Source: Caldicellulosiruptor bescii DSM 6725 (GTDB lineage Bacteria; Bacillota; Thermoanaerobacteria; Caldicellulosiruptorales; Caldicellulosiruptoraceae). Taken from it: 64,000 bases of DNA. A model generated the notes under the pieces. That model did not search any database, was not told the origin of the DNA, and saw only the letters and a program-made list of their open reading frames with translations. Where the stretch lies: assembly GCF_000022325.1 (NCBI RefSeq), contig NC_012034.1, forward strand, positions 2,541,501 through 2,605,500, in the 5' to 3' direction. Shown here piece after piece: positions 1 to 64,000 of this stretch (position 1 is its first letter; each line of letters starts with the position of its first letter). Both the position numbers and the translations under genes were made by a program.

Positions 1-503
1 AAAGCATCAACCTGTGTCTTTTGAGCAAATTCCTCAGCTTCATCAGGCTTTGTATAAAATTCTGGATTTTTAAAGTCAAAATCTCCTCTTCCCACAACTC
101 CAAGCTCACCTTCAACGCTCACACCAACAGAATGCGCTATCTCAACAACTTCCCTTGTTCTCTTTATATTCTCTTCAAAAGGCAAACTTGACCCATCAAA
201 CATGACAGATGTAAACCCAGCCTTTATTGCTCTCATGATGTTTTTCAAACTCTTTGCATGGTCAAGATGAACACAAACTGGAACAGATGCCCTTTTCGCA
301 AGGAAAATCATGACCTCTGCAATCATTTCAAAATCAAGCCTGTCAACAAATCTGTCAGCAACACCGATAATAATTGGGCACCTGAGCTGCTCTGCAGCAT
401 CGATCAGTCCTTCATAAAAATCGGCTGAAAGCCCGTTGAACATCCCCACACCAAACTTTTTTACTTTTGTATAGCTTAAAACCTGATTCAAATTTACAAG
501 CAA
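1..503 (-). CDS. class II fructose/tagatose-bisphosphate aldolase (partial, C-terminus beyond left edge)
   Basis: This is the N-terminal part of a class II, zinc-dependent aldolase, which cleaves a ketose bisphosphate into two trioses. Visible signatures are VHLDHAK, with the metal-binding His of the (beta/alpha)8 barrel, followed by AGFTSVMFDGSSLPFEEN and VEGELG. The start is TTG at 503, chosen because AGGAGGT lies 7 nt upstream. It is 19 bp downstream of the FGGY kinase and so in the same operon, which suggests that the kinase product is further phosphorylated and cleaved here. Exact substrate (fructose, tagatose or another ketose) cannot be told. Confidence 0.85.
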   Translation of the reverse strand, partial: MLVNLNQVLSYTKVKKFGVGMFNGLSADFYEGLIDAAEQLRCPIIIGVADRFVDRLDFEMIAEVMIFLAKRASVPVCVHLDHAKSLKNIMRAIKAGFTSVMFDGSSLPFEENIKRTREVVEIAHSVGVSVEGELGVVGRGDFDFKNPEFYTKPDEAEEFAQKTQVDA

Positions 504-522
504 AACAAAGACCTCCTACCCA

Positions 523-2016
523 TCAATATTGAGAAATCTTTGAATAAAGGTGGGAAACTGAGTTGTAAAGCTGGTTATAAATTTCATATACTCTGTTGTA
601 AATTTCGTAGTTTTTGCTGTCTGGCTGGTACTCAAAAAGCACTTCTCTTTTTTCCTCAATTAAACTTTTCCTTGCACCAATTGCGTATGAAGCAAGAAGC
701 ATTGCTCCTTTCGATGCCGCCTCTTGTACCTTCTCAACAACAACAGCCTTTCCCAAAATATCAGCTTTAATTTTGCTCCATACTCTGCTCTTTGCGCCAC
801 CCCCCATAGAAACTATACTCTCAGCTTTAAGACCCATAGACTCTAAAATTTCAATACATGCTCTTATCTCATACGAAATTCCTTCAAGCACAGCTCTTGC
901 AATGTCAGCTCTTGAATGTGTCAGCGTCAGTCCAAACAAAACTCCTTTTGCGTCAGGGTTCCATCTTGTTGCGCGTGAACCCATGAAAAATGGCAAAAGT
1001 ACAACACCGTTTGCGCCAGGACCTGAACTTTCAGCTTCATTGTCAATTAGCTCATAAACATTCTCGCCTTTTTCCTTCTCGCCCCTGTAAAAGTTATCCC
1101 TTATCCATCTCAAAATTGTGCCGCTTGTGTTTATCCCCTGCTCAATTAAGTAGTGGTCTCTTATCACATGGCAGGAACATACAACTCTCGGATCAAGATT
1201 CTCTGGTATTCTATTTGACGACATTGAAACATTCGTAGCAGTCCCTGTTGACTCCATAACACGGCTTCCTACAATCCCTGCTCCCAATGCCTCTGAAGGC
1301 CTGTCTCCACCACCGCTTACAACTGGTATTCCGTTTTTAAGACCCAAAAATTTTGCAACATCTTTTTTCAAATACCCTATGATTTCATCTGCATAACAAA
1401 GTCTTGGAAACTGAGAGGTTTTGACCCCCACAAACTCAAATATATCTTGCCACCACTGTCTTTTGTTTATGTCAAACATCATTGTTCGTGATGCCAATGA
1501 ATGGTCTGTTGCAGCCTGCCCTGTGAGCATGTATCCAATAAACTCTTTGGGCTGCAGAAAAACATAAGCTTTTTGCAAAATTTCTGGCTGGTGTTTTTTG
1601 AGCCATAAAAGCTTTGTTGCAGTAAATGTAGAGTCTGGAATCAAACCTGTGATTTTATGTATTGTTTCTTTTCCAAACTGACGTGAAATTTCTTCGGCTT
1701 CGACCCGCGAACGCCTGTCCATCCACGAAATAGCTCTTGACAGAACATTTCCTTCCCTATCAATTGGAACAACTGTCTCTCTTTGCGACGAAAGTCCAAT
1801 TGCTACAATGTCATCTGCTCCTGCTACTTGTACGACCTGCTTGATACCTTCTACTGCTTCTTTCCACCAGTCAAGTGGGTCTTGTTCTGCCCACTCAATC
1901 TGAGGCGTGTATGTTGGATACTCCCTGTTTGCTTTTGCCAAGATGTACCCCTGCAGGTCAAACACTATTACCTTGCAGGCAGTTGTTCCAATATCTATGG
2001 TAAGAATCTTTTCCAT
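523..2016 (-). CDS. FGGY-family carbohydrate kinase (xylulokinase-like)
   Basis: ATP-dependent sugar kinase of 497 aa, the usual family length. The N-terminal phosphate-1 motif is DIGTT at residues 8-12. The second domain begins near SGGGDRPSEALGAG, and the C-terminal half carries the FGGY-type MGGGAKSRVWSKIKADILGK segment with the adenosine-binding glycines. It lies between a DeoR regulator and a class II aldolase, so it probably phosphorylates a pentulose or hexulose in a small catabolic operon. The sugar cannot be read from the sequence; xylulose, fuculose/rhamnulose and other ketoses remain possible. Confidence 0.85.
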   Translation of the reverse strand: MEKILTIDIGTTACKVIVFDLQGYILAKANREYPTYTPQIEWAEQDPLDWWKEAVEGIKQVVQVAGADDIVAIGLSSQRETVVPIDREGNVLSRAISWMDRRSRVEAEEISRQFGKETIHKITGLIPDSTFTATKLLWLKKHQPEILQKAYVFLQPKEFIGYMLTGQAATDHSLASRTMMFDINKRQWWQDIFEFVGVKTSQFPRLCYADEIIGYLKKDVAKFLGLKNGIPVVSGGGDRPSEALGAGIVGSRVMESTGTATNVSMSSNRIPENLDPRVVCSCHVIRDHYLIEQGINTSGTILRWIRDNFYRGEKEKGENVYELIDNEAESSGPGANGVVLLPFFMGSRATRWNPDAKGVLFGLTLTHSRADIARAVLEGISYEIRACIEILESMGLKAESIVSMGGGAKSRVWSKIKADILGKAVVVEKVQEAASKGAMLLASYAIGARKSLIEEKREVLFEYQPDSKNYEIYNRVYEIYNQLYNSVSHLYSKISQY

Positions 2017-2070
2017 TTAAGGTTTGCCCCTTTCAACGTAAAAATCTACTCTTTGCTTCTTTTGAGATGG

Positions 2071-2832
2071 TTATACTACAGTTATCTTCACACCCTTTTG
2101 CCTGAAATTTTCTACAAGTTCATCACTTATCTCGCCTGCTGTAATAATTTCAGACACTTTGCTCAATGTTGCAAACGAAACCATTGCATTTTTTTTGAAC
2201 TTGCTGCTGTCTGCAACAACTATGACCTCTTTGCTGCTATCTATCATAGCCCTTTTTACCTCTGCTTCAAAAACATCAGAGGTTGTAAGACCTTTTTCAA
2301 GAGAAATTCCGCTTGTTCCTATAAAAGCTATATCAGCACTAAACTGCAAAAATGCTTTCTGGGCTTCTGGCCCAACTGTTGAAAAGTTAGAATTTTTCAC
2401 CTTGCCTCCAACTAAAAATAAATTAATACTGTTATTAGTTATTAGTTCATTTACTATATTTATGCCATTGGTTATCACAGTTATGTGCTGAAAACTCTTG
2501 AGTTTTCTTGCTATCTGCTGTGTGGTTGTTCCTGTATCCAGAATTACAACCATACCTTCTTTTATTCTATTTATCGCCTCAAGTGCAATCCTTTCTTTTT
2601 CCTGGATAAACTCTTTTGAGCGCTGGGAAATAGGTGGAACTATTGATACCCCTTCTTTTAAAATAGCCCCACCGTAATTTTTCTCGATTATCCCTTCCTG
2701 CTCAAGTTTTTTCAAATCTCTTCTTATTGTCTCGTCAGACACGTTAAAAATATTACAAAGTTCTGTAACAGTCACACTCTTTTTCTCCATCAATATCTCT
2801 TTAATTTTTTGCCTGCGCGTTGCCGAAAGCAT
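2071..2832 (-). CDS. DeoR/GlpR-family transcriptional regulator
   Basis: 253-aa repressor of sugar operons. The N-terminal winged helix (about residues 18-55, VTVTELCNIFNVSDETIRRDLKKLEQEG) is the family signature. The remainder is the DeoR sensor domain with DTGTTTQQIARKL, which binds phosphorylated sugars. It is first in the operon with the FGGY kinase and aldolase and presumably controls them by sensing a phosphorylated intermediate. It starts at ATG 2832. Confidence 0.88.
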   Translation of the reverse strand: MLSATRRQKIKEILMEKKSVTVTELCNIFNVSDETIRRDLKKLEQEGIIEKNYGGAILKEGVSIVPPISQRSKEFIQEKERIALEAINRIKEGMVVILDTGTTTQQIARKLKSFQHITVITNGINIVNELITNNSINLFLVGGKVKNSNFSTVGPEAQKAFLQFSADIAFIGTSGISLEKGLTTSDVFEAEVKRAMIDSSKEVIVVADSSKFKKNAMVSFATLSKVSEIITAGEISDELVENFRQKGVKITVV

Positions 2833-2968
2833 TTCTCTTCATCACCTATTTCTTATATGTGGATTTGTGTGTCAGCTTATTAATATTCTACTCGATTTTT
2901 TGAGGATTTGCAATATGAAATTCAAAATGATTACACAAGATTGGTCAAACATTTTTAAAGGTGAAAAT

Positions 2969-2995
2969 AAAAAAAGCAGGCAGCTGCCTGCTCCT
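2969..2995 (-). terminator. intrinsic terminator downstream of the pectinesterase remnant
   Basis: Perfect palindrome AGCAGGCAGCTGCCTGCT, followed on the minus strand by seven T residues. It sits just after the stop of the 3016-3399 fragment. Confidence 0.8.
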
Positions 2996-3015
2996 ACTTT
3001 TTAATACTGTGTACG

Positions 3016-3399
3016 CTATATTTCTACTTTCCACTCTTTTAAAACATTTTCCTTTGTATACCTCTCAGCTTCTATTTCATCAAGTTGAGGTCTTTTGGGA
3101 TTTTGTTTTGCACCAGGACCAAAATTTCTATATTCGAAAAATCTCTCATTTTCAGGGCTGTAGCCGTGCATCTCGCACCAGCCATCGGGATGAATGTGCT
3201 CATCCAAATAGCATTCCTTAAACACAACATTTGCCCACCTGTGAGGATCAGAAGATGGATGCCATGGTCTTCCAAGGTAGACACACTCTTTTTCTCTTAT
3301 ATTGGATATCAGCTTGCACCTTATGAATAAGAACCCAAACTGGCTATCTGGTTTTGTACTTGCTGCTGTAACATATCCTTTTATTTTTCTGTCTTCCAT
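3016..3399 (-). pseudogene. pectinesterase (CE8) C-terminal fragment
   Basis: The 127-aa frame holds the C-terminal third of a pectin methylesterase: GYVTAAST, then VYLGRPWHPSSDPHRWANVVF with the family's YLGRPW active-site motif, then HPDGWCEM and a FFEYRNFGPGAK segment. Complete CE8 domains are about 300 aa, so the N-terminal catalytic Asp region is missing. There is no convincing ribosome-binding site before ATG 3399, and the 140 bp upstream hold no matching coding sequence. It is most likely a decayed remnant of a pectin-degradation gene. Confidence 0.75.
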
Positions 3400-3492
3400 A
3401 TAATTTTTTCTTTAAATCTTTCAAGGTCAAAAAATTAAGGAAAAGAGACTTTTATTTAGCTTTTGTAAAGTTTCTAAAAAAAGTGCACAAAA

Positions 3493-3524
3493 TAAAAAAG
3501 ACTGTCGAACATTTTTGACAGTCC
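3493..3524 (-). terminator. intrinsic terminator of the ATP-binding anti-sigma-like gene
   Basis: Stem GACTGTC/GACAGTC followed by T6 on the minus strand, about 20 bp after the stop at 3544. Confidence 0.75.
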
Positions 3525-3543
3525 TCGTATCCATATCAAATTT

Positions 3544-4005
3544 TCAAACATAACAATCTTCTTCTTTTTTGAGCCTTCTTACAGCCACGATCTTGTTCCC
3601 TTTTTGGTTCTGCTTGACCTTTTCACAAAGTGATGCAACTATCATAAGTCCTCGACCAAACTCATACAAATCTTCTATTTCATCCTTTTCATCGTATGGG
3701 GTGTACTCTTTAAATACCCTGTCAATGTCAAACCCTTCTCCTTCATCCTCAACAACAATGTAACTTAGTTTTTTATCTACTATTCCAACCTTTACCTTTA
3801 CAGACTTTGAACTGTCCTCCTTATTTCCATGAACCACAGCATTTATTAAAAGTTCATTCACTATAAGTTTGAATTCTAAAAGCTCATCTGCTGATATATT
3901 AGTTTCCCTTGTTAAAAATGACAATATCTCTTTTTCTGCTACTTTGACAAGCTGGAGATTACTTGTAAATACAAGCTGTAAAAATTTGTTCTCCATCTCC
4001 TCCAC
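3544..4005 (-). CDS. anti-sigma-factor-type histidine-kinase-like ATPase (RsbW/SpoIIAB class)
   Basis: 153-aa GHKL ATPase. The N-box is ELLINAVVHGN (about residues 51-61), the G1 box VEDEGEGFD (about 85-93) and the G2 box GRGLMIVASL. Proteins of this small, single-domain class bind and inhibit a sigma factor or phosphorylate an STAS antagonist. No sigma factor or anti-anti-sigma gene is adjacent, so the partner is unknown. The start is GTG 4005, with AAGG 5 nt upstream. Confidence 0.8.
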   Translation of the reverse strand: MEEMENKFLQLVFTSNLQLVKVAEKEILSFLTRETNISADELLEFKLIVNELLINAVVHGNKEDSSKSVKVKVGIVDKKLSYIVVEDEGEGFDIDRVFKEYTPYDEKDEIEDLYEFGRGLMIVASLCEKVKQNQKGNKIVAVRRLKKEEDCYV

Positions 4006-4159
4006 GCAACCTTCTTTCCAAAATTTTTATAATATCCATCCAACAAAAATACAACAATCAATCCCTCTTTTGTACCTGAAAAATCTCTTCTACTTGATAT
4101 ATACCCTCAAATATTCTACTTTACACACACAAACATTAAAACTCACCTATTTTGAAAGC

Positions 4160-4591
4160 CTATCTTCGCTTTTCTTCAAAGAACCTTTTTAAAAGAAGTC
4201 TGCACTCATCTTCACATATTCCTCCTATCACTTCTACCTTATGATTTAAAAAAGGATTTTGTGAAAGATTAAAGCAAGACTCAGCAGCACCCATCTTAAA
4301 ATCCCTTGCACCAAAGTAAAGCCTCTTTACTTTACTCAAAACTATTGCACTCATACACATAGGGCACGGCTCTTTTGTCACAAACATCTCGCAGCTTCTT
4401 AAGTCCTTTGTAGAAAGCTTTGATGTGGCGTCAATTATGGCAAGAATCTCTGCGTGGTAAATAGCCTTTTTACTGTCATTTCTTTTGATACTAATAATTC
4501 TTCTATCCTTTACAACAGCTGCCGCAACTGGAATGTCATTTGAACGACTTGCATACTCTATCAGAGTTTTCATTACATTATATATATACAT
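4160..4591 (-). CDS. TadA-like nucleoside/tRNA adenosine deaminase
   Basis: 143-aa zinc deaminase of the cytidine/deoxycytidylate deaminase fold. The catalytic HAE motif lies in YHAEILAI and the zinc-binding PCPMC in KEPCPMCMSAIV. Members deaminate adenosine 34 of tRNA-Arg or free bases such as guanine. The sequence fits tRNA-specific TadA, but the N-terminus is short. The start is ATG 4591 with AAGGTG 8 nt upstream; an upstream frame extension to 4627 has no such site. Confidence 0.8.
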   Translation of the reverse strand: MYIYNVMKTLIEYASRSNDIPVAAAVVKDRRIISIKRNDSKKAIYHAEILAIIDATSKLSTKDLRSCEMFVTKEPCPMCMSAIVLSKVKRLYFGARDFKMGAAESCFNLSQNPFLNHKVEVIGGICEDECRLLLKRFFEEKRR

Positions 4592-4731
4592 CAACTTATC
4601 ACCTTTTTCTTTATTAATTTTTAACAAATTTTTTTAAATTTTTTTGTCATCAAAAACTGTCTTCCCATGTTTATTGCATCCCTGTTTAGTGATACTATAT
4701 TTATAGCTAAATCTCTTTTGGAGTGAAAAAA

Positions 4732-6060
4732 ATGGAAAAAGTCAATCAGTTTATTACAAAGTATATATATCTTTTTGCCATAACAAGCCTTGTTTTCCCA
4801 ATATTTATTATGTTTTCTTCTATGGTAGCTCCAACAGATTTGTCAAATGTATTCTTAGCATTTGTGGTCATGGATATTTTGTTCTTGCTCATTCCTTATC
4901 TTATTCGCGCAAAGAGCCAGGGAACGTGGGAAAAGATTTTAAATATCCTGTTTATAATAGTAGTTCCCCAAGGCTTTTCACTAATTGTGTTAAAGCCCTA
5001 CGGTTTTTTTGAAATGTTTCTCGGTCAAGTTTTTTGCATGGGACTTTATATACACTCATATTTAATATTCGAAAAAGAGCAGGTCTCGCTCTCACTGGGA
5101 GCAATCTTAGCAGGTCTTTGGGCTATAATAATCGTGGGAGCAGTCTCAAGTTTTATGAACATCCCAAGGAATATTATAAACCAATACACTACCTATTCAA
5201 TAATATTTTTGGTGACAAGTGTTTATCTCATAAATAGGGTTAACTTGGAAAATCTGCTGGGCAGAAGATATAGAAGAAAAAACAGTATATCAAACAGTAT
5301 AAGTTATATTAACCTTTTTTTAAGCATTGGATTCATAGTGATACTTCTTCTTCTTTTCAAGTTCAAGGGGCTTGCACCATATATTGTTGCATTTATTGTG
5401 GAAACAATAAAGTTTGTGCTCAGCATAATAAAGAAGATCCTTGACTTTTTAAACTCTTTGTTTGCCACAACAAAACCACAGACAAATACCGGAAATGGAT
5501 TAGAAGAACTTCTCAAAAACATGAGACCAGCAAAAAAGAGCTTGCTCTCTCAAATCCTTGACTTTATTGGTTATATTCTTGCATTGTCAATCTTGGGATT
5601 TTTGATATACAAGGCACTTGGGATTCTTGTAAACGTTCTAAAGCAGGTGATAACAAACTTTTTGCTTTTCATAAGCAGCATCACAAACAATCTTCAGATT
5701 GAAGAAAGAGGGCAAAACTATACAGATGTGAAGACATTTATCTTTGCAAAAAAATCGCCCGCTAAAAAATTAAAATCTACCCGAGCAAAAAGAGTAAACT
5801 TTGAAAAAATAAACGATTTGAACTTACGCCTTCGCATTATTTTCAAACTTACAATGGAATACTTCTATCAAAAGAAAAATTATGTGCTCAAAAGCTCTTA
5901 CACCCCACTTGAGATGGGAAAGACCATCTCAAAAGGTGAACTTTTAAATGCTGATGTTGTGAACAAGCTTGTTGAAGAATATAACAAAGTTAGATATAAC
6001 AGAGAATACAAGGTACTGTCCACCGAAAATTTTGAGCGCTTTTTGAAAAACCTCAAATAA
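4732..6060 (+). CDS. multi-pass membrane protein with C-terminal DUF4129 domain
   Basis: About 442 aa. The first 230 residues contain around seven hydrophobic segments, and further membrane helices lie near 275-330. The cytosolic C-terminus (NLRLRIIFKLTMEYF, then SYTPLEMGKTI) matches the DUF4129 domain, often found with transglutaminase-like or MoxR-associated membrane proteins. ATG 4732 is preferred to GTG 4723 because GGAG lies 8 nt before it. The function is unknown. Confidence 0.7.
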   Translation: MEKVNQFITKYIYLFAITSLVFPIFIMFSSMVAPTDLSNVFLAFVVMDILFLLIPYLIRAKSQGTWEKILNILFIIVVPQGFSLIVLKPYGFFEMFLGQVFCMGLYIHSYLIFEKEQVSLSLGAILAGLWAIIIVGAVSSFMNIPRNIINQYTTYSIIFLVTSVYLINRVNLENLLGRRYRRKNSISNSISYINLFLSIGFIVILLLLFKFKGLAPYIVAFIVETIKFVLSIIKKILDFLNSLFATTKPQTNTGNGLEELLKNMRPAKKSLLSQILDFIGYILALSILGFLIYKALGILVNVLKQVITNFLLFISSITNNLQIEERGQNYTDVKTFIFAKKSPAKKLKSTRAKRVNFEKINDLNLRLRIIFKLTMEYFYQKKNYVLKSSYTPLEMGKTISKGELLNADVVNKLVEEYNKVRYNREYKVLSTENFERFLKNLK

Positions 6061-6140
6061 TTCTATCTCTTTCAAACTTGCATACAAAAAGCAATATTCG
6101 AATAAGTTATTTATTGAGAAGTTATATAATTTCAAAGCAA

Positions 6141-6992
6141 ATGAGATTTAAAAAATATGTTCTTGTGATAATAGAAAGGACAAAGCTAAGTAAATTCTTC
6201 ATACCCTTTCTTGCTCTTTTGTGTTGTATTACATTGCTTCTTGTGTATCTTTTCTACAACCCGAAACCAAAAATAAAAGAAGCTGCCAGTCAAGCATCAT
6301 CGTATGTTGCTATCATTTTCGAAGATGCTGGAATGGATGAAGAAGAAGTACAAAAGCTTTTGAGTATAAACGTACCGTTTGATATTGCCATTATTCCTTT
6401 TTTGCCTTTTTCCAATAAGATATCTCTCATGTGCCAGGAAAAAGGAAAGGAAGTTCTGCTGCATCTTTCAATGGAACCTGAAGAGGGCAGTACAATTTGG
6501 CTGTGCCCGCGAAGTATAATGAATGCTACTCCTGATGATGAGGTTGAAAAAATTTTCAAAGATGCATTGGCAAATGTAGCAAATAGCAAAGGTGTTAGTA
6601 CACATCTCGGGACGCTTGTTTGCAAAAATGAAAGAATAGTAAAAAAGCTGTGTCTGCTTGCAAAAGAAAAAGATATGACCGTTATAGACTCTACCTTTTC
6701 CTCAGAGTCACTCTTTGCAAAAATAGGAAAGCAAATGGGTCTTCAGGTTATCATCCCAGACATTGTACTTGATTCAAGAAATGAGTTAAAGCCGATACAA
6801 GACAAGTTCAATCTTCTTTTTAATATGGCAAAGAAGAAAGGATTTGCAGTGGCAATAGGTCATCTTGGGCTTGATGGTGGCATCACAACAATTGAAGCAT
6901 TCAAGCAGACTGTGGAAAAGGCAAAGAAAGAGAATATAAAATTTGTATTTGTCTCAGAGATTTCAAAGCTGGAAAAGAAAAACATTAAGTAA
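6141..6992 (+). CDS. exported divergent polysaccharide deacetylase
   Basis: 283 aa with an N-terminal membrane anchor (FFIPFLALLCCITLLLVYLFY). The rest is a divergent polysaccharide deacetylase barrel: YVAIIFEDAGMDEEEV, FDIAIIPFLPFSNKISLM, LHLSMEP, and THLGT in place of the usual NH-M-GS. The family is related to cell-wall sugar deacetylases, but many members are uncharacterised. Several metal ligands look altered (EDAG for DDxG), so activity is uncertain. The start is ATG 6141; a longer TTG frame from 6078 has no RBS. Confidence 0.65.
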   Translation: MRFKKYVLVIIERTKLSKFFIPFLALLCCITLLLVYLFYNPKPKIKEAASQASSYVAIIFEDAGMDEEEVQKLLSINVPFDIAIIPFLPFSNKISLMCQEKGKEVLLHLSMEPEEGSTIWLCPRSIMNATPDDEVEKIFKDALANVANSKGVSTHLGTLVCKNERIVKKLCLLAKEKDMTVIDSTFSSESLFAKIGKQMGLQVIIPDIVLDSRNELKPIQDKFNLLFNMAKKKGFAVAIGHLGLDGGITTIEAFKQTVEKAKKENIKFVFVSEISKLEKKNIK

Positions 6993-7081
6993 TTTTAATT
7001 GAATCTTTCTTTCTATCGCAATATAATTAATATTCAGGACCACAAAAGAATAGGAGTAGGAAGGAGATTACTGAGGAAAAT

Positions 7082-9304
7082 ATGAAGAAAAAGTTTGTGG
7101 CTGTTTTTATAGTCTTTGTCTTTTTCATAAATTCAATTGTTGCAGGTACGGCAAAAGCTACTCAAACCGCCCCAGAAAAATATCCATTTTCTGTAAAGCC
7201 AAAAGGAAACTATGTTGAGATTTTGAAAGGCAGTCAAGTTGTTGCCAAGATATTGCCACCCGAACTGTTAAATGAATCTCCAGCAAAAAAGGAAGAGACC
7301 CAAACAATTCTGCTGCCGTTTATTGAAAATGGAGTAGTTAACTGGAGGTTTGAAAAAAGTGAACCTTCAGACCTTTTATTTTTGTCAGACGGTAAAAATA
7401 AAACTTTAAAGCTTAACTTTCATACATTAGATGCATTTTATAAAATAACCTCGCCATATATTGCTTTCAAAGAACAATATCAATCTGCCCGGCTTACCTT
7501 CAACTACAACTGTGAATTTAAAAGATCTCCCCAGCTCAAAGACGATGAGACCATCAATGTAGAAATCTCTATTTTTTCTGAAAACAAAACAAAAATACTG
7601 GTACTTCCTGAAAAGATAAAAGTAACTTCTGGCAAGGGAACATTTAAAACCTCTTTTTCTATCCCGATGGATAGCAGGTATATAAGTTTTGAGATTTCTC
7701 AGGCAAGCCGCAATTTAATAAGCTGTGAGTTTGAAAATTTCAAGATAACCCTTGTAAAACCTTCAAAGTACACTTTCTTGCTGAAAAACGTTCAGGTTTA
7801 CAACAACTATATTCAGCAGGAGTTTGAAAATGGCTTTCAAAAGCTTACCAGAAGAATATTTGTCTCCTCCCCTCAAGATGTTGTAAATGTTGAAGAGACT
7901 TTAAAAGCAAAAGAAGACCATCAAGTTTTCAAAGAATACTCCTTAGTTGAATTTGAGTCAAGACCCCTTTTTATTCTTAAAAGAGATTACAAACTCGAAA
8001 AATTTGCAAAACCGATGTATGTTACAGATTCCCTTTCAGATTTCTATTTAAAGCTTGAAAACTGTGCCATAGGTTATGCAAACAATTATGATTCAATCGA
8101 AACATATAACCTGAAAAATAAGGCAAATGTATTTATGTTTCTTTCAAATTCTGATGATATAAAGTATTTTGTGATTGGAAAAAACAAAGAACACATATAC
8201 ACCACTACACAGCTTTTTAGAAAAGGATTTGAAAAGACATATGTATATTCAATTTTCCCTGCAGAATACACATATTCGATAAAATCAAGGTCGCCAAACG
8301 CTACAAAAGCTATTTTAATCTTTTCTCATCACTCTGACTCAAATATGATATCAATCATAAAAGCTATGATGTTTGGCACAACAGATACCAAAGACCCTTC
8401 TTATATGAAAAAGGGATTTGTAGGATATAAAATACCAATAACATGGGGATTCTTCTACAAATCAGTAAAAGGAATACCTGGATTCGACAATCCAGAATAC
8501 AAAAAGCTCATAGAGTTTTTGGCACAAAAGAAAATAGAGGTTGTGTTGCACACAGCATCACCAGTAGCCAAAGAAAATACTGTTGAGCTTATAAAAAAAG
8601 CACTGGAAGATACAACCTATTTAAAGCTTGATGACTGGATTGACCACAGTCTATCTGACGGCACACGATGCGCAGCTTTAAAGAGTGAAGGTGCTATTCA
8701 TGGTAGCAAAAACTATTCATTTGACCTTTTCTTGAAACACGGATACAAATACTGCTGGTCGTACCTTGACGTAAAGCTTGACACGCTCAACATGCTTCAG
8801 CCTGACAAAGTCACTTGGCATCCGCAGATTTTTTTCAAGAACTACAACTTTGGAGAAGGTGACTCGCTTTACCAGTGGAACTCGGTAAGATACAGAAATC
8901 TTCCAAAGATGCTCACTCAAAATCAACTTGACAAACTTGTAAATGAAAATGGAGTGTGTATTATTCATGACTATTTTGCACACCCTATGCAGAAAAATAA
9001 ACTTTTTGTTGTGAGAAACAAAAACGTATATATCTCGCCGCAGTTTGATAAAACTCTCAGATTAGTCTCAAACCTCATGAGCAAAAAACTTCTGTGGGTA
9101 CCAACAGTAAAAGAGTTTATTGACTATGAGGTTGCATTGAAAAATGTGCAAATAACGCCGCTTGACTCAACAACCTTTGTTGTGGACAACAAAAACTACT
9201 CTGAGATAAAAGGTTTTACATTAATTACTCTTTTGCCAAATGGTCAGGAAAAAAGAACCATAGTTAATCTTTTACCGGGTATAAATCTCATTACAGTTCC
9301 ATAA
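7082..9304 (+). CDS. large secreted protein, deacetylase-like C-terminal barrel
   Basis: 740 aa with a clear signal peptide (KKKFVAVFIVFVFFINSIVAGTAKA). The N-terminal 300 residues are rich in beta-strand-like patterns. The C-terminal half (from about KAILIFSHHSDSN) resembles the polysaccharide deacetylase fold, with HH-D near the start, VVLHTASP, HSLSDG and IIHDYFAHP. No exact family was recognised. It follows a divergent deacetylase gene by 90 bp, so a role in envelope polysaccharide is plausible but inferred. The RBS is GGAAGGAG, then a second AGG before ATG 7082. Confidence 0.6.
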   Translation: MKKKFVAVFIVFVFFINSIVAGTAKATQTAPEKYPFSVKPKGNYVEILKGSQVVAKILPPELLNESPAKKEETQTILLPFIENGVVNWRFEKSEPSDLLFLSDGKNKTLKLNFHTLDAFYKITSPYIAFKEQYQSARLTFNYNCEFKRSPQLKDDETINVEISIFSENKTKILVLPEKIKVTSGKGTFKTSFSIPMDSRYISFEISQASRNLISCEFENFKITLVKPSKYTFLLKNVQVYNNYIQQEFENGFQKLTRRIFVSSPQDVVNVEETLKAKEDHQVFKEYSLVEFESRPLFILKRDYKLEKFAKPMYVTDSLSDFYLKLENCAIGYANNYDSIETYNLKNKANVFMFLSNSDDIKYFVIGKNKEHIYTTTQLFRKGFEKTYVYSIFPAEYTYSIKSRSPNATKAILIFSHHSDSNMISIIKAMMFGTTDTKDPSYMKKGFVGYKIPITWGFFYKSVKGIPGFDNPEYKKLIEFLAQKKIEVVLHTASPVAKENTVELIKKALEDTTYLKLDDWIDHSLSDGTRCAALKSEGAIHGSKNYSFDLFLKHGYKYCWSYLDVKLDTLNMLQPDKVTWHPQIFFKNYNFGEGDSLYQWNSVRYRNLPKMLTQNQLDKLVNENGVCIIHDYFAHPMQKNKLFVVRNKNVYISPQFDKTLRLVSNLMSKKLLWVPTVKEFIDYEVALKNVQITPLDSTTFVVDNKNYSEIKGFTLITLLPNGQEKRTIVNLLPGINLITVP

Positions 9305-9307
9305 AAA

Positions 9308-9353
9308 ACAAAAGGGACTTTAGGAACTGAAACTTTACCTAAAGTCCCTTTTC
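9308..9353. terminator. bidirectional intrinsic terminator
   Basis: A 15-bp stem (AAAGGGACTTTAGG and its complement) with T-runs on both strands, between the convergent 7082-9304 gene and spoVG. Confidence 0.85.
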
Positions 9354-9377
9354 CTCCTTTTAATTTCAGCCATCGTT

Positions 9378-9644
9378 TTATTCTCCTGCTGAGATAACAG
9401 CTTCATACTTCTCAATCACAGCTTTTTGAACCATGTCTCGCGTCTCCTGGTTTATTGGATGAGCAATATCTTTAAATTCGCCCTCAGGCGTTTTGCGGCT
9501 TGGCATAGCAATGAAAAGCCCATTTTGCCCCTCGATAATCTTGATGTCATGAACAACAAAACAGTTGTCAAAGGTCACCGACACAATAGCCTTCATTCTT
9601 CCTTCATTTGTAATCTTTCTAATCCTAACATCTGTCACCTGCAT
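9378..9644 (-). CDS. spoVG: SpoVG, RNA-binding regulator
   Basis: 88-aa SpoVG/YoaW family protein ([43 protein letters not shown]). Family members are small RNA/DNA-binding regulators of sporulation, cell division and surface genes. ATG 9644 with GGAGG 8 nt upstream is the proper start. It is monocistronic here. Confidence 0.95.
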
Positions 9645-9764
9645 AAGTCCATCCTCCATGTTAAAATTTAGTGTTGTTATTTTATATAATTCTCCACTTT
9701 TTAATCTTTCCCTTTATCATTTTTAACAAAATTTTCTTTCTATTTGGTGCATTTTGTTTAATTT

Positions 9765-10583
9765 TTATGAAATAACCTGAGGGTTGATAGAAAAGGTGAT
9801 TTTCTTATTTTCGGCATTAAGTTCCTCAAGAACTAAGAGGCTTTTGTAATCCACATTCACAGACTTTTTATCTTTTGTTGCAATGAGCACTCCAACTCCA
9901 ACCAAGCTTGATTCAAATTCAGAAAGAAGGTCTTTCATGCCTCGCACTGTTCCCCCGCCGCGCATGAAATCGTCTATGAACAAAACCTTTGCACCTTTTT
10001 TAATGGCCTTCTTTGCCATTGTCATTGTTTCAATCTTGCCTGTTGTGCCTGAGATGTACGAAATATTGACAGTTGAACCTTCTGTGAACTTGCTCGAATT
10101 TCTTGCAACAACAAGTGGTTTGTTGAAATACTGGGCAACATACGATGCCAAAGCTATACCTTTTGCCTCAACAGTGGCAATGTAGTCTATTTCTTTTTCT
10201 AAAAATAACCTCACAAATATTCTCGCAGCTTTTTTTATAACCTCTGGATTAAAGACAACGTCGTTTATATATACAAACCCGCCTGACACGATTCTTTCAG
10301 GATTTTGCAGCTCATTTTTCAGAAAGTTTAAAAATTCTATCTCATCCTCTTTTTTCATAACAGGGATGTAATAAACTCCACCGGCAGCCCCGCTGACTGT
10401 TTCAAGCTTTCCCTGTCCTGTTTGCTCGAATATTTGTGATATCAAATCTATATCCTCACTCAAGGTGGATTTTGCACAGCTGAGTTTTTCACAAAAAAAA
10501 GTAAGACTAAAAAGCTTCATAGGATTTTGGACAAGTGTGCTTGTTATAAAAATGAGCCGTTCTGATTTTCCAATCTTTTGCAC
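9765..10583 (-). CDS. purR: PurR, purine operon repressor
   Basis: 272 aa. An N-terminal winged helix (about residues 1-70) is followed by a phosphoribosyltransferase fold with the PRPP loop VLFIDDFMRGGGTVRGM. This layout is characteristic of the Gram-positive PurR that senses PRPP and represses purine genes. The start is GTG 10583, with GGAGGT 7 nt upstream; the longer frame to 10619 includes the RBS. It is divergent from murC, and a PurBox-like pair overlaps its promoter, suggesting autoregulation. Confidence 0.92.
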   Translation of the reverse strand: MQKIGKSERLIFITSTLVQNPMKLFSLTFFCEKLSCAKSTLSEDIDLISQIFEQTGQGKLETVSGAAGGVYYIPVMKKEDEIEFLNFLKNELQNPERIVSGGFVYINDVVFNPEVIKKAARIFVRLFLEKEIDYIATVEAKGIALASYVAQYFNKPLVVARNSSKFTEGSTVNISYISGTTGKIETMTMAKKAIKKGAKVLFIDDFMRGGGTVRGMKDLLSEFESSLVGVGVLIATKDKKSVNVDYKSLLVLEELNAENKKITFSINPQVIS

Positions 10584-10656
10584 AAAAGACACCTCCAGAA
10601 CAAATAAAAACCAATTCAATATTAAATATAATATTATTGAAAATAATTATACCATA

Positions 10657-10700
10657 ACCCCCGAATGATACAAAAATTTTTTGAGTGAACGTTCGATTTA
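10657..10700. promoter_or_regulatory. PurBox-like inverted pair overlapping the purR promoter
   Basis: CCGAATGAT at 10661 and GAACGTTCGATT at 10687 form inverted half-sites of the PurBox type (CGAAC-like), separated by about 17 bp. On the minus strand TTTGTA (-35) and TATAAT (-10) with a 17-bp spacer overlap the left half-site. Two inverted PurBoxes are the known PurR operator arrangement. The assignment is by pattern only. Confidence 0.55.
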
Positions 10701-10798
10701 AAAAATATTTTAACAAGTCAAGTAAAAAAGAAGTATAATATAGAATGTAGGAGTATTTCAATATTGAAATTTTCGGGCTGGAGGTAAGTTTTTTTAAA

Positions 10799-12166
10799 AT
10801 GAACAAGTATTTTTTCATTGGTATTGGTGGAATATCAATGAGTGCAATCGCTTTAATACTCAAAAACCAAGGTTTTTGGGTTGAAGGTTCTGACATGCAG
10901 GAAAGCGCCACTACAAAGATGCTAAGAGAAAATGGAATAAATGTATATATTGGACATGATGAGAGTCACATACACGGCGATGAAACTGTAATATACACCG
11001 CGGCAATTTCAAAAGACAATCCCGAACTTTTAGCAGCAAAGAGGATGAATCTGAAAATCTATGAGCGGGCAGAATTTTTAGGGCTTTTGATGAAAGATTT
11101 TAAAAATGTCATTACAATCTCAGGGACGCATGGAAAAACAACTACAACCTCTATGATTGGTTACATCCTAAAAAAAGCAAATTATAACCCTACAGTTCTG
11201 GTAGGTGCATTTGTAAAACAGCTTGGTGGAAATTTTGTGATTGGTTCTAAAGAATACCTTGTTGTTGAAGCATGTGAATATGTGGATAGCTTTTTAAAGT
11301 TCAACCCTACAATTGGAGTTATTTTAAACATTGATAATGACCATTTGGACTATTTCAAAGATATAGATTCAATAAAAAACTCTTTTAAAAAGTTCGCACA
11401 GAAAATTCCAACTTCAGGGTTTTTAGTAGTAAACTATGACGATAAAAATGTTAAAGATATTATAAATCAGCTCAACACACAGATAATTTGTATATCCACA
11501 AAAGAAAAAACTGACATTTTTGCCGACAATATTAGCTGTAGTGATGGATACTATGAATTTGACGTTAAAAATAATAACGACGAGATTTTAGCTCATATAA
11601 AACTCAACATTCCTGGTTTTCATAACGTCTATAATGCGCTCGCTGCATTTGCAGTTGCATCAAAGTTGGGAGTAGAAAGTATTACAATTGAACAAGCTCT
11701 CTCTGAATTCCGTGGTGCTTCGCGCAGGCTTGAAAAGGTAGGAGAGTTTAATGGTATATACCTCTATGATGACTATGCTCACCATCCAACCGAAATCAAG
11801 GCAACACTTGCTACCCTGAAAAAGATCTCTGAAGGAAAGGTTCTTGCCATATTCCAACCGCATACATTTTCAAGGCTTAAAACTCTTTTGAACGAATTTG
11901 CTGAGAGCTTGCAGTTGGCTGACAAGGTTATTGTCACAGATGTATATGCCGCACGTGAAAAAAATGTTTTTGGAATTACATCTGAAAAGCTTTATTTGAA
12001 ACTAAAAGAAATTGGAATTGACTGTGAGTATATAAGCAACTTTGAAGATATTGCCTGTTATGCAGTAAAAGAAGCAAAAAAAGGTGACATCATTGCAACC
12101 ATTGGCGCAGGTGATATAAACAAATGTTTGGACATTATTCTCAAAAAAGCTGTTGTAAAATCATAA
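10799..12166 (+). CDS. murC: MurC, UDP-N-acetylmuramate--L-alanine ligase
   Basis: 455-aa Mur ligase that adds L-alanine to UDP-MurNAc in peptidoglycan synthesis. An N-terminal Rossmann GIGGISMSAIA motif binds UDP, and the ATP loop is GTHGKTTTTSMIG (about residues 108-120). The central EACEY and NIDNDHLDYF, then LYDDYAHHPTEIKATL, are typical MurC signatures. RBS GGAGG lies upstream of ATG 10799. It is a single gene, divergent from purR and closed by a terminator. Confidence 0.97.
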   Translation: MNKYFFIGIGGISMSAIALILKNQGFWVEGSDMQESATTKMLRENGINVYIGHDESHIHGDETVIYTAAISKDNPELLAAKRMNLKIYERAEFLGLLMKDFKNVITISGTHGKTTTTSMIGYILKKANYNPTVLVGAFVKQLGGNFVIGSKEYLVVEACEYVDSFLKFNPTIGVILNIDNDHLDYFKDIDSIKNSFKKFAQKIPTSGFLVVNYDDKNVKDIINQLNTQIICISTKEKTDIFADNISCSDGYYEFDVKNNNDEILAHIKLNIPGFHNVYNALAAFAVASKLGVESITIEQALSEFRGASRRLEKVGEFNGIYLYDDYAHHPTEIKATLATLKKISEGKVLAIFQPHTFSRLKTLLNEFAESLQLADKVIVTDVYAAREKNVFGITSEKLYLKLKEIGIDCEYISNFEDIACYAVKEAKKGDIIATIGAGDINKCLDIILKKAVVKS

Positions 12167-12213
12167 AAAATACTGCCTCATCTTGGAACTTAATTCCTAA
12201 ATGAGGCAGTTTA
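12165..12213. terminator. bidirectional terminator between murC and the SPOCS/LysM gene
   Basis: Stem ACTGCCTCAT/ATGAGGCAGT flanked by A- and T-rich tracts, between two convergent stops. Confidence 0.8.
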
Positions 12214-12217
12214 GTTT

Positions 12218-13753
12218 CTATTTTACTATTAAAAGTTTTTGGCCAGGCACAATTTCTTCTTTTTCTATTTGATTAAAATCAATAATTTTTTCTACTGTTG
12301 TTCTGTATTTTTTTGCAACTTTCCACAGAGTATCACCTTTCTGGACAGTATAAATGTACACGCTTGCAAGTCTCTCCTCTTCTTTTTTTATCTCTTCTAC
12401 AAGCTCTAAATCAGACAAAATCTCTTTTGATAGCCCTCTTTTTATCCACACTTCAATTGCAAGACGAATCCGCAGTTCAACTTCAGATATAGAAATAATG
12501 GAAAATGATATGTTTTCTATCTCAATATTTGCAAATGCCCTGTCGGTCTCTTCTACCCCTTCTATATCCAATTTCACATCAAAAGGAATTTGGGATGTTG
12601 TATTTTTTATGATGTCCTGCAGGTCTTTAGAAAGATAAATCAAAAAGACAACAGCAACACCTTTTATATTAATTTTATTCTTTTCTGGCTTTATAACGTC
12701 CACCTCTATCCTGCCAGAGACTGAAAAAACCTGCTCAGGTTCAATAGGTAGTGTAATTGTATCTTTTAAAAGATGCATATGCCGAACTTTCCCAACAAAT
12801 TGTTCTATGTTGAGAAGTTTTTTAGAATCTTTTATCTCATACGCTGTCGAATATGCATCCACAATGGGTTCAATGGTTTTTACATCATGAAATGTTATCT
12901 CAGCTTCAATAGTTATATCATACTCTATCCTGCGAAGTTCGCCTATTTCATCAGTCTTAGGCAAAACTCTGAAGCTTTTGATATAAAATTTAACAACTGG
13001 TTCTACATCATCGGGACTGTCGGGAAGTTCAGAGTAGTGCTGAATTAATACCTCATGTTCAACCATCTCAATAGGATTTTGACCAATATCTGGTGAGTAG
13101 AGGGTTTTTAAGTCCACTTTTAAATCAAAGGTCATCTTTTTCCTGTCAAACTTGATGTTCCTGTCTGAAAGCCTTGCAAAACATCGCAATATTTCTCTGA
13201 TGGAAGGTTTACCTTGAGGTATCTCTAAAATCTCTCTTTTTGAAATCTCCTCTGTCGTGCTGCGAGGATTTGAAATTGAGATTTTTTCTTTTAAATACTT
13301 TATTGAATCTTCTTCAATGTCGGCAAGATACTCAACAGTAGCTGGGGCTTTTACCAAAACGGTAATCTCTGCAATTGCCTTGGCAGAAAGTTTGCGCGGA
13401 CTCAAAAGAGAGCAAAAGGTATAAATGAGATCATCTTTGACCTCATACGCCATTGTAGATCTTACTCCCAACATATCAAATGTCTTTGAAAACCCTGCTG
13501 AACTTGAAACAGAAGCAACTTTCCTCTGCGGGTCAGATGAGAGATAAATTACTCTAAACTCTATTTCACCTTGAACAACCACTCTGTCGTTTAAAACCTC
13601 AACATTTGTAATCAGGACTTCACTATCAGTCTGAAGCACTTTCACAGCATCTGGTTTTATCTCTGGAAGCAAAATCTCACCTTCAACAATCACTTTTTGG
13701 GAGTCTGTCCCATAGATGTTCATGTACTCAACCTTTTCAAATTTCTTTTCCAA
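12218..13753 (-). CDS. SPOCS (DUF3794) and LysM domain protein, spore-coat type
   Basis: About 511 aa with repeated DUF3794/SPOCS beta-domains in the first 430 residues (for example VIVEGEILLPEIKPDAVKVL and VFSVSGRIEVDVIKPEKNKI) and one C-terminal LysM (YTVQKGDTLWKVAKKYRTTVEKIIDFNQI). Such proteins bind peptidoglycan and localise to the forespore coat or envelope. TTG 13753 has GGAGG 10 nt upstream; the frame is open to 13771, but that start lies on the RBS itself. No signal peptide. Confidence 0.85.
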   Translation of the reverse strand: MEKKFEKVEYMNIYGTDSQKVIVEGEILLPEIKPDAVKVLQTDSEVLITNVEVLNDRVVVQGEIEFRVIYLSSDPQRKVASVSSSAGFSKTFDMLGVRSTMAYEVKDDLIYTFCSLLSPRKLSAKAIAEITVLVKAPATVEYLADIEEDSIKYLKEKISISNPRSTTEEISKREILEIPQGKPSIREILRCFARLSDRNIKFDRKKMTFDLKVDLKTLYSPDIGQNPIEMVEHEVLIQHYSELPDSPDDVEPVVKFYIKSFRVLPKTDEIGELRRIEYDITIEAEITFHDVKTIEPIVDAYSTAYEIKDSKKLLNIEQFVGKVRHMHLLKDTITLPIEPEQVFSVSGRIEVDVIKPEKNKINIKGVAVVFLIYLSKDLQDIIKNTTSQIPFDVKLDIEGVEETDRAFANIEIENISFSIISISEVELRIRLAIEVWIKRGLSKEILSDLELVEEIKKEEERLASVYIYTVQKGDTLWKVAKKYRTTVEKIIDFNQIEKEEIVPGQKLLIVK

Positions 13754-13832
13754 TGCTAAGCTTGCCTCCAACTAATTGTTTCTTATCTCTAAATAAAATA
13801 TATGCAAGGATGTCCTGAGAATATGTAAAATA

Positions 13833-13876
13833 AAAGAGCTTATTCTAAAAACTTCGCTTTAGAATAAGCCCTTTTA
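13833..13876 (-). terminator. intrinsic terminator downstream of veg
   Basis: Twelve-bp stem GCTTATTCTAAA/TTTAGAATAAGC followed by TTTTAT on the minus strand. Confidence 0.75.
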
Positions 13877-13946
13877 AGTAGTTGACAAATCAATATTTTT
13901 GATTATAATTAAAACGTACAAGAAAAAATTGATAAAATCCTTGAGT

Positions 13947-14219
13947 TTACATAACATTTACTTTTGTGTTTGTCTTACAAAGGATAATCTCAACTGTATT
14001 TGTAATAAGGTCTGAATAAGTGTATGTCACACACCTGTACTGTTTGCACTCTCTGTCAACTGGAAACTTGACAACAAAGATGTTTGAATAAGTGTTCTCC
14101 AAAATACCTTCAACCTCAACCATTTTTTTGCGTCCTTTATTTGCGCGAATTAAAACCTTTTCGCCTTTTAGGGCTTCAATGTCTTTTTTTAGCTGTTGAA
14201 GGTGAAGTTTATCAACCAC
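13947..14219 (-). CDS. veg: Veg family protein
   Basis: 90-aa protein of the Veg/DUF1021 family (LHLQQLKKDIEALKGEKVLIRANKGRKK, VEGILENTYSNIFVV, RCVTYTYSDLITNTVEI). In Bacillus, Veg influences biofilm gene expression; the biochemical role is unclear. The start is GTG 14219, with AGGGG 13 nt upstream, so the start is less certain than the family. Confidence 0.9.
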   Translation of the reverse strand: MVDKLHLQQLKKDIEALKGEKVLIRANKGRKKMVEVEGILENTYSNIFVVKFPVDRECKQYRCVTYTYSDLITNTVEIILCKTNTKVNVM

Positions 14220-14530
14220 CTTAACATCACTGCCCCTCTAAAAATATTTAGTTTTCTGACTGTATGAAAACTTCTCCATTTTACTACATTTGAAAACATT
14301 ATTATTATATCACTATTCTTTTTTTTTGTAAATAGAGGGGTAAATATTATAATGGGTTTTTAAAGAGTTGTCAAGAACTTAATTTCAGAGTTTTTGTCGA
14401 AAATATCGGTTTAAATACAACAAATTTATCGCTTTTTATTTCTTTTCTCATAAATAGAAGCATTCTTGATTTTTTTGAGCAATATATTTTTTAGTTTTCT
14501 TAATTTTCATAAAGTAAAATTTATATTGTA

Positions 14531-14559
14531 TTGACATAAAGATTCTTTTTTGATAAATT
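14531..14559 (+). promoter_or_regulatory. promoter of the Y-RNA-like transcript
   Basis: TTGACA (14531-14536), 17-bp spacer, TAAATT (14554-14559). It lies just before the series of hairpins that precede the DUF2828 gene. Confidence 0.65.
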
Positions 14560-14565
14560 TAAATT

Positions 14566-14800
14566 GAATAAAGAGACACTAACAGCGATGATACAAGCTG
14601 AGGAAAAAAGTGTCTCGTTTTTTAATTCTTTTAATAGACCCCAACAGCAAATGTCATCTCAAAGTGAAAAGGGGTCTTGTAAAGTACCTCTGTCAAAGAT
14701 GCAGACAGCAAATATTTTTTGGATAGGCCTGCAGACTTTTCTGTGGGCTGATGGTTCGAAGCCATCATGCATCTTGAAGACAGAGGTGTCTTTATGTATT
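14566..14800 (+). ncRNA. candidate Y-RNA/YrlA-like structured RNA
   Basis: Three modules follow one promoter. Module 1 pairs GAGACACT (14573) with AGTGTCTC (14609), followed by T6. Module 2 pairs AGACCCC (14636) with GGGGTCT (14671). Both continue inside the stem with AACAGC on the 5' side and GAAAA on the 3' side. Module 3 is closed by ACCTCTGTC/GACAGAGGT (14686, 14779) and AAGATGCA/TGCATCTT (14696, 14768). It encloses a perfect tRNA-like T-arm, GATGG-TTCGAAG-CCATC (14750-14766), placed one base from the acceptor-like strand, plus an anticodon-arm-like hairpin. Bacterial YrlA RNAs carry such tRNA mimicry and are encoded next to Ro60 orthologues. Here the next gene is Ro-like. Confidence 0.65.
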
Positions 14801-14832
14801 TAAAATAGACTAATGCTTTGGAGGAAAATGTG

Positions 14833-16308
14833 ATGAGTGATGAGTTTCTCAACGAGTTAGAAAAATCAACAAACATTTCTCGCACAGAAAATAATGCACT
14901 GACATTTCAATCTACACTCAATGCAAATCTTGATTGGTTTTCAATGAGTGGTGGTTTGAGATTTCAACCAGAGGATAGAATTATATCTTTATTTATGAAA
15001 GCATTTTATGAAGATAAGCAGCTTGCTATGAAAAATTTATTCTTCACAAGGGATATTAAAAAAGGACTTGGTGAACGTAGAGTTTTTAGAGTTGTTCTCA
15101 AACACCTTGCTAAAACCCATCCGGATATTGTCAGAAAAAACATTGTCTTTATTCCTTTTTTTGGACGGTGGGATGACTTATATGAACTGATTGACACACC
15201 AGTTGAAAACTCCATGTGGTTTTTTATTAAACAGCAATTGTCTGAAGACTTAAAATCAGAAAACCCTTCACTTTTGGCAAAATGGCTCAAAAGTGAAAAT
15301 ACTTCTTCAAAAGAGTCAGTAAAACTTGCAAAGAAGACTCGTAAAGCCCTTTCGATGACACCAAAAGAATATAGAAAAACCTTAGCTGAACTTAGAAAAA
15401 GAATTGATGTTTTGGAAAGAAGACTATCAGAGAAAGACTATACATTCGATTACGAAAAAGTCCCTTCACAAGCAATGCTAAAATACAGAAAAGCATTTTT
15501 GCGAAATGACAAAGACAGATACACTCAGTACATTGAAAAAGTTATTCAGGGAAAGAAAAAGATTAATACAAATACACTCTCTGCTGTGCAGATTGTAAGA
15601 CAAATACTTATAGATAGAGGTAAAATGTCACTTGATGAAAAGAAACATCTGGATCTTCTGTGGCAAAACATTCCAAAGATTGACACATCAGAGAATGCTC
15701 TTGTTGTAGCAGATACATCAGGTTCTATGTTTTATGCATGTGGTCAGTATGCTCTTGGAATTGCTGCTTCGGTTGGTTTAGCATTGTATTATGCAGAAAA
15801 TAATAAAGGAATTTTTCATAATAGGTTTATTACTTTTTCTGCGAAACCTAAGTTACAAAAAATCCAAGGAAAAACTATTTATGAGAAAGTTAAATTTTTA
15901 GAGAATGCAGACTGGGAATGCAACACAGATATTGAAGCAGTCTTCACACTCATATTAAATATTGCAATAAATAAAAATTTAGCACAAGAGGACTTGCCCA
16001 AAAAATTATATATTGTCTCAGACATGGAGTTTGACGAAGCCACAAGAGTTTCACCTGACGCACCACTTTTTGATGCGATAAGAGAAAGGTATAAAAATCA
16101 TGGATATGAGTTGCCTACTTTGGTGTTCTGGAATGTCTCATCTAGGCATAACAACATTCCTGTAACTAAAGAAACACCAAATGTACTTTTAGTATCTGGA
16201 ATGTCTCAAAAAATATTTGAAAACCTTATTAAAAATCAACTTCCAGATCCTGTAGAATTTATGCTTGAAGTATTGAACAATGAAAGATACTCTGTTATTC
16301 AAATATAA
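14833..16308 (+). CDS. Ro/TROVE-like DUF2828 protein with VWA domain
   Basis: 491 aa. The N-terminal helical half (GLGERRVFRVVLKHL, FGRWDDLYEL, LLAKWLKSENTSS) matches the DUF2828 family, which is related in layout to Ro60/TROVE HEAT-repeat rings. The C-terminal half is a von Willebrand A domain with the MIDAS motif DTSGSM (about residue 297) and later threonine and aspartate ligands (NTDIEAV, SDMEFDEA). Ro proteins bind Y RNAs and misfolded RNA. The structured RNA immediately upstream makes the same role likely here. ATG 14833 has GGAGG 8 nt upstream. Confidence 0.75.
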   Translation: MSDEFLNELEKSTNISRTENNALTFQSTLNANLDWFSMSGGLRFQPEDRIISLFMKAFYEDKQLAMKNLFFTRDIKKGLGERRVFRVVLKHLAKTHPDIVRKNIVFIPFFGRWDDLYELIDTPVENSMWFFIKQQLSEDLKSENPSLLAKWLKSENTSSKESVKLAKKTRKALSMTPKEYRKTLAELRKRIDVLERRLSEKDYTFDYEKVPSQAMLKYRKAFLRNDKDRYTQYIEKVIQGKKKINTNTLSAVQIVRQILIDRGKMSLDEKKHLDLLWQNIPKIDTSENALVVADTSGSMFYACGQYALGIAASVGLALYYAENNKGIFHNRFITFSAKPKLQKIQGKTIYEKVKFLENADWECNTDIEAVFTLILNIAINKNLAQEDLPKKLYIVSDMEFDEATRVSPDAPLFDAIRERYKNHGYELPTLVFWNVSSRHNNIPVTKETPNVLLVSGMSQKIFENLIKNQLPDPVEFMLEVLNNERYSVIQI

Positions 16309-16345
16309 CTTTTCGAGTTTTTACTTCTTGCTTTTAACTTTCCCA

Positions 16346-16374
16346 TTGTCAAAACTCAAAATATGCCTTATAAT
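16346..16374 (+). promoter_or_regulatory. tRNA-Ser promoter
   Basis: TTGTCA (16346), 17-bp spacer, TATAAT (16369-16374), 27 bp before the tRNA. Confidence 0.75.
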
Positions 16375-16400
16375 AGATAAAGTGAAAAGGGAATAGTAGC

Positions 16401-16493
16401 GGAGAGATGGCCGAGTGGTCGAAGGCGCACGACTGGAAATCGTGTGTACCCCCAAAAGGGGTACCGTGGGTTCAAATCCCACTCTCTCCGCCA
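16401..16493 (+). tRNA. tRNA-Ser (GGA)
   Basis: Class II tRNA with acceptor pairs GGAGAGA/TCTCTCC, anticodon loop CTGGAAA (anticodon GGA, reading UCC/UCU), a long variable arm built on GTACCCC/GGGGTAC, T-loop TTCAAAT and an encoded CCA. The gene is intact. Everything to its right is accessory, and tRNA 3' ends are common integrase targets, so this is the probable attachment site; the matching repeat would lie outside the window. Confidence 0.97.
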
Positions 16494-16607
16494 TTTTTAT
16501 TTTGCTGATTTTGTGACCTATACTGCCGGAAGGTATCAGGTTTCCAGTTGATTTTTTCTAACATTTTTCTAACATCAACTACTGGATGATTTGCTAAAAA
16601 AAAGAAT

Positions 16608-16635
16608 ATGGAGCGCCTTTTTAGGCGCTCCTTTT
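16608..16635 (-). terminator. hairpin overlapping the primase stop codon
   Basis: Perfect stem GGAGCGCC/GGCGCTCC containing the primase stop. On the minus strand it is followed, after a short gap, by T8; on the plus strand by TTTTCTG. Confidence 0.65.
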
Positions 16636-17706
16636 CTGTGTTTGTTTCAGGTACAACAAGTAATCATCAATACCTTTGAATTGCCTATCCCAGGTGATTT
16701 GTTTGAATTCAAAGCCGTTTTCAGTTAAAAGCTTTTTAACCTTTTCTACATTTAATCTTACTTCGACCTTCTCTTCACAATCCATATCAAATGCCAGGAT
16801 AACAACTTTAGGCTGAATTTGTTTCAATGTTTCTATCAGTTGTTTATGGCAAGAACTAACACCGGGTAAACCGATGAACATCTGTCCTGACAGATATGAA
16901 GCAACATCAGCCTTTAAAGCACCTTCTGTTACATAAACAATTCCTTCTTCCATACTTCCTACAGCATGTAGAGAAGCTTCTGCCGGTGTTCCAACGTCTT
17001 TGCTGTTCGATGAAGAGAACCAGCGGTATTTTGAAAGTGCTGGCTCATTCATTCTGACCTGTAACCCAACTATCTGCCCTTTAAAGTTTCTGACTGGGAT
17101 TGCATAGCCCTGGTAAGGGATAAAGTCCCATTCCCCAGTAGTTTTATGTTCGTAAAAACCAGGAATACCTGCCAGGTTTAGACCTTTCTCCTGCATGACC
17201 CTGCAAATAAGTAAACGTCTTTCTTTTTCAACATTTAATGATTTGTAACCTTTGATTTTTATAGCTGTTTCTGACAATCCACGTCTGAGCAGGTCCGATT
17301 TGTGTGTTTCATCCAGGGTAAGTAACTTCAAAAATTCCCTGTAGACCTTATCTCTAGCTTCTGGCGGTGCGATATATCTTGGCTGTATTTCTTTGTGTTG
17401 GAGTTTGTACTGTATATGGTGCAACCTTCGTGAACCGGATGCTATCTCCTGCACAAGTTCTCTGTAAGCTTCTTTGGTATCCTGATTTGTAAGGAGTGCG
17501 TATAACTGCAGTGCATTTCCCTGTCTGCCGCATTTGTGGCAAATGAATGTATCCTTAGCAATGTTGATGTAAAGATGTCCTTCACGTCTATGTGGTTCAT
17601 CGCAATAAGGACACAAGCAGTTCAATTCATTACCCCTTTGTTTTAGCACTGTTATTCTTACTCTATCCAAAACATCTTGCATCGTGATATCAATTAACTC
17701 TTTCAT
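16621..17706 (-). CDS. phage-type DNA primase, CHC2 zinc finger plus Toprim
   Basis: 361 aa. The N-terminal CHC2-type zinc finger (CLCPYC, about residues 28-33, with FICHKC near 55-60) binds template. The Toprim-like catalytic part has EGALKADVASY (catalytic Glu), FDMD (metal-binding DxD) and KGIDDYL. It is shorter than DnaG and lacks the DnaB-binding tail. It works with the DnaB helicase at 34417. The start is ATG 17706, after GGGAGG. The RBS can pair over 9 bp (TCCTCCCCC/GGGGGAGGA) with a segment 60 nt upstream, around an AGTTWGC box pair at 17753-17773. Confidence 0.82.
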   Translation of the reverse strand: MKELIDITMQDVLDRVRITVLKQRGNELNCLCPYCDEPHRREGHLYINIAKDTFICHKCGRQGNALQLYALLTNQDTKEAYRELVQEIASGSRRLHHIQYKLQHKEIQPRYIAPPEARDKVYREFLKLLTLDETHKSDLLRRGLSETAIKIKGYKSLNVEKERRLLICRVMQEKGLNLAGIPGFYEHKTTGEWDFIPYQGYAIPVRNFKGQIVGLQVRMNEPALSKYRWFSSSNSKDVGTPAEASLHAVGSMEEGIVYVTEGALKADVASYLSGQMFIGLPGVSSCHKQLIETLKQIQPKVVILAFDMDCEEKVEVRLNVEKVKKLLTENGFEFKQITWDRQFKGIDDYLLYLKQTQKRSA

Positions 17707-17833
17707 AAATCCCATCCTCCCCCATGTGTTTAACTTTCAAACTTTTTTTGTCGCTAACTTTGTTTGGCAAACTGCCAGAACGGGGGAGGAGGGACCCTTC
17801 TGGCTGAACCAGCAAACTCGGTCCGAAAAATAC

Positions 17834-17870
17834 AAAAGCCCCGATGAGTATATGGTACTCTACCGGGGCT
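17834..17870 (-). terminator. leader attenuator-like terminator upstream of the primase gene
   Basis: Stem AGCCCCG.../...CGGGGCT followed by TTTTG, located between the promoter (17952-17981) and the primase start. The 5' strand starts in AGTTAGC of the box pair at 17868-17890. The arrangement (promoter, box pair, terminator, gene) is that of an attenuator. Confidence 0.65.
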
Positions 17871-17951
17871 AACTTTCCTGTTGGCAAACTTCTACTCTAT
17901 TTTTACTTTTTCGTAGATACTTTTACCCTGCAGAACTTCCTTTCTGGTTTT

Positions 17952-17981
17952 ATTATACCACATTTGCTGAGTTGAAAACAA
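17952..17981 (-). promoter_or_regulatory. element promoter (GTGG-TATAAT type) for the primase
   Basis: TATAAT preceded by GTGG, with TTGTTT 18 bp upstream. The same GTGGTATAAT string recurs at other element promoters. Confidence 0.65.
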
Positions 17982-17982
17982 G

Positions 17983-18010
17983 GTTTTTTATTTTTACATT
18001 TTGGTAGACG
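17983..18010 (-). repeat. 25-nt leader repeat, copy 1
   Basis: Sense CGTCTAC, one base, AAAATGTAAAAATAAAAA. A near-identical copy is at 29145-29171. In both, the CGTCT closes a small hairpin with an upstream AGAC(G) just downstream of a promoter -10 box. Confidence 0.5.
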
Positions 18011-18076
18011 CATTCAGTCTTCAGCTTTCCCTTTGTTTTTATTTTATCAAAAGAGAAGAAAGTTGAAAAGACCTTT

Positions 18077-18565
18077 TTACACCTTCTCACCGCTTTGTGC
18101 ATTCAAAAATGTTTTGAGTTTACAGTTTACGCTTTGCAATATTTCTTTTGTTTCTGGTTTTTCGAGAATGAAGATAATATTTTCAGGTGGTGCAGTATTG
18201 ATAACGTCTCTAATTATAGTTTCTTCTCCTGCCATTACATAGCATACAAAAGCACTTTTGCCTTTTGTTGTTCTTACAATTGCTACATATGGATACTGGG
18301 CTGGTTTGTAGTCTGTTACCTTGTCCTGCAGGTATTTGACCAGAAAGTCGAGAAATTTTAATGTTCTTTGTGTTTCAAGATACGACAGTTGCGAAAAAAT
18401 AGGTCTTAACACTCCATCCTGTTCTTCAATCAGTAGCCCTTTTATAAGTCTCCGGATCTTATTTTCTGGTGCAGGGTGGACAAGTTCTCGGATGTGTTCT
18501 ACAGTGCAGCAACCCCATGTGTAGATAAAATCTTCTATCATCTTCTCGGCGTTGTAGAAAACCAT
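18077..18565 (-). CDS. hypothetical element protein, possible N-terminal winged helix
   Basis: 162 aa, no known family recognised with confidence. The N-terminus (MIEDFIYTWGCCTVEHIRELV) looks like a short helix-turn-helix of the replication-relaxation/DUF5697 sort, followed by an alpha/beta domain (YVAIVRTTKGKSAFVCYVMAG). ATG 18565 has AAGGGG 7 nt upstream. It lacks the AGTTWGC boxes, but its RBS could still pair with CCCTTT at the preceding stop-codon hairpin. Confidence 0.55.
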   Translation of the reverse strand: MVFYNAEKMIEDFIYTWGCCTVEHIRELVHPAPENKIRRLIKGLLIEEQDGVLRPIFSQLSYLETQRTLKFLDFLVKYLQDKVTDYKPAQYPYVAIVRTTKGKSAFVCYVMAGEETIIRDVINTAPPENIIFILEKPETKEILQSVNCKLKTFLNAQSGEKV

Positions 18566-18608
18566 ATACACACCCCTTTCGTTCTGTTTTCTGCAAAAAA
18601 TAAAGGGC

Positions 18609-18803
18609 TTAAATCAGCCCTTTCAAAGCTTTTTCAAGTTCTTCTTCCAATTCTCTTCTCCTCTGTTTTTCGTCTTCGCTCATATTAGCTTCTATCAACT
18701 CAACAAGAAAGTTAACAGAAGCATTGAACTTTTTTATCTCCTCATCATGCTTTTGCTGTATTATTTTTTGTTTTGCCTGCTGAAAATTTACAATCTTGCC
18801 CAC
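18609..18803 (-). CDS. small coiled-coil protein
   Basis: 64 aa, almost entirely helical and charged (MSEDEKQRRRELEEELEKALKG at the C-terminus). The start is GTG 18803, with AGGGG 9 nt upstream. It is followed by a stop-codon hairpin (AAAGGGC/GCCCTTT) and the 18077 gene, with which it forms a two-gene operon from a TATAAC promoter at 18841. Function unknown. Confidence 0.5.
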   Translation of the reverse strand: MGKIVNFQQAKQKIIQQKHDEEIKKFNASVNFLVELIEANMSEDEKQRRRELEEELEKALKGLI

Positions 18804-18867
18804 ATAACACACCCCCTGAGCAAATTTCTCTCTACTATTCGTTATACCACGCTCACAGAAAAAACTA

Positions 18868-18901
18868 CCCAAAAAAAAGGCAGGGATGAAGACCCTGCCT
18901 T
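18868..18901 (-). terminator. intrinsic terminator of the long operon ending in ardC
   Basis: AGGCAGGG/CCCTGCCT stem followed by T8 immediately after the ArdC stop. A new promoter (TATAAC at 18841-18846, preceded by GTGG) follows at once. Confidence 0.85.
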
Positions 18902-18905
18902 GAGC

Positions 18906-19847
18906 TTAAGCACTTGCCTGCTGCAGCTGTTTGTCCTGTTTTTCCTCGACTTTTTTCAAAATATATTCAACTGCCCTTTCTGCTTTCCCAGCTGCCTTCA
19001 CAATCATGGTTTTATCTTTTTGCAGTTGTTCCAGCCAGTAGTTAATGTACGCAACGTTGTTTTTGAATGTTTCTGGTATATCCAAACCATACATGTTAAG
19101 GAGAAATGCGCTTCCTATTTCGGCAACTAACTCTTCCTGAGCATAGTGCCAGTCGCCAAACCTGGAATGTCTGTGACGGTCCAATCTGGTTTTGTGTCCT
19201 GTGGAATGTACTATCTCATGAAAGACAGTGCTGAAGTATTCTTCTATTTTGTGTGCACCTTCAAACTTATCGAAGGTTGGCATATAAATTGTGTCGTTTG
19301 CTGGGGAATAGCAGGGTGCATAGTTACCGTGTTTGATGGGGCATATGGTGTTCCAGTCAGTCACAACCTGCAATGCTTTTCTAACTCTTTCATCATAGGG
19401 TACCGGGGTAATTTCTTTCTTTTCTTTTTTCTTTGCAGGCAAGCCTTCTACATCGTCGACATTGAAGACATAATAGTACCGGAGCAAGTAGACTGTTTTT
19501 GTGTTTTCCTGTTGTTCTTCTTCTATGACTTCTACAGTTTCTTCATCTTCCGGGATGTCCCTGGTTTCCTGCTTGACTGTGTCAACCTTCCAGAATACCA
19601 CGATGTATCCTTTGGCACCTTTCTTTAGTTTTGCGCCAAGTTTGTTTATTTGTCTGAATGTCAGATATTCTCCACCGGGTTCTAAGAGAAAAAGGTTGAC
19701 ACCATTATAGGGACGTCTAGTTTCCCAGTTAACTGGTCGACTATCAACACGCCAGCTTTTGTGCCAGGGAACAATTCCTTTTTCCAGTTGTTCTAAAATT
19801 CTTTCAGTAACAATCTCTGAAACCTTGCTTCCAAAGAAAATCTTCAT
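18906..19847 (-). CDS. ArdC-like antirestriction protein (DUF1738, zincin)
   Basis: 313 aa. The N-terminal ArdC ssDNA-binding domain (about residues 1-150: VTERILEQLEKGIVPWHKSW, RPYNGVNLFLL, LTFRQINKLG) is followed by a zinc metalloprotease-like domain with HEIVHSTGH and EELVAEIGSAFL. ArdC proteins protect incoming single-stranded DNA from restriction during transfer and are typical of conjugative elements. ATG 19847 lies right after GGGGGAGTTTGCT. The leader has box pair 19866-19886, and its RBS can pair over 9 bp with CTCCTCCTT upstream. Confidence 0.85.
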   Translation of the reverse strand: MKIFFGSKVSEIVTERILEQLEKGIVPWHKSWRVDSRPVNWETRRPYNGVNLFLLEPGGEYLTFRQINKLGAKLKKGAKGYIVVFWKVDTVKQETRDIPEDEETVEVIEEEQQENTKTVYLLRYYYVFNVDDVEGLPAKKKEKKEITPVPYDERVRKALQVVTDWNTICPIKHGNYAPCYSPANDTIYMPTFDKFEGAHKIEEYFSTVFHEIVHSTGHKTRLDRHRHSRFGDWHYAQEELVAEIGSAFLLNMYGLDIPETFKNNVAYINYWLEQLQKDKTMIVKAAGKAERAVEYILKKVEEKQDKQLQQASA

Positions 19848-19873
19848 AGCAAACTCCCCCTTACAGCAAACTT

Positions 19874-19996
19874 TTATTTGCAAACTACCGGAAAGGAGGA
19901 GTGAGGAAGAGGAACTACTTTGCAACCATCTTCACATTTCTCAACAAGGTACATAGCTACATCGTGACTTACAAAAGCGATAAATCTTCTTTCCAA
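19874..19996 (-). CDS. small protein, reads through the next leader box
   Basis: About 40 aa from TTG 19996 (or 43 aa from GTG 20005). It is preceded by AGGGGG and box pair 20021-20041. The C-terminal codons (SFPVVCK) are the box sequence of the following ardC leader, so translation would run through that RNA element. It has no recognisable domain. The short length makes it uncertain, but spacing and RBS match its neighbours. Confidence 0.45.
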   Translation of the reverse strand: MERRFIAFVSHDVAMYLVEKCEDGCKVVPLPHSSFPVVCK

Positions 19997-20075
19997 CTTA
20001 AACACCCCCTGTGAATCCCTGTGAACTTTTATTGGCAAACTACCAAGCAACAGGAAGGGCAGGGGCAAACCCTTC

Positions 20076-20297
20076 CTACGCTGCAAATCTTCTGACGAGC
20101 GATTCGGGTACTGCAAATACAAAGCGTGTTATCAGTCGTCCCTTTTCTGCATCAATAATGTAGTTTAACAAAAGCTTTACAGGCACTTTTCTTAATCTTT
20201 TTTTGATTTCATCTGCATCCATAGTGGTAGGATTGCTCAGTATATACAAATTGGTTGCCCCTGTTGGATTTAAACGTACCAAAGCAAACTTAATCAT
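20076..20297 (-). CDS. small hypothetical element protein
   Basis: 73 aa (MIKFALVRLNPTGATNLYILSN...). No family recognised. The start is ATG 20297 with AGGAGGG 8 nt upstream. Its leader has one AGTTAGC box inside a CCTTGG/CCAAGG stem that includes the RBS, preceded by a perfect GGCATAAGGC hairpin carrying the stop of the gene before. Confidence 0.55.
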   Translation of the reverse strand: MIKFALVRLNPTGATNLYILSNPTTMDADEIKKRLRKVPVKLLLNYIIDAEKGRLITRFVFAVPESLVRRFAA

Positions 20298-20351
20298 CTG
20301 CAAACCCTCCTTGGCTAACTTCCAAGGGAAGGCTGGCATAAGGCAAAAGCC

Positions 20352-20690
20352 TTATGCCGTTTTTTTCTGATGTTGTTCTTGTAATTGTTCCTGCAAATCC
20401 AGTTCCATGTCTCGAATGCGCCAATCAATGTATTTTAGAAGTTCCAGTAGCTGTTGTCTGACCAATTCCTGGTCTGCGTTTTTTCGTGGAACAAACACAT
20501 CGTTTCTGAGTACCCTGATTGTGTACTTTTTTGTTGGGTACTCTGGATAAACGCCGTAGTTAAGGTAAAAGTTAACTTTACCTAAGATGATGGTCAAATC
20601 AGCTCTGAGTGTCCGCAACTCATCAAGGTTAAGTTTTGTAATTTCAACTTCGTTGAAAGACCCCTTCTCAAAAACCTTGACATAATCCAT
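20352..20690 (-). CDS. hypothetical coiled-coil protein
   Basis: 112 aa, mainly helical (ELRTLRADLTIILGKVNFYLNYG; a long C-terminal helix ending LQEQLQEQHQKK). No family recognised. The start is ATG 20690. The leader is one of the clearest of the set: CTCCCCTTG and CAAGGGGAG form a 9-bp stem that hides the RBS and enclose the box pair 20708-20728; a third AGTTTGC touches the ATG. Confidence 0.55.
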   Translation of the reverse strand: MDYVKVFEKGSFNEVEITKLNLDELRTLRADLTIILGKVNFYLNYGVYPEYPTKKYTIRVLRNDVFVPRKNADQELVRQQLLELLKYIDWRIRDMELDLQEQLQEQHQKKTA

Positions 20691-20750
20691 GCAAACTCAC
20701 TCCCCTTGCTAACTGTATTTAGCAAACTACCAAGGGGAGCGAGGCAAGGT

Positions 20751-21719
20751 CTACCTTGCCTCTTTGATTTTTGACTTTGCAAGTCTGTAAGTAATTTTCT
20801 TAGTACCCAACTTTTCCAACTCCTGCTCTGAAAGTTTTAGCCTTTTAAGGCTTGTAAATGTGCAGTTTAGAAATTCTAACGGGTCCTTTCCAAGATTCCT
20901 AATGTAGTCATAGACTTTTTTCACATCAAAGTCCCAGTTATTTACTACTGTGAGTTTCCACACATTTGCTTCCGTTTGTATTTCTCCATATTCCTCAATG
21001 TAATCTCTTAACATTTCTTTTTTAAGCTCAAGCAGTACTTCTAACTCTTCAATTTCTCTTGCAAGTTTGACAGCATCTTCAGTAGTATTAACATTGTTGC
21101 ATACTGTTCTATAAGGACATGTTAGACAGTTTTTAGGATTATCAGTTTTGTTGAAAACACCAATATCTTCAGTCAAATCGTATTCAAACCGTGTTTCAAA
21201 AATTGCTGCATATGTTGCCTTAACCCAATCCAGTGTGCTTGCAGTTGCATTTGTGCTGATATCAACTTCTTCATCTTCGTTGTATCGTAGATAATGAAAG
21301 TAAACTTTATTACCTACTCCTGCAAGTCCTACTCTTTTAGCACCATAGTGGTATAAAATTAATTGTCGTGGATCAGCATTTTTCACCCAGTTTGTTTTCC
21401 AGTCAATTATCTCATCTGGTGTAATCAAGTCTATTACTGCTTCTACTGTGACATCATCAACCTGGAACCTGATAGATTTTTCTACACACTCAGTACCGAT
21501 ACCTTGTTTTTGTCTGACACGTGGTGTAATGAATTCTGCAATCTCAATACTGCACACCCCAGTAGTTATAAACTTTGCTATTTCCTCGTGGACTTTTTTA
21601 CCAAGTTCCAGAGCAGGTGTTGTATAGTCATAACCACAAATATACTTGTAATAATACGCTCTCGGGCATTTTTCAAACAATACTAACTTCGAATAACTCC
21701 CAGTCCATGTCTCTACCAT
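20751..21719 (-). CDS. Cas4/RecB-like PD-(D/E)XK exonuclease with Fe-S cysteines
   Basis: 322 aa. The nuclease motifs are visible: LELGKKVHEEI (His), then VEAVIDLITPDEIIDWKTN with D...D-x-K (about residues 95-112), and QLILYHYG (QxxxY). Four cysteines (KCPRAYYY near the N-terminus and NCLTCPYRTVC near 205) are placed as in the iron-sulphur cluster of Cas4/AddB. It lies in the same operon as the Bet annealing protein, so it probably makes single-stranded ends for recombination. The RBS sits in a perfect 12-bp stem (TCTCCCCTTTCT and complement) around box pair 21738-21758. Confidence 0.8.
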   Translation of the reverse strand: MVETWTGSYSKLVLFEKCPRAYYYKYICGYDYTTPALELGKKVHEEIAKFITTGVCSIEIAEFITPRVRQKQGIGTECVEKSIRFQVDDVTVEAVIDLITPDEIIDWKTNWVKNADPRQLILYHYGAKRVGLAGVGNKVYFHYLRYNEDEEVDISTNATASTLDWVKATYAAIFETRFEYDLTEDIGVFNKTDNPKNCLTCPYRTVCNNVNTTEDAVKLAREIEELEVLLELKKEMLRDYIEEYGEIQTEANVWKLTVVNNWDFDVKKVYDYIRNLGKDPLEFLNCTFTSLKRLKLSEQELEKLGTKKITYRLAKSKIKEAR

Positions 21720-21737
21720 CCTAACTCTCCCCTTTCT

Positions 21738-21758
21738 GCAAACTATTTTTGGCTAACT
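21738..21758 (-). promoter_or_regulatory. AGTTWGC box pair in an RBS-masking hairpin (clearest example)
   Basis: AGTTAGC and AGTTTGC separated by 7 nt. The boxes lie in the loop of a perfect 12-bp stem whose 3' arm is the ribosome-binding site of the 20751-21719 gene. The inner TTTTTGGC/GCCAAAAA arms form a second hairpin on the first box. Confidence 0.65.
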
Positions 21759-21781
21759 GCCAAAAAGAAAGGGGAGAAAAG

Positions 21782-21961
21782 CTACTGGTGGTCTGCCTGC
21801 TGCTCTGTAGAGTCAATAACAAGTTCAAACTTCCCAAGTTTCCAGTGGATGTTTTTGTTGAAAACAACGCAGTATCCCACCAGTAGCACAAAACCGAGGA
21901 TACCTAACCATAAAGCCCAGTCGAGAACTGTAGCAACAACTTTGAGAATTTGCATCAGCAT
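21782..21961 (-). CDS. small membrane protein
   Basis: 59 aa from ATG 21961 with one long hydrophobic segment (VVATVLDWALWLGILGFVLLVGYCVVF) and a polar C-terminus. No family recognised. RBS AAAGGAG lies 11 nt upstream. It borders the plus-strand promoter of small RNA 1 and, unlike its neighbours, has no AGTTWGC box of its own. Confidence 0.5.
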   Translation of the reverse strand: MLMQILKVVATVLDWALWLGILGFVLLVGYCVVFNKNIHWKLGKFELVIDSTEQQADHQ

Positions 21962-21965
21962 GGTA

Positions 21966-21993
21966 TTGTTCACTCCTTTTTTTGTGGTATAAT
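21966..21993 (+). promoter_or_regulatory. promoter of antitoxin-like RNA 1
   Basis: TTGTTC, 16-bp spacer, TATAAT at 21988-21993 preceded by GTGG. Plus strand, opposite to the surrounding genes. Confidence 0.7.
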
Positions 21994-21999
21994 GATATT

Positions 22000-22081
22000 A
22001 GGGTGTGTTGGGGAAAATTTATGGCAAATGCGGGTGTTGGAAGAGAAGTGGTAAGAATATTATCTTACCACTTCTTTTTTT
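22000..22081 (+). ncRNA. antitoxin-like small RNA, locus 1
   Basis: About 80 nt, from the GTGGTATAAT promoter to a strong terminator (GAAGTGGTAAGA/TCTTACCACTTC, T7). It is antisense to the last codons and 3' tail of the peptide gene at 22060-22206. Its 5' segment GGGTGTGTTGGGG (22001-22013) recurs in inverted orientation at 22234-22246, so the peptide mRNA carries it near its own 5' end. The same layout is found at loci 2 and 3. Confidence 0.65.
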
Positions 22082-22206
22082 ATGCGTATCCTGAAAGGTT
22101 TTAGACTAAAGTAGATTTTGAAGTTTGCCTTTGCAAAACAAACCGATACAATAGCAATGATTGATACAACGGACAGTAGTACAGGTTTAACCATAGTTTC
22201 CAACAC
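22060..22206 (-). CDS. type I toxin-like membrane peptide, locus 1
   Basis: 44-48 aa (GTG 22206, TTG 22203 or ATG 22194), one hydrophobic helix (VLLSVVSIIAIVSVCFA) then a basic tail ending RIRIKKEVVR. The stop codon lies in the terminator stem of the convergent RNA. RBS AGGGGGTGATA pairs over 11 bp with TATCACCCCCT 50 nt upstream, which would keep the mRNA silent. This is the architecture of TxpA/BsrG-type toxins. The peptide itself matches no family I can name. Confidence 0.6.
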   Translation of the reverse strand: MLETMVKPVLLSVVSIIAIVSVCFAKANFKIYFSLKPFRIRIKKEVVR

Positions 22207-22361
22207 TATCACCCCCTCTTTCGAAGTTGTTTACCCCAACACACCCGTGTCTTTAAAAGGGGGTGATAATTCCCGCATTGCATGCTTTAAACGCACCAAA
22301 CTTTATTGGGCAAACTCTGATTTGGCAAACTCCCAAGCCAGAGACAGGTCTTGGACCTGTC

Positions 22362-22688
22362 TCATCGTGCAGCACATAAGAAAGAATCGATTTTGTCCAA
22401 AATGTGTTTCTTTGGAAATCTAAGTATCTTTTCAGGTTTCCCTTTCAAGTCTTCGTATATTAATTCGTACACTGCACCTAAGAAATCGCTGAGTTTTACC
22501 TTGTCTGCCATTTCTGCATAGACACTATGGAGTTTTTCTACAATTTGGTCCTGTGTATCATCTGACAGCCACTCAAAGCCACATCGCATCAGTAAGAGTT
22601 TTTCAAAGATCATGAGTTTTTCCAGAGCGTTTGGGTCTTGCTCGGTTACAAAGTTATACAATTCTCTATAGTTCCTGATATCCTCCAT
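22362..22688 (-). CDS. hypothetical helical element protein
   Basis: 108 aa, predicted all-helical (YRELYNFVTEQDPNALEKLMIFEKLLLMR...). No family recognised. The start is ATG 22688, with GGGGGGAG 6 nt upstream. The leader has box pair 22704-22724 and a GC-rich hairpin after the previous stop, with CCCC able to reach the RBS. Confidence 0.5.
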   Translation of the reverse strand: MEDIRNYRELYNFVTEQDPNALEKLMIFEKLLLMRCGFEWLSDDTQDQIVEKLHSVYAEMADKVKLSDFLGAVYELIYEDLKGKPEKILRFPKKHILDKIDSFLCAAR

Positions 22689-22756
22689 CTTAACTCCCCC
22701 CTTGCCAACTTTTATTGGCTAACTGCCAGGATGAGCGGGGCAGTGCAGCCGCCGCA

Positions 22757-23098
22757 TTACAAAACCTGGAACCTGCGGATAGCTACAATCTGCCCTGTCC
22801 CGTCACGTACAGCAGACTGTGGACCAGTATCAGGAGCAACAAGGTCGTCTCTGCAAATACCCATCTGCTGAAGAGCTTGGAGTACAACCGTGGACACGAT
22901 ATAAACAACTCCATCCTGTGGCTCTGGTAATGTTACATTGTTGAAAACTGTTCTCACTACTGGAACACCATCAATGTTGCCAACTATCTCTTGTGTGGTC
23001 TCAACTCTTACAACCACTCCAGAGGACTCCACAGTCATGATACTTCCATCCTCACGCAAAATATTAATTGCATGAGGAGTACAGTTAACAAATCTCAT
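22757..23098 (-). CDS. conserved phage/element protein of unknown function
   Basis: 113 aa beginning MRFVNCTPHAINILREDGSI and ending VAPDTGPQSAVRDGTGQIVAIRRFQVL. Both ends are recognisable in a small protein family common in phages and integrative elements, with the conserved NCTPHAINI and DLVAPDTGP-SAVRD motifs. No biochemical role is known to me. ATG 23098 follows GGGAGG. Leader box pair 23116-23137, preceded by a GGCAGGC/GCCTGCC hairpin. Confidence 0.6.
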   Translation of the reverse strand: MRFVNCTPHAINILREDGSIMTVESSGVVVRVETTQEIVGNIDGVPVVRTVFNNVTLPEPQDGVVYIVSTVVLQALQQMGICRDDLVAPDTGPQSAVRDGTGQIVAIRRFQVL

Positions 23099-23177
23099 AG
23101 CAAGCCAACCTCCCTGCAAACTCTGTTTAAGCAAACTTCCAACAACGGCAGGCAAGCAATGCCTGCCACTCTCAAAC

Positions 23178-23738
23178 TTAATTGTGATAATCAAAGATAA
23201 CAAAGGCAAACTGTTCAGGTTTTTTGTAAACCTCTTCATAGACAGTATCATCCAAGTACGCTGTTCCATGATATGTGCTGAAGAAAAAGGAATTACTCAG
23301 GTACTCACCGGATAAATAGGCCATAAGCTTAGACAAACAGTAGAGAAACAAATGGTTATTAGAAGATAGACCTTTTTGTGCCTCTTCTATAAGTTTGCTG
23401 ACTGAGACTGTAAAATTGCCACTCGAATCAATCCAGCCATGTTCTTTTAATGTTGACACGTAATTTTCAATTTCTTCTTGTTGGTTTCTTCGAATACGGT
23501 CTAATATTTCTCGTACTTTTTCTGGCTGCTCGCTCCCCAGAACTACATTTTCTGGAAATTCGTCAGCCCATCTACCAGCAGTCTCAGTCTCTCGCCAATC
23601 ATAGACAATGTCGGAGTAGACACTAGTTTGTTCTTCTGCATAATTTCTGATTTCTTCTTTGATGTTATCGAAATCGTTCAGCTCAAGTTCTTCTTTGAGT
23701 TCTGGGACGTTAACAAGAATGAAATGAACGTAGTGCAT
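23178..23738 (-). CDS. hypothetical acidic element protein
   Basis: 186 aa, acidic and helical in the first 120 residues (VPELKEELELNDFDNIKEEIRNYAEEQ, REILDRIRRNQQEEIENYVSTLKE). No family recognised. ATG 23738 follows GGGGG. In its leader the hairpin AAGGCAGGG/CCCTGCCTT carries CCCCC in its loop, complementary to the GGGGG RBS on the far side of box pair 23755-23775: a possible pseudoknot. Confidence 0.5.
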   Translation of the reverse strand: MHYVHFILVNVPELKEELELNDFDNIKEEIRNYAEEQTSVYSDIVYDWRETETAGRWADEFPENVVLGSEQPEKVREILDRIRRNQQEEIENYVSTLKEHGWIDSSGNFTVSVSKLIEEAQKGLSSNNHLFLYCLSKLMAYLSGEYLSNSFFFSTYHGTAYLDDTVYEEVYKKPEQFAFVIFDYHN

Positions 23739-23808
23739 AAGTAAAACACCCCCTGCAAACTATTTTTTGCAAACTTCCAAAGGCAGGGCGAAGGGGGAAC
23801 TCCCTGCC

Positions 23809-24942
23809 TTATTCTTCAACAGAAGTTACAAGCAACAGACCGGATGAGAGTTTTTTGATTGTAACTCTGCTGAAAATGAATCCTTTTTCGACCTGTTCCA
23901 TGATTTCTTTCTGGTTAATAATCACTTCAAATTCACCTTCATCTGCGATGACCTTTACCTTCATGTAGTCAGTACCTTTGCTTTTAGATTGTCGAATAAT
24001 CGGGTCACCGATGACTCCAACGTTGTGGAGTTCAATAACAGTAGACTGAGCAGATTGTTGTGTTTCTTCGACTTTTGATTCTTTTGCAGACAGTGGAACA
24101 ACTTTTTCTTCTTGTCTATTTGCTTGTTCAGTATAGCTCGTACTAATTGTTCCAATAGTAGGCTCTTGGTAGTAGTTTTCTATGGTACTAACAGGTTCAG
24201 TTGGCAGTTGTGCACTGTCCACTGGCATTTCCTCCAGGGCATACATTCCCTGAAACTGCTCTGGAAATGCTTCTCTGAGCGCCTGTACCAGTGCAACCTT
24301 TCTTATCATGGTGGCTGGCATTTCTCTCCAACTTCGTGTTGGTTGTCCATCTTTTTTCTTTCTTATATATTCTTGTAGCGAGACGCTAATTTCTATTGGA
24401 ACTGCCCAGTCTTTTCTGAATACTTTAGCCCAGCCACCAACTAGTTCCTCATCCGATTGCACCAATGTTCCAACCCTGTACTCTAATTCGTACTCTGACG
24501 TTTTTATAAGTTCTACAACGTAGTCAACAAAGTTTATTAAAAGTTTCTTCTCGTCTTCATTTGCTGTAACCGTTTTGATTTTTTCTATAAGTTTCCTTTT
24601 GATTTCATTTACTCTGTTATATTTTCTCACGATTACCCCGGCCTGCCAGCCAGCACACAGTTCACATTTTGAGGCCCTTTTGGTGAATGTTTCTTTGCCA
24701 ACTACAATTGTAGCTGGTTCGTCACCATACTTTATCAAATATGCCTCTCTTAGGAACGGATTAAGTTTTTGGTACTGGCAGAGTTTTAAAAACATAAGCA
24801 CTTCTGCATCAGTTACCTTCGATGGGTCACCGCTGACCAAGTATCTTTTGACAATTTCAGGCGACAATCTAACTTTTCCGCTTTCAGTATCGTATTCCAC
24901 TGTTCCCCCTTCAATCTTTGCAAGTTCTTTTACATCACTCAT
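23809..24942 (-). CDS. bet: Bet/RecT-family single-strand annealing protein with C-terminal extension
   Basis: 377 aa. The N-terminal 220 residues match phage recombination protein Bet: TDAEVLMFLKLCQYQKLNPFLREAYLIKYGD, IVVGKETFTKRA and PATMIRKVALVQALREAFPE. An insert of about 50 aa (RVNEIKRKLIEKIKTVTANEDEK) interrupts the core. The last 75 residues (VGVIGDPIIRQSKSKGTDYMKVKVIADE...) look like an added OB-type beta domain. It anneals complementary single strands and would act with the Cas4-like nuclease (20751) and SSB. ATG 24942 follows GGGAGG by 9 nt; box pair 24958-24979. Confidence 0.82.
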   Translation of the reverse strand: MSDVKELAKIEGGTVEYDTESGKVRLSPEIVKRYLVSGDPSKVTDAEVLMFLKLCQYQKLNPFLREAYLIKYGDEPATIVVGKETFTKRASKCELCAGWQAGVIVRKYNRVNEIKRKLIEKIKTVTANEDEKKLLINFVDYVVELIKTSEYELEYRVGTLVQSDEELVGGWAKVFRKDWAVPIEISVSLQEYIRKKKDGQPTRSWREMPATMIRKVALVQALREAFPEQFQGMYALEEMPVDSAQLPTEPVSTIENYYQEPTIGTISTSYTEQANRQEEKVVPLSAKESKVEETQQSAQSTVIELHNVGVIGDPIIRQSKSKGTDYMKVKVIADEGEFEVIINQKEIMEQVEKGFIFSRVTIKKLSSGLLLVTSVEE

Positions 24943-25019
24943 AACCAACTACCTCCCGCAAACTTATTTTTGGCAAACTGCCAAACACCGGGCAGGGAAC
25001 CTTCTCCTGCCCAATTTTT

Positions 25020-25634
25020 TTACAGGTAGTCGTGAATGCGAATGTACTTGAAATCAGCAAGCAACTCCGGTTTTCGTTTCAAATCTTCAAACGTATACAC
25101 AGTATAGCCACCATTTCTGTAGTATCCAAAGAACCCACCGCAATCTTCGATGAATTCAAGTTCAAATTTAAGGTTTGGATACTTCTTTTCAACATGTACT
25201 ACAAGCGGTGCTACTGGTGACCAAGCAGTATCAAAAGTATATACTATTTTGGCGTTCCCAATATCCTTTTCGATCTTGACATCAATGTCTTCATCATCCA
25301 CCAAGTCCCATTTAGTACCCCATTTAGCGCATTGCCATTCGTAGCCGTTGGGAAATTCTTCATCCTCAAGCGAAGCGATAAAGAAGATGTCATACTTATC
25401 GTACTTGTTGCAAAACTCTTTCCATTTTCTATAACCTTCTTCACTTGGGTCCCAGTAGCCTTTTTGAAGTATTATATCGGGTATTGGTCGGAGTGCTGAG
25501 AAAGTATACTGTTTTCTGGTTGGTTTCTTGTGTCCTGGATACACCTGCGGAATATTGTAAAATTGTCTGTCAAACTTTATTACATCTTCTTCAGAACCGC
25601 TGACCACAAGCACATTTCTACACCAGTTTGGCAT
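25020..25634 (-). CDS. DUF1281/Api92-like ferredoxin-fold protein
   Basis: 204 aa beginning MPNWCRNVLVVSGSEEDVIKF and containing FSALRPIP, YEWQCAKWGTKWD, FDTAWSPVAPLV and FIEDCGGFFGYY. These are hallmarks of the DUF1281 family, found on plasmids and phages, whose function is unknown. ATG 25634 lies directly after the third AGTTAGC copy. The preceding gene stops 5 nt before it, inside the RBS. Confidence 0.7.
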   Translation of the reverse strand: MPNWCRNVLVVSGSEEDVIKFDRQFYNIPQVYPGHKKPTRKQYTFSALRPIPDIILQKGYWDPSEEGYRKWKEFCNKYDKYDIFFIASLEDEEFPNGYEWQCAKWGTKWDLVDDEDIDVKIEKDIGNAKIVYTFDTAWSPVAPLVVHVEKKYPNLKFELEFIEDCGGFFGYYRNGGYTVYTFEDLKRKPELLADFKYIRIHDYL

Positions 25635-25640
25635 TGCTAA

Positions 25641-25856
25641 CTACCCCCTCGCTAACTTTTTTATTTGGCAAACTACCGGAGCATCAGACCACCGGTCAAA
25701 ACTTTTTCTCTCCTGCAAATATTCTTCCAGAACTTTTAGTCTATCCTGTAGCATAGAGTCTTTGTTAATACGTCCACATGCATTGCACTGCACACAAATT
25801 TCATAAGACCATGGATTCCTACAGTTATCGGCAGTTGTGAAGTCGATGAACATCAT
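25641..25856 (-). CDS. small zinc-ribbon-like protein, overlaps next leader
   Basis: 71 aa with C-x14-C-x2-C-x2-C spacing (CRNPWSYEICVQCNACGRI), suggesting a metal-binding ribbon, followed by a helix. Its last 14 codons (PVVCQIKKLARG) run through the box pair 25651-25674 and end on the RBS of the next gene. Translation of this gene would therefore melt the RNA element of the following one. ATG 25856 after GGGGG. Confidence 0.5.
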   Translation of the reverse strand: MMFIDFTTADNCRNPWSYEICVQCNACGRINKDSMLQDRLKVLEEYLQERKSFDRWSDAPVVCQIKKLARG

Positions 25857-25945
25857 CTTGGATCGCCCCCTGAAAACTTTGCTTAGCAAACTACCAAGAC
25901 TGGATTTGCAAACCAGACCTGTAAACTGAAATGACCTTACAAACA

Positions 25946-25989
25946 CAAAAAGCCCTGAGAAGAAGTTTTTATACTTCTCGCTCAGGGCT
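25946..25989 (-). terminator. leader terminator with AGTTWGC boxes (attenuator 2)
   Basis: AGCCCTGAG.../...CTCAGGGCT stem with an inner GAAGT/ACTTC pair, then TTTTTG. Box series 25987-26015 abuts its 5' arm. It lies between promoter 26128 and the first gene at 25856. Confidence 0.7.
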
Positions 25990-26046
25990 AACTATCAATG
26001 GCTAACTGGCAAACTGAATATTCAGTTGCCAAGCTGCAGAAAATAA

Positions 26047-26100
26047 CAAAAGCCACAGGTATCTGCAGGTTTTTTAGACCCTGGCAAACAACCTGTGGCT
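26047..26100 (-). terminator. leader terminator with AGTTWGC boxes (attenuator 1)
   Basis: AGCCACAGGT.../...ACCTGTGGCT stem followed by TTTTG. Box pair 26098-26118 directly precedes it. It is the first structure after promoter 26128-26155, so transcripts must pass two such terminators. Confidence 0.7.
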
Positions 26101-26127
26101 AACTTTTCAAGGCTAACTTCTATTTTT

Positions 26128-26155
26128 ATTATACCACACTTTCTATTCATTGCAA
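26128..26155 (-). promoter_or_regulatory. element promoter (TTGCAA / GTGG-TATAAT) for the 25856-18906 operon
   Basis: TTGCAA at 26150-26155, 16-bp spacer ending GTGG, TATAAT at 26128-26133. It faces the long run of genes down to ardC. Confidence 0.75.
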
Positions 26156-26201
26156 CAGGATTTTGCAAACTTTGTTTTGTCAAACTGCCGGGGTGGAAGG
26201 A

Positions 26202-26447
26202 TTATCTTCCACCCAGTGAATACCAGATTTCTTCGGGGGTTGCCTGGTCTTCACCGAGAAAATAGAAGGTATCTACTCTCAGTTTAACCTTCTTTCCAGT
26301 CTTGATTTCTACCACATCAAAATAATACGACGCAAGTACACCTTTTGTATCAGCCATTGAAATTGTCTTTTTACCACCCAGTAGTTTGTATCTTCTTAGA
26401 ACAAGTCCCCGCAGATATTTTTGCAATTTTCTTTTCCGCAAACTCAC
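26202..26447 (-). CDS. small basic element protein
   Basis: 81 aa from GTG 26447, after AAGGGGG by 7 nt. Basic N-terminus (SLRKRKLQKYLRGLVLRRYKLLGGKK), then a beta-rich part. No family recognised. The stop codon lies in hairpin GGTGGAAG/CTTCCACC, followed by box pair 26165-26186, which here precedes a promoter rather than an RBS. Confidence 0.5.
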   Translation of the reverse strand: MSLRKRKLQKYLRGLVLRRYKLLGGKKTISMADTKGVLASYYFDVVEIKTGKKVKLRVDTFYFLGEDQATPEEIWYSLGGR

Positions 26448-26512
26448 CTGGATACCCCCTTGCAAACTGTTGATTAGTAAACTTCCAGAGCTGAGGGCAA
26501 AGAGATAAGCCC

Positions 26513-26707
26513 TCAGCCTGCCTGTTTTTCTTCTGGCAAGGAAGAAACCCAAACTGGTACAAGTCCTGATTCTTCCAGAAAACACTCAAGTTCTCTGCAC
26601 CAGTAGCGTTCAAGAACAAACGCCTTTATACCTTTTACAATACCGACGAATCTGTTGAAGTAGTAGATTTTGCCATCTTCTATTTTGCAGGCATTGAAAA
26701 TGGTCAT
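26513..26707 (-). CDS. small hypothetical element protein
   Basis: 64 aa (MTIFNACKIEDGKIYYFNRFVGIVKGIKAFVLERYWCREL...). No family recognised. ATG 26707 is preceded by GGGAG and box pair 26723-26743. A GCTGAGGGC hairpin follows the stop and begins the next leader. Confidence 0.5.
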   Translation of the reverse strand: MTIFNACKIEDGKIYYFNRFVGIVKGIKAFVLERYWCRELECFLEESGLVPVWVSSLPEEKQAG

Positions 26708-26798
26708 TCTTAACCACTCCCTGCCAACTTTTATTTGCTAACTGCCAAGATGCAATTTTGCACTGTATGTTTTTTAAAAAGCGTGGTATAATATAGGT

Positions 26799-26878
26799 GA
26801 GGGTGCATGAGGGCACTTTATAAATGGCACTGGTACAGGGAAAACGGATGAGAATTATCTCATCTGTTTTTCTTTTTA
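26799..26878 (+). ncRNA. antitoxin-like small RNA, locus 2
   Basis: Starts after GTGGTATAAT (26787-26792) and ends in a terminator stem ACGGATGAGA/TCTCATCTGT plus T5CT5. Contains GGGTGCATGAGGG (26801-26813) and GGTACAGGGAAAA (26832-26844), both repeated in inverted orientation in the peptide-mRNA leader (27042-27054 and 27077-27088). It overlaps the end of peptide gene 26860-27009. Confidence 0.65.
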
Positions 26879-27009
26879 TCTACCAACATTACAATGATTC
26901 TTGAGTTTATCTTTAGCTGCGTATCATCAGGGCTTCTACATACAAGTCCGACAACTGCTACGATAGCAACAGCGACAATAGCAACGATGGCAACAACGTA
27001 GATGTTCAT
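26860..27009 (-). CDS. type I toxin-like membrane peptide, locus 2
   Basis: 49 aa: a very hydrophobic helix (YVVAIVAIVAVAIVAVVGLV), then a polar segment ending MLVDKKKNR. ATG 27009 has AAAGGGGGGAT 6 nt upstream, and this RBS is complementary to ATCCCCCCCTTTT 45 nt further up. The stop lies in the terminator stem of small RNA 2. Same build as loci 1 and 3. Confidence 0.62.
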   Translation of the reverse strand: MNIYVVAIVAIVAVAIVAVVGLVCRSPDDTQLKINSRIIVMLVDKKKNR

Positions 27010-27160
27010 GGTTATCCCCCCTTTCTTTTTTTGTGTTTTTACCCTCATGCACCCATGTCTTAAAAGGGGGGGATATTTTCCCTGTACCAAGTTATTAGCA
27101 TTTCCAGAGCTAACCTGTTTCTCTGCAAACCTACAATTTAGCAAACTCCCAAAACAAAGC

Positions 27161-27335
27161 AAAAAGCCCTGACCGAGCTTAGACGCTCATGTCAGGGCTA
27201 ACTATTTTGGGCAAACTGTTGTATTGATCTTTTTGGAATACCGCAGGCATTTAACCTGCTCCGCTCCCGCTGTGGGGAAAAACGAAGGTAGCGTTAAGCT
27301 ACCGTGCTCCCGCTAAGGGGAAAAAATAATTTTAA
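27161..27335 (-). ncRNA. short transcript with two 20-nt hairpin repeats, ending in a box/terminator
   Basis: Downstream of promoter 27340-27368 there are, in order: TTTTTCCCC, two bases, AGCGGGAGC; hairpin GGTAGC/GCTACC; a second copy of the 20-nt unit 43 nt from the first; hairpin GCAGG/CCTGC; box pair 27197-27217; and a terminator (GCCCTGAC/GTCAGGGC, TTTTT). There is no ORF of note. It may be an untranslated leader of the toxin-2 transcript or a free RNA. Confidence 0.5.
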
Positions 27336-27339
27336 TTGT

Positions 27340-27368
27340 ATTTTACCACATTAATAGACTAAAATCAA
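27340..27368 (-). promoter_or_regulatory. element promoter (TTGATT / GTGG-TAAAAT)
   Basis: TTGATT at 27363-27368, 17-bp spacer ending GTGG, TAAAAT at 27340-27345. It overlaps the stop of the PemK gene. Confidence 0.6.
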
Positions 27369-27895
27369 TATTTGCCTAGAAAAAGCTCTTTTAGTTTTTC
27401 ATCAACAGCATTCAGTACATCATTGTTAGCTCTTCCTACTGTACGCATTATTCTCAATTTACTTATTGAACGAATATTTCCTACATCCACATATGTTTTG
27501 TTACTTGGTAGTGGTGGAATGTGACCAACAAACACACATGTAGGATGATTAACAGTGCGTCCTTGCTTTGTAGTTAATGGTACCACGGTAACTGTCCCAA
27601 AGGTAGGTAAGTTATTAATATCAATCACAATGGCCCACCGGATTTTATTTTTCTCTGTCCCGACATTATAGCCAAAATTTACTAAAACAATATCACCCCT
27701 TTTGAATGTGCCAAACTTCTTGTAATCTTTACCCTTTTTAAAGCTTCTTCCTTTTAGAAACAAGTCGGTCTTGGTAATTAGCCAATCAATGTAGTCCAGA
27801 TATTCACTGTAATCTTCTGGATGCAAGACATCAAGAACATCTTCTAACTTTTTCTCTAACTCTGCTATTTTCATTTTGATGAGAGTTTTATCCAT
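27365..27895 (-). CDS. PemK/MazF-family endoribonuclease toxin with N-terminal extension
   Basis: 176 aa. The first 65 residues are helical (MKIAELEKKLEDVLDVLHPEDYSEYLDYIDWLI). From about residue 65 the MazF fold is clear: FKRGDIVLVNFG, IRWAIVIDI, VTVVPLTTKQG, VDVGNIRSISKLRI. MazF/PemK toxins cut mRNA. No short antitoxin gene is adjacent; the extension may replace it or bind an RNA partner. ATG 27895 after AGGGGG. The leader has a 10-bp stem CCCCCTTTCC/GGAAAGGGGG that hides the RBS around box pair 27915-27935. Confidence 0.75.
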   Translation of the reverse strand: MDKTLIKMKIAELEKKLEDVLDVLHPEDYSEYLDYIDWLITKTDLFLKGRSFKKGKDYKKFGTFKRGDIVLVNFGYNVGTEKNKIRWAIVIDINNLPTFGTVTVVPLTTKQGRTVNHPTCVFVGHIPPLPSNKTYVDVGNIRSISKLRIMRTVGRANNDVLNAVDEKLKELFLGKY

Positions 27896-27969
27896 TTTCT
27901 CTTCCCCCTTTCCAGCCAACTGTAATTTGCCAACTACCGGGTGCAGGGAAAGGGGGAGCAAACCCTGCA

Positions 27970-28590
27970 CTACGATGCTTTCAGGAGACACTGGAGTTTA
28001 GTACGGATTTTTTGTGCTCTTGTAGCAACTTGCTTTTCAGTCAGTCCTAACTCCTTTGCAATTTCCTTGAAGCTGTATTGTTTGAGTCGCAGTAACAGAA
28101 TTTTCCTTTCTTCGTCTGAAAGCATTTTAATAAGTCTTTGCAGAGTTTCATTGTACATTGCTTGCTCTTCAACATTAGCAGTATCTTGAACAGTGTCCTT
28201 AACTTTTAGCTCTTCATCATCAGCATGACTGTTAGTATTAATAACAGATTCCATTGAAATCACCTGCGGGATTTCAGTATTGGGTTTATTAAACGGTGGT
28301 CTTATTGTTCTGCTTTTGTTGGTACATCTGTCCATATTGCGTTTGATATAGTATATTGCGAGGGTTACAAACGAGACGCCCAAGCTCTCATCAAACTTTT
28401 GGGCAGCCTGCAGGATTGCTACTGCACCTTCCTGCTTCAAGTCTTCAAAGATGTCGGGTTTGTTGTATTTAGCGGCAAGTGATATAATTAAAGGCTCATA
28501 TGCCATAATAAGTGTTTCAGCGGCTTCTTTGTCCCCTTTCTTTATTCTGCCAATCAATTCTTTTTGTTCATCGAAACTCAGCTCAAACAT
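27970..28590 (-). CDS. sigma-70-family sigma factor
   Basis: 206 aa. Region 2 is visible as LIMAYEPLIISLAAKYNKP then FEDLKQEGAVAILQAAQKFDESLGVSFVTLAIYYIKRNM (polymerase-binding and -10 recognition). Region 4 is LIKMLSDEERKILLLRLKQYSFKEIAKELGLTEKQVATRAQKIRTKL (-35 helix-turn-helix). An element-borne sigma factor could serve the GTGGTATAAT promoters found throughout the element; that link is inferred. ATG 28590 follows GGGGGTGAAGTTTGCA. Confidence 0.85.
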   Translation of the reverse strand: MFELSFDEQKELIGRIKKGDKEAAETLIMAYEPLIISLAAKYNKPDIFEDLKQEGAVAILQAAQKFDESLGVSFVTLAIYYIKRNMDRCTNKSRTIRPPFNKPNTEIPQVISMESVINTNSHADDEELKVKDTVQDTANVEEQAMYNETLQRLIKMLSDEERKILLLRLKQYSFKEIAKELGLTEKQVATRAQKIRTKLQCLLKAS

Positions 28591-28697
28591 TGCAAACTTC
28601 ACCCCCTGGCAGGCAAACTGTATTTGGCAAACTGCCAAAAGGGGGAAAACCTAAAACTTTTGGTACGAAACTTATGAATGTGTGATATAATTTAATT

Positions 28698-28782
28698 AAG
28701 GGTGAACAGGGACTTGTTTATTCGAATATGGTACAGGGTAAAGCAGTTGAAACTTGTTTTCAACTGTTTTTCTTTTTTATAA
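28698..28782 (+). ncRNA. antitoxin-like small RNA, locus 3
   Basis: After TATAAT (28686-28691). Contains GGGTGAACAGGG (28700-28711) and GGTACAGGGTAAA (28730-28742), ends in CAGTTGAAA/TTTCAACTG plus T5CT6. Inverted copies of both segments lie in the peptide leader (28940-28951 and 28972-28985). It overlaps the end of the peptide gene. Confidence 0.65.
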
Positions 28783-28903
28783 CAATGCGTGGTGGTTTCC
28801 CATTTATTTCTACGTATATATTCCCTTTTGCTTTAATGACAACGACATATGTTAGTACTATGAGAGTAGCTGAAATGATAAGTGCTATGACTATATCTTT
28901 CAT
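28760..28903 (-). CDS. type I toxin-like membrane peptide, locus 3
   Basis: 47 aa: hydrophobic helix (IVIALIISATLIVLTYVVVIKA), then a basic tail (KPPRIVIKKKNS). ATG 28903 has AAAGGGGGG 9 nt upstream; CCCCCCTTTTT 55 nt further up can mask it. The final codons (KKKNS-stop) lie in the terminator of small RNA 3 and resemble KKKNR-stop of locus 2. Confidence 0.62.
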   Translation of the reverse strand: MKDIVIALIISATLIVLTYVVVIKAKGNIYVEINGKPPRIVIKKKNS

Positions 28904-29049
28904 TGTCATTATCCCCCCTTTCTTTTTTGTCCTCTTTACCCCTGTTCACCCATGTGTTTAAAAAGGGGGGATTTTACCCTGTACCAAATTATTAGCGAGT
29001 TTAGCAAACCAAAAACGCAAACAACTATTAGCAAACTGACAGAAAACAC

Positions 29050-29086
29050 AAAAGCCCTGACCGAGCTTAGACGCTCAAGTCAGGGC
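29050..29086 (-). terminator. leader terminator with AGTTWGC boxes (copy of 27161-27200)
   Basis: Stem GCCCTGAC/GTCAGGGC with inner GAGC/GCTC, TTTTG. Almost identical over 36 bp to the one at 27161-27200. Box pair 29085-29105 abuts it. It lies between promoter 29200 and toxin 3. Confidence 0.7.
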
Positions 29087-29144
29087 TAACTGTTTTTGGC
29101 AAACTGTATACTCCTGGTAGTATTACCTCTTGCCGGTTTACTCC

Positions 29145-29171
29145 GTTTTTATTTTTACATTTTTGTAGACG
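29145..29171 (-). repeat. 25-nt leader repeat, copy 2
   Basis: Matches 17983-18010. Here the hairpin before it is AGACGTGT/ACACGTCT, just after the transcription start expected from promoter 29200-29228. Confidence 0.5.
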
Positions 29172-29199
29172 TGTTTTTATTACACGTCTGCTTAATTTA

Positions 29200-29228
29200 T
29201 TTATACCACTTTTTTATTCTGTTTGCAA
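29200..29228 (-). promoter_or_regulatory. element promoter (TTGCAA / GTGG-TATAAA)
   Basis: TTGCAA at 29223-29228, 17-bp spacer ending GTGG, TATAAA at 29200-29205. It drives the toxin 3 and sigma-factor segment. Confidence 0.7.
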
Positions 29229-29374
29229 CATTTTTTTTAGCTGCTGGAGAGAATTTTGCTATAACTTTAGAGTCAGTTTTTTCGGCAGATGAAACCACCC
29301 CTGCCCAACTCTTTGTAATCGTTTACAATCTTCCTTTCCACCTTATCGCTTGCTCTGGTATCTTAACCCCGGCT

Positions 29375-29463
29375 CAAAAGCCCTTTGCAGGTTCGCCTGC
29401 TGCCTGCAAAAACAGGTGTCTCAAGGTTTCTGAGAACCACCCTGTGTCTGCAAAGGGCTTTTG
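29375..29463. repeat. 89-bp palindromic element
   Basis: Sixteen-bp perfect arms CAAAAGCCCTTTGCAG (29375-29390) and complement (29448-29463). Inside is a second hairpin (CACCTGT, then TCTCA/TGAGA). The region 29230-29574 otherwise holds no gene that I can support. Confidence 0.6.
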
Positions 29464-29574
29464 GTTTGGGTCTTTGCAGGTTGCACCGACAAAAACGCTG
29501 CTGGTTCAGAGGGACAATTTTAAATAGCGAACACCAGTTCGAAAAAGCAAAATACTTCTCTGTTTTCACCTTCC

Positions 29575-30906
29575 CTACTGGCACATGGAGGCTCCAACCT
29601 CTACAGGTTGGAGTGGAAATGTGCCTGAGATTCTTATTCGTTCTAATTCGTAGCAGTACCCATCAAATCGTTGAATTATTTTGCAGTGTTTATATGAAAT
29701 ACTCTGAACAATCCTTTTCCCGGTTTTGTCCTTTATATCAAAATACCCGCTGTTTCTACACGATACTGTCCCTACCCATGTGCCTTTGTACTTGCCTTTC
29801 GGAACAACTACTTTTACCATATCACCAGTTTGAAAGCCATAGAAAAATTTCTTTCTAGTTCTATGCCCACGTGGAAAACCATACCTGTCAAGTATAGCAA
29901 TTTGTCTTGTGCCTCTACCTTTCGCTATCACGTGCAAAACAGTTTTGGTCTTGAGCCAAATTCTATTTGGTGTAGAATACCCTACACAGATTGCATCAAA
30001 ATGATGGTCTTTTGGTAGTCCTAACTTGATTCTATTCATCTTTGTCAAAGCTCCACTTCCACATTCCACAGGTAAACCTGTGTTTTTTAAAACTTCGTAT
30101 ATTCTCCATCTTGTTGCGTTAACCAATGCACAATCCCTTAGTGGCGCTTTTACAAGTTTCTGAATCTCTGGATACCCAAACTCTTCCGCTGTCTTATTCC
30201 CTTTTTTCTGGTTACACCCATGGCAGGCTATGACAAGGTTGTCTACTCTGTCTGTTCCACCTCTTGACTTTGGAATGACATGTTCAACTTCGAGTGGTAC
30301 TCCTGTAGCACCACAGTAGACGCATCTCCAGTTGAATTTCTCAAGCAAATATTCTTTTACTTCATAACCCTGAAGAGTACCATGCTGGTATTCTATTCCA
30401 GAAATCTCTGGATTTCTTAGCTTCTGCGTATCAAATTTGACGTTCTCATATGAAATAGCAGTAACAGGACACAGTTTGCAAAGTCTTTTTACCCACGTTT
30501 CAATGTTTCTTACCCTGCTCAGTAGTGTAGGCGGTAACCAATTCTCATCCCTTCTCCTGTTCGAAAATCTTGCTTTTCTGTACCTTGTCTTTCTATTTCT
30601 CCTACTACGTCTCAAACTGCGTCTTCTATCCATGTTCTCTTTTATCTCTGTTCTGTGATATAACTTCATCATGAATACAACTTCGCAATTGTTCTTCAAT
30701 ATGACAATTCCTGTGCACCTGCTACCATAGTCAATTTTAAGTCTGTAGTTTGGCTTGAACGTTGATGTATCTTTTTGCTCTTTGAGTCTTATAGTGAAAG
30801 GGTAGATTCTATGGATTACTGCTTTTCCATGCTTAAGCAATTTTCTCGCAACCGCTTCATGACAGGGTGCTAAAGGTGTTTTATCCCTGTTCAGTACAAA
30901 TACCAT
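29575..30906 (-). CDS. iscB: IscB RNA-guided nuclease (RuvC/HNH), copy 1
   Basis: 443 aa, all IscB parts in order: N-terminal RRXRR/PLMP domain (VFVLNRDKTPLAPCHEAVARKLL), RuvC-I LKIDYGSRCTG (D59), an arginine-rich bridge helix (RRRSLRRSRRNRKTRYRKA), RuvC-II SYENVKF, HNH (CVYCGATGVPLEVEHVIPKSRGG...CHGC, about 195-245), RuvC-III HHFDAICVG and a C-terminal beta domain. All catalytic residues look intact. IscB is the Cas9 ancestor and uses an omega RNA encoded upstream. ATG 30906 with GGGAGGAG upstream. Inserted between element genes, with no transposase. Confidence 0.92.
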   Translation of the reverse strand: MVFVLNRDKTPLAPCHEAVARKLLKHGKAVIHRIYPFTIRLKEQKDTSTFKPNYRLKIDYGSRCTGIVILKNNCEVVFMMKLYHRTEIKENMDRRRSLRRSRRNRKTRYRKARFSNRRRDENWLPPTLLSRVRNIETWVKRLCKLCPVTAISYENVKFDTQKLRNPEISGIEYQHGTLQGYEVKEYLLEKFNWRCVYCGATGVPLEVEHVIPKSRGGTDRVDNLVIACHGCNQKKGNKTAEEFGYPEIQKLVKAPLRDCALVNATRWRIYEVLKNTGLPVECGSGALTKMNRIKLGLPKDHHFDAICVGYSTPNRIWLKTKTVLHVIAKGRGTRQIAILDRYGFPRGHRTRKKFFYGFQTGDMVKVVVPKGKYKGTWVGTVSCRNSGYFDIKDKTGKRIVQSISYKHCKIIQRFDGYCYELERIRISGTFPLQPVEVGASMCQ

Positions 30907-31210
30907 GGGATTGGAGTTCTCCTCCCTTCTCCAGCAGGATTTGATTCTGCTGGGTGACGTGCAGGTTGGACTACACCTGCATCTTCCATCGCCAATGTTA
31001 TCCCTACTTTGCTGTGTGCAGACCACTGTCCCTACCCCGACAGGACTGTTTAAGTCTGCACGGCAGGGTCTGGAGCTTGGGACGCACTCCAGAGTGCCCT
31101 AGGCAGGGATAACGTAGGGACTTCATTCCCTTGTCCTTCGGGTCAGTCCCTCAGGCTGGTCAACCACGAGGCCCTTCAAGTCTCCGCCTCTACAGGCGGG
31201 GGTAGTTGAC
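29585..31210 (-). mobile_element. IS200/IS605-type insertion carrying iscB (copy 1), no tnpA
   Basis: The left end has hairpin CCGCCT-GT-AGAGGCGG after GTCAACTACC (31210). The right end, overlapping the iscB stop, has CTCCAACCT-GT-AGAGGTTGGAG (near 29593-29614). Matching loop sequences at both ends mark subterminal hairpins read by a Y1 transposase. The exact right boundary is uncertain. Mobility would need TnpA from elsewhere. Confidence 0.7.
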
Positions 31211-31226
31211 TATGCAAGTTTTTTCT
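30907..31226 (-). ncRNA. omega RNA of IscB copy 1 with putative guide
   Basis: The 300 bp before iscB have no ORF but many stems: GTCAACTAC/GTGGTTGAC, the CCGCCT hairpin, GTTATCCCT/AGGGATAAC, and CAGCAG/CTGCTG near the start codon. In IscB systems the scaffold is encoded here, and the guide is the host sequence just outside the left end. By that rule the guide is AGAAAAAACTTGCATA (31226-31211), which is the 3' end of the neighbouring gene. Confidence 0.75.
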
Positions 31227-31527
31227 TGTATTTCTTTTCGCATTCCCTGCAGGTACAACCGTTTTTGAACCCATGACACTGAGCTTTCCCCCAGCATGCC
31301 GCTTCCCTACCGTACAAAATACACTTTTCACACCCTACACTCATGCCCCAGCCGTTCCACAACATCCACGGTTCTACCGTTATTACTGTTTTGTCGTAGC
31401 ATTCGTTGACAAAATCAATAGCTTTTTCTAATCTTTCCTGTGCTTCTTGAATACTATTTGCTTGAATTGTTATCTTGTGAATTTTAGCTGATTTCTTTGT
31501 CCTGTATGCTAGCTGGAAATTAGTCAT
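31210..31527 (-). CDS. hypothetical cysteine-rich protein, truncated at IS junction
   Basis: 105 aa. N-terminal beta part, then a cysteine cluster (CEKCILYGREAACWGKAQCHG, CTCRECEKK) suggesting zinc binding. ATG 31527 with GGGAG 9 nt upstream. The stop TAG takes its last base from the first base of the IscB insertion (GTCAAC), so the original C-terminus may have been lost. Function unknown. Confidence 0.5.
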   Translation of the reverse strand: MTNFQLAYRTKKSAKIHKITIQANSIQEAQERLEKAIDFVNECYDKTVITVEPWMLWNGWGMSVGCEKCILYGREAACWGKAQCHGFKNGCTCRECEKKYKKKLA

Positions 31528-31569
31528 TTTGCTCATCTCCCAACTTATTAACAAAGTTATACCACAAAA

Positions 31570-32166
31570 CTACCCCATAGTTTCTATTTTGTTTGAAGCA
31601 TCTACAGCTTTGTATGCTGCCAGCAGGTGTTTACACTCTCTATGCCTCTTTGTGAAATCAGGACATGTGCAGGCTCTGTGCAAGACATCTACAGCATAAT
31701 CTTCTGTGCCATGAGCAATGAAAATGTGGTCTGTTATTTGCTCCAGTTTTTCTACTGGGAAGGTATTAGGTGGTGGTTTTGTTATTGCTTTGTTAGAAAG
31801 TAAATCTGCAAGCTGGTTCTTTTCTCTTGGAATCCATCTAGCTTTGACTTTATCAAATTTTTCCAGCAGTTCCGTTGCTTGTTCATACAGAGAATATAAA
31901 TGTGGCATATTGATATTCCAGTTACCAAAAACCTGATTAATCACAAGCTGGCTGTCTCCCTGAACTTCCAATTCCTTTATACCCAGCTCCAGAGCTTTCT
32001 GCAACAATTCTATCAGCGCCAGATATTCCGCTTCGTTATTTGTTTTAATGCCGAGTTCTTTTGAATATTCCAGAATCACATTGCCAGCAGGGTTGACAAT
32101 AACAATTCCTGCCCCTGCTGGACCGGGATTGCCTTTAGATGCGCCGTCGAAATAACCTTTGTACAT
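31570..32166 (-). CDS. RNase HI fused to a SWIM-type zinc finger
   Basis: 198 aa. Residues 1-135 are type I RNase H: YFDGASKGNPGPAGAG (first Asp), KTNNEAEYLALIELL (Glu), VQGDSQLVINQV (Asp) and ARWIPREKNQLADLLSNKA (final Asp). The C-terminal 50 residues hold CTCPDFTKRHRECKH, a CxCxnCxH SWIM finger. RNase H removes RNA from RNA:DNA hybrids, fitting primer removal for this element's own replication. ATG 32166 after GGAG. Confidence 0.85.
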   Translation of the reverse strand: MYKGYFDGASKGNPGPAGAGIVIVNPAGNVILEYSKELGIKTNNEAEYLALIELLQKALELGIKELEVQGDSQLVINQVFGNWNINMPHLYSLYEQATELLEKFDKVKARWIPREKNQLADLLSNKAITKPPPNTFPVEKLEQITDHIFIAHGTEDYAVDVLHRACTCPDFTKRHRECKHLLAAYKAVDASNKIETMG

Positions 32167-32239
32167 GCTGGCACTCCTTTCTATCTACTTGTTGCTTATT
32201 ACTATATATATCAGCGTTTTTAAAAAACTCCTTTCTTTT

Positions 32240-32618
32240 TTACAAATTGCAGACAATTTTAAGATGGTCTGGACCATATCTGTTCTTGACTACTTCAATC
32301 ATATTCTGTTGTGGATACGTTAATCTGTGCAGACCCAGGATTACATCAGCATCCTGATGAATATAGTCATGCAGTATCTTTTTGGGTGTATCAAAAGTTA
32401 TGATATCGAAACGTTGCTCTATACTGGTCTGCTTTATAGTCATGTTTATATGTCTGATACGTGTATTTAAATCCCAAAAAGTATACATTGTATTCAGTTC
32501 TTGATAGTCGTCTACGATGACTAATCTTAAATCCTCAAAACGCATAACAATATCTTTTAGTTCTTCTATACAGTCAATAGGACTAAAATGTATGGGTACT
32601 TTTCTCAGTTCTTCATGT
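32240..32618 (-). pseudogene. C-terminal half of RecA-like ATPase gene split by the TnpB insertion
   Basis: Open from the TnpB element's right end to 32240. It begins HEELR-KVPIHFSPIDCIEELKDIV, then RFEDLRLVIVDDYQELNTMY, a Walker B-like strand, and ends at KIVCNL. Joined to 34102-34409 after removing 32619-34101, it gives one continuous protein of about 228 aa. Probably a helicase/ATPase-like replication accessory, by analogy with DnaB-type folds. Confidence 0.75.
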
Positions 32619-32760
32619 TTGACCTCCTCCCAATCCCCTGAAGGGGATAGGATTCCTCTTCAGGGGTTGGGCTTCCCGCTTCTACGTGGTATGACTTACC
32701 AGGATATAGGGATTACCCCTGAATATCTTGGCAGCGGTCTCCCACTCCACGGGCGTAAGT
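32603..32760 (-). ncRNA. TnpB omega RNA (reRNA) with putative guide
   Basis: In TnpB systems the RNA spans the 3' end of tnpB, the right-end hairpin and about 16-20 nt of flank. Here the right end has stem TATCCCCT-TC-AGGGGATT, then GGAGGAGGTCAA. The flank starts ACATGAAGAACTGAGA (32618-32603), the predicted guide. Confidence 0.65.
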
Positions 32761-34101
32761 TCGGACCGGCCCAGCCCTACTTCCTTCAACATGTTTATCG
32801 CTGCATTTAAATCCCTATCAATTTCCAGGCTACACACTGAACATCTGAAAATTCTGTCCGACAGCGAAATTTCCTGTTGACTTCCACACCTGCTGCATGT
32901 CTTTGTGGTTGGTACGTTGCTTTTAACCACCGCAGTAGAAACCCGAAGACTGTCGCTCAGTCTTCTCTTAATTGTTCCTACTGCGCTGTGGTGTACTGAT
33001 TTGGAAAAATGTCCGTTCTTCCAACCCTTGATGTTGTCATCTTGAAAACATATCTTCCTGTACCTGTACAAAAATGAACAGGTTTTGTTAATTACGTCGT
33101 ACTTGATGTTCGTTAACTTTTCATACTCCTTTGCAATCTTTTCCTTTGTTTTGTACCATCTTTTAGAACCTTTTTTCTGACGTGAAAACTGTTTTTGCAA
33201 CTTCTTTAGTCGCCTGGTTTCTTTTATCTGCCATTCAAGTTTGAGACCGTTTGATAACATAAATCCAGTGGGTTTGAAATCAATTCCACTATCAGTTGCA
33301 AATGTCTGCCATACCCTTGGTTTTACTACACCTTTTCTGTTCTTTCTGTGTTTCCACGCTCCTGTGTATTTATCCCTATCTATGTAGCAGGTTACAAAAA
33401 GATAAATGCCACTTGGTCTTCTTACCAGTTCTGCTTTTGCTATTTCGCTATCTCCGGGAATTTGATGCCCACCCAGTACCCTCAAAGGTTTTTTAATGCC
33501 CTGTATTTTAACTCTGGTCTTCTGCTGGTTGACAAACTTGAAAGTGTTCCCGTATTGCTTAAGGGGTATTGAATTAACACAATGCTTGAATTGCAGTTTA
33601 CCTGTTCTATATCCGTTTTCTTTTTGTACATGAAGAGAGTACAAATTCTGCTTTATTCTTTCTCTTAGTGCCTGCTTCATCTGTGAACTGAGATTTTCAA
33701 TTTTTCTTCTCTCAAAATTTTCCCCGACCTTTATTTCGACTTCTTTTAGTTTGTCTGCATTGCTATTAAGTCTGTTTTCAATGTCAGCAACTATGTAGTT
33801 GTACAGCCATTTCGCTTCTAAAAACAATTTAGAGAGTTTGTTTTTTGTCTCTTTAGAAACAGAACTAAGATTAATTTTTAGTTGATATACCACAGGTATC
33901 TGATTTTTTCTTCTTTCTTTAGTTTGCTGCCGTGTTTGCTTAATTTTTTCTGCCTTTGTCATTTTTCGACTCTCCTGATAGCACCGAAAAACTTTTTGCT
34001 ATTTCTATTATACCCCGTACTCTTAAAATGGTACAAGAAAAGAAAAACAACAGCCATTCATCACAATCCCCTGAAGGGAATGTGCTTTCTGGCTGATTCT
34101 T
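32619..34101 (-). mobile_element. IS200/IS605-type insertion carrying tnpB, no tnpA
   Basis: 1,483 bp. Left flank TTTTTTAC (34109-34102), a typical TTAC-type target. Left-end hairpin ATTCCCTTCAGGGGAT at about 34063-34078, and right-end hairpin TATCCCCTTCAGGGGATT at about 32630-32650. Excision between 34102 and 32618 restores an open frame (...TFF-T-HEELRK...), fixing the ends to within one base. Confidence 0.85.
32682..33962 (-). CDS. tnpB: TnpB RNA-guided nuclease (IS605 OrfB)
   Basis: 426 aa: N-terminal WED-like part, RuvC-I FATDSGIDF (D224), RuvC-II CFQDDNIKGW (residues 305-314, where relatives have QDEN), zinc ribbon CSRCG...CSVC (356-376), RuvC-III DRDLNAAINML (D384). TnpB cuts DNA next to a TAM, guided by its 3' RNA. 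The Glu-to-Asp change at the second catalytic position may weaken it. ATG 33962 after AGGAG. Confidence 0.88.
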   Translation of the reverse strand: MTKAEKIKQTRQQTKERRKNQIPVVYQLKINLSSVSKETKNKLSKLFLEAKWLYNYIVADIENRLNSNADKLKEVEIKVGENFERRKIENLSSQMKQALRERIKQNLYSLHVQKENGYRTGKLQFKHCVNSIPLKQYGNTFKFVNQQKTRVKIQGIKKPLRVLGGHQIPGDSEIAKAELVRRPSGIYLFVTCYIDRDKYTGAWKHRKNRKGVVKPRVWQTFATDSGIDFKPTGFMLSNGLKLEWQIKETRRLKKLQKQFSRQKKGSKRWYKTKEKIAKEYEKLTNIKYDVINKTCSFLYRYRKICFQDDNIKGWKNGHFSKSVHHSAVGTIKRRLSDSLRVSTAVVKSNVPTTKTCSRCGSQQEISLSDRIFRCSVCSLEIDRDLNAAINMLKEVGLGRSELTPVEWETAAKIFRGNPYILVSHTT

Positions 34102-34409
34102 GTAAAAAATGTTAGAAACTTTTCGTACATTTTTTCTACTGGAACGGAACAATTTATGAGTAGGACTGTTCCTCCCTGTAACGCAATGTTTCTAGCAAGT
34201 TTCACAGTTAACATGAGGAAATCTACAGGTGGATAGACTACTGCGTATATCCACTTTCCGCCATCCAGCGGACCTGCAATCTCGTCAAATTCTTTATGAC
34301 CGTACCATATTTTTGTTTTTTTAAAGTACTCCAGAAGGTCTTTTGCTAATTCTTCCGGAGAGTATGCGCGTGGAGTATTTTTGTTACTCTTCATCCTTAG
34401 CACCCCCAT
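34102..34409 (-). pseudogene. N-terminal half of RecA-like ATPase gene split by the TnpB insertion
   Basis: From ATG 34409 (or 34394): YSPEELAKDLLEYFKKTKIWYGHKEFDEIAGPLDGGKWIYAVVYPP, VKLARNIALQGGTVLLINCS, VEKMYEKFLTFFT, then the IS. As it stands, translation runs on into the IS left end and stops at 34023. It lies just downstream of dnaB (8 bp). Confidence 0.75.
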
Positions 34410-34416
34410 TAATTGA

Positions 34417-35712
34417 TTATTGTTGTTTTGCTTCTACAAAAACTTGTTTTTCCGGTTCCCAGTAAAGCATAATTGTATCAAGCTGATTATCTCTATTCTT
34501 GGCCACTATCAATTCAGCAATATTTGCTTCGGGGTCATTTTTTCTTTTTTCCTTTTCTTCTTTACTCCAGTAATGGCTGTCTCTATAGAGAAACATGATT
34601 ACATGTGCATCCTGTTCAATTTGACCGGAATCACGCAAGTCTGCAAGTAACGGTCGTTTATCTTCTCTGTTTTCAACGTTCCTGCTGAGTTGTGCAATTG
34701 CCAGGATAGCAACATTTTCAGAACGAGCAATATTACTGAGTGTTCTTGAAATAACACTTACTTCTTCATACCTGCTACGATAGTGTGAATCTACTTCAAG
34801 GTTTTGGAGATAATCAACTACCACAAGGTCCAAATCAATCCTGTACTGTGCTTTAATTTTGCGGATTTCGCTTAAGACATCGTAGACAGTTATGCGTGGT
34901 GTCAGGTAATGAGAGCGTAAAAAAAACTTTTTGCCTTTCAGCCAGTTAAAACCGGCGATAAACTTTTTCCACTGTTCGTCTGTTAATCTTCCCTTTGAAA
35001 GATCTTCATATGAAGCAACACCACCTCTTGCCATGATTTTGTTCATGATTGAAAAAGGTGGCATTTCCGTATCAATGTACAAGACCGAATAACCGTCTCT
35101 GATCGCATTTGTAGCAATGTTAACTGCAAGTGTAGTTTTCCCCATAGAAGGTCTTGCTGCCAGTACAGTCATTGTGCCTTTTTGTAGACCATTTATCAGT
35201 TCATCGAGTGTCTGGTATCCTGTAGGAACACCTGCGATTTTTCCACCGGACGAATATAACTTTTCAATGTGTTCATAGTACGCCACAAGTAACTTGTCCA
35301 TGTCAAGACTGGTAACTTGGTATGCTTGATAGTTCCTTATAGCGTCAAGTTCAGCCACCAAACTGTCAACGTCACCATCGTTAAGAATAAACCTTTCACA
35401 TACTTCTTTCGCTTTTCTTCTTTTGTAACGGTTTATGAATTCTTCAAAATACTCGTTGAAAAATACCGTAACTATTGTTTCAAAAGAAATAAAACTTATT
35501 GTATCCTGTACAGTTGGTGGAAACATCGGTAGTATATCTATAACCTGAAAGTTTGGTTTCTTGAAATACATGTCTCTCATAACTTTGAAAATCTCTTTAT
35601 ATTCTGGCACAGTCCAGGCATCTTCAGGAATAACAAGCAGTTTGTCTCTGTACTCTGGATTATTCAGCAGACAGCCAAGTACATAGTCTTCCACCGTAAA
35701 ATTGAGAATCAA
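34417..35712 (-). CDS. dnaB: DnaB-family replicative helicase
   Basis: 431 aa. N-terminal DnaB domain (VEDYVLGCLLNNPEYRDKL), Walker A ARPSMGKTT (about 186-194), Walker B DLVVVDYLQNL, AIAQLSRNVENREDKRPLLADLRDSGQIEQDA (Q-loop) and a final ELIVAKNRDN. It unwinds DNA for element replication, with the primase and replisome organizer. TTG 35712 has AAAGGGG 9 nt upstream. Follows the replisome organizer by 20 bp. Confidence 0.93.
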   Translation of the reverse strand: MILNFTVEDYVLGCLLNNPEYRDKLLVIPEDAWTVPEYKEIFKVMRDMYFKKPNFQVIDILPMFPPTVQDTISFISFETIVTVFFNEYFEEFINRYKRRKAKEVCERFILNDGDVDSLVAELDAIRNYQAYQVTSLDMDKLLVAYYEHIEKLYSSGGKIAGVPTGYQTLDELINGLQKGTMTVLAARPSMGKTTLAVNIATNAIRDGYSVLYIDTEMPPFSIMNKIMARGGVASYEDLSKGRLTDEQWKKFIAGFNWLKGKKFFLRSHYLTPRITVYDVLSEIRKIKAQYRIDLDLVVVDYLQNLEVDSHYRSRYEEVSVISRTLSNIARSENVAILAIAQLSRNVENREDKRPLLADLRDSGQIEQDAHVIMFLYRDSHYWSKEEKEKRKNDPEANIAELIVAKNRDNQLDTIMLYWEPEKQVFVEAKQQ

Positions 35713-35732
35713 AACAAAACACCCCTTTCAGA

Positions 35733-37409
35733 TCAGAAAAGTTTAGCCTGTGTTTCTATTTGTTTTTTTATTTCTTCAGTTGAAACTTTAAGAGTTCTGA
35801 CTTTTAAACCCTGTCTCTTTTGTTTTTGTGCTTCTGCAGGAACTACACATTCCTGTTTGAGATTTATACAAACCCGGGCTAGATAAGCACGATAGCTCTT
35901 TATGTTGTCCATAGGTCCATCTTTTTCAACTTTTCTCCTGAGTCTGTCAAGGGCTTTGTCGACAATGAAATAATTGAACGTGTTGTACAAACCGCCAATG
36001 TATGAGTAATCAGAACGGTATTTAAGCGGTTCTGTTATCTCGTGAAATTTATGCGTGAGAATACCGATTAGTTCACGATTTGTTAGTTCCGGTGGCTTTT
36101 CGACTGGTTCTTCCTGGTAATTTTCTACTCCAGGAGTATTGCTTGTAACAATCGCTGTTGCAACCCCGGAATCTGATACAGTATATGTGTTACCTGTGTT
36201 CGTTCCCTTCTGGCTGCTGGGCAGGGTACCAGTATCATAATCTGTCTGCACATGTGCGGTGGATACAAACCCGGCTGAGTCATAAACTGCGGTTGTATCA
36301 ACATCAGCAAGTGGCGAAATGTTAGCTGGCATGATTGAGGTGGGTGCACCTGCCGGGGCGGGCACGTCAGCAAAAAACTCTTCAAGCAGTTTTTCAATTT
36401 CTTCTTCATCACCAATTAGATGGTCCTGTGTTCTAAAAGTGGTCTGGTCGTGCGGTATTGTATTACACTCTTTGCTGTTTACCAGTTCTACCCCAGTAGT
36501 ATTTAGACGTTCCCTGGATTTAGCAGTTTCAAGAATTTCAGGGTTTTCTACTGGGGCTGAAGGTTTTTCCCTTTCACCTTCCCCAGTAGCAATTAAGGGT
36601 TCCTTGGTTTTAGCAGTGTCCTGGTTCTCGGCTATTTCATCATTGTCCTCGAAAAAGTCTTCAAGCAACTGTTCTATCTCATCTTCCCCAGTAGTATTTA
36701 GAGCGTTGTTGTTTGTATCGATTAGTACTGCAGTTTCGGTTACCTGCTCTGGGTCGGAAGTAACTGCCATTTCCTGTTTACCTTCTAGTTTTTTCTTCTG
36801 GGTAGAAGTAGAAATCTTGTGCTCTTCAGCCACGCACGTAGGCTCGTCAGAGCCAGTGCGTGATGTAGTTACGTTAGTAACTACATCCCTATTATTTTTA
36901 TTTTCTTTTTCTTCTTCTTTTTCTTTTTCTATTTGGGCAGTGAATTGTTCATGAGTATTCAATGAGTTTTCATTGAATACTTCGTGAGTATTCAATGAGT
37001 ATTCATTGAGTACTCCATGAGTATTCAGTGAGGACTCACTGAAACATGATGTAGCATTTTTTACAGTTGTTTCTACTGGTGGTGGGGGAATTTTAGAAGG
37101 CGTAGGTCGGTTAATTTTCTGGTATTTAAGAAAATTAACAACCTGGATGTACCGCTGTCCGTTAACCATATACGTCAGGATAAAACCTTTTCTGTTCAAA
37201 TCATTGAGCATTGCTTCAACGTTCTGTGGTGTGATATCATTATCATAGGGGAAAATCAGTGATTTAATGTAGTTTGGATGACCGGGTAATCTTCCTTCGT
37301 CGTCAGCATTTGAAAACAGACCTATAAACAGCAACCGATGTAATGGGGATAGCAGTCCTAATTTCTCATCGCTCCATATTGAAGGGTCAATCATTCTTTT
37401 GCGAGCCAT
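35733..37409 (-). CDS. replisome organizer / DnaD-like initiation protein with internal repeats
   Basis: 558 aa. N-terminal winged helix typical of phage replisome organizers (ARKRMIDPSIWSDEKLGLLSPLHRLLFIGLFSNADDEGRL). A 300-residue low-complexity acidic middle with repeats (SLNTHEV.., IEQLLEDFF/IEKLLEEFF). A DnaD-like C-terminal domain (LIGILTHKFHEI...ALDRLRRKVEKDG). It should bind the origin and load DnaB, encoded next. The start overlaps the upstream HTH gene by 23 bp. A possible origin lies inside the gene (36952-37048). Confidence 0.75.
   Translation of the reverse strand: MARKRMIDPSIWSDEKLGLLSPLHRLLFIGLFSNADDEGRLPGHPNYIKSLIFPYDNDITPQNVEAMLNDLNRKGFILTYMVNGQRYIQVVNFLKYQKINRPTPSKIPPPPVETTVKNATSCFSESSLNTHGVLNEYSLNTHEVFNENSLNTHEQFTAQIEKEKEEEKENKNNRDVVTNVTTSRTGSDEPTCVAEEHKISTSTQKKKLEGKQEMAVTSDPEQVTETAVLIDTNNNALNTTGEDEIEQLLEDFFEDNDEIAENQDTAKTKEPLIATGEGEREKPSAPVENPEILETAKSRERLNTTGVELVNSKECNTIPHDQTTFRTQDHLIGDEEEIEKLLEEFFADVPAPAGAPTSIMPANISPLADVDTTAVYDSAGFVSTAHVQTDYDTGTLPSSQKGTNTGNTYTVSDSGVATAIVTSNTPGVENYQEEPVEKPPELTNRELIGILTHKFHEITEPLKYRSDYSYIGGLYNTFNYFIVDKALDRLRRKVEKDGPMDNIKSYRAYLARVCINLKQECVVPAEAQKQKRQGLKVRTLKVSTEEIKKQIETQAKLF
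36952..37048. repeat. three 33-bp dyad repeats inside the initiator gene (candidate origin)
   Basis: Units at 36952, 36985 and 37018, each TGAGTATTCARTGAG... with its own inverted repeat: GTATTCAATGA/TCATTGAATAC in unit 1, TTCAATGA/TCATTGA in unit 2 and TTCAGTGAG/CTCACTGAA in unit 3. Unit 3 changes both arms, keeping the palindrome. The period of 33 bp is also 11 codons. Confidence 0.65.
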
Positions 37410-37620
37410 TTGTAATCATCTCCTTTGTTTCAGAATCAAGAAATTCTTCTATGGAAACTCCTAAAGCTGTTGCTAACCTTTTCATTGTTTTTATTGTGGG
37501 ATTTCTATTCTCTCTTTCGATATACCAGATGGTAGACTGTGGAACTCCTGCAATTTTTGCGAGTTGCTGTTGAGATAATCCTTTTTGTGTTCTTAATTTT
37601 CTTAGTTTTTTTCCTACCAT
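37387..37620 (-). CDS. XRE-family HTH regulator 1
   Basis: 77 aa: a Cro/C1-type helix-turn-helix (LRKLRTQKGLSQQQLAKIAGVPQSTIWYIERENRNPTIKTMKRLATAL) and a short tail. ATG 37620 follows AGGGG. Divergent from a second XRE gene across a shared operator region, like a phage or ICE immunity switch. It is the first gene of the dnaB/replisome operon, overlapping the next start. Confidence 0.88.
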   Translation of the reverse strand: MVGKKLRKLRTQKGLSQQQLAKIAGVPQSTIWYIERENRNPTIKTMKRLATALGVSIEEFLDSETKEMITNGSQKND

Positions 37621-37648
37621 TTTACTCACACCCCTTTTCTTCATTTAA

Positions 37649-37727
37649 ATTTTATCACAAATGTGATTGATATGTCAATCCTAATTGTGGTCGTTTAATC
37701 TATGAGTGATTGTGTTATAATCACAAT
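37649..37727. promoter_or_regulatory. divergent promoters with palindromic operators
   Basis: Minus promoter: TTGACA 37673-37678, 18 bp, TAAAAT 37649-37654, overlapped by palindrome ATCACAAATGTGAT (37654-37667). Plus promoter -10 TATAAT 37716-37721, inside palindrome ATTGTGTTATAATCACAAT (37709-37727). Half-sites TTGTGAT/ATCACAA suggest one repressor for both genes. Confidence 0.7.
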
Positions 37728-37756
37728 GTTGATGCTAAATCAAGGAGTGCTGGTTT

Positions 37757-38074
37757 ATGTTTGATGTTGGAAAGCGAATAAAGGAATTAAGGGAAAAATG
37801 CGGATTAAGTATGTCAAAACTTGCAAAAATAGCTGGTGTTGGTCAATCAACTCTGAGTTATATTGAAAATGGTGAGAGAAATCCGACTATTGATGTGATT
37901 ATAAAGATTTGTAATGCTCTGGACATTACACTGGTTGAATTTTTTGGAGGAGAAGAAAAGCCACACATGGAAAGTCCTAAACTGCAGGAACTGTTGGTGT
38001 ATGCCAAAAAACTTTCTGAAAAAGAATTGGAATATCTTTGCAGATTCTTAGAAGAAGTGTCAAAGGAGCGGTAA
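37757..38074 (+). CDS. XRE-family HTH regulator 2
   Basis: 105 aa: HTH at residues 5-55 (RIKELREKCGLSMSKLAKIAGVGQSTLSYIENGERNPTI), then a C-terminal helix (ELLVYAKKLSEKELEYLCRFLEEV). RBS AAGGAG before ATG 37757. It faces XRE 1 and probably represses the replication operon. Confidence 0.88.
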   Translation: MFDVGKRIKELREKCGLSMSKLAKIAGVGQSTLSYIENGERNPTIDVIIKICNALDITLVEFFGGEEKPHMESPKLQELLVYAKKLSEKELEYLCRFLEEVSKER

Positions 38075-38105
38075 AGCAAAACTGTTAATAGAATTACAAC
38101 TGCTA

Positions 38106-38212
38106 TCATTTGATATCATTTGATTACATTTGATATCAGAATGTTCTCGTTGATTTATGTTGATATCATTTGATATCAATTGATTGCTATTGATGTCAAT
38201 TGATTGCGTTTG
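38106..38212. repeat. decamer array TTGATATCAT (iteron-like)
   Basis: About nine copies of a 10-bp unit (TGATATCATT, with variants TGATTACATT, TGATTGCTAT, TGATGTCAAT) in two in-phase groups. Many carry GATATC dyads. They occupy the 310-bp gap between two plus-strand regulators. A minus ORF over it (38060-38341) is just the repeat translated. A function as iterons or operator is inferred. Confidence 0.65.
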
Positions 38213-38384
38213 CTTATAACATTTGTCGGTATACGCAGTCTTGTCTGTCGTTTCTGTAACTAATTGAGCGTAAGAAGACTCTTCAAAATAGATATATTGT
38301 GCAGACTCTGGATATTTACCACACATTTTGTCCATTGTCAAGACATAATGTCCATATAAAATTTATTGGAAGGTGAAGTTTTGA

Positions 38385-38699
38385 ATGAATTTTGGCGGAA
38401 TCTTAAAAGATCTACGCATGCAAAAAAAGATGTCCAGGCAGGAACTTGCCAAGATGCTTGAGTTATCAGAAAGTGCCATAGCAAAGTATGAAGAAGGACA
38501 GAGGAGTCCAGACCTAAATACGCTAATAAAAATTGCAAAGTTTTTTGATGTGAGTACTGATTATCTGCTAGGATTAACGAATATTCCAAAACCAGAGATG
38601 GATTTATCGCCTGAGTTGAAGCAACTTCTGGCTATTGCTTTACGAATGCCAGAAGACAAATTAAATTTGCTGATAAAATTATTAGAAGGATTGTTTTGA
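38385..38699 (+). CDS. XRE-family HTH regulator 3
   Basis: 104 aa: HTH (LKDLRMQKKMSRQELAKMLELSESAIAKYEEGQRSPDLNTLIKIAKFFDVSTDYLLG), then a short helical tail. ATG 38385 with GGAAGG upstream. Promoter TTGTCA/TAAAAT at 38336-38360, overlapped by GTCCATTGTC and GACATAATGTCC. Confidence 0.88.
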   Translation: MNFGGILKDLRMQKKMSRQELAKMLELSESAIAKYEEGQRSPDLNTLIKIAKFFDVSTDYLLGLTNIPKPEMDLSPELKQLLAIALRMPEDKLNLLIKLLEGLF

Positions 38700-38737
38700 T
38701 TAGACAAAAAACAAGGCAGGGCTTGAGATGACCCTGC

Positions 38738-39577
38738 CTACAGACCAAGTGCGTATTTTTCTTTTTGACGTAGTTCCTCCAATTTATAATTGGTTATAAA
38801 AAGTTCCTTTCCTTTTTCTGCTTTTGATTGTTTGTAGTTGTTCATGCCGTACTGTAATTCCCATTCGTAAATATTGGCAAATTTAAATAGTTTTCTGACT
38901 TCAGGTGAATCATCGTACGTTATCATCCACAGGTGAGGACATTTTTTTATGTTGAAGGCAAACCTTTCATGGTCGAAGCTTAAATGCAAGTCTCCATTTT
39001 TTCCATACAGGCGAGATTCAGTGGTACTGTAGTAAGGTGGATCTAAAAAAATAAATACTTCATTGCCCGGTTCAAATAAAAGTTTTTCGTAATCTCCATG
39101 GGATATTTCAAAATCCTTGATAATTTCAGCTGCCTGTTTAAGTTTATTTATTGCACTCCATGTAAAGCGATTTTCAAAAGATTGCTGAGAGTATCCACCC
39201 GAATCTACTGTACCTGAGAATGTAATACGATTGAGAATATAAAATCTTACTGCTCTCTCAAATTCACCACCACCGTTTTGAGATGTAAGGAATTCATACA
39301 ATTTTCGTCCGTCTTTATAGTTTTCCTTTATCTTACTAACTTCCTCTATTAACTGTACAGGGTTATCCCTTAATTGTTTCCAAAAGCAAATCAAGTCGTA
39401 GTTGAGGTCATTGATTTTTATTTTAACATTAGTGTACAGTTGTTTTACTGCAAGGGCAACTGCTCCACCACCAACCATTGGTTCTCTGTATTCTCTAAAA
39501 CCAACAGGCAAGTTAGGTAATATGTATTTTAATGCTTTTGATTTTCCACCAGGGTATCGAAGAACGTTTTTGAGCAT
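38738..39577 (-). CDS. Dam-family (D12) N6-adenine DNA methyltransferase
   Basis: 279 aa. RYPGGKSKAL (AdoMet motif I), VGGGAVAL, and catalytic DPPYY (FIFLDPPYYSTTESRLY). D12-class enzymes methylate adenine, often in GATC. ATG 39577 with AGGTGG 8 nt upstream. It has its own GTGGTATAAT promoter (39603-39612) between it and the upstream endonuclease gene. Confidence 0.9.
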   Translation of the reverse strand: MLKNVLRYPGGKSKALKYILPNLPVGFREYREPMVGGGAVALAVKQLYTNVKIKINDLNYDLICFWKQLRDNPVQLIEEVSKIKENYKDGRKLYEFLTSQNGGGEFERAVRFYILNRITFSGTVDSGGYSQQSFENRFTWSAINKLKQAAEIIKDFEISHGDYEKLLFEPGNEVFIFLDPPYYSTTESRLYGKNGDLHLSFDHERFAFNIKKCPHLWMITYDDSPEVRKLFKFANIYEWELQYGMNNYKQSKAEKGKELFITNYKLEELRQKEKYALGL

Positions 39578-39602
39578 TGTTAAAACCACCTACCTAATCT
39601 TT

Positions 39603-39612
39603 ATTATACCAC
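39603..39612 (-). promoter_or_regulatory. GTGG-TATAAT promoter of the methyltransferase
   Basis: TATAAT with the element's GTGG prefix, in the 46 bp between endonuclease stop and methylase start. The -35 is weak (TTGGGA, 19 bp away). Confidence 0.6.
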
Positions 39613-39623
39613 AGTTACAATTT

Positions 39624-40604
39624 TTACTCCCAACTTTCAATGTGAGAAAAAAGTTTTTGGGGATGACCTACTAGTTGGATGTCAAATTTTAAAGAGAGTT
39701 CTAATTTTGAACTAGCGTTGTGGAGTCTAAAGGAAATAGTCCAACCGTTATCACACACTACATGAACAGTATTCTTAGAGTCTTCTTTGAAGTATATGTT
39801 TTGAAATTTAGTAGGCAGTTTTAATTTCGGACCAATTTTAAATTCAGGTTTTCTATCACAGCAAGGTTGATTTAAAAGGCCGTTAAGGTTGAAAGCTTGA
39901 ACCATAGTACTTTTTGTATTCTCAAGAGAAATTACTTTGTAAAAGTCATTTTTTCCTAATAAATATTTAAGCAACTTGGAAGGTATGGTTTCCTCAAGTC
40001 CTTTATTCTCTTTTTCTATCCTTATCAATTCCTTGACAAAAGCATTTAGAAGAGGGACATATACCATTTCTTCTTTTTCTTCAATTTCATTCCAGCATTT
40101 TTTCTCTCTCATCTGTATTTCAATTTCGGAAAAAACTTTTTTTATCTCGTCAAAATAATTTTGAGAACAAGGAATGCCAAGCCATCTTTTACCAAAGTCC
40201 AATTTTGGGGAAAGACGTGGGTGCTTAACAGCCAAATGATTGTGTTTACAACTTATACCTATCTCCCATTTTGTTGCAGGTTCTAAAATTCTTATAGCTA
40301 ACATATCTCTTACATCACCACGTTGCCCTGCAGCATCTTCTTGCAATCTGAGAATTATTTCATTCGTGTGGTTTTTACAAACTAAATGTGGTTCACATTT
40401 AGAAATGATTTTTGCTGCTGCATTAGCAGCCTTCAACATATTTTTTTGTTCTTCATCGCTCTGTTTTAAAAATAATCGTTCAGCAGTTTTAAGAGCTCTT
40501 GTTTCCTGGATAACAACTTTTTGTTGGATTTCATTTTTCAAGTAGTTTTCGAACTCTATGATACAAGCATATTCGAAGGCTTTTCCTTTTGCGGTTTGGT
40601 CCAT
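39624..40604 (-). CDS. HaeIII-family type II restriction endonuclease
   Basis: 326 aa. Matches the RE_HaeIII family: QTAKGKAFEYACIIEFENYL at the N-terminus, GQRGDVRDMLAIR, WEIGISCKHNHLAVKHPRLSPKLDFG (core of the nuclease), WLGIPCSQNYFDEIKKVF. HaeIII cuts GGCC and is normally paired with a C5-cytosine methylase. Here the only neighbour is an adenine methylase, so recognition or partnership may differ. It probably protects the element or ensures its retention. Confidence 0.8.
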   Translation of the reverse strand: MDQTAKGKAFEYACIIEFENYLKNEIQQKVVIQETRALKTAERLFLKQSDEEQKNMLKAANAAAKIISKCEPHLVCKNHTNEIILRLQEDAAGQRGDVRDMLAIRILEPATKWEIGISCKHNHLAVKHPRLSPKLDFGKRWLGIPCSQNYFDEIKKVFSEIEIQMREKKCWNEIEEKEEMVYVPLLNAFVKELIRIEKENKGLEETIPSKLLKYLLGKNDFYKVISLENTKSTMVQAFNLNGLLNQPCCDRKPEFKIGPKLKLPTKFQNIYFKEDSKNTVHVVCDNGWTISFRLHNASSKLELSLKFDIQLVGHPQKLFSHIESWE

Positions 40605-40669
40605 TTCAAAACTCCTTCTGTCGAAGGTTTAGGATTATTTTATCATGTTGGAAGGCAAATTGAAAAGTA

Positions 40670-41521
40670 CTACAACCTTTCTATTTTTTCTTTTAACTCT
40701 AGCATGGAAGGATTAATGTATATCTGAGTAGTAGTAATTCTCGAATGCCCAGCAAGTGCAGCAACCTCTGTGATAGTGAATCCCTTCTCAAGAGCTCGCT
40801 TGCAGAAATAATGTCTCAGCTGGTGTGGTCCTATTGGTTCTATCTTAGCTATACGACAGTATTCTTTGATTATCCTGTACACTGTGCTTCTGTCCAATTT
40901 TCCCCTCTCGGAAATGAAGAGGTAATCAAGGTGAGAGTACTTATATTTGCCTCTTTCTTTAAGCCAGTTATCAATTGCTTCCCTGACAGTCCTGTTTAAA
41001 GGAATCTTTCTTTGTTTACCGCCTTTGCCGTAATAAATAATCAGCTCATCCTTGACGATGTCATTAAGCCGGATGTTGCAAAGTTCAGAAACCCTTACAC
41101 CTGTGTAAGCAAGAGTGTAGAATATAGCAATATCTCTTGCAGAGCCATAGTGAACAACAGCTTCTTCCAACTTATTGAAGTCTTTGTTTTCTAACTTGGC
41201 AGGAGATACACCAGGCTCTTGAACGTCAATAAAGTAGTCATCTAAAACAGGGTTGGTTTCAATGAGTCCTTTTTCTACGAGAAAGTCGCAGTATGATTTT
41301 ATTGCTGACAAGTTGTTATTGATTGTTTTAGCATTCAACTTTTTAACGGTCATAAGATAGCTTCTATAGTTTCTGATGTGCAGAGGCAGAACTTTTCCGT
41401 CAAACTCTCTGTCGTAGCTTTCCTGGTACCATTTTAAAAAGTTTTCTACGGCTCTGATATATGTTTTTGCTGTACTTTCCATTTTACCTTTTCCCAGAAG
41501 CCAGTTGTGAAATTCCTGCAT
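40670..41521 (-). CDS. XerC/D-like tyrosine recombinase (integrase)
   Basis: 283 aa. N-terminal SAM-like core-binding domain, then the catalytic set R143 (GVRVSELCNIR), H233-xx-R236 (HQLRHYF), H259 (GHSRITTT) and Y268. Size and layout are XerC/D-like. It may resolve element dimers or integrate at tRNA-Ser. ATG 41521 after GGGGG. Its promoter carries repeated TTTTGTTGC sites. Confidence 0.88.
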   Translation of the reverse strand: MQEFHNWLLGKGKMESTAKTYIRAVENFLKWYQESYDREFDGKVLPLHIRNYRSYLMTVKKLNAKTINNNLSAIKSYCDFLVEKGLIETNPVLDDYFIDVQEPGVSPAKLENKDFNKLEEAVVHYGSARDIAIFYTLAYTGVRVSELCNIRLNDIVKDELIIYYGKGGKQRKIPLNRTVREAIDNWLKERGKYKYSHLDYLFISERGKLDRSTVYRIIKEYCRIAKIEPIGPHQLRHYFCKRALEKGFTITEVAALAGHSRITTTQIYINPSMLELKEKIERL

Positions 41522-41570
41522 TTTTAATTACCCCCTGAAGAAGTTTGCAAGCATGATGTAGTTCTTCCGA

Positions 41571-41677
41571 TTTTGTTGCGAATTTATTTGCAAATTTTGT
41601 TGCGGATAAGACATTTTATACAGGGAGATTATATCATTTTGGTGTATGATTTGCAACGAAATGATTCTTTTGTTGCA
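41571..41677 (-). promoter_or_regulatory. integrase promoter with repeated TTTTGTTGC sites
   Basis: TTTTGTTGCG at 41571 and 41595, TTTTGTTGCA at 41668, inverted TTGCAACGAA at 41651. The -35 TTGCAA (41651-41656) lies in the inverted site; TATAAT is at 41628-41633, 17 bp away. Confidence 0.6.
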
Positions 41678-41694
41678 AAAATTCATACCTCTTG

Positions 41695-41730
41695 AAAGAA
41701 AAAAAGGCTTCCAGCAGGTACTGGAAGCCA
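41695..41730 (-). terminator. intrinsic terminator of the LexA-like gene
   Basis: GGCTTCCAG/CTGGAAGCC stem followed by T7 on the minus strand. Confidence 0.85.
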
Positions 41731-41763
41731 GGTGTTCTACTATTCCAGCCTTCCATATTTTTG

Positions 41764-41976
41764 TTATCCGTTAATTGTGATTGTACGTGGCTTTCCTTTT
41801 TCTTTTGTGATATAACCTTTCTTTTCGAGCCTTCGCAGATGTCCATGAAGAGTAGATGAAGACTTAATACCAACCATATCAGCAAGTTCTCTAACGGTGG
41901 GTGGATAACCCTTTTCGTTAATGTAGTTTGTTATAGCATTCAGTATTTGTTGCTGTCTTTCTGTTAATACCTGCAT
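41764..41976 (-). CDS. LexA DNA-binding domain protein without protease domain
   Basis: 70 aa, only the LexA N-terminal winged helix (LTERQQQILNAITNYINEKGYPPTVRELADMVGIKSSSTLHGHLRRLEKKGYI). LexA is about 200 aa with a self-cleaving C-terminus; here the gene ends in a normal stop with a terminator. So it binds DNA but should not respond to RecA. A perfect palindrome in its leader is a likely autogenous operator. Confidence 0.85.
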   Translation of the reverse strand: MQVLTERQQQILNAITNYINEKGYPPTVRELADMVGIKSSSTLHGHLRRLEKKGYITKEKGKPRTITING

Positions 41977-41994
41977 AAGCAGACACTCCTTTCT

Positions 41995-42024
41995 GCAAAC
42001 AATTGTTTGCTATTTCTATTATAC
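41995..42024 (-). promoter_or_regulatory. palindrome GCAAACAATTGTTTGC and promoter of the LexA-like gene
   Basis: Perfect 16-bp palindrome at 41995-42010, just downstream of TATAAT (about 42018-42023). Each half-site contains GTTTGC, the core of the AGTTWGC boxes. Confidence 0.6.
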
Positions 42025-42088
42025 ACTCAAAACTAACCAAACACAAGTTCGTTTTTTGAAAAGGCTGCAGAAGTTGCATTCTGCAGCC

Positions 42089-44296
42089 CTACTGAAGGTT
42101 GCCAAGGACTGTGAGTGGGTCCACTGGAGTACCATTGATTCTAATTTCAAAATGCAGGTGGTTACCAGAAGAATATCCTGTTGAATCAGCGCTGCCTATT
42201 TCATCGCCTTTCTTTACCACCTGCCCTACCTGAACATTTATCTCGGCCAGATGTGCATAGTAAAACTCATACTCCCCTGATTGCAAGATAATAGTCTTAC
42301 CATATCCGTTCATCCAACCTGCAAACTTGACTACTGCATTCTGAACAGCAAAAACGGGTTGTCCGTAAGTTGTTGCAATGTCTATACCGGTGTGCATTTT
42401 CCATTCGTGGGAAATTGGGTGATATCGCATACCAAACGGACTCGTGATATAAATTTCTCCTGCGATCGGTTTTGCCACGTTCGGGTTCGTTAGCATTTCA
42501 CTTACAGACTTATATAACTGTGCCTGGTCGATGAGCGGCGGTGCGTATTCACTCCTTGTTTTTGCGAAGTTTCGAGGTGCGTCCCACTGTTTCGCACCGT
42601 TAACACCCATCCAGTAACCAGCAAGAGCAGGGATTACTTGTTCTTTCCATCCATCACCCTGCCAGTCCACTGTTTTTGGGTCTATTCCCATTTCTTTGAA
42701 ACTATTGTACAGTGTCCATGTACCTATTAGAATCTGGTCTCTTGGATTGGTTATGTCGCCTGTGATGGTTACATCCGGGAATGCATTTTTGAATGCTTCT
42801 ACCCTGCTATTCCAGTGTTTTTGTTGTACCTGCATGAGACCTATTGCTACGCCATCGTAGTTCTCTGCTTTTGCGCTGGGATTGAATGAACTTTCCCTGA
42901 ACGATACTGCCCCTAAAAACCAGTATGGGATACCCATCAGTTTTTCTGCTTCCTGGAACATTGGCAGGAATTGTGCGGGAATGTATGAACAGTTTACATA
43001 TCCACCAACGTTCATGTAATCGTTTATGTCACTGAATACCCAGTTCAAATCTTTTGTGCCTTTTATGAAACTCATTGCGGTGTTGATAATCATTGATTTG
43101 GCAAGTTCAATATTCTCACCAGGGTTGTCTTCTTTTATCATCTCCTCAAGCCTTTCATATTCCTTACCAATTGAGTTCTGCCCATTGAGTTCGGGGACAG
43201 TTTCAATTACCTGCAGTACTTCTTCTTTTTCAAGTTTCTTTTCTCCATCAGTGTGACTTATGTTTGTTGCTCCTTTTTCTGGAGAAAATGCGGGTTCTTC
43301 TGTTTCTGAGGATGTTTCCAATGTTTTACTGCTGGTGGAAGGTTTCATGTCTTTGTCTGTTTTATCAAAATTGGTTTTGAGTTCAAATGTAGATTTGATA
43401 CCCAGGTCGGATGCATGTAAGCAGTTCTTGTTCTCAATGAATTTTGTTGGGTCAAAATCGAACTTTAAGTCCTGGCTTTTTGTCTTCTGTGTTTTCTGGG
43501 GCACATTGTTCTGGTATGTGCGCTTGTATTCGTTGATATCGTAGCTGAATGTATAGCGCTGTTTGATTGTGTCAGCAGCAACTATCAGCCAGATAGGTTG
43601 TGTTTCGGTAATTTCAACTTTTTCAGTCCACTTCACGGTAACAGTCTGGCTTTTGTTTTCTGTCTGGGTTTCATATTTTCCTGTTTCAGGGTTGTAGACT
43701 TCTTTAGAAACTGTGTAGGAATATGTTCTTGGCATTGAGTAGTGCAAAAGTTTTGTAGTAACAGTTTTGCGTTCTGTTTTGATGTACAGGAATCTTGGTT
43801 TCATACGCTCAGCCAGGTCTGATAATTCACCCTTGACTTTGCGGTAGATGTACCACTGTGGCAGAATCTGATTGACAGCGCTTTTAATGCCCTGTTTTGC
43901 CAGCTCTTTCGCTACTTCGTCAAAGTCCTTGGCTTCTGTTATGTCTGCTTTGTTCATGAACTGCAGGTATTTGTAATAACTCATGACCCACGCTGCATTC
44001 AAAGCCAGATTTTCGTCTGTGCCATAGTAATCCAGTAAGTTGCCTGACTTTTTCCTTGCGATGTCAACAACGTCTTTTTGCAGTTTTTGATTGTGCTCAT
44101 CGTCGAGTCTATTGGAGATTTCTCCTGCTTCGATAAATGCCTGTATGGAGCCAAGAATCAGTAAAATCAGCAGAAGTATTCCTGCTATTATTAATCCAGG
44201 TTTGCTCATTAGGAACTTCACTAAAACCGACTTTGCTTTGTGTTTGACATATGCCTTTGCTACCTGTTTTGCTTTTTCCTGATTGTAGCCAAACAT
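42089..44296 (-). CDS. membrane-anchored cell-wall hydrolase, lytic transglycosylase plus M23 peptidase
   Basis: 735 aa. N-terminal membrane helix (LIIAGILLLILLILGSIQAFI), a long extracellular linker, a GH23 transglycosylase-like domain (about 450-570: GIPYWFLGAVSFRESSFNPSAK, GLMQVQQKHW) and a C-terminal M23 domain with MHTGIDIA and NHLHFE zinc motifs. Such two-domain enzymes open peptidoglycan for conjugation machines of Gram-positive elements; it could also serve the Tad pilus. ATG 44296 after GGGGG. Confidence 0.85.
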   Translation of the reverse strand: MFGYNQEKAKQVAKAYVKHKAKSVLVKFLMSKPGLIIAGILLLILLILGSIQAFIEAGEISNRLDDEHNQKLQKDVVDIARKKSGNLLDYYGTDENLALNAAWVMSYYKYLQFMNKADITEAKDFDEVAKELAKQGIKSAVNQILPQWYIYRKVKGELSDLAERMKPRFLYIKTERKTVTTKLLHYSMPRTYSYTVSKEVYNPETGKYETQTENKSQTVTVKWTEKVEITETQPIWLIVAADTIKQRYTFSYDINEYKRTYQNNVPQKTQKTKSQDLKFDFDPTKFIENKNCLHASDLGIKSTFELKTNFDKTDKDMKPSTSSKTLETSSETEEPAFSPEKGATNISHTDGEKKLEKEEVLQVIETVPELNGQNSIGKEYERLEEMIKEDNPGENIELAKSMIINTAMSFIKGTKDLNWVFSDINDYMNVGGYVNCSYIPAQFLPMFQEAEKLMGIPYWFLGAVSFRESSFNPSAKAENYDGVAIGLMQVQQKHWNSRVEAFKNAFPDVTITGDITNPRDQILIGTWTLYNSFKEMGIDPKTVDWQGDGWKEQVIPALAGYWMGVNGAKQWDAPRNFAKTRSEYAPPLIDQAQLYKSVSEMLTNPNVAKPIAGEIYITSPFGMRYHPISHEWKMHTGIDIATTYGQPVFAVQNAVVKFAGWMNGYGKTIILQSGEYEFYYAHLAEINVQVGQVVKKGDEIGSADSTGYSSGNHLHFEIRINGTPVDPLTVLGNLQ

Positions 44297-44302
44297 GGTT
44301 CA

Positions 44303-44545
44303 TTACCCCCTTAATGCTTTAAGCCAGCTAAAAGCATCGGTTTCTTCTCTTGTGATTTCTACTGTTCCATCCAGAAGGTCTGTATATCTGAAAGATTCCC
44401 TGTAGCTTTTTAGTTGGACAACGAAAAAGCTGGGATACTTTGCTATTACAACACCTTCTCGTGGTTCGGATGGTTCTGTATATCTACCCTGTCCAGTAGT
44501 ATATGGAACTTTGTTAACTCTAACCTTTTGACCGATTTTTATCAC
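44303..44545 (-). CDS. small SH3/KOW-like protein
   Basis: 80 aa, beta-rich (MIKIGQKVRVNKVPYTTGQG...GVVIAKYPSFFVVQLKSYRESFRYTDLLDGTVEI), resembling small SH3-like barrels. GTG 44545 starts about 10 bp from the right end of IscB copy 2, and no RBS lies at proper distance, so the insertion probably separated it from its leader. It ends 7 bp before the wall hydrolase. Confidence 0.5.
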   Translation of the reverse strand: MIKIGQKVRVNKVPYTTGQGRYTEPSEPREGVVIAKYPSFFVVQLKSYRESFRYTDLLDGTVEITREETDAFSWLKALRG

Positions 44546-44554
44546 AAACTAGCG

Positions 44555-46290
44555 CAGAAGACTCCATTTTCTTTAAGATGGAGATGAATGCGCTGTTGGC
44601 AACAAGTGGGTTCTTAACTGTGGTATAGACTGTTGTACATAACAACCATTCCTTCGTTATGGAGTACCTGCCTGCATTCTTCTGGTTGAACGTACATTTT
44701 TCCCACTATCTTTTTTAGCTGTGGCGAATACAAATACTTCTGGGATACCACACCTGTTGTTACAAACCTCTTGCCTGTTGGTTCGTGAATCCATACATCA
44801 CCCGCTATAGTCGGCATTTCTTTTCGCAGCGGGTTAAGAATCTTTGTACCGGGATATACCTTGAGTTTTCTTTGAATTTCCGGTGGCAATGGTGATATAT
44901 CTGCAAAGGACGGTTCTTTCTGGTCTGTCCTCTTACGTCTGTTCTTCGCCACAATCTTACCATCAACCTTGTACAGTCTGTCTCTTACAGCATGTATTCT
45001 TGCCCTGTTGTGTCTTCTGAACTTTACCAGGGTTAGCTCAATCATGTGTGTTCTGTCAGCTTCTGTACAGCTGCAAAAGACCGCTGCTGTTGCCAGAGCG
45101 TCGTTTGCATGTCCTTTCTTAAGACCCAGTTTTTTTCTCATCTGTGCCGCGTCAGATGCAGGTACGAACTTCAGCCATGGTATTTCACGCAGTTGACCTA
45201 TTATCGCATTCATCGTACCCAGTGCACGCCACTGCCTGACACCTTCCACCGGTATATACACTCTTCCAGCATGGACATCTTCATGACAGTCCCTGCACAG
45301 GTACACCAGGTTTTCCTGAACGTCTGTACCACCACATTTACGCTGTATCAAATGGTGCTTCTGCAGATTGTCTTCTGTACCGCAGATAATACACTTCTTC
45401 TCTGCTGGAACTCTGGGTGATTTTTGATACCCTGTACCATATGTTTTACCCCATGTCATTGTTCTGACATCAAAGATGTTGTCTTCCATAACGAACACAA
45501 CCTGCTCTGCTGGGAATGGAAAGAACTTTAAGAGTTTTTTGTAAAGGTTGAGGTGGGTTTCTATGCCATGTCTAAGTGTTGCATTTGTTCTATCCTTTGT
45601 CCTTACATTTCTTGGTGCTTTGAATTTTGTCAGGACCCTACTATGTCTTTTGGACATTCGTTTTTTTCTGCACCTTGAGTGGTACCTGCGGTTTCGTCTG
45701 TATCCCCTTCTTTTAGTCATCAAGTCCTTAATTTCAGGGATTCTTGTTTCTAAAACCCCTATACAGTAGACAATCAATACGCCCCAGCGAAGTTCGCATA
45801 CTGCAAAGCCTATGTGGTGGTATCCCGGGTCAAGTACTACAAAGAGACGTCTTTCTATCGTTTTGGAGTAGTCAAACTCCCTGTCGAGGAACATCACAAC
45901 CGGTGGTTTGCCAGAAGCTCCACCACCGATGATTTTTGCTCTACCCTGCTTTACCAGTTTTCTTACCATATCAAATCTTCTTGTTGGGTGTCCTGGTCTT
46001 CCATGTTTGTCAACGGTGAAGATTACCAATATTCTTTCCCTCCTTGTTCAGGAGCCCTATGATCTGGGCACCTTCCAAAAGGAAGGTGGTAGGTCTCCCT
46101 GAGGCGTGCTGTAGCACCCTGTGTAAGGCTGCGGGATTGCACCGCTGTCTCCCGGAACTGGGAGTGTCGTCCCGGAACGTCAGGTTCTGCTACAGCATCA
46201 CCCACGTTCAACTACCTGCCAGCAGGCAGACTCACCGGCAGTCCACCCTTGCCAGCAAGCCACCGCCTCTTCAGGGGGGTGGTAGTTGAC
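44555..46290 (-). mobile_element. IS200/IS605-type insertion carrying iscB (copy 2), no tnpA
   Basis: Left end: GTCAACTACC (46290) with hairpin CCTGAAGAGG-based stem. Right end: hairpin CTCCATCTT-AAAG-AAAATGGAG at 44563-44584 after the ORF. Right boundary is approximate. The same GTCAACTACC start as copy 1 shows common ancestry. Confidence 0.65.
44614..46029 (-). CDS. iscB: IscB-like RuvC/HNH RNA-guided nuclease, copy 2
   Basis: 471 aa, divergent from copy 1. RRXRR-type N-terminus (MVIFTVDKHGRPGHPTRRFDMVRKLV), RuvC-I VVLDPGYHHIGF (D67), arginine-rich bridge (RRGYRRNRRYHSRCRKKRMSKRHSR), RuvC-II FVMEDNIFD, HNH CIICGTEDNLQKHHLIQRKCGGTDVQENLVYLCRDCHEDVH, RuvC-III GHANDALATAA, and a long C-terminal domain. 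TTG 46029 with AGGAGG 9 nt upstream. Confidence 0.85.
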   Translation of the reverse strand: MVIFTVDKHGRPGHPTRRFDMVRKLVKQGRAKIIGGGASGKPPVVMFLDREFDYSKTIERRLFVVLDPGYHHIGFAVCELRWGVLIVYCIGVLETRIPEIKDLMTKRRGYRRNRRYHSRCRKKRMSKRHSRVLTKFKAPRNVRTKDRTNATLRHGIETHLNLYKKLLKFFPFPAEQVVFVMEDNIFDVRTMTWGKTYGTGYQKSPRVPAEKKCIICGTEDNLQKHHLIQRKCGGTDVQENLVYLCRDCHEDVHAGRVYIPVEGVRQWRALGTMNAIIGQLREIPWLKFVPASDAAQMRKKLGLKKGHANDALATAAVFCSCTEADRTHMIELTLVKFRRHNRARIHAVRDRLYKVDGKIVAKNRRKRTDQKEPSFADISPLPPEIQRKLKVYPGTKILNPLRKEMPTIAGDVWIHEPTGKRFVTTGVVSQKYLYSPQLKKIVGKMYVQPEECRQVLHNEGMVVMYNSLYHS

Positions 46291-46306
46291 AGTTTCTTTG
46301 AGAAAA
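46030..46306 (-). ncRNA. omega RNA of IscB copy 2 with putative guide
   Basis: 260 nt without ORF and with strong stems: TCAACTACC/GGTAGTTGA, TGCTGTAGCA/TGCTACAGCA, CTCCC/GGGAG. The predicted guide is the 16 nt upstream of GTCAACTACC (46291-46306), in intergenic sequence. Sequence differs from copy 1 apart from the first helix. Confidence 0.7.
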
Positions 46307-46333
46307 AAAGTCGTTATGAAAATCTGTGGTGTG

Positions 46334-46705
46334 TCATTTCTGCGCATCCTGCACAACACTCCCTTTTAGGATTTCTTTGACCTCTTCCACTTTCCTGAAA
46401 TAGAAACATTTGATTGGTATCTTGAACTTTTTCGCAAACTCTATTTCTCTTTTCATGCCTTCTGTTATTTCAGGTCCAAACACCCAGAGCTCCTGGCATT
46501 CCAGAAGCAACTGCAAAGCCATTTCCAAACCCTGTTCTCTTTCTGTGTTCTCATCCAAAAACTGGGGAAAATACACATGTGGAGCGATAGGCAGATAACC
46601 TTCGTCAAAAGCTTTTCTGCAATATTGCAGAGCTTTTTGTCTGTTTTCTTCCGGGTTATCTCTGTATGGGGAGCAGATATATACTTTCAGTCTGAAGTTT
46701 TGCAC
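46334..46705 (-). CDS. DUF4406-type nucleoside deoxyribosyltransferase-like protein
   Basis: 123 aa (KVYICSPYRDNPEENRQKALQYCRKAFDEGYLPIAPHVYFPQFLDE, CQELWVFGPEITEGMKREIEFAKK). The fold is that of nucleoside 2-deoxyribosyltransferases; phage members are often of unknown substrate. It overlaps rusA by 19 bp. Confidence 0.75.
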   Translation of the reverse strand: MQNFRLKVYICSPYRDNPEENRQKALQYCRKAFDEGYLPIAPHVYFPQFLDENTEREQGLEMALQLLLECQELWVFGPEITEGMKREIEFAKKFKIPIKCFYFRKVEEVKEILKGSVVQDAQK

Positions 46706-47061
46706 TTTAAAACACTCCTTGCTTCTCTAATACTGATTACAATTTTTTCACAATTTACCGGTGTTAATTTTCTGATTCGCAGGTCTACAACCTGTCTGTC
46801 GTCAATGAATGCCACGCCACTAAGCCCATCCAGAATAGCTTTTGCTATGTTATCAAAATCTGCTCTCGTCTTTGAATACACGTCGATATTAACCTTTACA
46901 GGTTTTTCAATAGGTTTTCTAACAACACTTCTTGTAGTCCAGCCAATGAGTTCTTCGAATTCTCTTGTTTCTTTCGGTGTATACATCCTGCCGTTTGCAC
47001 CCAGTCTGGGACGGGCTTTCGGCACAGGTTTTGTTTGAATTTCGATTTTAAAATACGCCAC
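46687..47061 (-). CDS. rusA: RusA Holliday-junction resolvase
   Basis: 124 aa. KPVPKARPRLG, KTRADFDNIAKAILDGLSGVAFIDDRQV with the catalytic Asp cluster of RusA. Cuts Holliday junctions made during element replication or recombination. Confidence 0.9.
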   Translation of the reverse strand: MAYFKIEIQTKPVPKARPRLGANGRMYTPKETREFEELIGWTTRSVVRKPIEKPVKVNIDVYSKTRADFDNIAKAILDGLSGVAFIDDRQVVDLRIRKLTPVNCEKIVISIREARSVLKCKTSD

Positions 47062-47124
47062 CTTTTATACCCCCTTGAAACCGGTTTATCTTGCCCCGCA
47101 ACGAGCACCTAAAAACGCAGAAAA

Positions 47125-47160
47125 TAAAAAAACACGTCCCTATTCAGGGGATGTGCTAAA
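47125..47160 (-). terminator. terminator downstream of the YdjM-like gene
   Basis: CACATCCC/GGGACGTG stem, T7 on the minus strand. Confidence 0.65.
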
Positions 47161-47182
47161 AAGCAGCAGTATAAATGGTATT

Positions 47183-47653
47183 TCAGGCATGTTTTGTTAT
47201 GAGAAAACTCAAAATGAGCAAGCAAACGATAAAGATTGCGGTATCCTCAACTCCGCCTGTTTTAACAAGTTTAAAGCCAATTGTCGAATTTTGTCGAAGC
47301 ATAGAAAGTTTTATACCGCTGAGTGTTAGACTGTCCAGTATCAGGTGGGACATATACCCCAGCACAAACATCCACGCCCAGTAGCTAAAATTGGAGCTTA
47401 AAAGCACAACTACACAAAGACCAATCGCAAAATCAAGGCTATGTGTAATTGTCCTGTGCCCAAGCAGTTTGTTTATAAGCCATGAAATTGGTTTTATTTT
47501 CCTTCCCAGTAGCGAATCTGGATGGTCTATATCAGGCAGGAGTGCTGATATTCCTGCCACTGCTACTTCGAGAGACAAAGCACTCCTGTGGGCAAGCACT
47601 TGTATACTGCTGGCTGCTGCAAGGGCAAAAGCCAAGTGGGTATAGCCTCTCAT
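47183..47653 (-). CDS. YdjM-like membrane-bound metal-dependent hydrolase
   Basis: 156 aa with several membrane helices, the conserved THLAFALAAAS, LPDIDHPDSLLGRK and GHRTITHSL motifs (His/Asp metal ligands) of the YdjM/LexA-binding inner-membrane family. Role unclear. Confidence 0.8.
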   Translation of the reverse strand: MRGYTHLAFALAAASSIQVLAHRSALSLEVAVAGISALLPDIDHPDSLLGRKIKPISWLINKLLGHRTITHSLDFAIGLCVVVLLSSNFSYWAWMFVLGYMSHLILDSLTLSGIKLSMLRQNSTIGFKLVKTGGVEDTAIFIVCLLILSFLITKHA

Positions 47654-47669
47654 ATCTCCCCCTCCGGCT

Positions 47670-48191
47670 TTAGTTCTCCTTTTTTGTTATGAGTTCCATC
47701 TGAGCAATAGCAAGAGCTTCTATGACTGTTGGCTGGAATATACCCATATTCCACAGTTCATCAATTGCTTCTTTGTGGGAAACTGGTTTTTTATACTGTC
47801 GCCAAAGGCTTGTCATAGCTTCATATTTATCAGCAGCAGCTACGATTTGCACAGGTAGTGGCAAATCAGATGTATCCTGATGGTGGAGCAGTGCAATCAC
47901 AGAAAATTCATTTAAACCCAGCATTTTTAGAAGTTCTGCTCCCCATTTGCTGTGGTTTTTGAAAATTTCTAACTCTTCTCTGCTTATTGCAATGGACTTA
48001 TCCCAAAGCGCATTGGGGACAAGCAGTTTCCCGACATCGTGCAAAAGTCCAGCGGTATAATAAAATTCTTCGTCCATTCCCAGATTTTTTGCTATTATAG
48101 TGCACAGTTTTGCAACGTTCAGCGAATGAGTAAGTAGTGTTGCGTTTTTCTCGCTCATGTTTTGCAAAAGCAGATTCAGTGCTTTTTGCAT
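47670..48191 (-). CDS. HD-domain phosphohydrolase (HDIG/HD-GYP-like)
   Basis: 173 aa. TLLTHSLNVAKLCTIIAKNLG, LLHDVGKLLVP (HD motif), NHSKWGAELL, LLHHQD and AADKYEAMTS are the metal-binding steps of HD-GYP-type enzymes, without a clear GYP. It may hydrolyse a cyclic dinucleotide or other phosphate ester. ATG 48191; the frame opens to 48230, through the SSB terminator. Confidence 0.75.
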   Translation of the reverse strand: MQKALNLLLQNMSEKNATLLTHSLNVAKLCTIIAKNLGMDEEFYYTAGLLHDVGKLLVPNALWDKSIAISREELEIFKNHSKWGAELLKMLGLNEFSVIALLHHQDTSDLPLPVQIVAAADKYEAMTSLWRQYKKPVSHKEAIDELWNMGIFQPTVIEALAIAQMELITKKEN

Positions 48192-48227
48192 AATACCTTT
48201 TGCACTCCCTTCTAAAAAAGTGGACAA

Positions 48228-48262
48228 CAAAAAAAGCAGGGTTAAAAACCCTGCTTAGAATG
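48228..48262 (-). terminator. terminator of ssb
   Basis: AGCAGGG-TTTTTA-ACCCTGCT then T6, a few bases after the SSB stop. Confidence 0.8.
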
Positions 48263-48725
48263 GCAGATCTTCTTCTGCTGGGATAACACCGTTTTCTACT
48301 GGTGGTTCAAAGTTTTGGTCTTCTTCAAAGAACTCTTCCAGTTCCTTTTCCAGTTCATCCTCAGAAATTTCGGATTCTACTGTTTCTGCTACTGCAGTCT
48401 GTTCATGCTGCTGCTTAAGTTTAGAACCTGCAAACCAGAAACGCTCAATCACAAACCTGAAAGTGGGATATTCCACACCATCTTTTGTTTTTCCTCTTGC
48501 ATTTTCAGCTCTTGCTTTGACCAAAATTTCACGTCCCTTTTTGTAGTGCTGCTCAAGTAGTTCTGCATTCTTTCCAAAAGCTATGCATGGGATAAATTGA
48601 GTCCTTTTCTCTCCCTTGACTGTTCTGTCCATAGCAATTGTTATCCTGACAAGTTTGTTACCACTCTGTGTTGTAAAGACTTCAGGGTCTTTTGTTAGCC
48701 TTCCAAAAAATGTGCATTCGTTCAT
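48255..48725 (-). CDS. ssb: single-stranded DNA-binding protein
   Basis: 156 aa. OB-fold N-terminus (FFGRLTKDPEVFTTQSGNKLVRITIAMDR, FIPCIAFGKNAELLEQHYKKG), acidic linker, C-terminal tip EEDLPF that recruits replication and repair partners. Supports element replication. Confidence 0.95.
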   Translation of the reverse strand: MNECTFFGRLTKDPEVFTTQSGNKLVRITIAMDRTVKGEKRTQFIPCIAFGKNAELLEQHYKKGREILVKARAENARGKTKDGVEYPTFRFVIERFWFAGSKLKQQHEQTAVAETVESEISEDELEKELEEFFEEDQNFEPPVENGVIPAEEDLPF

Positions 48726-48745
48726 CTTAAAATCTCTCCTTTCTA

Positions 48746-49189
48746 CTACATACCATAGTTTTTATTGAATCGTCCTTTGTATTTAAAGTTTATACTCTTC
48801 TCTGAGGAATTTCCAAAAGGATTTTTTGTCCGAACATTTACTGTCCCTGTAATTGTTACTTCTTTTCCGTTAAAACTTATATCAGCCGCTACTAAATTCA
48901 TATTGTGTGCAGAAAGTAGATTAGATAATTCCTCCCTTAACCTTTCTTCAACTATGAGATTGTCACCTAAAACATTTTCATTGTCTGATGATGTATCACC
49001 TCCTTGTGTTACAAGTATATATGCTGTCTTTTCAATTGCAAGTTGACATATGTCGTTTATGTGATGCGTTTCACTACTTAGAAGTATTACAAAAAAAGTA
49101 ATCGCAACAAGCATCGCAGAAAGAAACATCATTGATAACATTAAAATAAGATTTGCATCACCTTTCTGAGCTTTTATAAACTTCCACAT
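48746..49189 (-). CDS. TadE/G-like pseudopilin or pilus accessory
   Basis: 147 aa: one N-terminal hydrophobic helix (LILMLSMMFLSAMLVAITFFVILL) after a short basic lead (KAQKGDANL), then an extracellular beta domain. Position at the end of the Tad cluster suggests a minor pilin. Sequence match is by layout only. Confidence 0.55.
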   Translation of the reverse strand: MWKFIKAQKGDANLILMLSMMFLSAMLVAITFFVILLSSETHHINDICQLAIEKTAYILVTQGGDTSSDNENVLGDNLIVEERLREELSNLLSAHNMNLVAADISFNGKEVTITGTVNVRTKNPFGNSSEKSINFKYKGRFNKNYGM

Positions 49190-49217
49190 TTTTATAACCC
49201 CTCATTTTAACAAAAAT

Positions 49218-49748
49218 TTAACAAGAAGTCTCCACCTCTATAGGTGGTAGGTGAATTTCATATACACAGATTTCTTCTTTTCTGAGTATCCACTGCCAGA
49301 ACTTTTTGTTCAACAAATATTTATACACTTTTGCTGTTGACACAAGCTGAAGTTTTTCTGATACTTGCCTTTTTGTTTTATATTTCCTTACCTTTTCAAA
49401 CTCTAAAACTCCTTCTTGCCTGAGCTCTTCCATTATAGAATGAACAAACCTGTTGGTTCTTATAATCACTTTGTCTCTTTTAATGTTTGCCTTATTAATA
49501 GCTGCAAGAGAACTTTTTACCGCCTCTTTTACTGTTTCTTTAAATTTTTCTCTTTCAGCAATACAATCTAATTTCTTAAATGTTTTCAAATCCCGCCATT
49601 TTATGTCCTGTACAATTCTATTTAAGGCTGGGAAGTATGAAAAGAATATTCCCATCTTTCTAAACCTGAATATAAATCGGACTGCTGGCATGACTATCGC
49701 TTCAATTACAAAATTTAGTCCCAGCAGTTTAAATACTATATAATTCAT
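49218..49748 (-). CDS. hypothetical Tad-cluster protein, C-terminus made of an IS end
   Basis: 176 aa, basic and helical, no family recognised. ATG 49748 with GGAGGGAG. The last residues (IHLPPIEVETSC) are encoded by 49221-49253, which closely resembles the left end of IscB copy 1, so the original C-terminus may have been changed by an old insertion. Confidence 0.5.
   Translation of the reverse strand: MNYIVFKLLGLNFVIEAIVMPAVRFIFRFRKMGIFFSYFPALNRIVQDIKWRDLKTFKKLDCIAEREKFKETVKEAVKSSLAAINKANIKRDKVIIRTNRFVHSIMEELRQEGVLEFEKVRKYKTKRQVSEKLQLVSTAKVYKYLLNKKFWQWILRKEEICVYEIHLPPIEVETSC
49221..49253 (-). repeat. remnant of an IscB-type IS end
   Basis: CCACCT-AT-AGAGGTGG hairpin followed by AGACTT. IscB copy 1 left end has CCGCCT-GT-AGAGGCGG, then AGACTT. 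Compensated changes in the stem. No other IS sequence remains. Confidence 0.5.
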
Positions 49749-49749
49749 T

Positions 49750-50553
49750 TTAGCTCCCTCCAAAAAAGCTGTATTTTGTCATCATCATAACAAGCGGATA
49801 TGTTACAAGTATCAAAAATGGAATTACATAACCTACAAGCATAATCAAAGTAAACCTGACATTTAGCTTATCTGCAAGTGTTTCTATTTCTGTTTTCTGT
49901 TCTTCGTATATGTTTTGTGCGAGCATAGAAAGAGCTTCGGATATATGTGAAATTGTAACAGAGCGCAAGTTAAATATCCTGCACATCTTTTCAAATTCGC
50001 TACACAGAGTCTTTTGGCTTACTTTCAGACTTGCTTCTTTAAGACTCTGTCCTGCCAGAAGTCTTAAATTTATTTCTCTTATAAATGGTGTTACCAAATT
50101 TTCTTGGGACTCAGAAATGTACTCAAGAACCTGTTCAACCACAAGCCCACACTTGAATCCCTGTATCATTGTTTCTATTGTATCAAGCAAATCCTGTTTA
50201 AATTGATTTTTAAATTTTTTTGTTCTTATACTTAAAACCGCAATCGGCATTGCCGTTACTGATGGCAGAAAAATAAGCCCAAACAAAATACTTATCCTCG
50301 TATACAATGCAAAAAGCAAACAAGAAATTAAAAAGAACGTAAAGACAATTGAAATGAAATCGTAAACGTCTTGCACCGCAAACCCAAATAGTGTTCGCTT
50401 CAAACTCTGTATTTCAACGTCCACTCCAAATACAGTTTTTATTTGCCTGTCAAGCTTTTCTATAATATCTTTTGCTTTTTGGTTTTTCTCAAACCTTTTT
50501 ACGTATTTCTTAATTTTCAGTGGTTTGAGCGTGATTTTCACCTTTTTCCTCAC
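49750..50553 (-). CDS. tadC: TadC-like pilus assembly membrane protein (T2SF)
   Basis: 267 aa. Paired N-terminal membrane helices, a cytosolic T2SSF domain (DLLDTIETMIQGFKCGLVVEQVLEYISE, AGQSLKEASLKVSQK) and a last helix. Acts with TadB as platform for the TadA ATPase. Overlaps tadB by 4 bp. Confidence 0.8.
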   Translation of the reverse strand: MRKKVKITLKPLKIKKYVKRFEKNQKAKDIIEKLDRQIKTVFGVDVEIQSLKRTLFGFAVQDVYDFISIVFTFFLISCLLFALYTRISILFGLIFLPSVTAMPIAVLSIRTKKFKNQFKQDLLDTIETMIQGFKCGLVVEQVLEYISESQENLVTPFIREINLRLLAGQSLKEASLKVSQKTLCSEFEKMCRIFNLRSVTISHISEALSMLAQNIYEEQKTEIETLADKLNVRFTLIMLVGYVIPFLILVTYPLVMMMTKYSFFGGS

Positions 50554-51470
50554 CTCTTTGCTACGTCATCTGCAGTTTTGAGCATGTAGTACGTGCTTGC
50601 AATAACTAAAGAAAGCACAAACGCAAGGATTATTTTCCCGCCAGCAGTTGAATAACTTTCTTTGGCTTCTGGGAAGAGAAATAAAACCATGCCAAGGGTA
50701 ATTAAAATTATACTAACTATTGCAATCATTACACTTTTGAGTCTTGCTGTTTTCTTTCTTATAAGTCTTGCACGGGAGAGCTTATCGTTTATTTTTCTTG
50801 ATGCATTCATACAGACATCTGAAATCGACGCACCCGACAAATTTGCAAATATTACGCTGTCAACCCACGTGCTGACTATATTCGAAAAGTTGTTCCTCTC
50901 TTTAAAGTTTTTCAGTGCCTGCTCTAAAGTGGTTCCTGACTGTACTTCACTTAAAATTGTTTCGATTTCCTTTCTAAGTCTCAAGTCTTGCTCTTCTTCC
51001 TTAGCTTGAAAAAGCACAGCCATTAAGTTTGGTGTTCCTTTCAGCATTATTGCAACATTTTGTGTAAACTCCCCGAACCTCTGTTCAAACCTGAACCTCT
51101 TGCTTGTAGACATATAGTCAAGAATAATTTTTATCACTATGAAAGAACTTACAATTAAAACTACAAAGTATGTTAGCTGATTTAAAATCACTGCAAGTAC
51201 AAAACAAAAAACTGCAAAGTACAGGTAGTACATTATAAAATCGTCGGTTGAGATTTTTACTTCTGCGCTCTTGAGTTGTCTGTCAATCCTGTCGTATATA
51301 TCACCAAGAAACCCAAAAAAAGTATACTTCTGTAAACTCTCATCAGGTCTTATTAGCTGTCTTGAAAGCTTTTTACGGATTTCATACACCTTTTCTTCAT
51401 AGTACGCTAAAAACAGAAAGAGAACGAAAAAGGTTATGATTCCTAAAAGTAGACTTAGCAAACTTTTCAC
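50550..51470 (-). CDS. tadB: TadB-like pilus assembly membrane protein (T2SF)
   Basis: 306 aa. N-terminal membrane helix, a helical pair near 75-115, a T2SSF domain (FGEFTQNVAIMLKGTPNLMAVLFQA, VQSGTTLEQALKNFKERNN) and two C-terminal helices. Overlaps tadA by 4 bp. Confidence 0.8.
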   Translation of the reverse strand: MKSLLSLLLGIITFFVLFLFLAYYEEKVYEIRKKLSRQLIRPDESLQKYTFFGFLGDIYDRIDRQLKSAEVKISTDDFIMYYLYFAVFCFVLAVILNQLTYFVVLIVSSFIVIKIILDYMSTSKRFRFEQRFGEFTQNVAIMLKGTPNLMAVLFQAKEEEQDLRLRKEIETILSEVQSGTTLEQALKNFKERNNFSNIVSTWVDSVIFANLSGASISDVCMNASRKINDKLSRARLIRKKTARLKSVMIAIVSIILITLGMVLFLFPEAKESYSTAGGKIILAFVLSLVIASTYYMLKTADDVAKR

Positions 51471-52657
51471 CTCTTTTCCTGTTGTTCGTACTTGTATACA
51501 TAATCAAGCTTGTAAGTCCCATCGCTATTCAGCCCTTTTAGCTCTGCGATTTCTTTAATAACTCTTCCCAGAATGTTTCCAGTTTCATCTTCTGCAATGT
51601 CCAAAAATACTAATACGTCTATTGTACTTGAAATTAAAATCCTCATGTTACGAACATCTAGGTTGGGATTGAACTCTTTTAATTTCATTTCAAGCTTTTG
51701 CAGAGCAAGGTAAGTTGACCCTGCATGTATGGTTGTGAGACTTCCCCTGTGTCCAGAGTTCAGTGCGTCCAGAAAACCATACGCTGCTTCCGGGGTTCGT
51801 ATTTCTGTTATAAATATTCTGTCGGGGTTTGCTCTGAGGCAATTTAGTATTATGTCGCTCCACGTTATAGGTCTTAGTTCTTCGTTTCCTTCTCTTGTTT
51901 TGAAATAATAAACGTACCTCAAAGGAAGTTCGACCTCGTGGGTGTCTTCCAGCACTGCAACAACGTGATTTGTTTGAATGTAATATGTCAGAGCGTTTAA
52001 AAAAGTAGTTTTGCCAGCGTTAGTTTGACCTACTGCCACTATATTTTTTCTGCTGCGCACAGCATTTTTAAAGTAGTCTATCATCCAGTCTTCAAAGTTT
52101 ATATAACCGCTTCTTAGCTCTTCAAGAGTTTTTAATTTTGATGTGTGTTTTCTGATAGTGATATAGGGTTGAACGCTTTCTGGGGGAATGACTAACAACG
52201 CTCTTGAACCATCGTAAAGCTCACAGTCAATGTCAGGGTTTTGAATGTTTATTGTTTGTCTTGCTGTTGCTGCTATCTTTTCGATAACGCGCTGTGTTTC
52301 AGCCTCGTTTGGGTACTTTTCCTCTAACTCTTTTCTGAGTCCGTTTTCTATATAGTATATCTTTGTCCCCATCACGTATATTTCAGTTACATCTGGGGAC
52401 TTTAAAAGCTTTTCGATTGGTCCGAGTCCAAATAACATATTGTAAACATAATCGTAAATATGCTGCTGTGCAAGTCCTAAATAGTTTTCTGCATAGTACT
52501 TATCGACGTATTGTTTTGTTAACTCTTTTAAAAGGTCAAGGTTACCTGCAACATCCAGACTGCTACTCAGAACTTTGTTTCTGACATATGTTAAAAGTTC
52601 GTCATATGTTGAAAATTCTTCTGAAGAATGACTTTTTATTCTCTCTAAAAGTCCCAT
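51467..52657 (-). CDS. tadA: TadA/CpaF-type secretion ATPase
   Basis: 396 aa. VTEIYVMGTKIYYIENG, Walker A VGQTNAGKTTFLN, LEDTHEVELP (Asp box), ITEIRTPEAAYGFLDALNSGHRGSLTTIHAG (Walker B and His box). This hexameric ATPase powers Flp pilus assembly and is related to conjugation VirB11 ATPases. ATG 52657 with GGGGG, inside the end of the upstream gene. Confidence 0.92.
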   Translation of the reverse strand: MGLLERIKSHSSEEFSTYDELLTYVRNKVLSSSLDVAGNLDLLKELTKQYVDKYYAENYLGLAQQHIYDYVYNMLFGLGPIEKLLKSPDVTEIYVMGTKIYYIENGLRKELEEKYPNEAETQRVIEKIAATARQTINIQNPDIDCELYDGSRALLVIPPESVQPYITIRKHTSKLKTLEELRSGYINFEDWMIDYFKNAVRSRKNIVAVGQTNAGKTTFLNALTYYIQTNHVVAVLEDTHEVELPLRYVYYFKTREGNEELRPITWSDIILNCLRANPDRIFITEIRTPEAAYGFLDALNSGHRGSLTTIHAGSTYLALQKLEMKLKEFNPNLDVRNMRILISSTIDVLVFLDIAEDETGNILGRVIKEIAELKGLNSDGTYKLDYVYKYEQQEKR

Positions 52658-53309
52658 TTTGCAACACCCCCGCAAGCTTTCTTATATTCTTTTGAAGTCT
52701 TTTGTCGTCATATCCTTTGAGTTTTTTGTAAAACGGCACGTCATGCACAAGTTTTAACGAATGCTTTACTTTGTCAATATATACAAGTTCTTTGTTCGTA
52801 ACTTTGTTGCGTATAAAAACAAAATTTCTAAGATCGCTAAGGTTATTTACCTGCACCCAGTCCAAAAGAGCGTTTATTCTTGCCACAGGGGTTATAAAAT
52901 TCTCTTCTGCCACAACAAGTACCTTGTCTGACTGCTGCAAAACGTCTACTACAAGCTCAACAATACCCGGTTGTATGTCGACAATAACATATTCATACTT
53001 GAACTTTAAAATCTCCACGCACCTTGTAATGTCTTCTCTTTTAATATACCTGTCTTCACCCGGATATCCCCCTACTACAACATCAAAGTTTTTCCCCTGT
53101 GGTCTTTGTACTGCTGACAGAATGTCGTGTTTGTATGTCAGAATATTTTTCTTAGGGTCAAGCGAGGGAAGTAGTGATATAAAATCGCCCGGCGAAAAAT
53201 CAAGTTCTAAAGCTAAAACCCTGTGATTTTTTGAGAGTGATTCAGCAAGAGCAAGGGTTACTGTGGTCTTCCCTACGCCACCTTTGGGACTGAATATCGA
53301 AATGAGCAT
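52602..53309 (-). CDS. MinD/ParA-like ATPase, TadZ type (1)
   Basis: 235 aa. Deviant Walker A FSPKGGVGKTTVTLALAE at the N-terminus, DFSPGD, VIVDIQPGI (Walker B). TadZ/CpaE proteins place the pilus machine in the cell. Its N-terminal 160 residues closely resemble those of 55167-56663, so the two are paralogues. Confidence 0.8.
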   Translation of the reverse strand: MLISIFSPKGGVGKTTVTLALAESLSKNHRVLALELDFSPGDFISLLPSLDPKKNILTYKHDILSAVQRPQGKNFDVVVGGYPGEDRYIKREDITRCVEILKFKYEYVIVDIQPGIVELVVDVLQQSDKVLVVAEENFITPVARINALLDWVQVNNLSDLRNFVFIRNKVTNKELVYIDKVKHSLKLVHDVPFYKKLKGYDDKRLQKNIRKLAGVLQNGTFRENKKSFFRRIFNI

Positions 53310-53323
53310 TTTTTATCTCTCCT

Positions 53324-53908
53324 TTACTGCTTCTGGATGACAACAGTATAATCCCCGTTTTTTAGAGCATACGCAAGTTGTACTGCCTGGTCTTTTTTTA
53401 CTTTTACAATTGCATATCTTGTGTTTGAACCGCTCACCATATTGTTTGTTGTCTTTGACAGAAGCGATACAACTTCTGCGTCTTCTACAGCAAATGGTGG
53501 TACTCCAGAGTTTGATGTAGATGTTGTTGCGATTATTAGCTTTGTTCCTTCTGTTATAAACTGGGTAAGCGGTTCTGGGATGTTTACACAAATCAGCGTC
53601 TCATCTTCATAAACCTGCACATATACGGTTTTTATTACATCATCATAGAAAAAATCACCCGCAACTCTTGTTACACCTGCACGTTTGCCAACAAGCTTTT
53701 CTTTTTCTTTAATTACACCCCGTGGCAGTGCATACGACGGAAGTTTTAGAAAAGTTATATCATTGTCGTTTATTATCTCCCCCTGATGAATCAAGTTTTT
53801 TGCAACAGGTATTTGAATCATATTTGTCTGCCTTGAAATAAAAATGTATGAAAGCAGTGCAACAAGCACAGCAGGTATCACAGCAAGTTTTATCACCCTG
53901 TTTTTCAT
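53324..53908 (-). CDS. cpaB: CpaB/RcpC-like SAF-domain pilus protein
   Basis: 194 aa. N-terminal membrane anchor (KLAVIPAVLVALLSYIFI), SAF domain (VAKNLIHQGEIINDNDITFLKLP), then a RcpC-like beta part. In Gram-negatives CpaB helps the secretin; in Gram-positive clusters it sits at the membrane/wall interface. Confidence 0.8.
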   Translation of the reverse strand: MKNRVIKLAVIPAVLVALLSYIFISRQTNMIQIPVAKNLIHQGEIINDNDITFLKLPSYALPRGVIKEKEKLVGKRAGVTRVAGDFFYDDVIKTVYVQVYEDETLICVNIPEPLTQFITEGTKLIIATTSTSNSGVPPFAVEDAEVVSLLSKTTNNMVSGSNTRYAIVKVKKDQAVQLAYALKNGDYTVVIQKQ

Positions 53909-53924
53909 ATCTTACTCTCTCCTT

Positions 53925-54743
53925 TCATTTCAGTATTTTGTAAAAACTTTTAAAAGTGATTACTTCAAACCTGTCACTAAAAAATTCCGGTACACTGTTT
54001 TTTGATATAACAATATCTGCGTTAATGTGTTTTAATCTTTCAAGTTCAACATTAAGACCGGTAATTACCACAACTTTTTTGTCGCAGTTTTTAAGAGCAG
54101 TATGAACTAAATCTTCTCTTTTAGATAAATGCGGAATTTCGAAGATAATAACATCGTAATTCTCTTTTGCAAAAGAAATGATTCTTTCTAAATCCTCTTT
54201 TCTCAAATCCTGTATAAGTGAAAGGTTTGGGGGCGCTTGAATTATATCCACATTCTCATAAAGGTGATACACACACGCAAAAAACCTTTCTTTCAAATCT
54301 CCTTTTTGTTTCAAAAAACAGCCAAGGTGGGGCAAAACAGGCAGTTCAAACTCAAAACTTAAATCACTCCCCCCATCGTAAAAGTTCATGTCCAAAATCA
54401 ATATCCTGTACATGGATAGAACACTTATAAGTTTTTTTATCAGTTCAGTTTTTCCAGCAGAGCTTTTACAACTTGTTATTGCAATTGTTTGTGGAGTTTT
54501 TATCTTGACACTGTGTTTTTGTTTTTCTTCTCTCTTTGCAAGAAATGTTTTCAAAGACATTACATTTTCACTCAAAAACAAATAACTGCTTATATCCTTT
54601 TCATCTACCACTATTGCGCTGTAATTCTTTTTTCTTACTCTCAAAAAAGCACTTTCTAAAGACATCGCAACTTCAAAGTTTTGACCTGCTGTCTTTGAAA
54701 AAACTTCTACTGTAAGTGGATTTTTAGTGATTATGAGCACCAT
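53925..54743 (-). CDS. TadZ-like ATPase with receiver-like N-terminus (2)
   Basis: 272 aa. First 80 residues look receiver-like (VLIITKNPLTVEVFSK). Then a ParA-like loop SCKSSAGKTELIKKL, LILDMNFYDGGSD and IIFEIPHL. Walker A is unusual. Probably a pilus-localisation ATPase. Overlaps the peptidase gene by 13 bp. Confidence 0.65.
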   Translation of the reverse strand: MVLIITKNPLTVEVFSKTAGQNFEVAMSLESAFLRVRKKNYSAIVVDEKDISSYLFLSENVMSLKTFLAKREEKQKHSVKIKTPQTIAITSCKSSAGKTELIKKLISVLSMYRILILDMNFYDGGSDLSFEFELPVLPHLGCFLKQKGDLKERFFACVYHLYENVDIIQAPPNLSLIQDLRKEDLERIISFAKENYDVIIFEIPHLSKREDLVHTALKNCDKKVVVITGLNVELERLKHINADIVISKNSVPEFFSDRFEVITFKSFYKILK

Positions 54744-55174
54744 TTTTTAACCACCTCAACAATAATACTTGCTGCAAAAACAAACGGTGCAAGTGGAACA
54801 TATGTTTCGAGATATGTCTTGTTCACAATGCCTGCTATAAATCCTGCTACAAATCCAGATATACATGTGAGAAGCAAAACCTTTAAAAAATCAAACCCAA
54901 AATATAATGAAAGTGCTGATAAAAGTTTTATATCCCCTTCTCCCAGTAGATATATGCCTCTCTTTTCTGAAAAAAAGTATGTTGCAAGAAGGAAAAGAGT
55001 ATATATCGCAAATATAATTACATTGCCAAAGTTCCTGTTTAGAATAACTTTAACTGCTGCAACAAAAAGCAAAAGCACCACTGCAATATTTGGTATTTCA
55101 CGCTTTTTAAAATCATATACTGCTGCAAATGAAAGTATTAATATCAGCAGTACAGAAAGTATAACTTTACTCAT
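54731..55174 (-). CDS. prepilin peptidase (TadV/CpaA, A24)
   Basis: 147 aa, about six membrane helices, with the two aspartates in AVYDFKKREIPN and LGEGDIKLLSAL (GxGD). Cuts the pilin leader. ATG 55174 after GGTGG. Confidence 0.85.
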   Translation of the reverse strand: MSKVILSVLLILILSFAAVYDFKKREIPNIAVVLLLFVAAVKVILNRNFGNVIIFAIYTLFLLATYFFSEKRGIYLLGEGDIKLLSALSLYFGFDFLKVLLLTCISGFVAGFIAGIVNKTYLETYVPLAPFVFAASIIVEVVKKWCS

Positions 55175-56663
55175 CCAACAAACCACCTGCCAAACTTGTT
55201 ATGAGTTCTTTTATTTTGCTCAGTTTCTTGAGTTTTTCCTCAAGCTCTGCCATTCTTTCTTTTAATTTCTGATTTTCCTCCAGTAGCTTTGTTATTTCCT
55301 GTTTTAACTTTTGATTATCTTTCATGTTCTTGCTGTGTTCTTTTAAAAACATACTAACCTCTGTAGATATTAGCTGAGTGACGGCAGAAGATAGATTTGA
55401 AATAAAAACTTCTACATCCTGCATATTTTCTGTTTGTTCTGTCGAAGTACTTTTTTCTTCTATGTTTTTAACTTCCTGCTTCAAATCTTGAGCAAAAAGT
55501 TCTTCTTCTGAATCTTCTACTGGGTTGGAAAATGAATCTTCGTCGGGTTTTTCTTCTATCTGTTCTGGTTCAACTACCTGTTCTGGATTTTCTATCTGTT
55601 CACTTTTCAATTCTTTAATCAATTTTCTTTCAGGTTCTGCTGTCGTTCTCGAAATTAAATCTTCTATTGCATGTGTAATTTTAGGAATTTCAATTGCACC
55701 TGCAAATACATATTCAAACCCTTTTTCGTATGCGTACTTCTCAAACTCAGGAGATGTTAAAACTATCTTAAAACCATTGATTTCTGCTGCTTCATCTATC
55801 TTTTGCTTATCTTCACACACCAGAACCTGTATTTTTGATTTTGCAATATCCTCTGTTACAAAATCTGCAAACTTGTTCTTGAGAAGGTCATCAAGGCTCT
55901 GTATTCCTGTCATGATATATATCACTTCGCTTTCCACCTCTTTTGGCTGTGTATTTTCAATATTGTATTTTTTGAGCGTTTCATTCATAAAACCAATTAG
56001 CTTTTGTGTATCTGTAAACTCATGTTCGAATAGTTTTTGTTTCAGTTTTTCTGTGTGAAAAACGATTTTTTTATCCCACGGTTCTTGGAGTCTGCCACAC
56101 CACGGGATTACTTCCCCTGTTATATCTTCTGGCAGACAAATTTTTTGTCCTTTATTTGCTTTGTTTACCACAACAAAAATTTTCGAAAGAACCATCCTCG
56201 TTGAAAGATATCTTATGATTCTTGCAAACCTCAAAATAACCTGTTGATTGTTTTCTACTATTACAATCACCCTGTCACTTGCATTTAACACATCAACAGC
56301 TCTTTCAACAAGCCCTGGCTGAATATCAAAAAGCACAAAATCAAATTCATTTTGAGCTTCATTGATAATCTTTTTAAGTTGTTTTGGATCTATCTTCTCA
56401 TGAACTTCAGGAAAACCGCCTGCAACAACAAAATATTCTTTGTTCTGTGGTTTTTGAATGCTAGATAACAATCCATGCACACAGGCTACTTCTATGTTTT
56501 TGTTCTTGTCAACATCAAGCAAAGTCGTAAAATCTCCCGGTGAAAAGTCAAACTCTATAACAAGTGTTTTACCTTCTTTTTGCAAAACCTCTGCAAGTGC
56601 CAGTGTCAGAGTTGTCTTCCCCACACCACCTTTTGGACTGAATATCGAAATTATTTTCCCCAT
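55167..56663 (-). CDS. TadZ-like ATPase with long coiled-coil tail (3)
   Basis: 498 aa. Residues 1-190 MinD-like (FSPKGGVGKTTLTLALAE, VLFDIQPGLVERAVDVL). A middle domain (IYIMTGIQSLDDLLKNKFAD...). An acidic linker, then a C-terminal coiled coil (NQKLKQEITKLLEENQKLKERMAELEEKL). No standard TadZ has this tail. Confidence 0.7.
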   Translation of the reverse strand: MGKIISIFSPKGGVGKTTLTLALAEVLQKEGKTLVIEFDFSPGDFTTLLDVDKNKNIEVACVHGLLSSIQKPQNKEYFVVAGGFPEVHEKIDPKQLKKIINEAQNEFDFVLFDIQPGLVERAVDVLNASDRVIVIVENNQQVILRFARIIRYLSTRMVLSKIFVVVNKANKGQKICLPEDITGEVIPWCGRLQEPWDKKIVFHTEKLKQKLFEHEFTDTQKLIGFMNETLKKYNIENTQPKEVESEVIYIMTGIQSLDDLLKNKFADFVTEDIAKSKIQVLVCEDKQKIDEAAEINGFKIVLTSPEFEKYAYEKGFEYVFAGAIEIPKITHAIEDLISRTTAEPERKLIKELKSEQIENPEQVVEPEQIEEKPDEDSFSNPVEDSEEELFAQDLKQEVKNIEEKSTSTEQTENMQDVEVFISNLSSAVTQLISTEVSMFLKEHSKNMKDNQKLKQEITKLLEENQKLKERMAELEEKLKKLSKIKELITSLAGGLLDE

Positions 56664-56672
56664 ACTCTTACC

Positions 56673-57359
56673 TCACTTTTTATACGTGTCTGCTATTGAG
56701 TCTTCAAGTAAAACAAGCATTTCGTAAATATCAGATGGTATCTTCTTTACACCCAGAAATCTCAGCACCCCTGCTAAGATCCTTTTTATATCCTCTTCAT
56801 AGCCTGTTTGTATGAAAGTGTCCTTGCCAGTAGTTTTTACCTCTTCACTTACTTCTTTTTCTTTTATATCTTCCATGTTACTCTGTTTTGCGCACTCTTG
56901 TTCTGCTCTTGTTTTAAACCTCTCTTTGAATGTGTCCTTTACCTTCAGGACATCTTCAAAACCTACATGCTCAACAACTTTGAGCATTTCAAACAGGCTT
57001 TTAACGCTTGAAAAAGTTGCTGGATTTTTTATTCTGTAAACCACATCTGAAACTTCAGCAGGATACATAACTATATCGTATATCCCAAGTGCAAGTGCAC
57101 TTGTTAAAACTTCTCTTTCATCTTCGTCAACGAGCAAAATTACTCTTTTGTCTCTTGCACGCAACGAAAACAAGAGATTTATAAACTCTGATCGGTCTTC
57201 TTCCTTATTTGTATGCCTGTCGAAAAATGTCGAAATTACCACTACTGAATAGTCATCTGTCTGTCTTAAAAAGTCCCGGTAGAATATCACTTTTGAATTT
57301 TCTATTTCTGAAGAAAGCCTTATATCGAACTCAGCAAAACCTGTTGCTATATATATCAT
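56673..57359 (-). CDS. receiver-like Tad-cluster protein
   Basis: 228 aa. The first 115 residues have a receiver-like fold (IVYIAT..., VVVISTFFDRH, VILLVDEDEREVLTSALALGIYDIVMYP) without clear phospho-acceptor. Then an acidic linker and helix. Could be the split-off N-terminal domain of a TadZ. Confidence 0.55.
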   Translation of the reverse strand: MIYIATGFAEFDIRLSSEIENSKVIFYRDFLRQTDDYSVVVISTFFDRHTNKEEDRSEFINLLFSLRARDKRVILLVDEDEREVLTSALALGIYDIVMYPAEVSDVVYRIKNPATFSSVKSLFEMLKVVEHVGFEDVLKVKDTFKERFKTRAEQECAKQSNMEDIKEKEVSEEVKTTGKDTFIQTGYEEDIKRILAGVLRFLGVKKIPSDIYEMLVLLEDSIADTYKK

Positions 57360-57376
57360 CTTTTTCAGTCCTTCCT

Positions 57377-57982
57377 TTACTTCTGGTCGACAAACCTTTC
57401 AAACACAAGACACATGTCGTCCACTTTCAAGCCATAGCCAAAGTATATAAGCCCTGTATTTTTCTCAAATCTCACTCCATAACCGAAAAGTCTTAACACC
57501 GACCTGACGGGCACGTAAATTTTACCGTCCAGCTTTCTTGCAGGGTAGGGGAGTCTAAACTCTGCTTTTTTAAGCTCATTGTCCTTTGCTACTGCCCAAC
57601 CTACAGCTTTTGGATTTTCGAGCATGAGTTTTATTTCTTTTTTGTTTTGCTTGAACACTACCCAGTTGTTTTCTATGCGTAAGTCAGCTACAAGTATTTT
57701 TGCCATATCTTCTGCTTTTGCCAGACTGTGTCCACCTTTTGCGACTAAAATCTCTATATCATACCTTTTTGTTGTGTCGTATGCGGGAACAAGCTTGTAT
57801 TTGCTTCTCACATATTCTTTTTTCCATTCTTCTTGATTTGATGTTGCTTCTGTTTTTTGCTGCTGTGTCCTTACAAGCTGGGGAAGTTGCGGACGCCTTT
57901 CGGATAACAAAACCCCCAGAAAAATACCAGTGAGAATAAAAAAGGTGGTTATAAGCCAGACTGTTTTTTTAAGACCTGGCAT
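57377..57982 (-). CDS. membrane-anchored protein with copper-amine-oxidase-N-like domain
   Basis: 201 aa. N-terminal anchor (TVWLITTFFILTGIFLGVLL). C-terminal KLDGKIYVPVRSVLRLFGYGVRFEKNTGLIYFGYG matches the Cu_amine_oxidN1 stalk domain common on Firmicute surfaces; it does not imply an oxidase. Possibly a wall adaptor for the pilus. Confidence 0.65.
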   Translation of the reverse strand: MPGLKKTVWLITTFFILTGIFLGVLLSERRPQLPQLVRTQQQKTEATSNQEEWKKEYVRSKYKLVPAYDTTKRYDIEILVAKGGHSLAKAEDMAKILVADLRIENNWVVFKQNKKEIKLMLENPKAVGWAVAKDNELKKAEFRLPYPARKLDGKIYVPVRSVLRLFGYGVRFEKNTGLIYFGYGLKVDDMCLVFERFVDQK

Positions 57983-58392
57983 TATGGCACCTCCTGTACA
58001 ACTGCTGATGCCTGTGCTTTTACTGTCATATCAGCTGGTATTCTGAATATGGATGTTATCACGCTAAACTTTGGAAAGTTGTATTCTATCTTCACTGTAA
58101 ATATTTCTCCTGGTGAGGTATCTCCTTCAGGGGTTATTGTGCTTCTTCCTGAAAATTGGTATAAAAGACTTGAACCTGTTGACTGTGCAGTCTGTATAGC
58201 CGTCGATACTATTTTGCTTTCTTCTTCTCTTATTGCTTTTTCCACTGCTACTTTTGCGGTGTGCTGCAGCGCTATCTTGGAATACCCTATTATAACAACC
58301 TGCACTGCCAGAAGAAGCACTAGTATTACAAACGGCAGCATTGCTATAAACGTCAGTATCCCTTCTCCTTTTGTGTTTTTCAGAAGTTTCAT
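57982..58392 (-). CDS. TadE-like minor pilin
   Basis: 136 aa. Short basic leader with GEGILTF near the start (KNTKGEGILTFIAMLPFVILVLLLAVQVVII), the TadE-type processing site and helix, then an extracellular part. AGGAGG before ATG 58392. Confidence 0.7.
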   Translation of the reverse strand: MKLLKNTKGEGILTFIAMLPFVILVLLLAVQVVIIGYSKIALQHTAKVAVEKAIREEESKIVSTAIQTAQSTGSSLLYQFSGRSTITPEGDTSPGEIFTVKIEYNFPKFSVITSIFRIPADMTVKAQASAVVQEVP

Positions 58393-58418
58393 GTTTTTCC
58401 TTTCACCTCCTCATAAAA

Positions 58419-58448
58419 AAAGCAGGGAAGTCATAAAAGACTTCCCTC
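58419..58448 (-). terminator. terminator directly after the pilin gene
   Basis: GGGAAGTC/GACTTCCC stem, then T7. It would allow pilin mRNA to exceed downstream tad mRNA. Confidence 0.75.
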
Positions 58449-58451
58449 TCA

Positions 58452-58652
58452 TTAGCCGCCAAACCATGAGCTGATTGTTTGGAATACCCGGTTAATGATA
58501 CTTTGAAATTGATTGGGAGCGACTGCATATATTATGCCAAGAATAACTATGATGATGACAATGAGTCCGAGAAAAACAAGTAAACCTTCGCCTCTTGTGT
58601 TTTTCTTAAGTTTAATAAGGTTTGTGTGAAGTTTTGCAAACATTTTTAGCAT
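58452..58652 (-). CDS. Flp-type major pilin
   Basis: 66 aa: leader ending NTRGEG, then LLVFLGLIVIIIVILGIIYAVAPNQFQSIINRVFQTISSWFGG. GE/GLL cleavage and a single helix are typical of Flp pilins. RBS GGAGG before ATG 58652. First gene of the tad set after the two exported proteins. Confidence 0.78.
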   Translation of the reverse strand: MLKMFAKLHTNLIKLKKNTRGEGLLVFLGLIVIIIVILGIIYAVAPNQFQSIINRVFQTISSWFGG

Positions 58653-58683
58653 CCCTTTTCACCTCCTCTACAAAATGTATAAA

Positions 58684-58717
58684 AAAATAACAGGGAAGGT
58701 GTTCTACCTTCCCTGTC
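58684..58717 (-). terminator. terminator of the 60420-58717 gene
   Basis: AGGGAAGGT/ACCTTCCCT stem then TTATTTTTTT. Confidence 0.8.
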
Positions 58718-60420
58718 TACTGCGGATATATATTTCTCTCAATAGACCATGTAAGGCTTGCGTCGCTTGTTCTAAAAATACCAATCTGGGGTGTTGCATT
58801 TAAGTAACTTACTTGTGCAGTAAAGCTCAACTGCCCGTTAGTTGTCAGCACACAGTTCTCTGTTCTCTTTTCTCTTAAGTGCAGTACTCTGTATATCTTT
58901 GTTCTGTCAGGGCCGGGTGGGTCTACTAAAGTGGCTGTGAACGTGTTTATGGGCACGTTGTCTTTTACAAGTGTGTTGACCTCAAATGACTGATTGTCTA
59001 TTTTTACTTCAAACGGGAAAAATATTTTGCTGTCTGTTGATGAATTATAGTTTATAGCCGTAATATATGATTCTTCATTTGGGTTTGACCTTCCTGCTTT
59101 TTCAAACATGAAATATACTGTGTAACTTATAGAGTTTGAACCAACTTGTAGATTTTCAATTTTGTAAGGGTATTCGTATCTAATTCCTGCATTTCTGTAC
59201 CTTACAACTCTTGCATATGGGTCTTTGTATCTGACTTCTGTCGCAGGTACAAACTCAAGATTGTAACCTTTTAATACCACTGCAGTGTAAGGGTTGTCTT
59301 CATCATCATATTCTGTTTTCTTTTCATAAATAGGAACTTTTCTGTAATACCCAATATCCCAGATCCTGACATCTATCTTCACATACGAATGTCGTTTTGA
59401 GTCTATTGCTTCTCTTGACACTGTGGGATGGTATTTTGTATAGATAACATTCCTGTCAAATTTGATTTTAGCTTTGTATGAAATTTTGCTTGATACAGGA
59501 ACACCTGAGCCGGGGATTGTGGTCAACGTAAAATTATATGGATTGTTTCTTTCTACTCTTTCATAAGTTCTGTAAACTATTTGTCTGTCCGGATACTGCA
59601 GTATCAAAACAACAGCCGCTGCCTCTCCACTCTGGTTTGTTACTGGCATGACATAATGTTTGAGTTCTCCATAGTTATCAGGGTTGAGACCTGCCTGCAA
59701 AAGTGCATCTCTGAGTGTCTGTCCTTTCATATCAGTATACATATAGTCTCTGAGCCATGTTTCAAACATCTGGTCTAAGTTATTTGGTTTGTTCCCTTCA
59801 TAATACGCTCGTGCGACTTCGCTTATGTCTCTAGCAATCGAGTCGTTCCACGGATCTCTTAAGATTTTGACTTTATTCGTTACAGCTCTGTAAGACACAT
59901 CTGGCGGAAATCTTATTTCTGTAAGAGGCAAACCAAAGTCAGACACCCCTGCGTATCTGAACCATCCACGAACAGCGTCAGGAGTGTTCGGTTTTGCAGG
60001 AACGTATATATCCCCCTGTTTCACCGCCCAGTATGCTCCGTTTGGGTCTTCTTTAAAACCAGGTCTTTCTGAATAGTCAAAGTTTGCTTTTATGTCTTCT
60101 GGTGAACCGTATATGGGAAGTCCGTTGTGCAGAGCTGATAGCTCTCTGTTAAGGGGAAATACGTAGTAAAGCGTTTCTTTGCCAGTTTTTTCGTCTACCT
60201 CTATCTTCTTTCCATATCCACCTATACCGTGTTCAATCTTATACAGAGCTACAGGGGTCAAAAAATTCTTGATTGTATCCGCTGGTACTTTTTTTGTGTC
60301 TGGGTCGCCGTACTTCCCTACATCTGCTGTTACACTTTGATGCACAAAACATAAAGAAAACAGAAGTAGAGCTGTTGCCAAAAAAGCAACAGCTCTTTGA
60401 AATCTTGATTTTAAACTCAT
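58717..60420 (-). CDS. large secreted protein of the pilus region
   Basis: 567 aa, signal peptide FQRAVAFLATALLLFSLCFVHQSVTA, then a mostly beta extracellular protein. No family recognised. ATG 60420 with GGGAGG 7 nt upstream. Could be an adhesin or pilus-associated surface protein. Confidence 0.55.
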   Translation of the reverse strand: MSLKSRFQRAVAFLATALLLFSLCFVHQSVTADVGKYGDPDTKKVPADTIKNFLTPVALYKIEHGIGGYGKKIEVDEKTGKETLYYVFPLNRELSALHNGLPIYGSPEDIKANFDYSERPGFKEDPNGAYWAVKQGDIYVPAKPNTPDAVRGWFRYAGVSDFGLPLTEIRFPPDVSYRAVTNKVKILRDPWNDSIARDISEVARAYYEGNKPNNLDQMFETWLRDYMYTDMKGQTLRDALLQAGLNPDNYGELKHYVMPVTNQSGEAAAVVLILQYPDRQIVYRTYERVERNNPYNFTLTTIPGSGVPVSSKISYKAKIKFDRNVIYTKYHPTVSREAIDSKRHSYVKIDVRIWDIGYYRKVPIYEKKTEYDDEDNPYTAVVLKGYNLEFVPATEVRYKDPYARVVRYRNAGIRYEYPYKIENLQVGSNSISYTVYFMFEKAGRSNPNEESYITAINYNSSTDSKIFFPFEVKIDNQSFEVNTLVKDNVPINTFTATLVDPPGPDRTKIYRVLHLREKRTENCVLTTNGQLSFTAQVSYLNATPQIGIFRTSDASLTWSIERNIYPQ

Positions 60421-60434
60421 AACTGCACCTCCCA

Positions 60435-62318
60435 TTACTTGTATTTTGGGTCTGGTTTTAAAACAATGAATTTCGCACCCGGTATCTCCGGCTTTTCGTA
60501 GTATGTTCTATAATCAAAAAGTATCTCATCGACCCATTTATATGCGTATATATAGTCATAAGAATCCCCAATCTGTATTACAACACCCGGTTTTCCTGGA
60601 ACGAGCGCTTTTGTATTCTCTATACGGTAATACCTATGAGTTTTTCTAGCTACATCTTTAAAAGCCTCTGGGCAAGGATAATACTGAGATTCAACTGACT
60701 TGGGAGTAACTAGATAGTCGCATGGCAAGCATGAAATACTGGGCAAACCTGTTTTGCCTTGTATTCCGGGTGTACCAAAGAGTGTAAAGTAAAGCCCAAA
60801 AAAGTATGAGTCGTTGAGTCTCAGTCCAAGTCTACTTGCGAATGCCATCGAAAGCAGCGGAACAACACCATCTTTGATAAATGGGTCTTCCTTGACACGA
60901 CATTTGAACTCATTAGCTATACCGGGCAGAAGTCTCAAAGTTACAGTTTGTGTGTCAAAGATAGCACCGTCAAGTTCGCTCAGGACACTTTGAAAGTCCC
61001 ACGGGTCCATTCTGATATTGTCCACCTTGCCAAGGTTATTAAGTCCGCATATAACATCTCCTGCTGGTGTCATGTAAAGTGCTGCTCGATTGCTGAACTC
61101 GTCAAACACATCTCTTTTGCTCTTGTCAAAAAGCCTGTTCAAAAGCTCATTTGCTTCCTGTTCAGTCAAAGTTTTTCCCGGTTTTGCTCTCACCTTCTGA
61201 TAGTAGAAAGGAGACTTATCCCAGATATATATCCCAAGGTCAAACATTCTGAGAACTGGTTCTTTGTAAAGCTGTGGTATGCTCTTTATATCCTCAATAT
61301 ATCCTTGAGCTTCAAATCTTCTGTAGTCGTAGTATTTGTATCTTCTGGGAAGGCTCTTGAGCCAGTCGTAGATGTATTTGTTGTAACGCAGGTCTATCTT
61401 TGGCATGATGAAGTTTAAAATGTATTTGTCGTTTGTGTCTGTGTAGTCTTTTAATTTCAAGTCTCTTTGAGGTTTGTAACCTGTGTAAAAGAGTACGACC
61501 GGCTTGTACTGTATTTTTTCGCCGTTTTCCAAAATGTAGCAGTAGTAGTTAGGAACTTTGTTGCGTTCGAAGAGTATATAGTATAAATCTCCCTGTGCAA
61601 CTTCATATGGCACTTTTGAACCGTCTTTGTTTATTTTGTATCTCAATACTCTTTTGGCGTTTTTGACAACTTTGATGTTTGGTCTTTCTGGTATTGCAAT
61701 TTTAAGTTTTTGCGGATACTTTTTCTTGAATGTTTGTATGAGCTGTCTGACAGTATCGTAGTTGTCCATTGCACATTTGCCATTCAAAAGTATTGGGTTG
61801 TACACAAATTTTATGTCTTTTTCGCCATTAGCATAGTAAATTTCGTATCGCAGAAAATCGAAAAACTGGTATGCTGCCATGGTGCAGTAACCGGGATTGA
61901 GCACAACGTCTTTTCCTGAAAGGTAACTCTCCCACAGGTCATACACTGCTGTTGAAACTGGTATGTTCTTGACCTTGAGATAATCAATCTTCTTCATAGC
62001 GTTCCACATGATGTATGATGCTTGAGCTCTTGTAAGTACGCTGTCTGGTTCAACCTCTTTTGGGACAATCCCAAGAGTCTTTGCTTGTTCAAATGTTGCA
62101 GGTTCAATCCTTGCTCTTGACAGAAGAGCTTCTGTAAAACCTTTTGCTGTTGTGATTGCAGGTGCTGTCTGTGCAAGCTTAGCCAATACAGTTTGCTTTG
62201 GCTGTGCTGTAGATTTTGGTTGTGAAGTCCTTTGTGCCGGGCTATTACCACACGCTGTCATAAATATCAATGCAACTGAAAACAAAAGTACTGTTAACTT
62301 TTTAAATGTGTTTTTCAT
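60435..62318 (-). CDS. lipoprotein with SLH-like N-terminal segment
   Basis: 627 aa. Lipobox LIFMTACGN near residue 22. Residues about 60-115 (FEQAKTLGIVPKEVEPDSVLTRAQASYIMWNAMK) look like an S-layer-homology domain. The remainder matches no family. Promoter GTGG-TATAAC at 62355-62364. Its end overlaps an alternative upstream start of the next gene. Confidence 0.55.
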   Translation of the reverse strand: MKNTFKKLTVLLFSVALIFMTACGNSPAQRTSQPKSTAQPKQTVLAKLAQTAPAITTAKGFTEALLSRARIEPATFEQAKTLGIVPKEVEPDSVLTRAQASYIMWNAMKKIDYLKVKNIPVSTAVYDLWESYLSGKDVVLNPGYCTMAAYQFFDFLRYEIYYANGEKDIKFVYNPILLNGKCAMDNYDTVRQLIQTFKKKYPQKLKIAIPERPNIKVVKNAKRVLRYKINKDGSKVPYEVAQGDLYYILFERNKVPNYYCYILENGEKIQYKPVVLFYTGYKPQRDLKLKDYTDTNDKYILNFIMPKIDLRYNKYIYDWLKSLPRRYKYYDYRRFEAQGYIEDIKSIPQLYKEPVLRMFDLGIYIWDKSPFYYQKVRAKPGKTLTEQEANELLNRLFDKSKRDVFDEFSNRAALYMTPAGDVICGLNNLGKVDNIRMDPWDFQSVLSELDGAIFDTQTVTLRLLPGIANEFKCRVKEDPFIKDGVVPLLSMAFASRLGLRLNDSYFFGLYFTLFGTPGIQGKTGLPSISCLPCDYLVTPKSVESQYYPCPEAFKDVARKTHRYYRIENTKALVPGKPGVVIQIGDSYDYIYAYKWVDEILFDYRTYYEKPEIPGAKFIVLKPDPKYK

Positions 62319-62463
62319 GGTAAATCCTCTCCTTTCTTTTAACTCTCATTAATAGTTATACCACGCTTTTTTATTTTCCCACAAAGCTTGTAAAAGAAAA
62401 AGCAGTAGAGTCTTTTTTAGTCTCCCAATTTATTGTTAATAATACCCTAAAAAACTGCAAATT

Positions 62464-62568
62464 TCAAGGGAAGATTGGCTGCTTGAAGTTTTTGATTGCC
62501 TGTGCTACTGGGAAGGCAAAGCTCAAAAGCAGGCTTAGGATGATTGCAAAGCTCAAAAGTTTTTTCAT
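62464..62568 (-). CDS. 34-aa secreted peptide, signal-peptide-like
   Basis: MKKLLSFAIILSLLLSFA, FPVAQA, then IKNFKQPIFP. The first part is a textbook signal peptide with AxA-type site (VAQA), leaving a 10-residue peptide. ATG 62568 starts 2 nt after the stop of the small membrane gene before it; GGAG lies 11 nt upstream. A pheromone role is possible but unproven. Confidence 0.5.
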   Translation of the reverse strand: MKKLLSFAIILSLLLSFAFPVAQAIKNFKQPIFP

Positions 62569-62570
62569 GG

Positions 62571-62777
62571 TTAATCACTCTCCTTTTTTCTATTCTTGTT
62601 ACCTTGCAGAGGTTCACGAAAAACACGACTTTGTATATCAAGACATATTGCTACAACAATACATAGAACAATGATGAGGAAACCATAAAGAGGTTGTTCT
62701 TTTAATGGCAGCAACATAAGAATAAGTATGCAGGAAATTATACCGACTACACCTGCAAAAACTAACTCCCTGGGCAT
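62571..62777 (-). CDS. small two-helix membrane protein
   Basis: 68 aa: two hydrophobic helices (LVFAGVVGIISCILILMLLPL, LYGFLIIVLCIVVAICLDI) and a charged C-terminus. ATG 62777 with AAGGTG 7 nt upstream. Coupled to the secreted peptide. Function unknown. Confidence 0.55.
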   Translation of the reverse strand: MPRELVFAGVVGIISCILILMLLPLKEQPLYGFLIIVLCIVVAICLDIQSRVFREPLQGNKNRKKESD

Positions 62778-62822
62778 AAGTTTCACCTTCCCTTTGCTTT
62801 TATATCTCTGCTTCTAATTATA

Positions 62823-63047
62823 GTTATACCATGGTTTTGAAATTTACTGCACAGAAATTTTGTCTGCTAAAAAACAAAAAACCACGGCAATTTACTTCCT
62901 AACTTTTGCCGTGGCTAACTTCCTTTTGATTTTACTTACCTTCGTTTTACTCATCTAAAAAGTTTGACACTCAGTATAAACACCTAAAAGATGCATTTGT
63001 GGCAATTGATTCTGAATATATTATACCACTGTAGTTTGAAATTGCAA
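62823..63047 (-). promoter_or_regulatory. tandem promoters and box/terminator ahead of the small secreted-peptide operon
   Basis: Distal promoter TTGCAA 63042-63047, 16 bp, TATAAT 63020-63025 with GTGG prefix. Next a single AGTTAGC (62914) and terminator CCACGGCAA/TTGCCGTGG, T6 (62874-62915). Proximal -10 TATAAC at 62823. Same promoter-box-terminator order as at 17.9, 26.1 and 29.1 kb. Confidence 0.6.
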
Positions 63048-63054
63048 CAGTTAT

Positions 63055-63606
63055 TTATTCTACTTCTTTGTACTTGTCAAGAAGCTCAAAAAAGCTATAA
63101 GTTGAGAGTTTCCTTTTTCTCAGTTTCATCTCATCTAATATTTGCTGTCCTTCTTGAAAGCTTATGAGTTTTCTCTGATATGCAAGGTATAGAATGGTTT
63201 CTGTGGTTATCAGCGGTGGTTGGTCTGGCTGAATATGCGGAAGCACATCTTTAAGATTGTTACTTGCAAGAGTACCATTGTATTGTTTAGCAAGGACAAT
63301 TGCTGCTGCCTCTCCATTTCCGACCGGCTTTTCTTTAGCCGGGTCTACAAGTTCCAAAAATTCAGAGTACAAAGTATCAAGAGGATCTAATTTTACAAGT
63401 TTAAACTCTCCTGTTTCTATTTTTCTCTTGATGTTCTGATAAACAAAAATACTTTTCGTATATCTAAGCCTTTCAATTTCCTTAAAAACCATAGAAGGAA
63501 TACAAACATTGTTTCCAAAAAGTTCGACAATGATATCTAATCTATTGACCCACGAAAAAGAACAAAGACAATCAGTATCAAAAAATACCGGCATCTTCAA
63601 GTTCAT
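63055..63606 (-). CDS. PIN-domain protein (DUF3368-like)
   Basis: 183 aa. FFDTDCLCSFSWV (first Asp), CIPSMVFKEIERL, VGNGEAAAIVLAKQYNG (Glu) and LASNNLKDVLPHI. Fold of PIN ribonucleases, as in VapC-type toxins; a conserved third Asp appears replaced (SNN). Overlaps the ImmA-like gene by 29 bp, so they act together. Confidence 0.7.
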   Translation of the reverse strand: MNLKMPVFFDTDCLCSFSWVNRLDIIVELFGNNVCIPSMVFKEIERLRYTKSIFVYQNIKRKIETGEFKLVKLDPLDTLYSEFLELVDPAKEKPVGNGEAAAIVLAKQYNGTLASNNLKDVLPHIQPDQPPLITTETILYLAYQRKLISFQEGQQILDEMKLRKRKLSTYSFFELLDKYKEVE

Positions 63607-64000
63607 CTGCTACACCTTCTATCTCTTCTGGTACGTTAAATACGATGTCAGCATAGCCACCTTCAATTAAAAGCTCCTCATACTTTCCAGTAGAAATTCT
63701 TCCCTGTTCGTACAATCTTGTTGCAAGTTCAAGATATTTTGAATATACCTTAATCCCTTTATCATTTGTTGGTTTATATATCTCTGTGGAATAACCCAGT
63801 TCATAAGCTCTTTTGATAACATCTGTTTTAAACTCTTCATACTGGCCTTTATTGATATATCCAAGCTCTTTGAGTCTTATTAACATTAACTGATGGCTAA
63901 CTTCAAAATACTGTTCTAAAAATATTACATCATCAAGTTCAATCTTTCTATCCTTAACTCTTCGGGATAGGACAAATTCTACTGCCTGCTCTGGTAAGAG
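63578..64000 (-). CDS. ImmA/IrrE-family peptidase, C-terminal part (cut by right edge)
   Basis: At least 140 aa. LLPEQAVEFVLSRRVKDRKIELDDVIFLEQYFEVSHQLMLIRLKELGYI is the helical segment that follows the HExxH domain in ImmA/IrrE proteins, which cleave XRE-type repressors. The metal-binding part is outside the window. Paired with the PIN gene. Confidence 0.65.
   Translation of the reverse strand, partial: LLPEQAVEFVLSRRVKDRKIELDDVIFLEQYFEVSHQLMLIRLKELGYINKGQYEEFKTDVIKRAYELGYSTEIYKPTNDKGIKVYSKYLELATRLYEQGRISTGKYEELLIEGGYADIVFNVPEEIEGVADELEDAGIF

What the first reader, a model, noticed from the sequence alone, without database searches (positions are those of the whole stretch)
32603..34110. 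TnpB insertion whose exact removal restores a split ATPase gene in frame
Seen: removing 32619-34101 joins ...TTTTTTAC to ACATGAAG..., giving an open ...FFTHEELRKVP... across the join with Walker B downstream. It fixes the IS ends, gives TTTAC as target/TAM and ACATGAAGAACTGAGA as the guide. The guide matches the empty site of the same gene, so TnpB should cut revertants and keep itself in place.
Basis: partly seen in the sequence, partly recalled or inferred. Interest (0 to 1): 0.65.

Follow-up and report, generated by a model that had tools for sequence, protein, structure and literature searches.

The report
IS608-type TnpB element splitting a gene
A small jumping gene of a well-known type, carrying an RNA-guided DNA cutter, sits cleanly inside a gene of another mobile element; its borders and guide are confirmed to the base, the proposed self-preservation trick is already known for this family, and the one unusual point is that the cutter's active site is built differently from the textbook one.

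Summary
Element 32619-34101 (- strand) is a tnpB-only IS200/IS605 element of the IS608 type. It lies 3' of TTAC, ends in TCAA and has no target duplication. It carries all four IS608 end signals (TTAC/AAAG, TCAA/GAAT). Aligned ends of seven relatives fix the borders, and a sister copy's empty site in two other species shows the same joint at base level. Removing the element gives one open 223-aa frame. The only homologue found (same genus) is uninterrupted there (FFAHEELKKVP against FFTHEELRKVP), although a different TnpB element splits it 20 codons upstream. The host gene is a DnaB-like paralogue that lacks a P-loop, so 'ATPase' is doubtful.

The inferred mechanism is that the guide ACATGAAGAACTGAGA targets the TTAC-flanked empty site, which is cut and repaired with the element. 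That is the published role of TnpB, not a new one. Protein and guide-RNA region are under selection.

No transposase lies in the element. The RuvC-II catalytic Glu is Gln in this whole TnpB clade, with an invariant Asp/Glu two residues on: probably a shifted active site, though loss of cutting is not excluded.

The parts
32619..34101 (-). tnpB-only IS200/IS605 element (IS608 type), 1483 bp, single full copy in the genome
   Evidence: ends aligned over eight copies; only full match in own genome
34102..34105 (-). TTAC target / cleavage site CL / presumed TAM, just 5' of the element
   Evidence: TTAC precedes all eight aligned copies; empty site at base level for a sister copy
34085..34088 (-). 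left guide tetranucleotide GL = AAAG, 5' of the left imperfect palindrome
   Evidence: identical to IS608 GL; conserved in the aligned copies
34062..34084 (-). left-end imperfect palindrome (CACATTCCCTTCAGGGGATTGTG)
   Evidence: sequence; DNA fold of the left end; conserved in copies
32682..33962 (-). tnpB ORF, 426 aa; D228 (RuvC-I GID), Q307 in place of the catalytic Glu, D309, D382/D384 (RuvC-III DRD), zinc-finger Cys pairs
   Evidence: Pfam Cas12f1-like_TNB and OrfB_IS605; PDB TnpB hits by sequence and fold; alignment; dN/dS 0.09-0.19
32619..32775 (-). inferred reRNA (omega RNA) scaffold: 3' end of tnpB plus right end; 5' limit not determined
   Evidence: conserved in seven copies; 0 of 14 fourfold sites vary in the last 45 codons against 46 of 83 before; fold z -2.6 for scaffold plus guide
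32652..32655 (-). right guide tetranucleotide GR = GAAT
   Evidence: identical to IS608 GR; conserved in eight copies
32629..32651 (-). right-end imperfect palindrome (CCTATCCCCTTCAGGGGATTGGG)
   Evidence: sequence; conserved in copies
32619..32622 (-). right cleavage site CR = TCAA, end of the element
   Evidence: conserved in all eight copies, sequence after it varies
32603..32618 (-). 16-nt guide supplied by the flank: ACATGAAGAACTGAGA
   Evidence: position by analogy with ISDra2 reRNA; preceded by TCAA, not TTAC, at the occupied locus; no second TTAC-flanked match with fewer than 3 mismatches in the genome
34102..34409 (-). 5' part of the split host gene (DnaB-like RecA-fold paralogue, no P-loop)
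32240..32618 (-). 3' part of the split host gene (Walker-B-like LRLVIVDDYQEL)

Best explanation
This is a tnpB-only IS608-type element inserted 3' of TTAC in a gene of a mobile-element replication module. Shown: the exact ends, the target, no target duplication, a single open frame after removal, an uninterrupted homologous joint, and selection on the TnpB protein and on the RNA-like 3' region. Inferred from the published mechanism: TnpB binds a right-end RNA whose 3' end is the flank ACATGAAGAACTGAGA. A TnpA acting in trans can excise the single strand, leaving TTAC joined to that sequence. TnpB then cuts this empty site, and repair from the sister copy puts the element back. The occupied locus is spared because TCAA, not TTAC, precedes the guide sequence. 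Cutting is assumed to use D228, D384 and a relocated RuvC-II acid, D309.
For: Ends and target; base-level empty site of a sister copy in two species; the IS608 signals CL TTAC, GL AAAG, CR TCAA, GR GAAT all present. Joined frame and homologous joint. TnpB assignment. Purifying selection, dN/dS 0.09-0.19. RNA constraint: 0/14 against 46/83 fourfold sites variable, p = 5e-5; conserved stable fold. No other strong target in the genome. Acidic residue two after Gln in 27/27 relatives and in the viral relatives that carry the Gln. Published mechanism: PMC8612924, PMC11870625.
Against: No tnpA in the element, and no intact tnpA with matching ends identified among the five Y1 loci of the genome. The catalytic Glu is Gln, and E278A kills ISDra2 TnpB activity. 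RuvC-I is also odd (GIDFK in place of the usual D-hydrophobic-G). The AlphaFold model is too poor around RuvC-I and the Q307 loop to judge the geometry. No expression or cleavage data.
Confidence: 0.78

Rival explanations
1. The TnpB of this clade binds its RNA-matched site but does not cut it (as Cas12m or the TldR factors do), so the element acts on the empty site by blocking rather than by breaking it.
For: Canonical RuvC-II Glu is Gln in every member; the non-canonical RuvC site of Cas12m2 binds without cutting; TnpB-derived RNA-guided transcription factors are known (TldR).
Against: An Asp or Glu two residues later is invariant in 27/27, RuvC-I GID (or its equivalent) and RuvC-III RD are kept, and proteins evolve under purifying selection while the elements keep spreading as multi-copy insertions. 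Loss of function would not preserve a new acid at a fixed place.
Confidence: 0.17
2. The insertion is an immobile relic: without tnpA it never excises, so no empty site arises and TnpB has no work to do here.
For: Single full copy in this genome, no tnpA inside, matching tnpA not found intact.
Against: tnpB is intact with dN/dS near 0.18, ends and RNA region are conserved, near-identical copies at two sites in G003 show recent movement of the family.
Confidence: 0.3
3. The element behaves as a self-splicing IStron-like insertion, so the host gene is still made from spliced RNA.
For: The gene is cleanly split and in frame.
Against: No group I or other intron found by Rfam; the element is little more than tnpB and the IS ends.
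Confidence: 0.02

Closest known systems
IS608 (Helicobacter pylori, IS200/IS605 family)
   Same: Insertion 3' of TTAC without duplication, right cleavage site TCAA, guide tetranucleotides AAAG and GAAT 5' of subterminal imperfect palindromes
   Different: No tnpA; the TnpB clade here has Gln at the canonical Glu (IS608's own TnpB was not compared)
ISDra2 TnpB with reRNA (PMC8612924)
   Same: RuvC/zinc-finger protein, RNA scaffold overlapping the 3' end of tnpB and the right end, guide taken from the flank, proposed cutting of the donor joint
   Different: TAM TTGAT against TTAC; catalytic triad D-E-D against D-(Q.D)-D; about 17% identity over the fold alignment
Fanzor / TnpBs with alternative Glu (PMC10711439)
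   Same: RuvC-II acid not at the canonical place
   Different: There the Glu lies just before the zinc finger; here that position is Tyr/Phe/Asn/Ser and the acid is two residues after the canonical place
IS-encoded TnpB as gene drive in plasmids (PMC11870625)
   Same: Guide recorded from the insertion site, empty copies expected to be cut
   Different: Chromosomal mobile-element module here; nothing tested

Membership tests
IS200/IS605 family, IS608 type | Insertion 3' of TTAC with no target-site duplication | tested here: met
   eight copies and empty sites in G003 and G004
IS200/IS605 family, IS608 type | Subterminal palindromes with GL AAAG and GR GAAT, CR TCAA | tested here: met
IS200/IS605 family, IS608 type | Y1 HUH transposase TnpA encoded in the element | tested here: not met
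   only the tnpB ORF in 32619-34101. So not an autonomous IS608-type element; by its ends it is a tnpB-only (non-autonomous) derivative, a form that is common in the family (established knowledge)
TnpB RNA-guided nuclease | OrfB/RuvC plus TNB zinc-finger architecture | tested here: met
   Pfam TNB 46 bits above cut-off, PDB TnpB matches; OrfB_IS605 and NCBIfam guided_TnpB slightly below cut-off
TnpB RNA-guided nuclease | D-E-D catalytic triad in the canonical places (the typical, not the universal, arrangement in TnpB) | tested here: not met
   Glu is Gln307; Asp/Glu at 309 invariant. It is a TnpB by descent and fold; its nuclease activity is not shown
TnpB RNA-guided nuclease | Structured right-end RNA overlapping the 3' end of tnpB | tested here: inconclusive
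   sequence constraint and predicted fold agree, but covariation is minimal and expression was not seen
TnpB RNA-guided nuclease | TAM-dependent, guide-dependent DNA cleavage | not testable with these tools
   needs biochemistry
Fanzor-type rearranged site (Ealt) | Glu six residues before the zinc-finger CxxC | tested here: not met
   column holds Tyr/Phe/Asn/Ser in 27 relatives
IStron | Group I intron in the element | tested here: not met
   no Rfam intron match

The most novel reading that the evidence does not exclude
A widespread TnpB clade (Aquificota, thermophilic bacteria, archaea, large viral contigs) has moved its RuvC-II catalytic acid two residues along the chain, leaving an invariant Gln at the old place, and still cuts DNA. 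This insertion, with guide, TAM and empty site all known, would be a ready test case, including whether a TnpB guide against a mobile-element gene excludes incoming uninterrupted copies of that element.
Probability: 0.3. Interest if true: 0.5.

Novelty: new member of a known kind. Interest (0 to 1): 0.32.

Why it matters
It is a fully resolved natural example in which ends, target, guide and empty site of a TnpB element are known to the base, so the retention model can be tested directly. Both known copies of the host gene are split by different TnpB elements. The clade's altered active site (Gln with an acid two residues on) would show how flexible the TnpB/Cas12 cutting site is, or reveal a natural group of non-cutting TnpBs. 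A published census of TnpBs is recalled from memory to report rearranged sites in several branches; whether this one is among them could not be checked.

Tried and rejected
Homologues of the host gene were sought in IMG/VR, in the GTDB contig scan (both by exact short-peptide seeds), in GenBank phages, and in 37 class and 398 phylum genomes. Only G001 was found, so the uninterrupted gene as a whole was never seen; G001 is uninterrupted at our site but split elsewhere. IStron was rejected. The Fanzor-type alternative Glu was rejected. Fold prediction of TnpB was made to see whether D309 can replace the Glu, but the model is poor there (pLDDT under 50 at 208-228 and 309-324) and gives no geometry. 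That removal of the G001 element would restore its gene in frame was considered and not supported: with the ends shared by its family (TTTAAC | ... TTCAC |) the joint has one extra base, so that copy was probably already frameshifted. The census paper on TnpB diversity and the 2023 paper on TnpB-driven retention are not held in the library.

Full report
Observation. On the minus strand the window reads ...AACATTTTTTAC | AAGAATCAGCCAGAAAGCAC ... GGGATTGGGAGGAGGTCAA | ACATGAAGAACTGAG... Taking out 32619-34101 (1483 bp) leaves one open frame of 223 aa. Alone the joint is ambiguous by one base. Relatives of the element in the same genus (81-89% protein identity) and one in a MAG scaffold labelled Pseudothermotoga settle it. 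In all eight aligned copies the left end follows TTAC, and the right end stops at TCAA, after which the sequence is different in every copy. A sister copy in G011 splits a HepT-like gene. Its joined flanks match eight other genomes over the full length; in G003 and G004 the site reads TATTTAC|AAGTTGCGATTG, exactly as the ends predict, and in the other six TTGC stands in place of TTAC. So ends, target and absence of a duplication are shown at base level.

The host gene. Homologues were found in one other genome only, G001 of the same genus. There our site is uninterrupted, FFAHEELKKVP against our joined FFTHEELRKVP, in the same frame. The G001 gene is itself split 20 codons upstream by a different TnpB element of canonical type that lost its tnpA. 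So both known copies of the gene carry a TnpB element, inserted independently and in the same orientation as the gene. The protein aligns with the neighbouring DnaB (21% identity, pairwise E 8e-6) and weakly with Pfam DnaB_C. A Walker-B-like LRLVIVDD is kept but the P-loop is gone in both genomes. I would call it a DnaB-like paralogue, not an ATPase. It lies in a module with a replication initiator, DnaB, RNase H, sigma factor, primase, RecT, ArdC-type anti-restriction protein, a tyrosine recombinase and secretion-type ATPases, so a mobile element of undetermined type.

What the element is. All four IS608 signals are present: CL TTAC, GL AAAG directly 5' of the left palindrome, CR TCAA, and GR GAAT directly 5' of the right palindrome. 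By its ends it is therefore an IS608-type IS200/IS605 element, but one that carries tnpB only. The genome has five Y1 transposase loci; the one element with a nearly identical right-end hairpin has a broken tnpA, so no intact matching TnpA was identified.

Is TnpB functional? Between copies dN/dS is 0.09-0.19 (about 0.18 on our own branch by subtraction). Synonymous change drops sharply in the last 45 codons: 0 of 14 fourfold sites vary there against 46 of 83 before (p = 5e-5), as expected if the RNA scaffold overlaps the gene. The predicted fold is stable and shared, though with little covariation because the sequences are so conserved; this supports constraint more than a specific structure.

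The active site. In ISDra2 TnpB the RuvC residues D191 and E278 are needed: either alanine mutant loses interference. Here the RuvC-I Asp (D228, GID) and the RuvC-III DRD are kept, but the Glu is Gln307. In 27 aligned sequences (this one and relatives from Aquificota, other thermophilic bacteria and archaea) the Gln is invariant and the second residue after it is always Asp or Glu (alignment numbers are one lower because the Met was dropped). The same Gln-x-Asp/Glu stands in the relatives from large viral contigs, except two more distant ones that keep the canonical Glu. It is not the Fanzor-type shift, in which the Glu lies just before the zinc finger (PMC10711439). In an extended strand two residues further along point to the same side, so a relocated acid is the simplest reading, but this is inference: the AlphaFold model is unreliable just there. 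A non-cutting binder, as with Cas12m2, is the main rival.

How it most likely works. The guide is the 16 nt after the right end, ACATGAAGAACTGAGA. At the occupied locus it is preceded by TCAA, so the host site is spared; after excision it is preceded by TTAC and becomes a target. Apart from the locus itself (TCAA before the guide, 2 mismatches) the genome has one match with 3 mismatches. Cutting the empty site followed by repair from the sister copy is the published proposal (PMC8612924), and a drive effect on plasmids has been tested (PMC11870625). The G001 allele (TCGC, three mismatches in the first 16 nt) should be immune.

Verdict. Observation confirmed; interpretation sound but already known and untested here; ordinary member of a known kind, with an unusual RuvC-II site as the point worth following.

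Noticed in passing
window 29575-31210 (-): IscB gene (RRXRR, HNH) with a HEARO RNA at 30977-31210, placed just after ORF 31210-31554 and absent at the same place in G001.
   Followed up: partly
window 44614-46029 (-): A second, divergent IscB-like ORF (RRXRR plus HNH) without a HEARO RNA at Rfam's threshold; three OMEGA-type nucleases thus lie within 17 kb.
   Followed up: no
L011 6169-9583 (G001): The homologous module in G001 looks decayed: DnaB and replication-initiator homologues are frameshifted, and the split gene would keep one extra base if its TnpB element were removed by the ends of its family (TTTAAC / TTCAC).
   Followed up: partly
L126-L152 (IMG/VR contigs): TnpBs of the Gln-x-Asp/Glu clade occur on viral contigs up to about 250 kb; some have PRD instead of DRD in RuvC-III.
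   Followed up: partly
L013 (G011), HepT-like gene: A sister copy of the element splits a HepT-like toxin gene in frame; the orthologous site in six species has TTGC instead of the TTAC target.
   Followed up: yes
L017 (G009) and L013 (G011): Some sister copies have broken tnpB (frameshift, in-frame TAG) but intact ends.
   Followed up: no
window 38738-40604 (-): A HaeIII-type restriction endonuclease gene beside a D12-class adenine methyltransferase gene; HaeIII normally pairs with a cytosine methylase.
   Followed up: no
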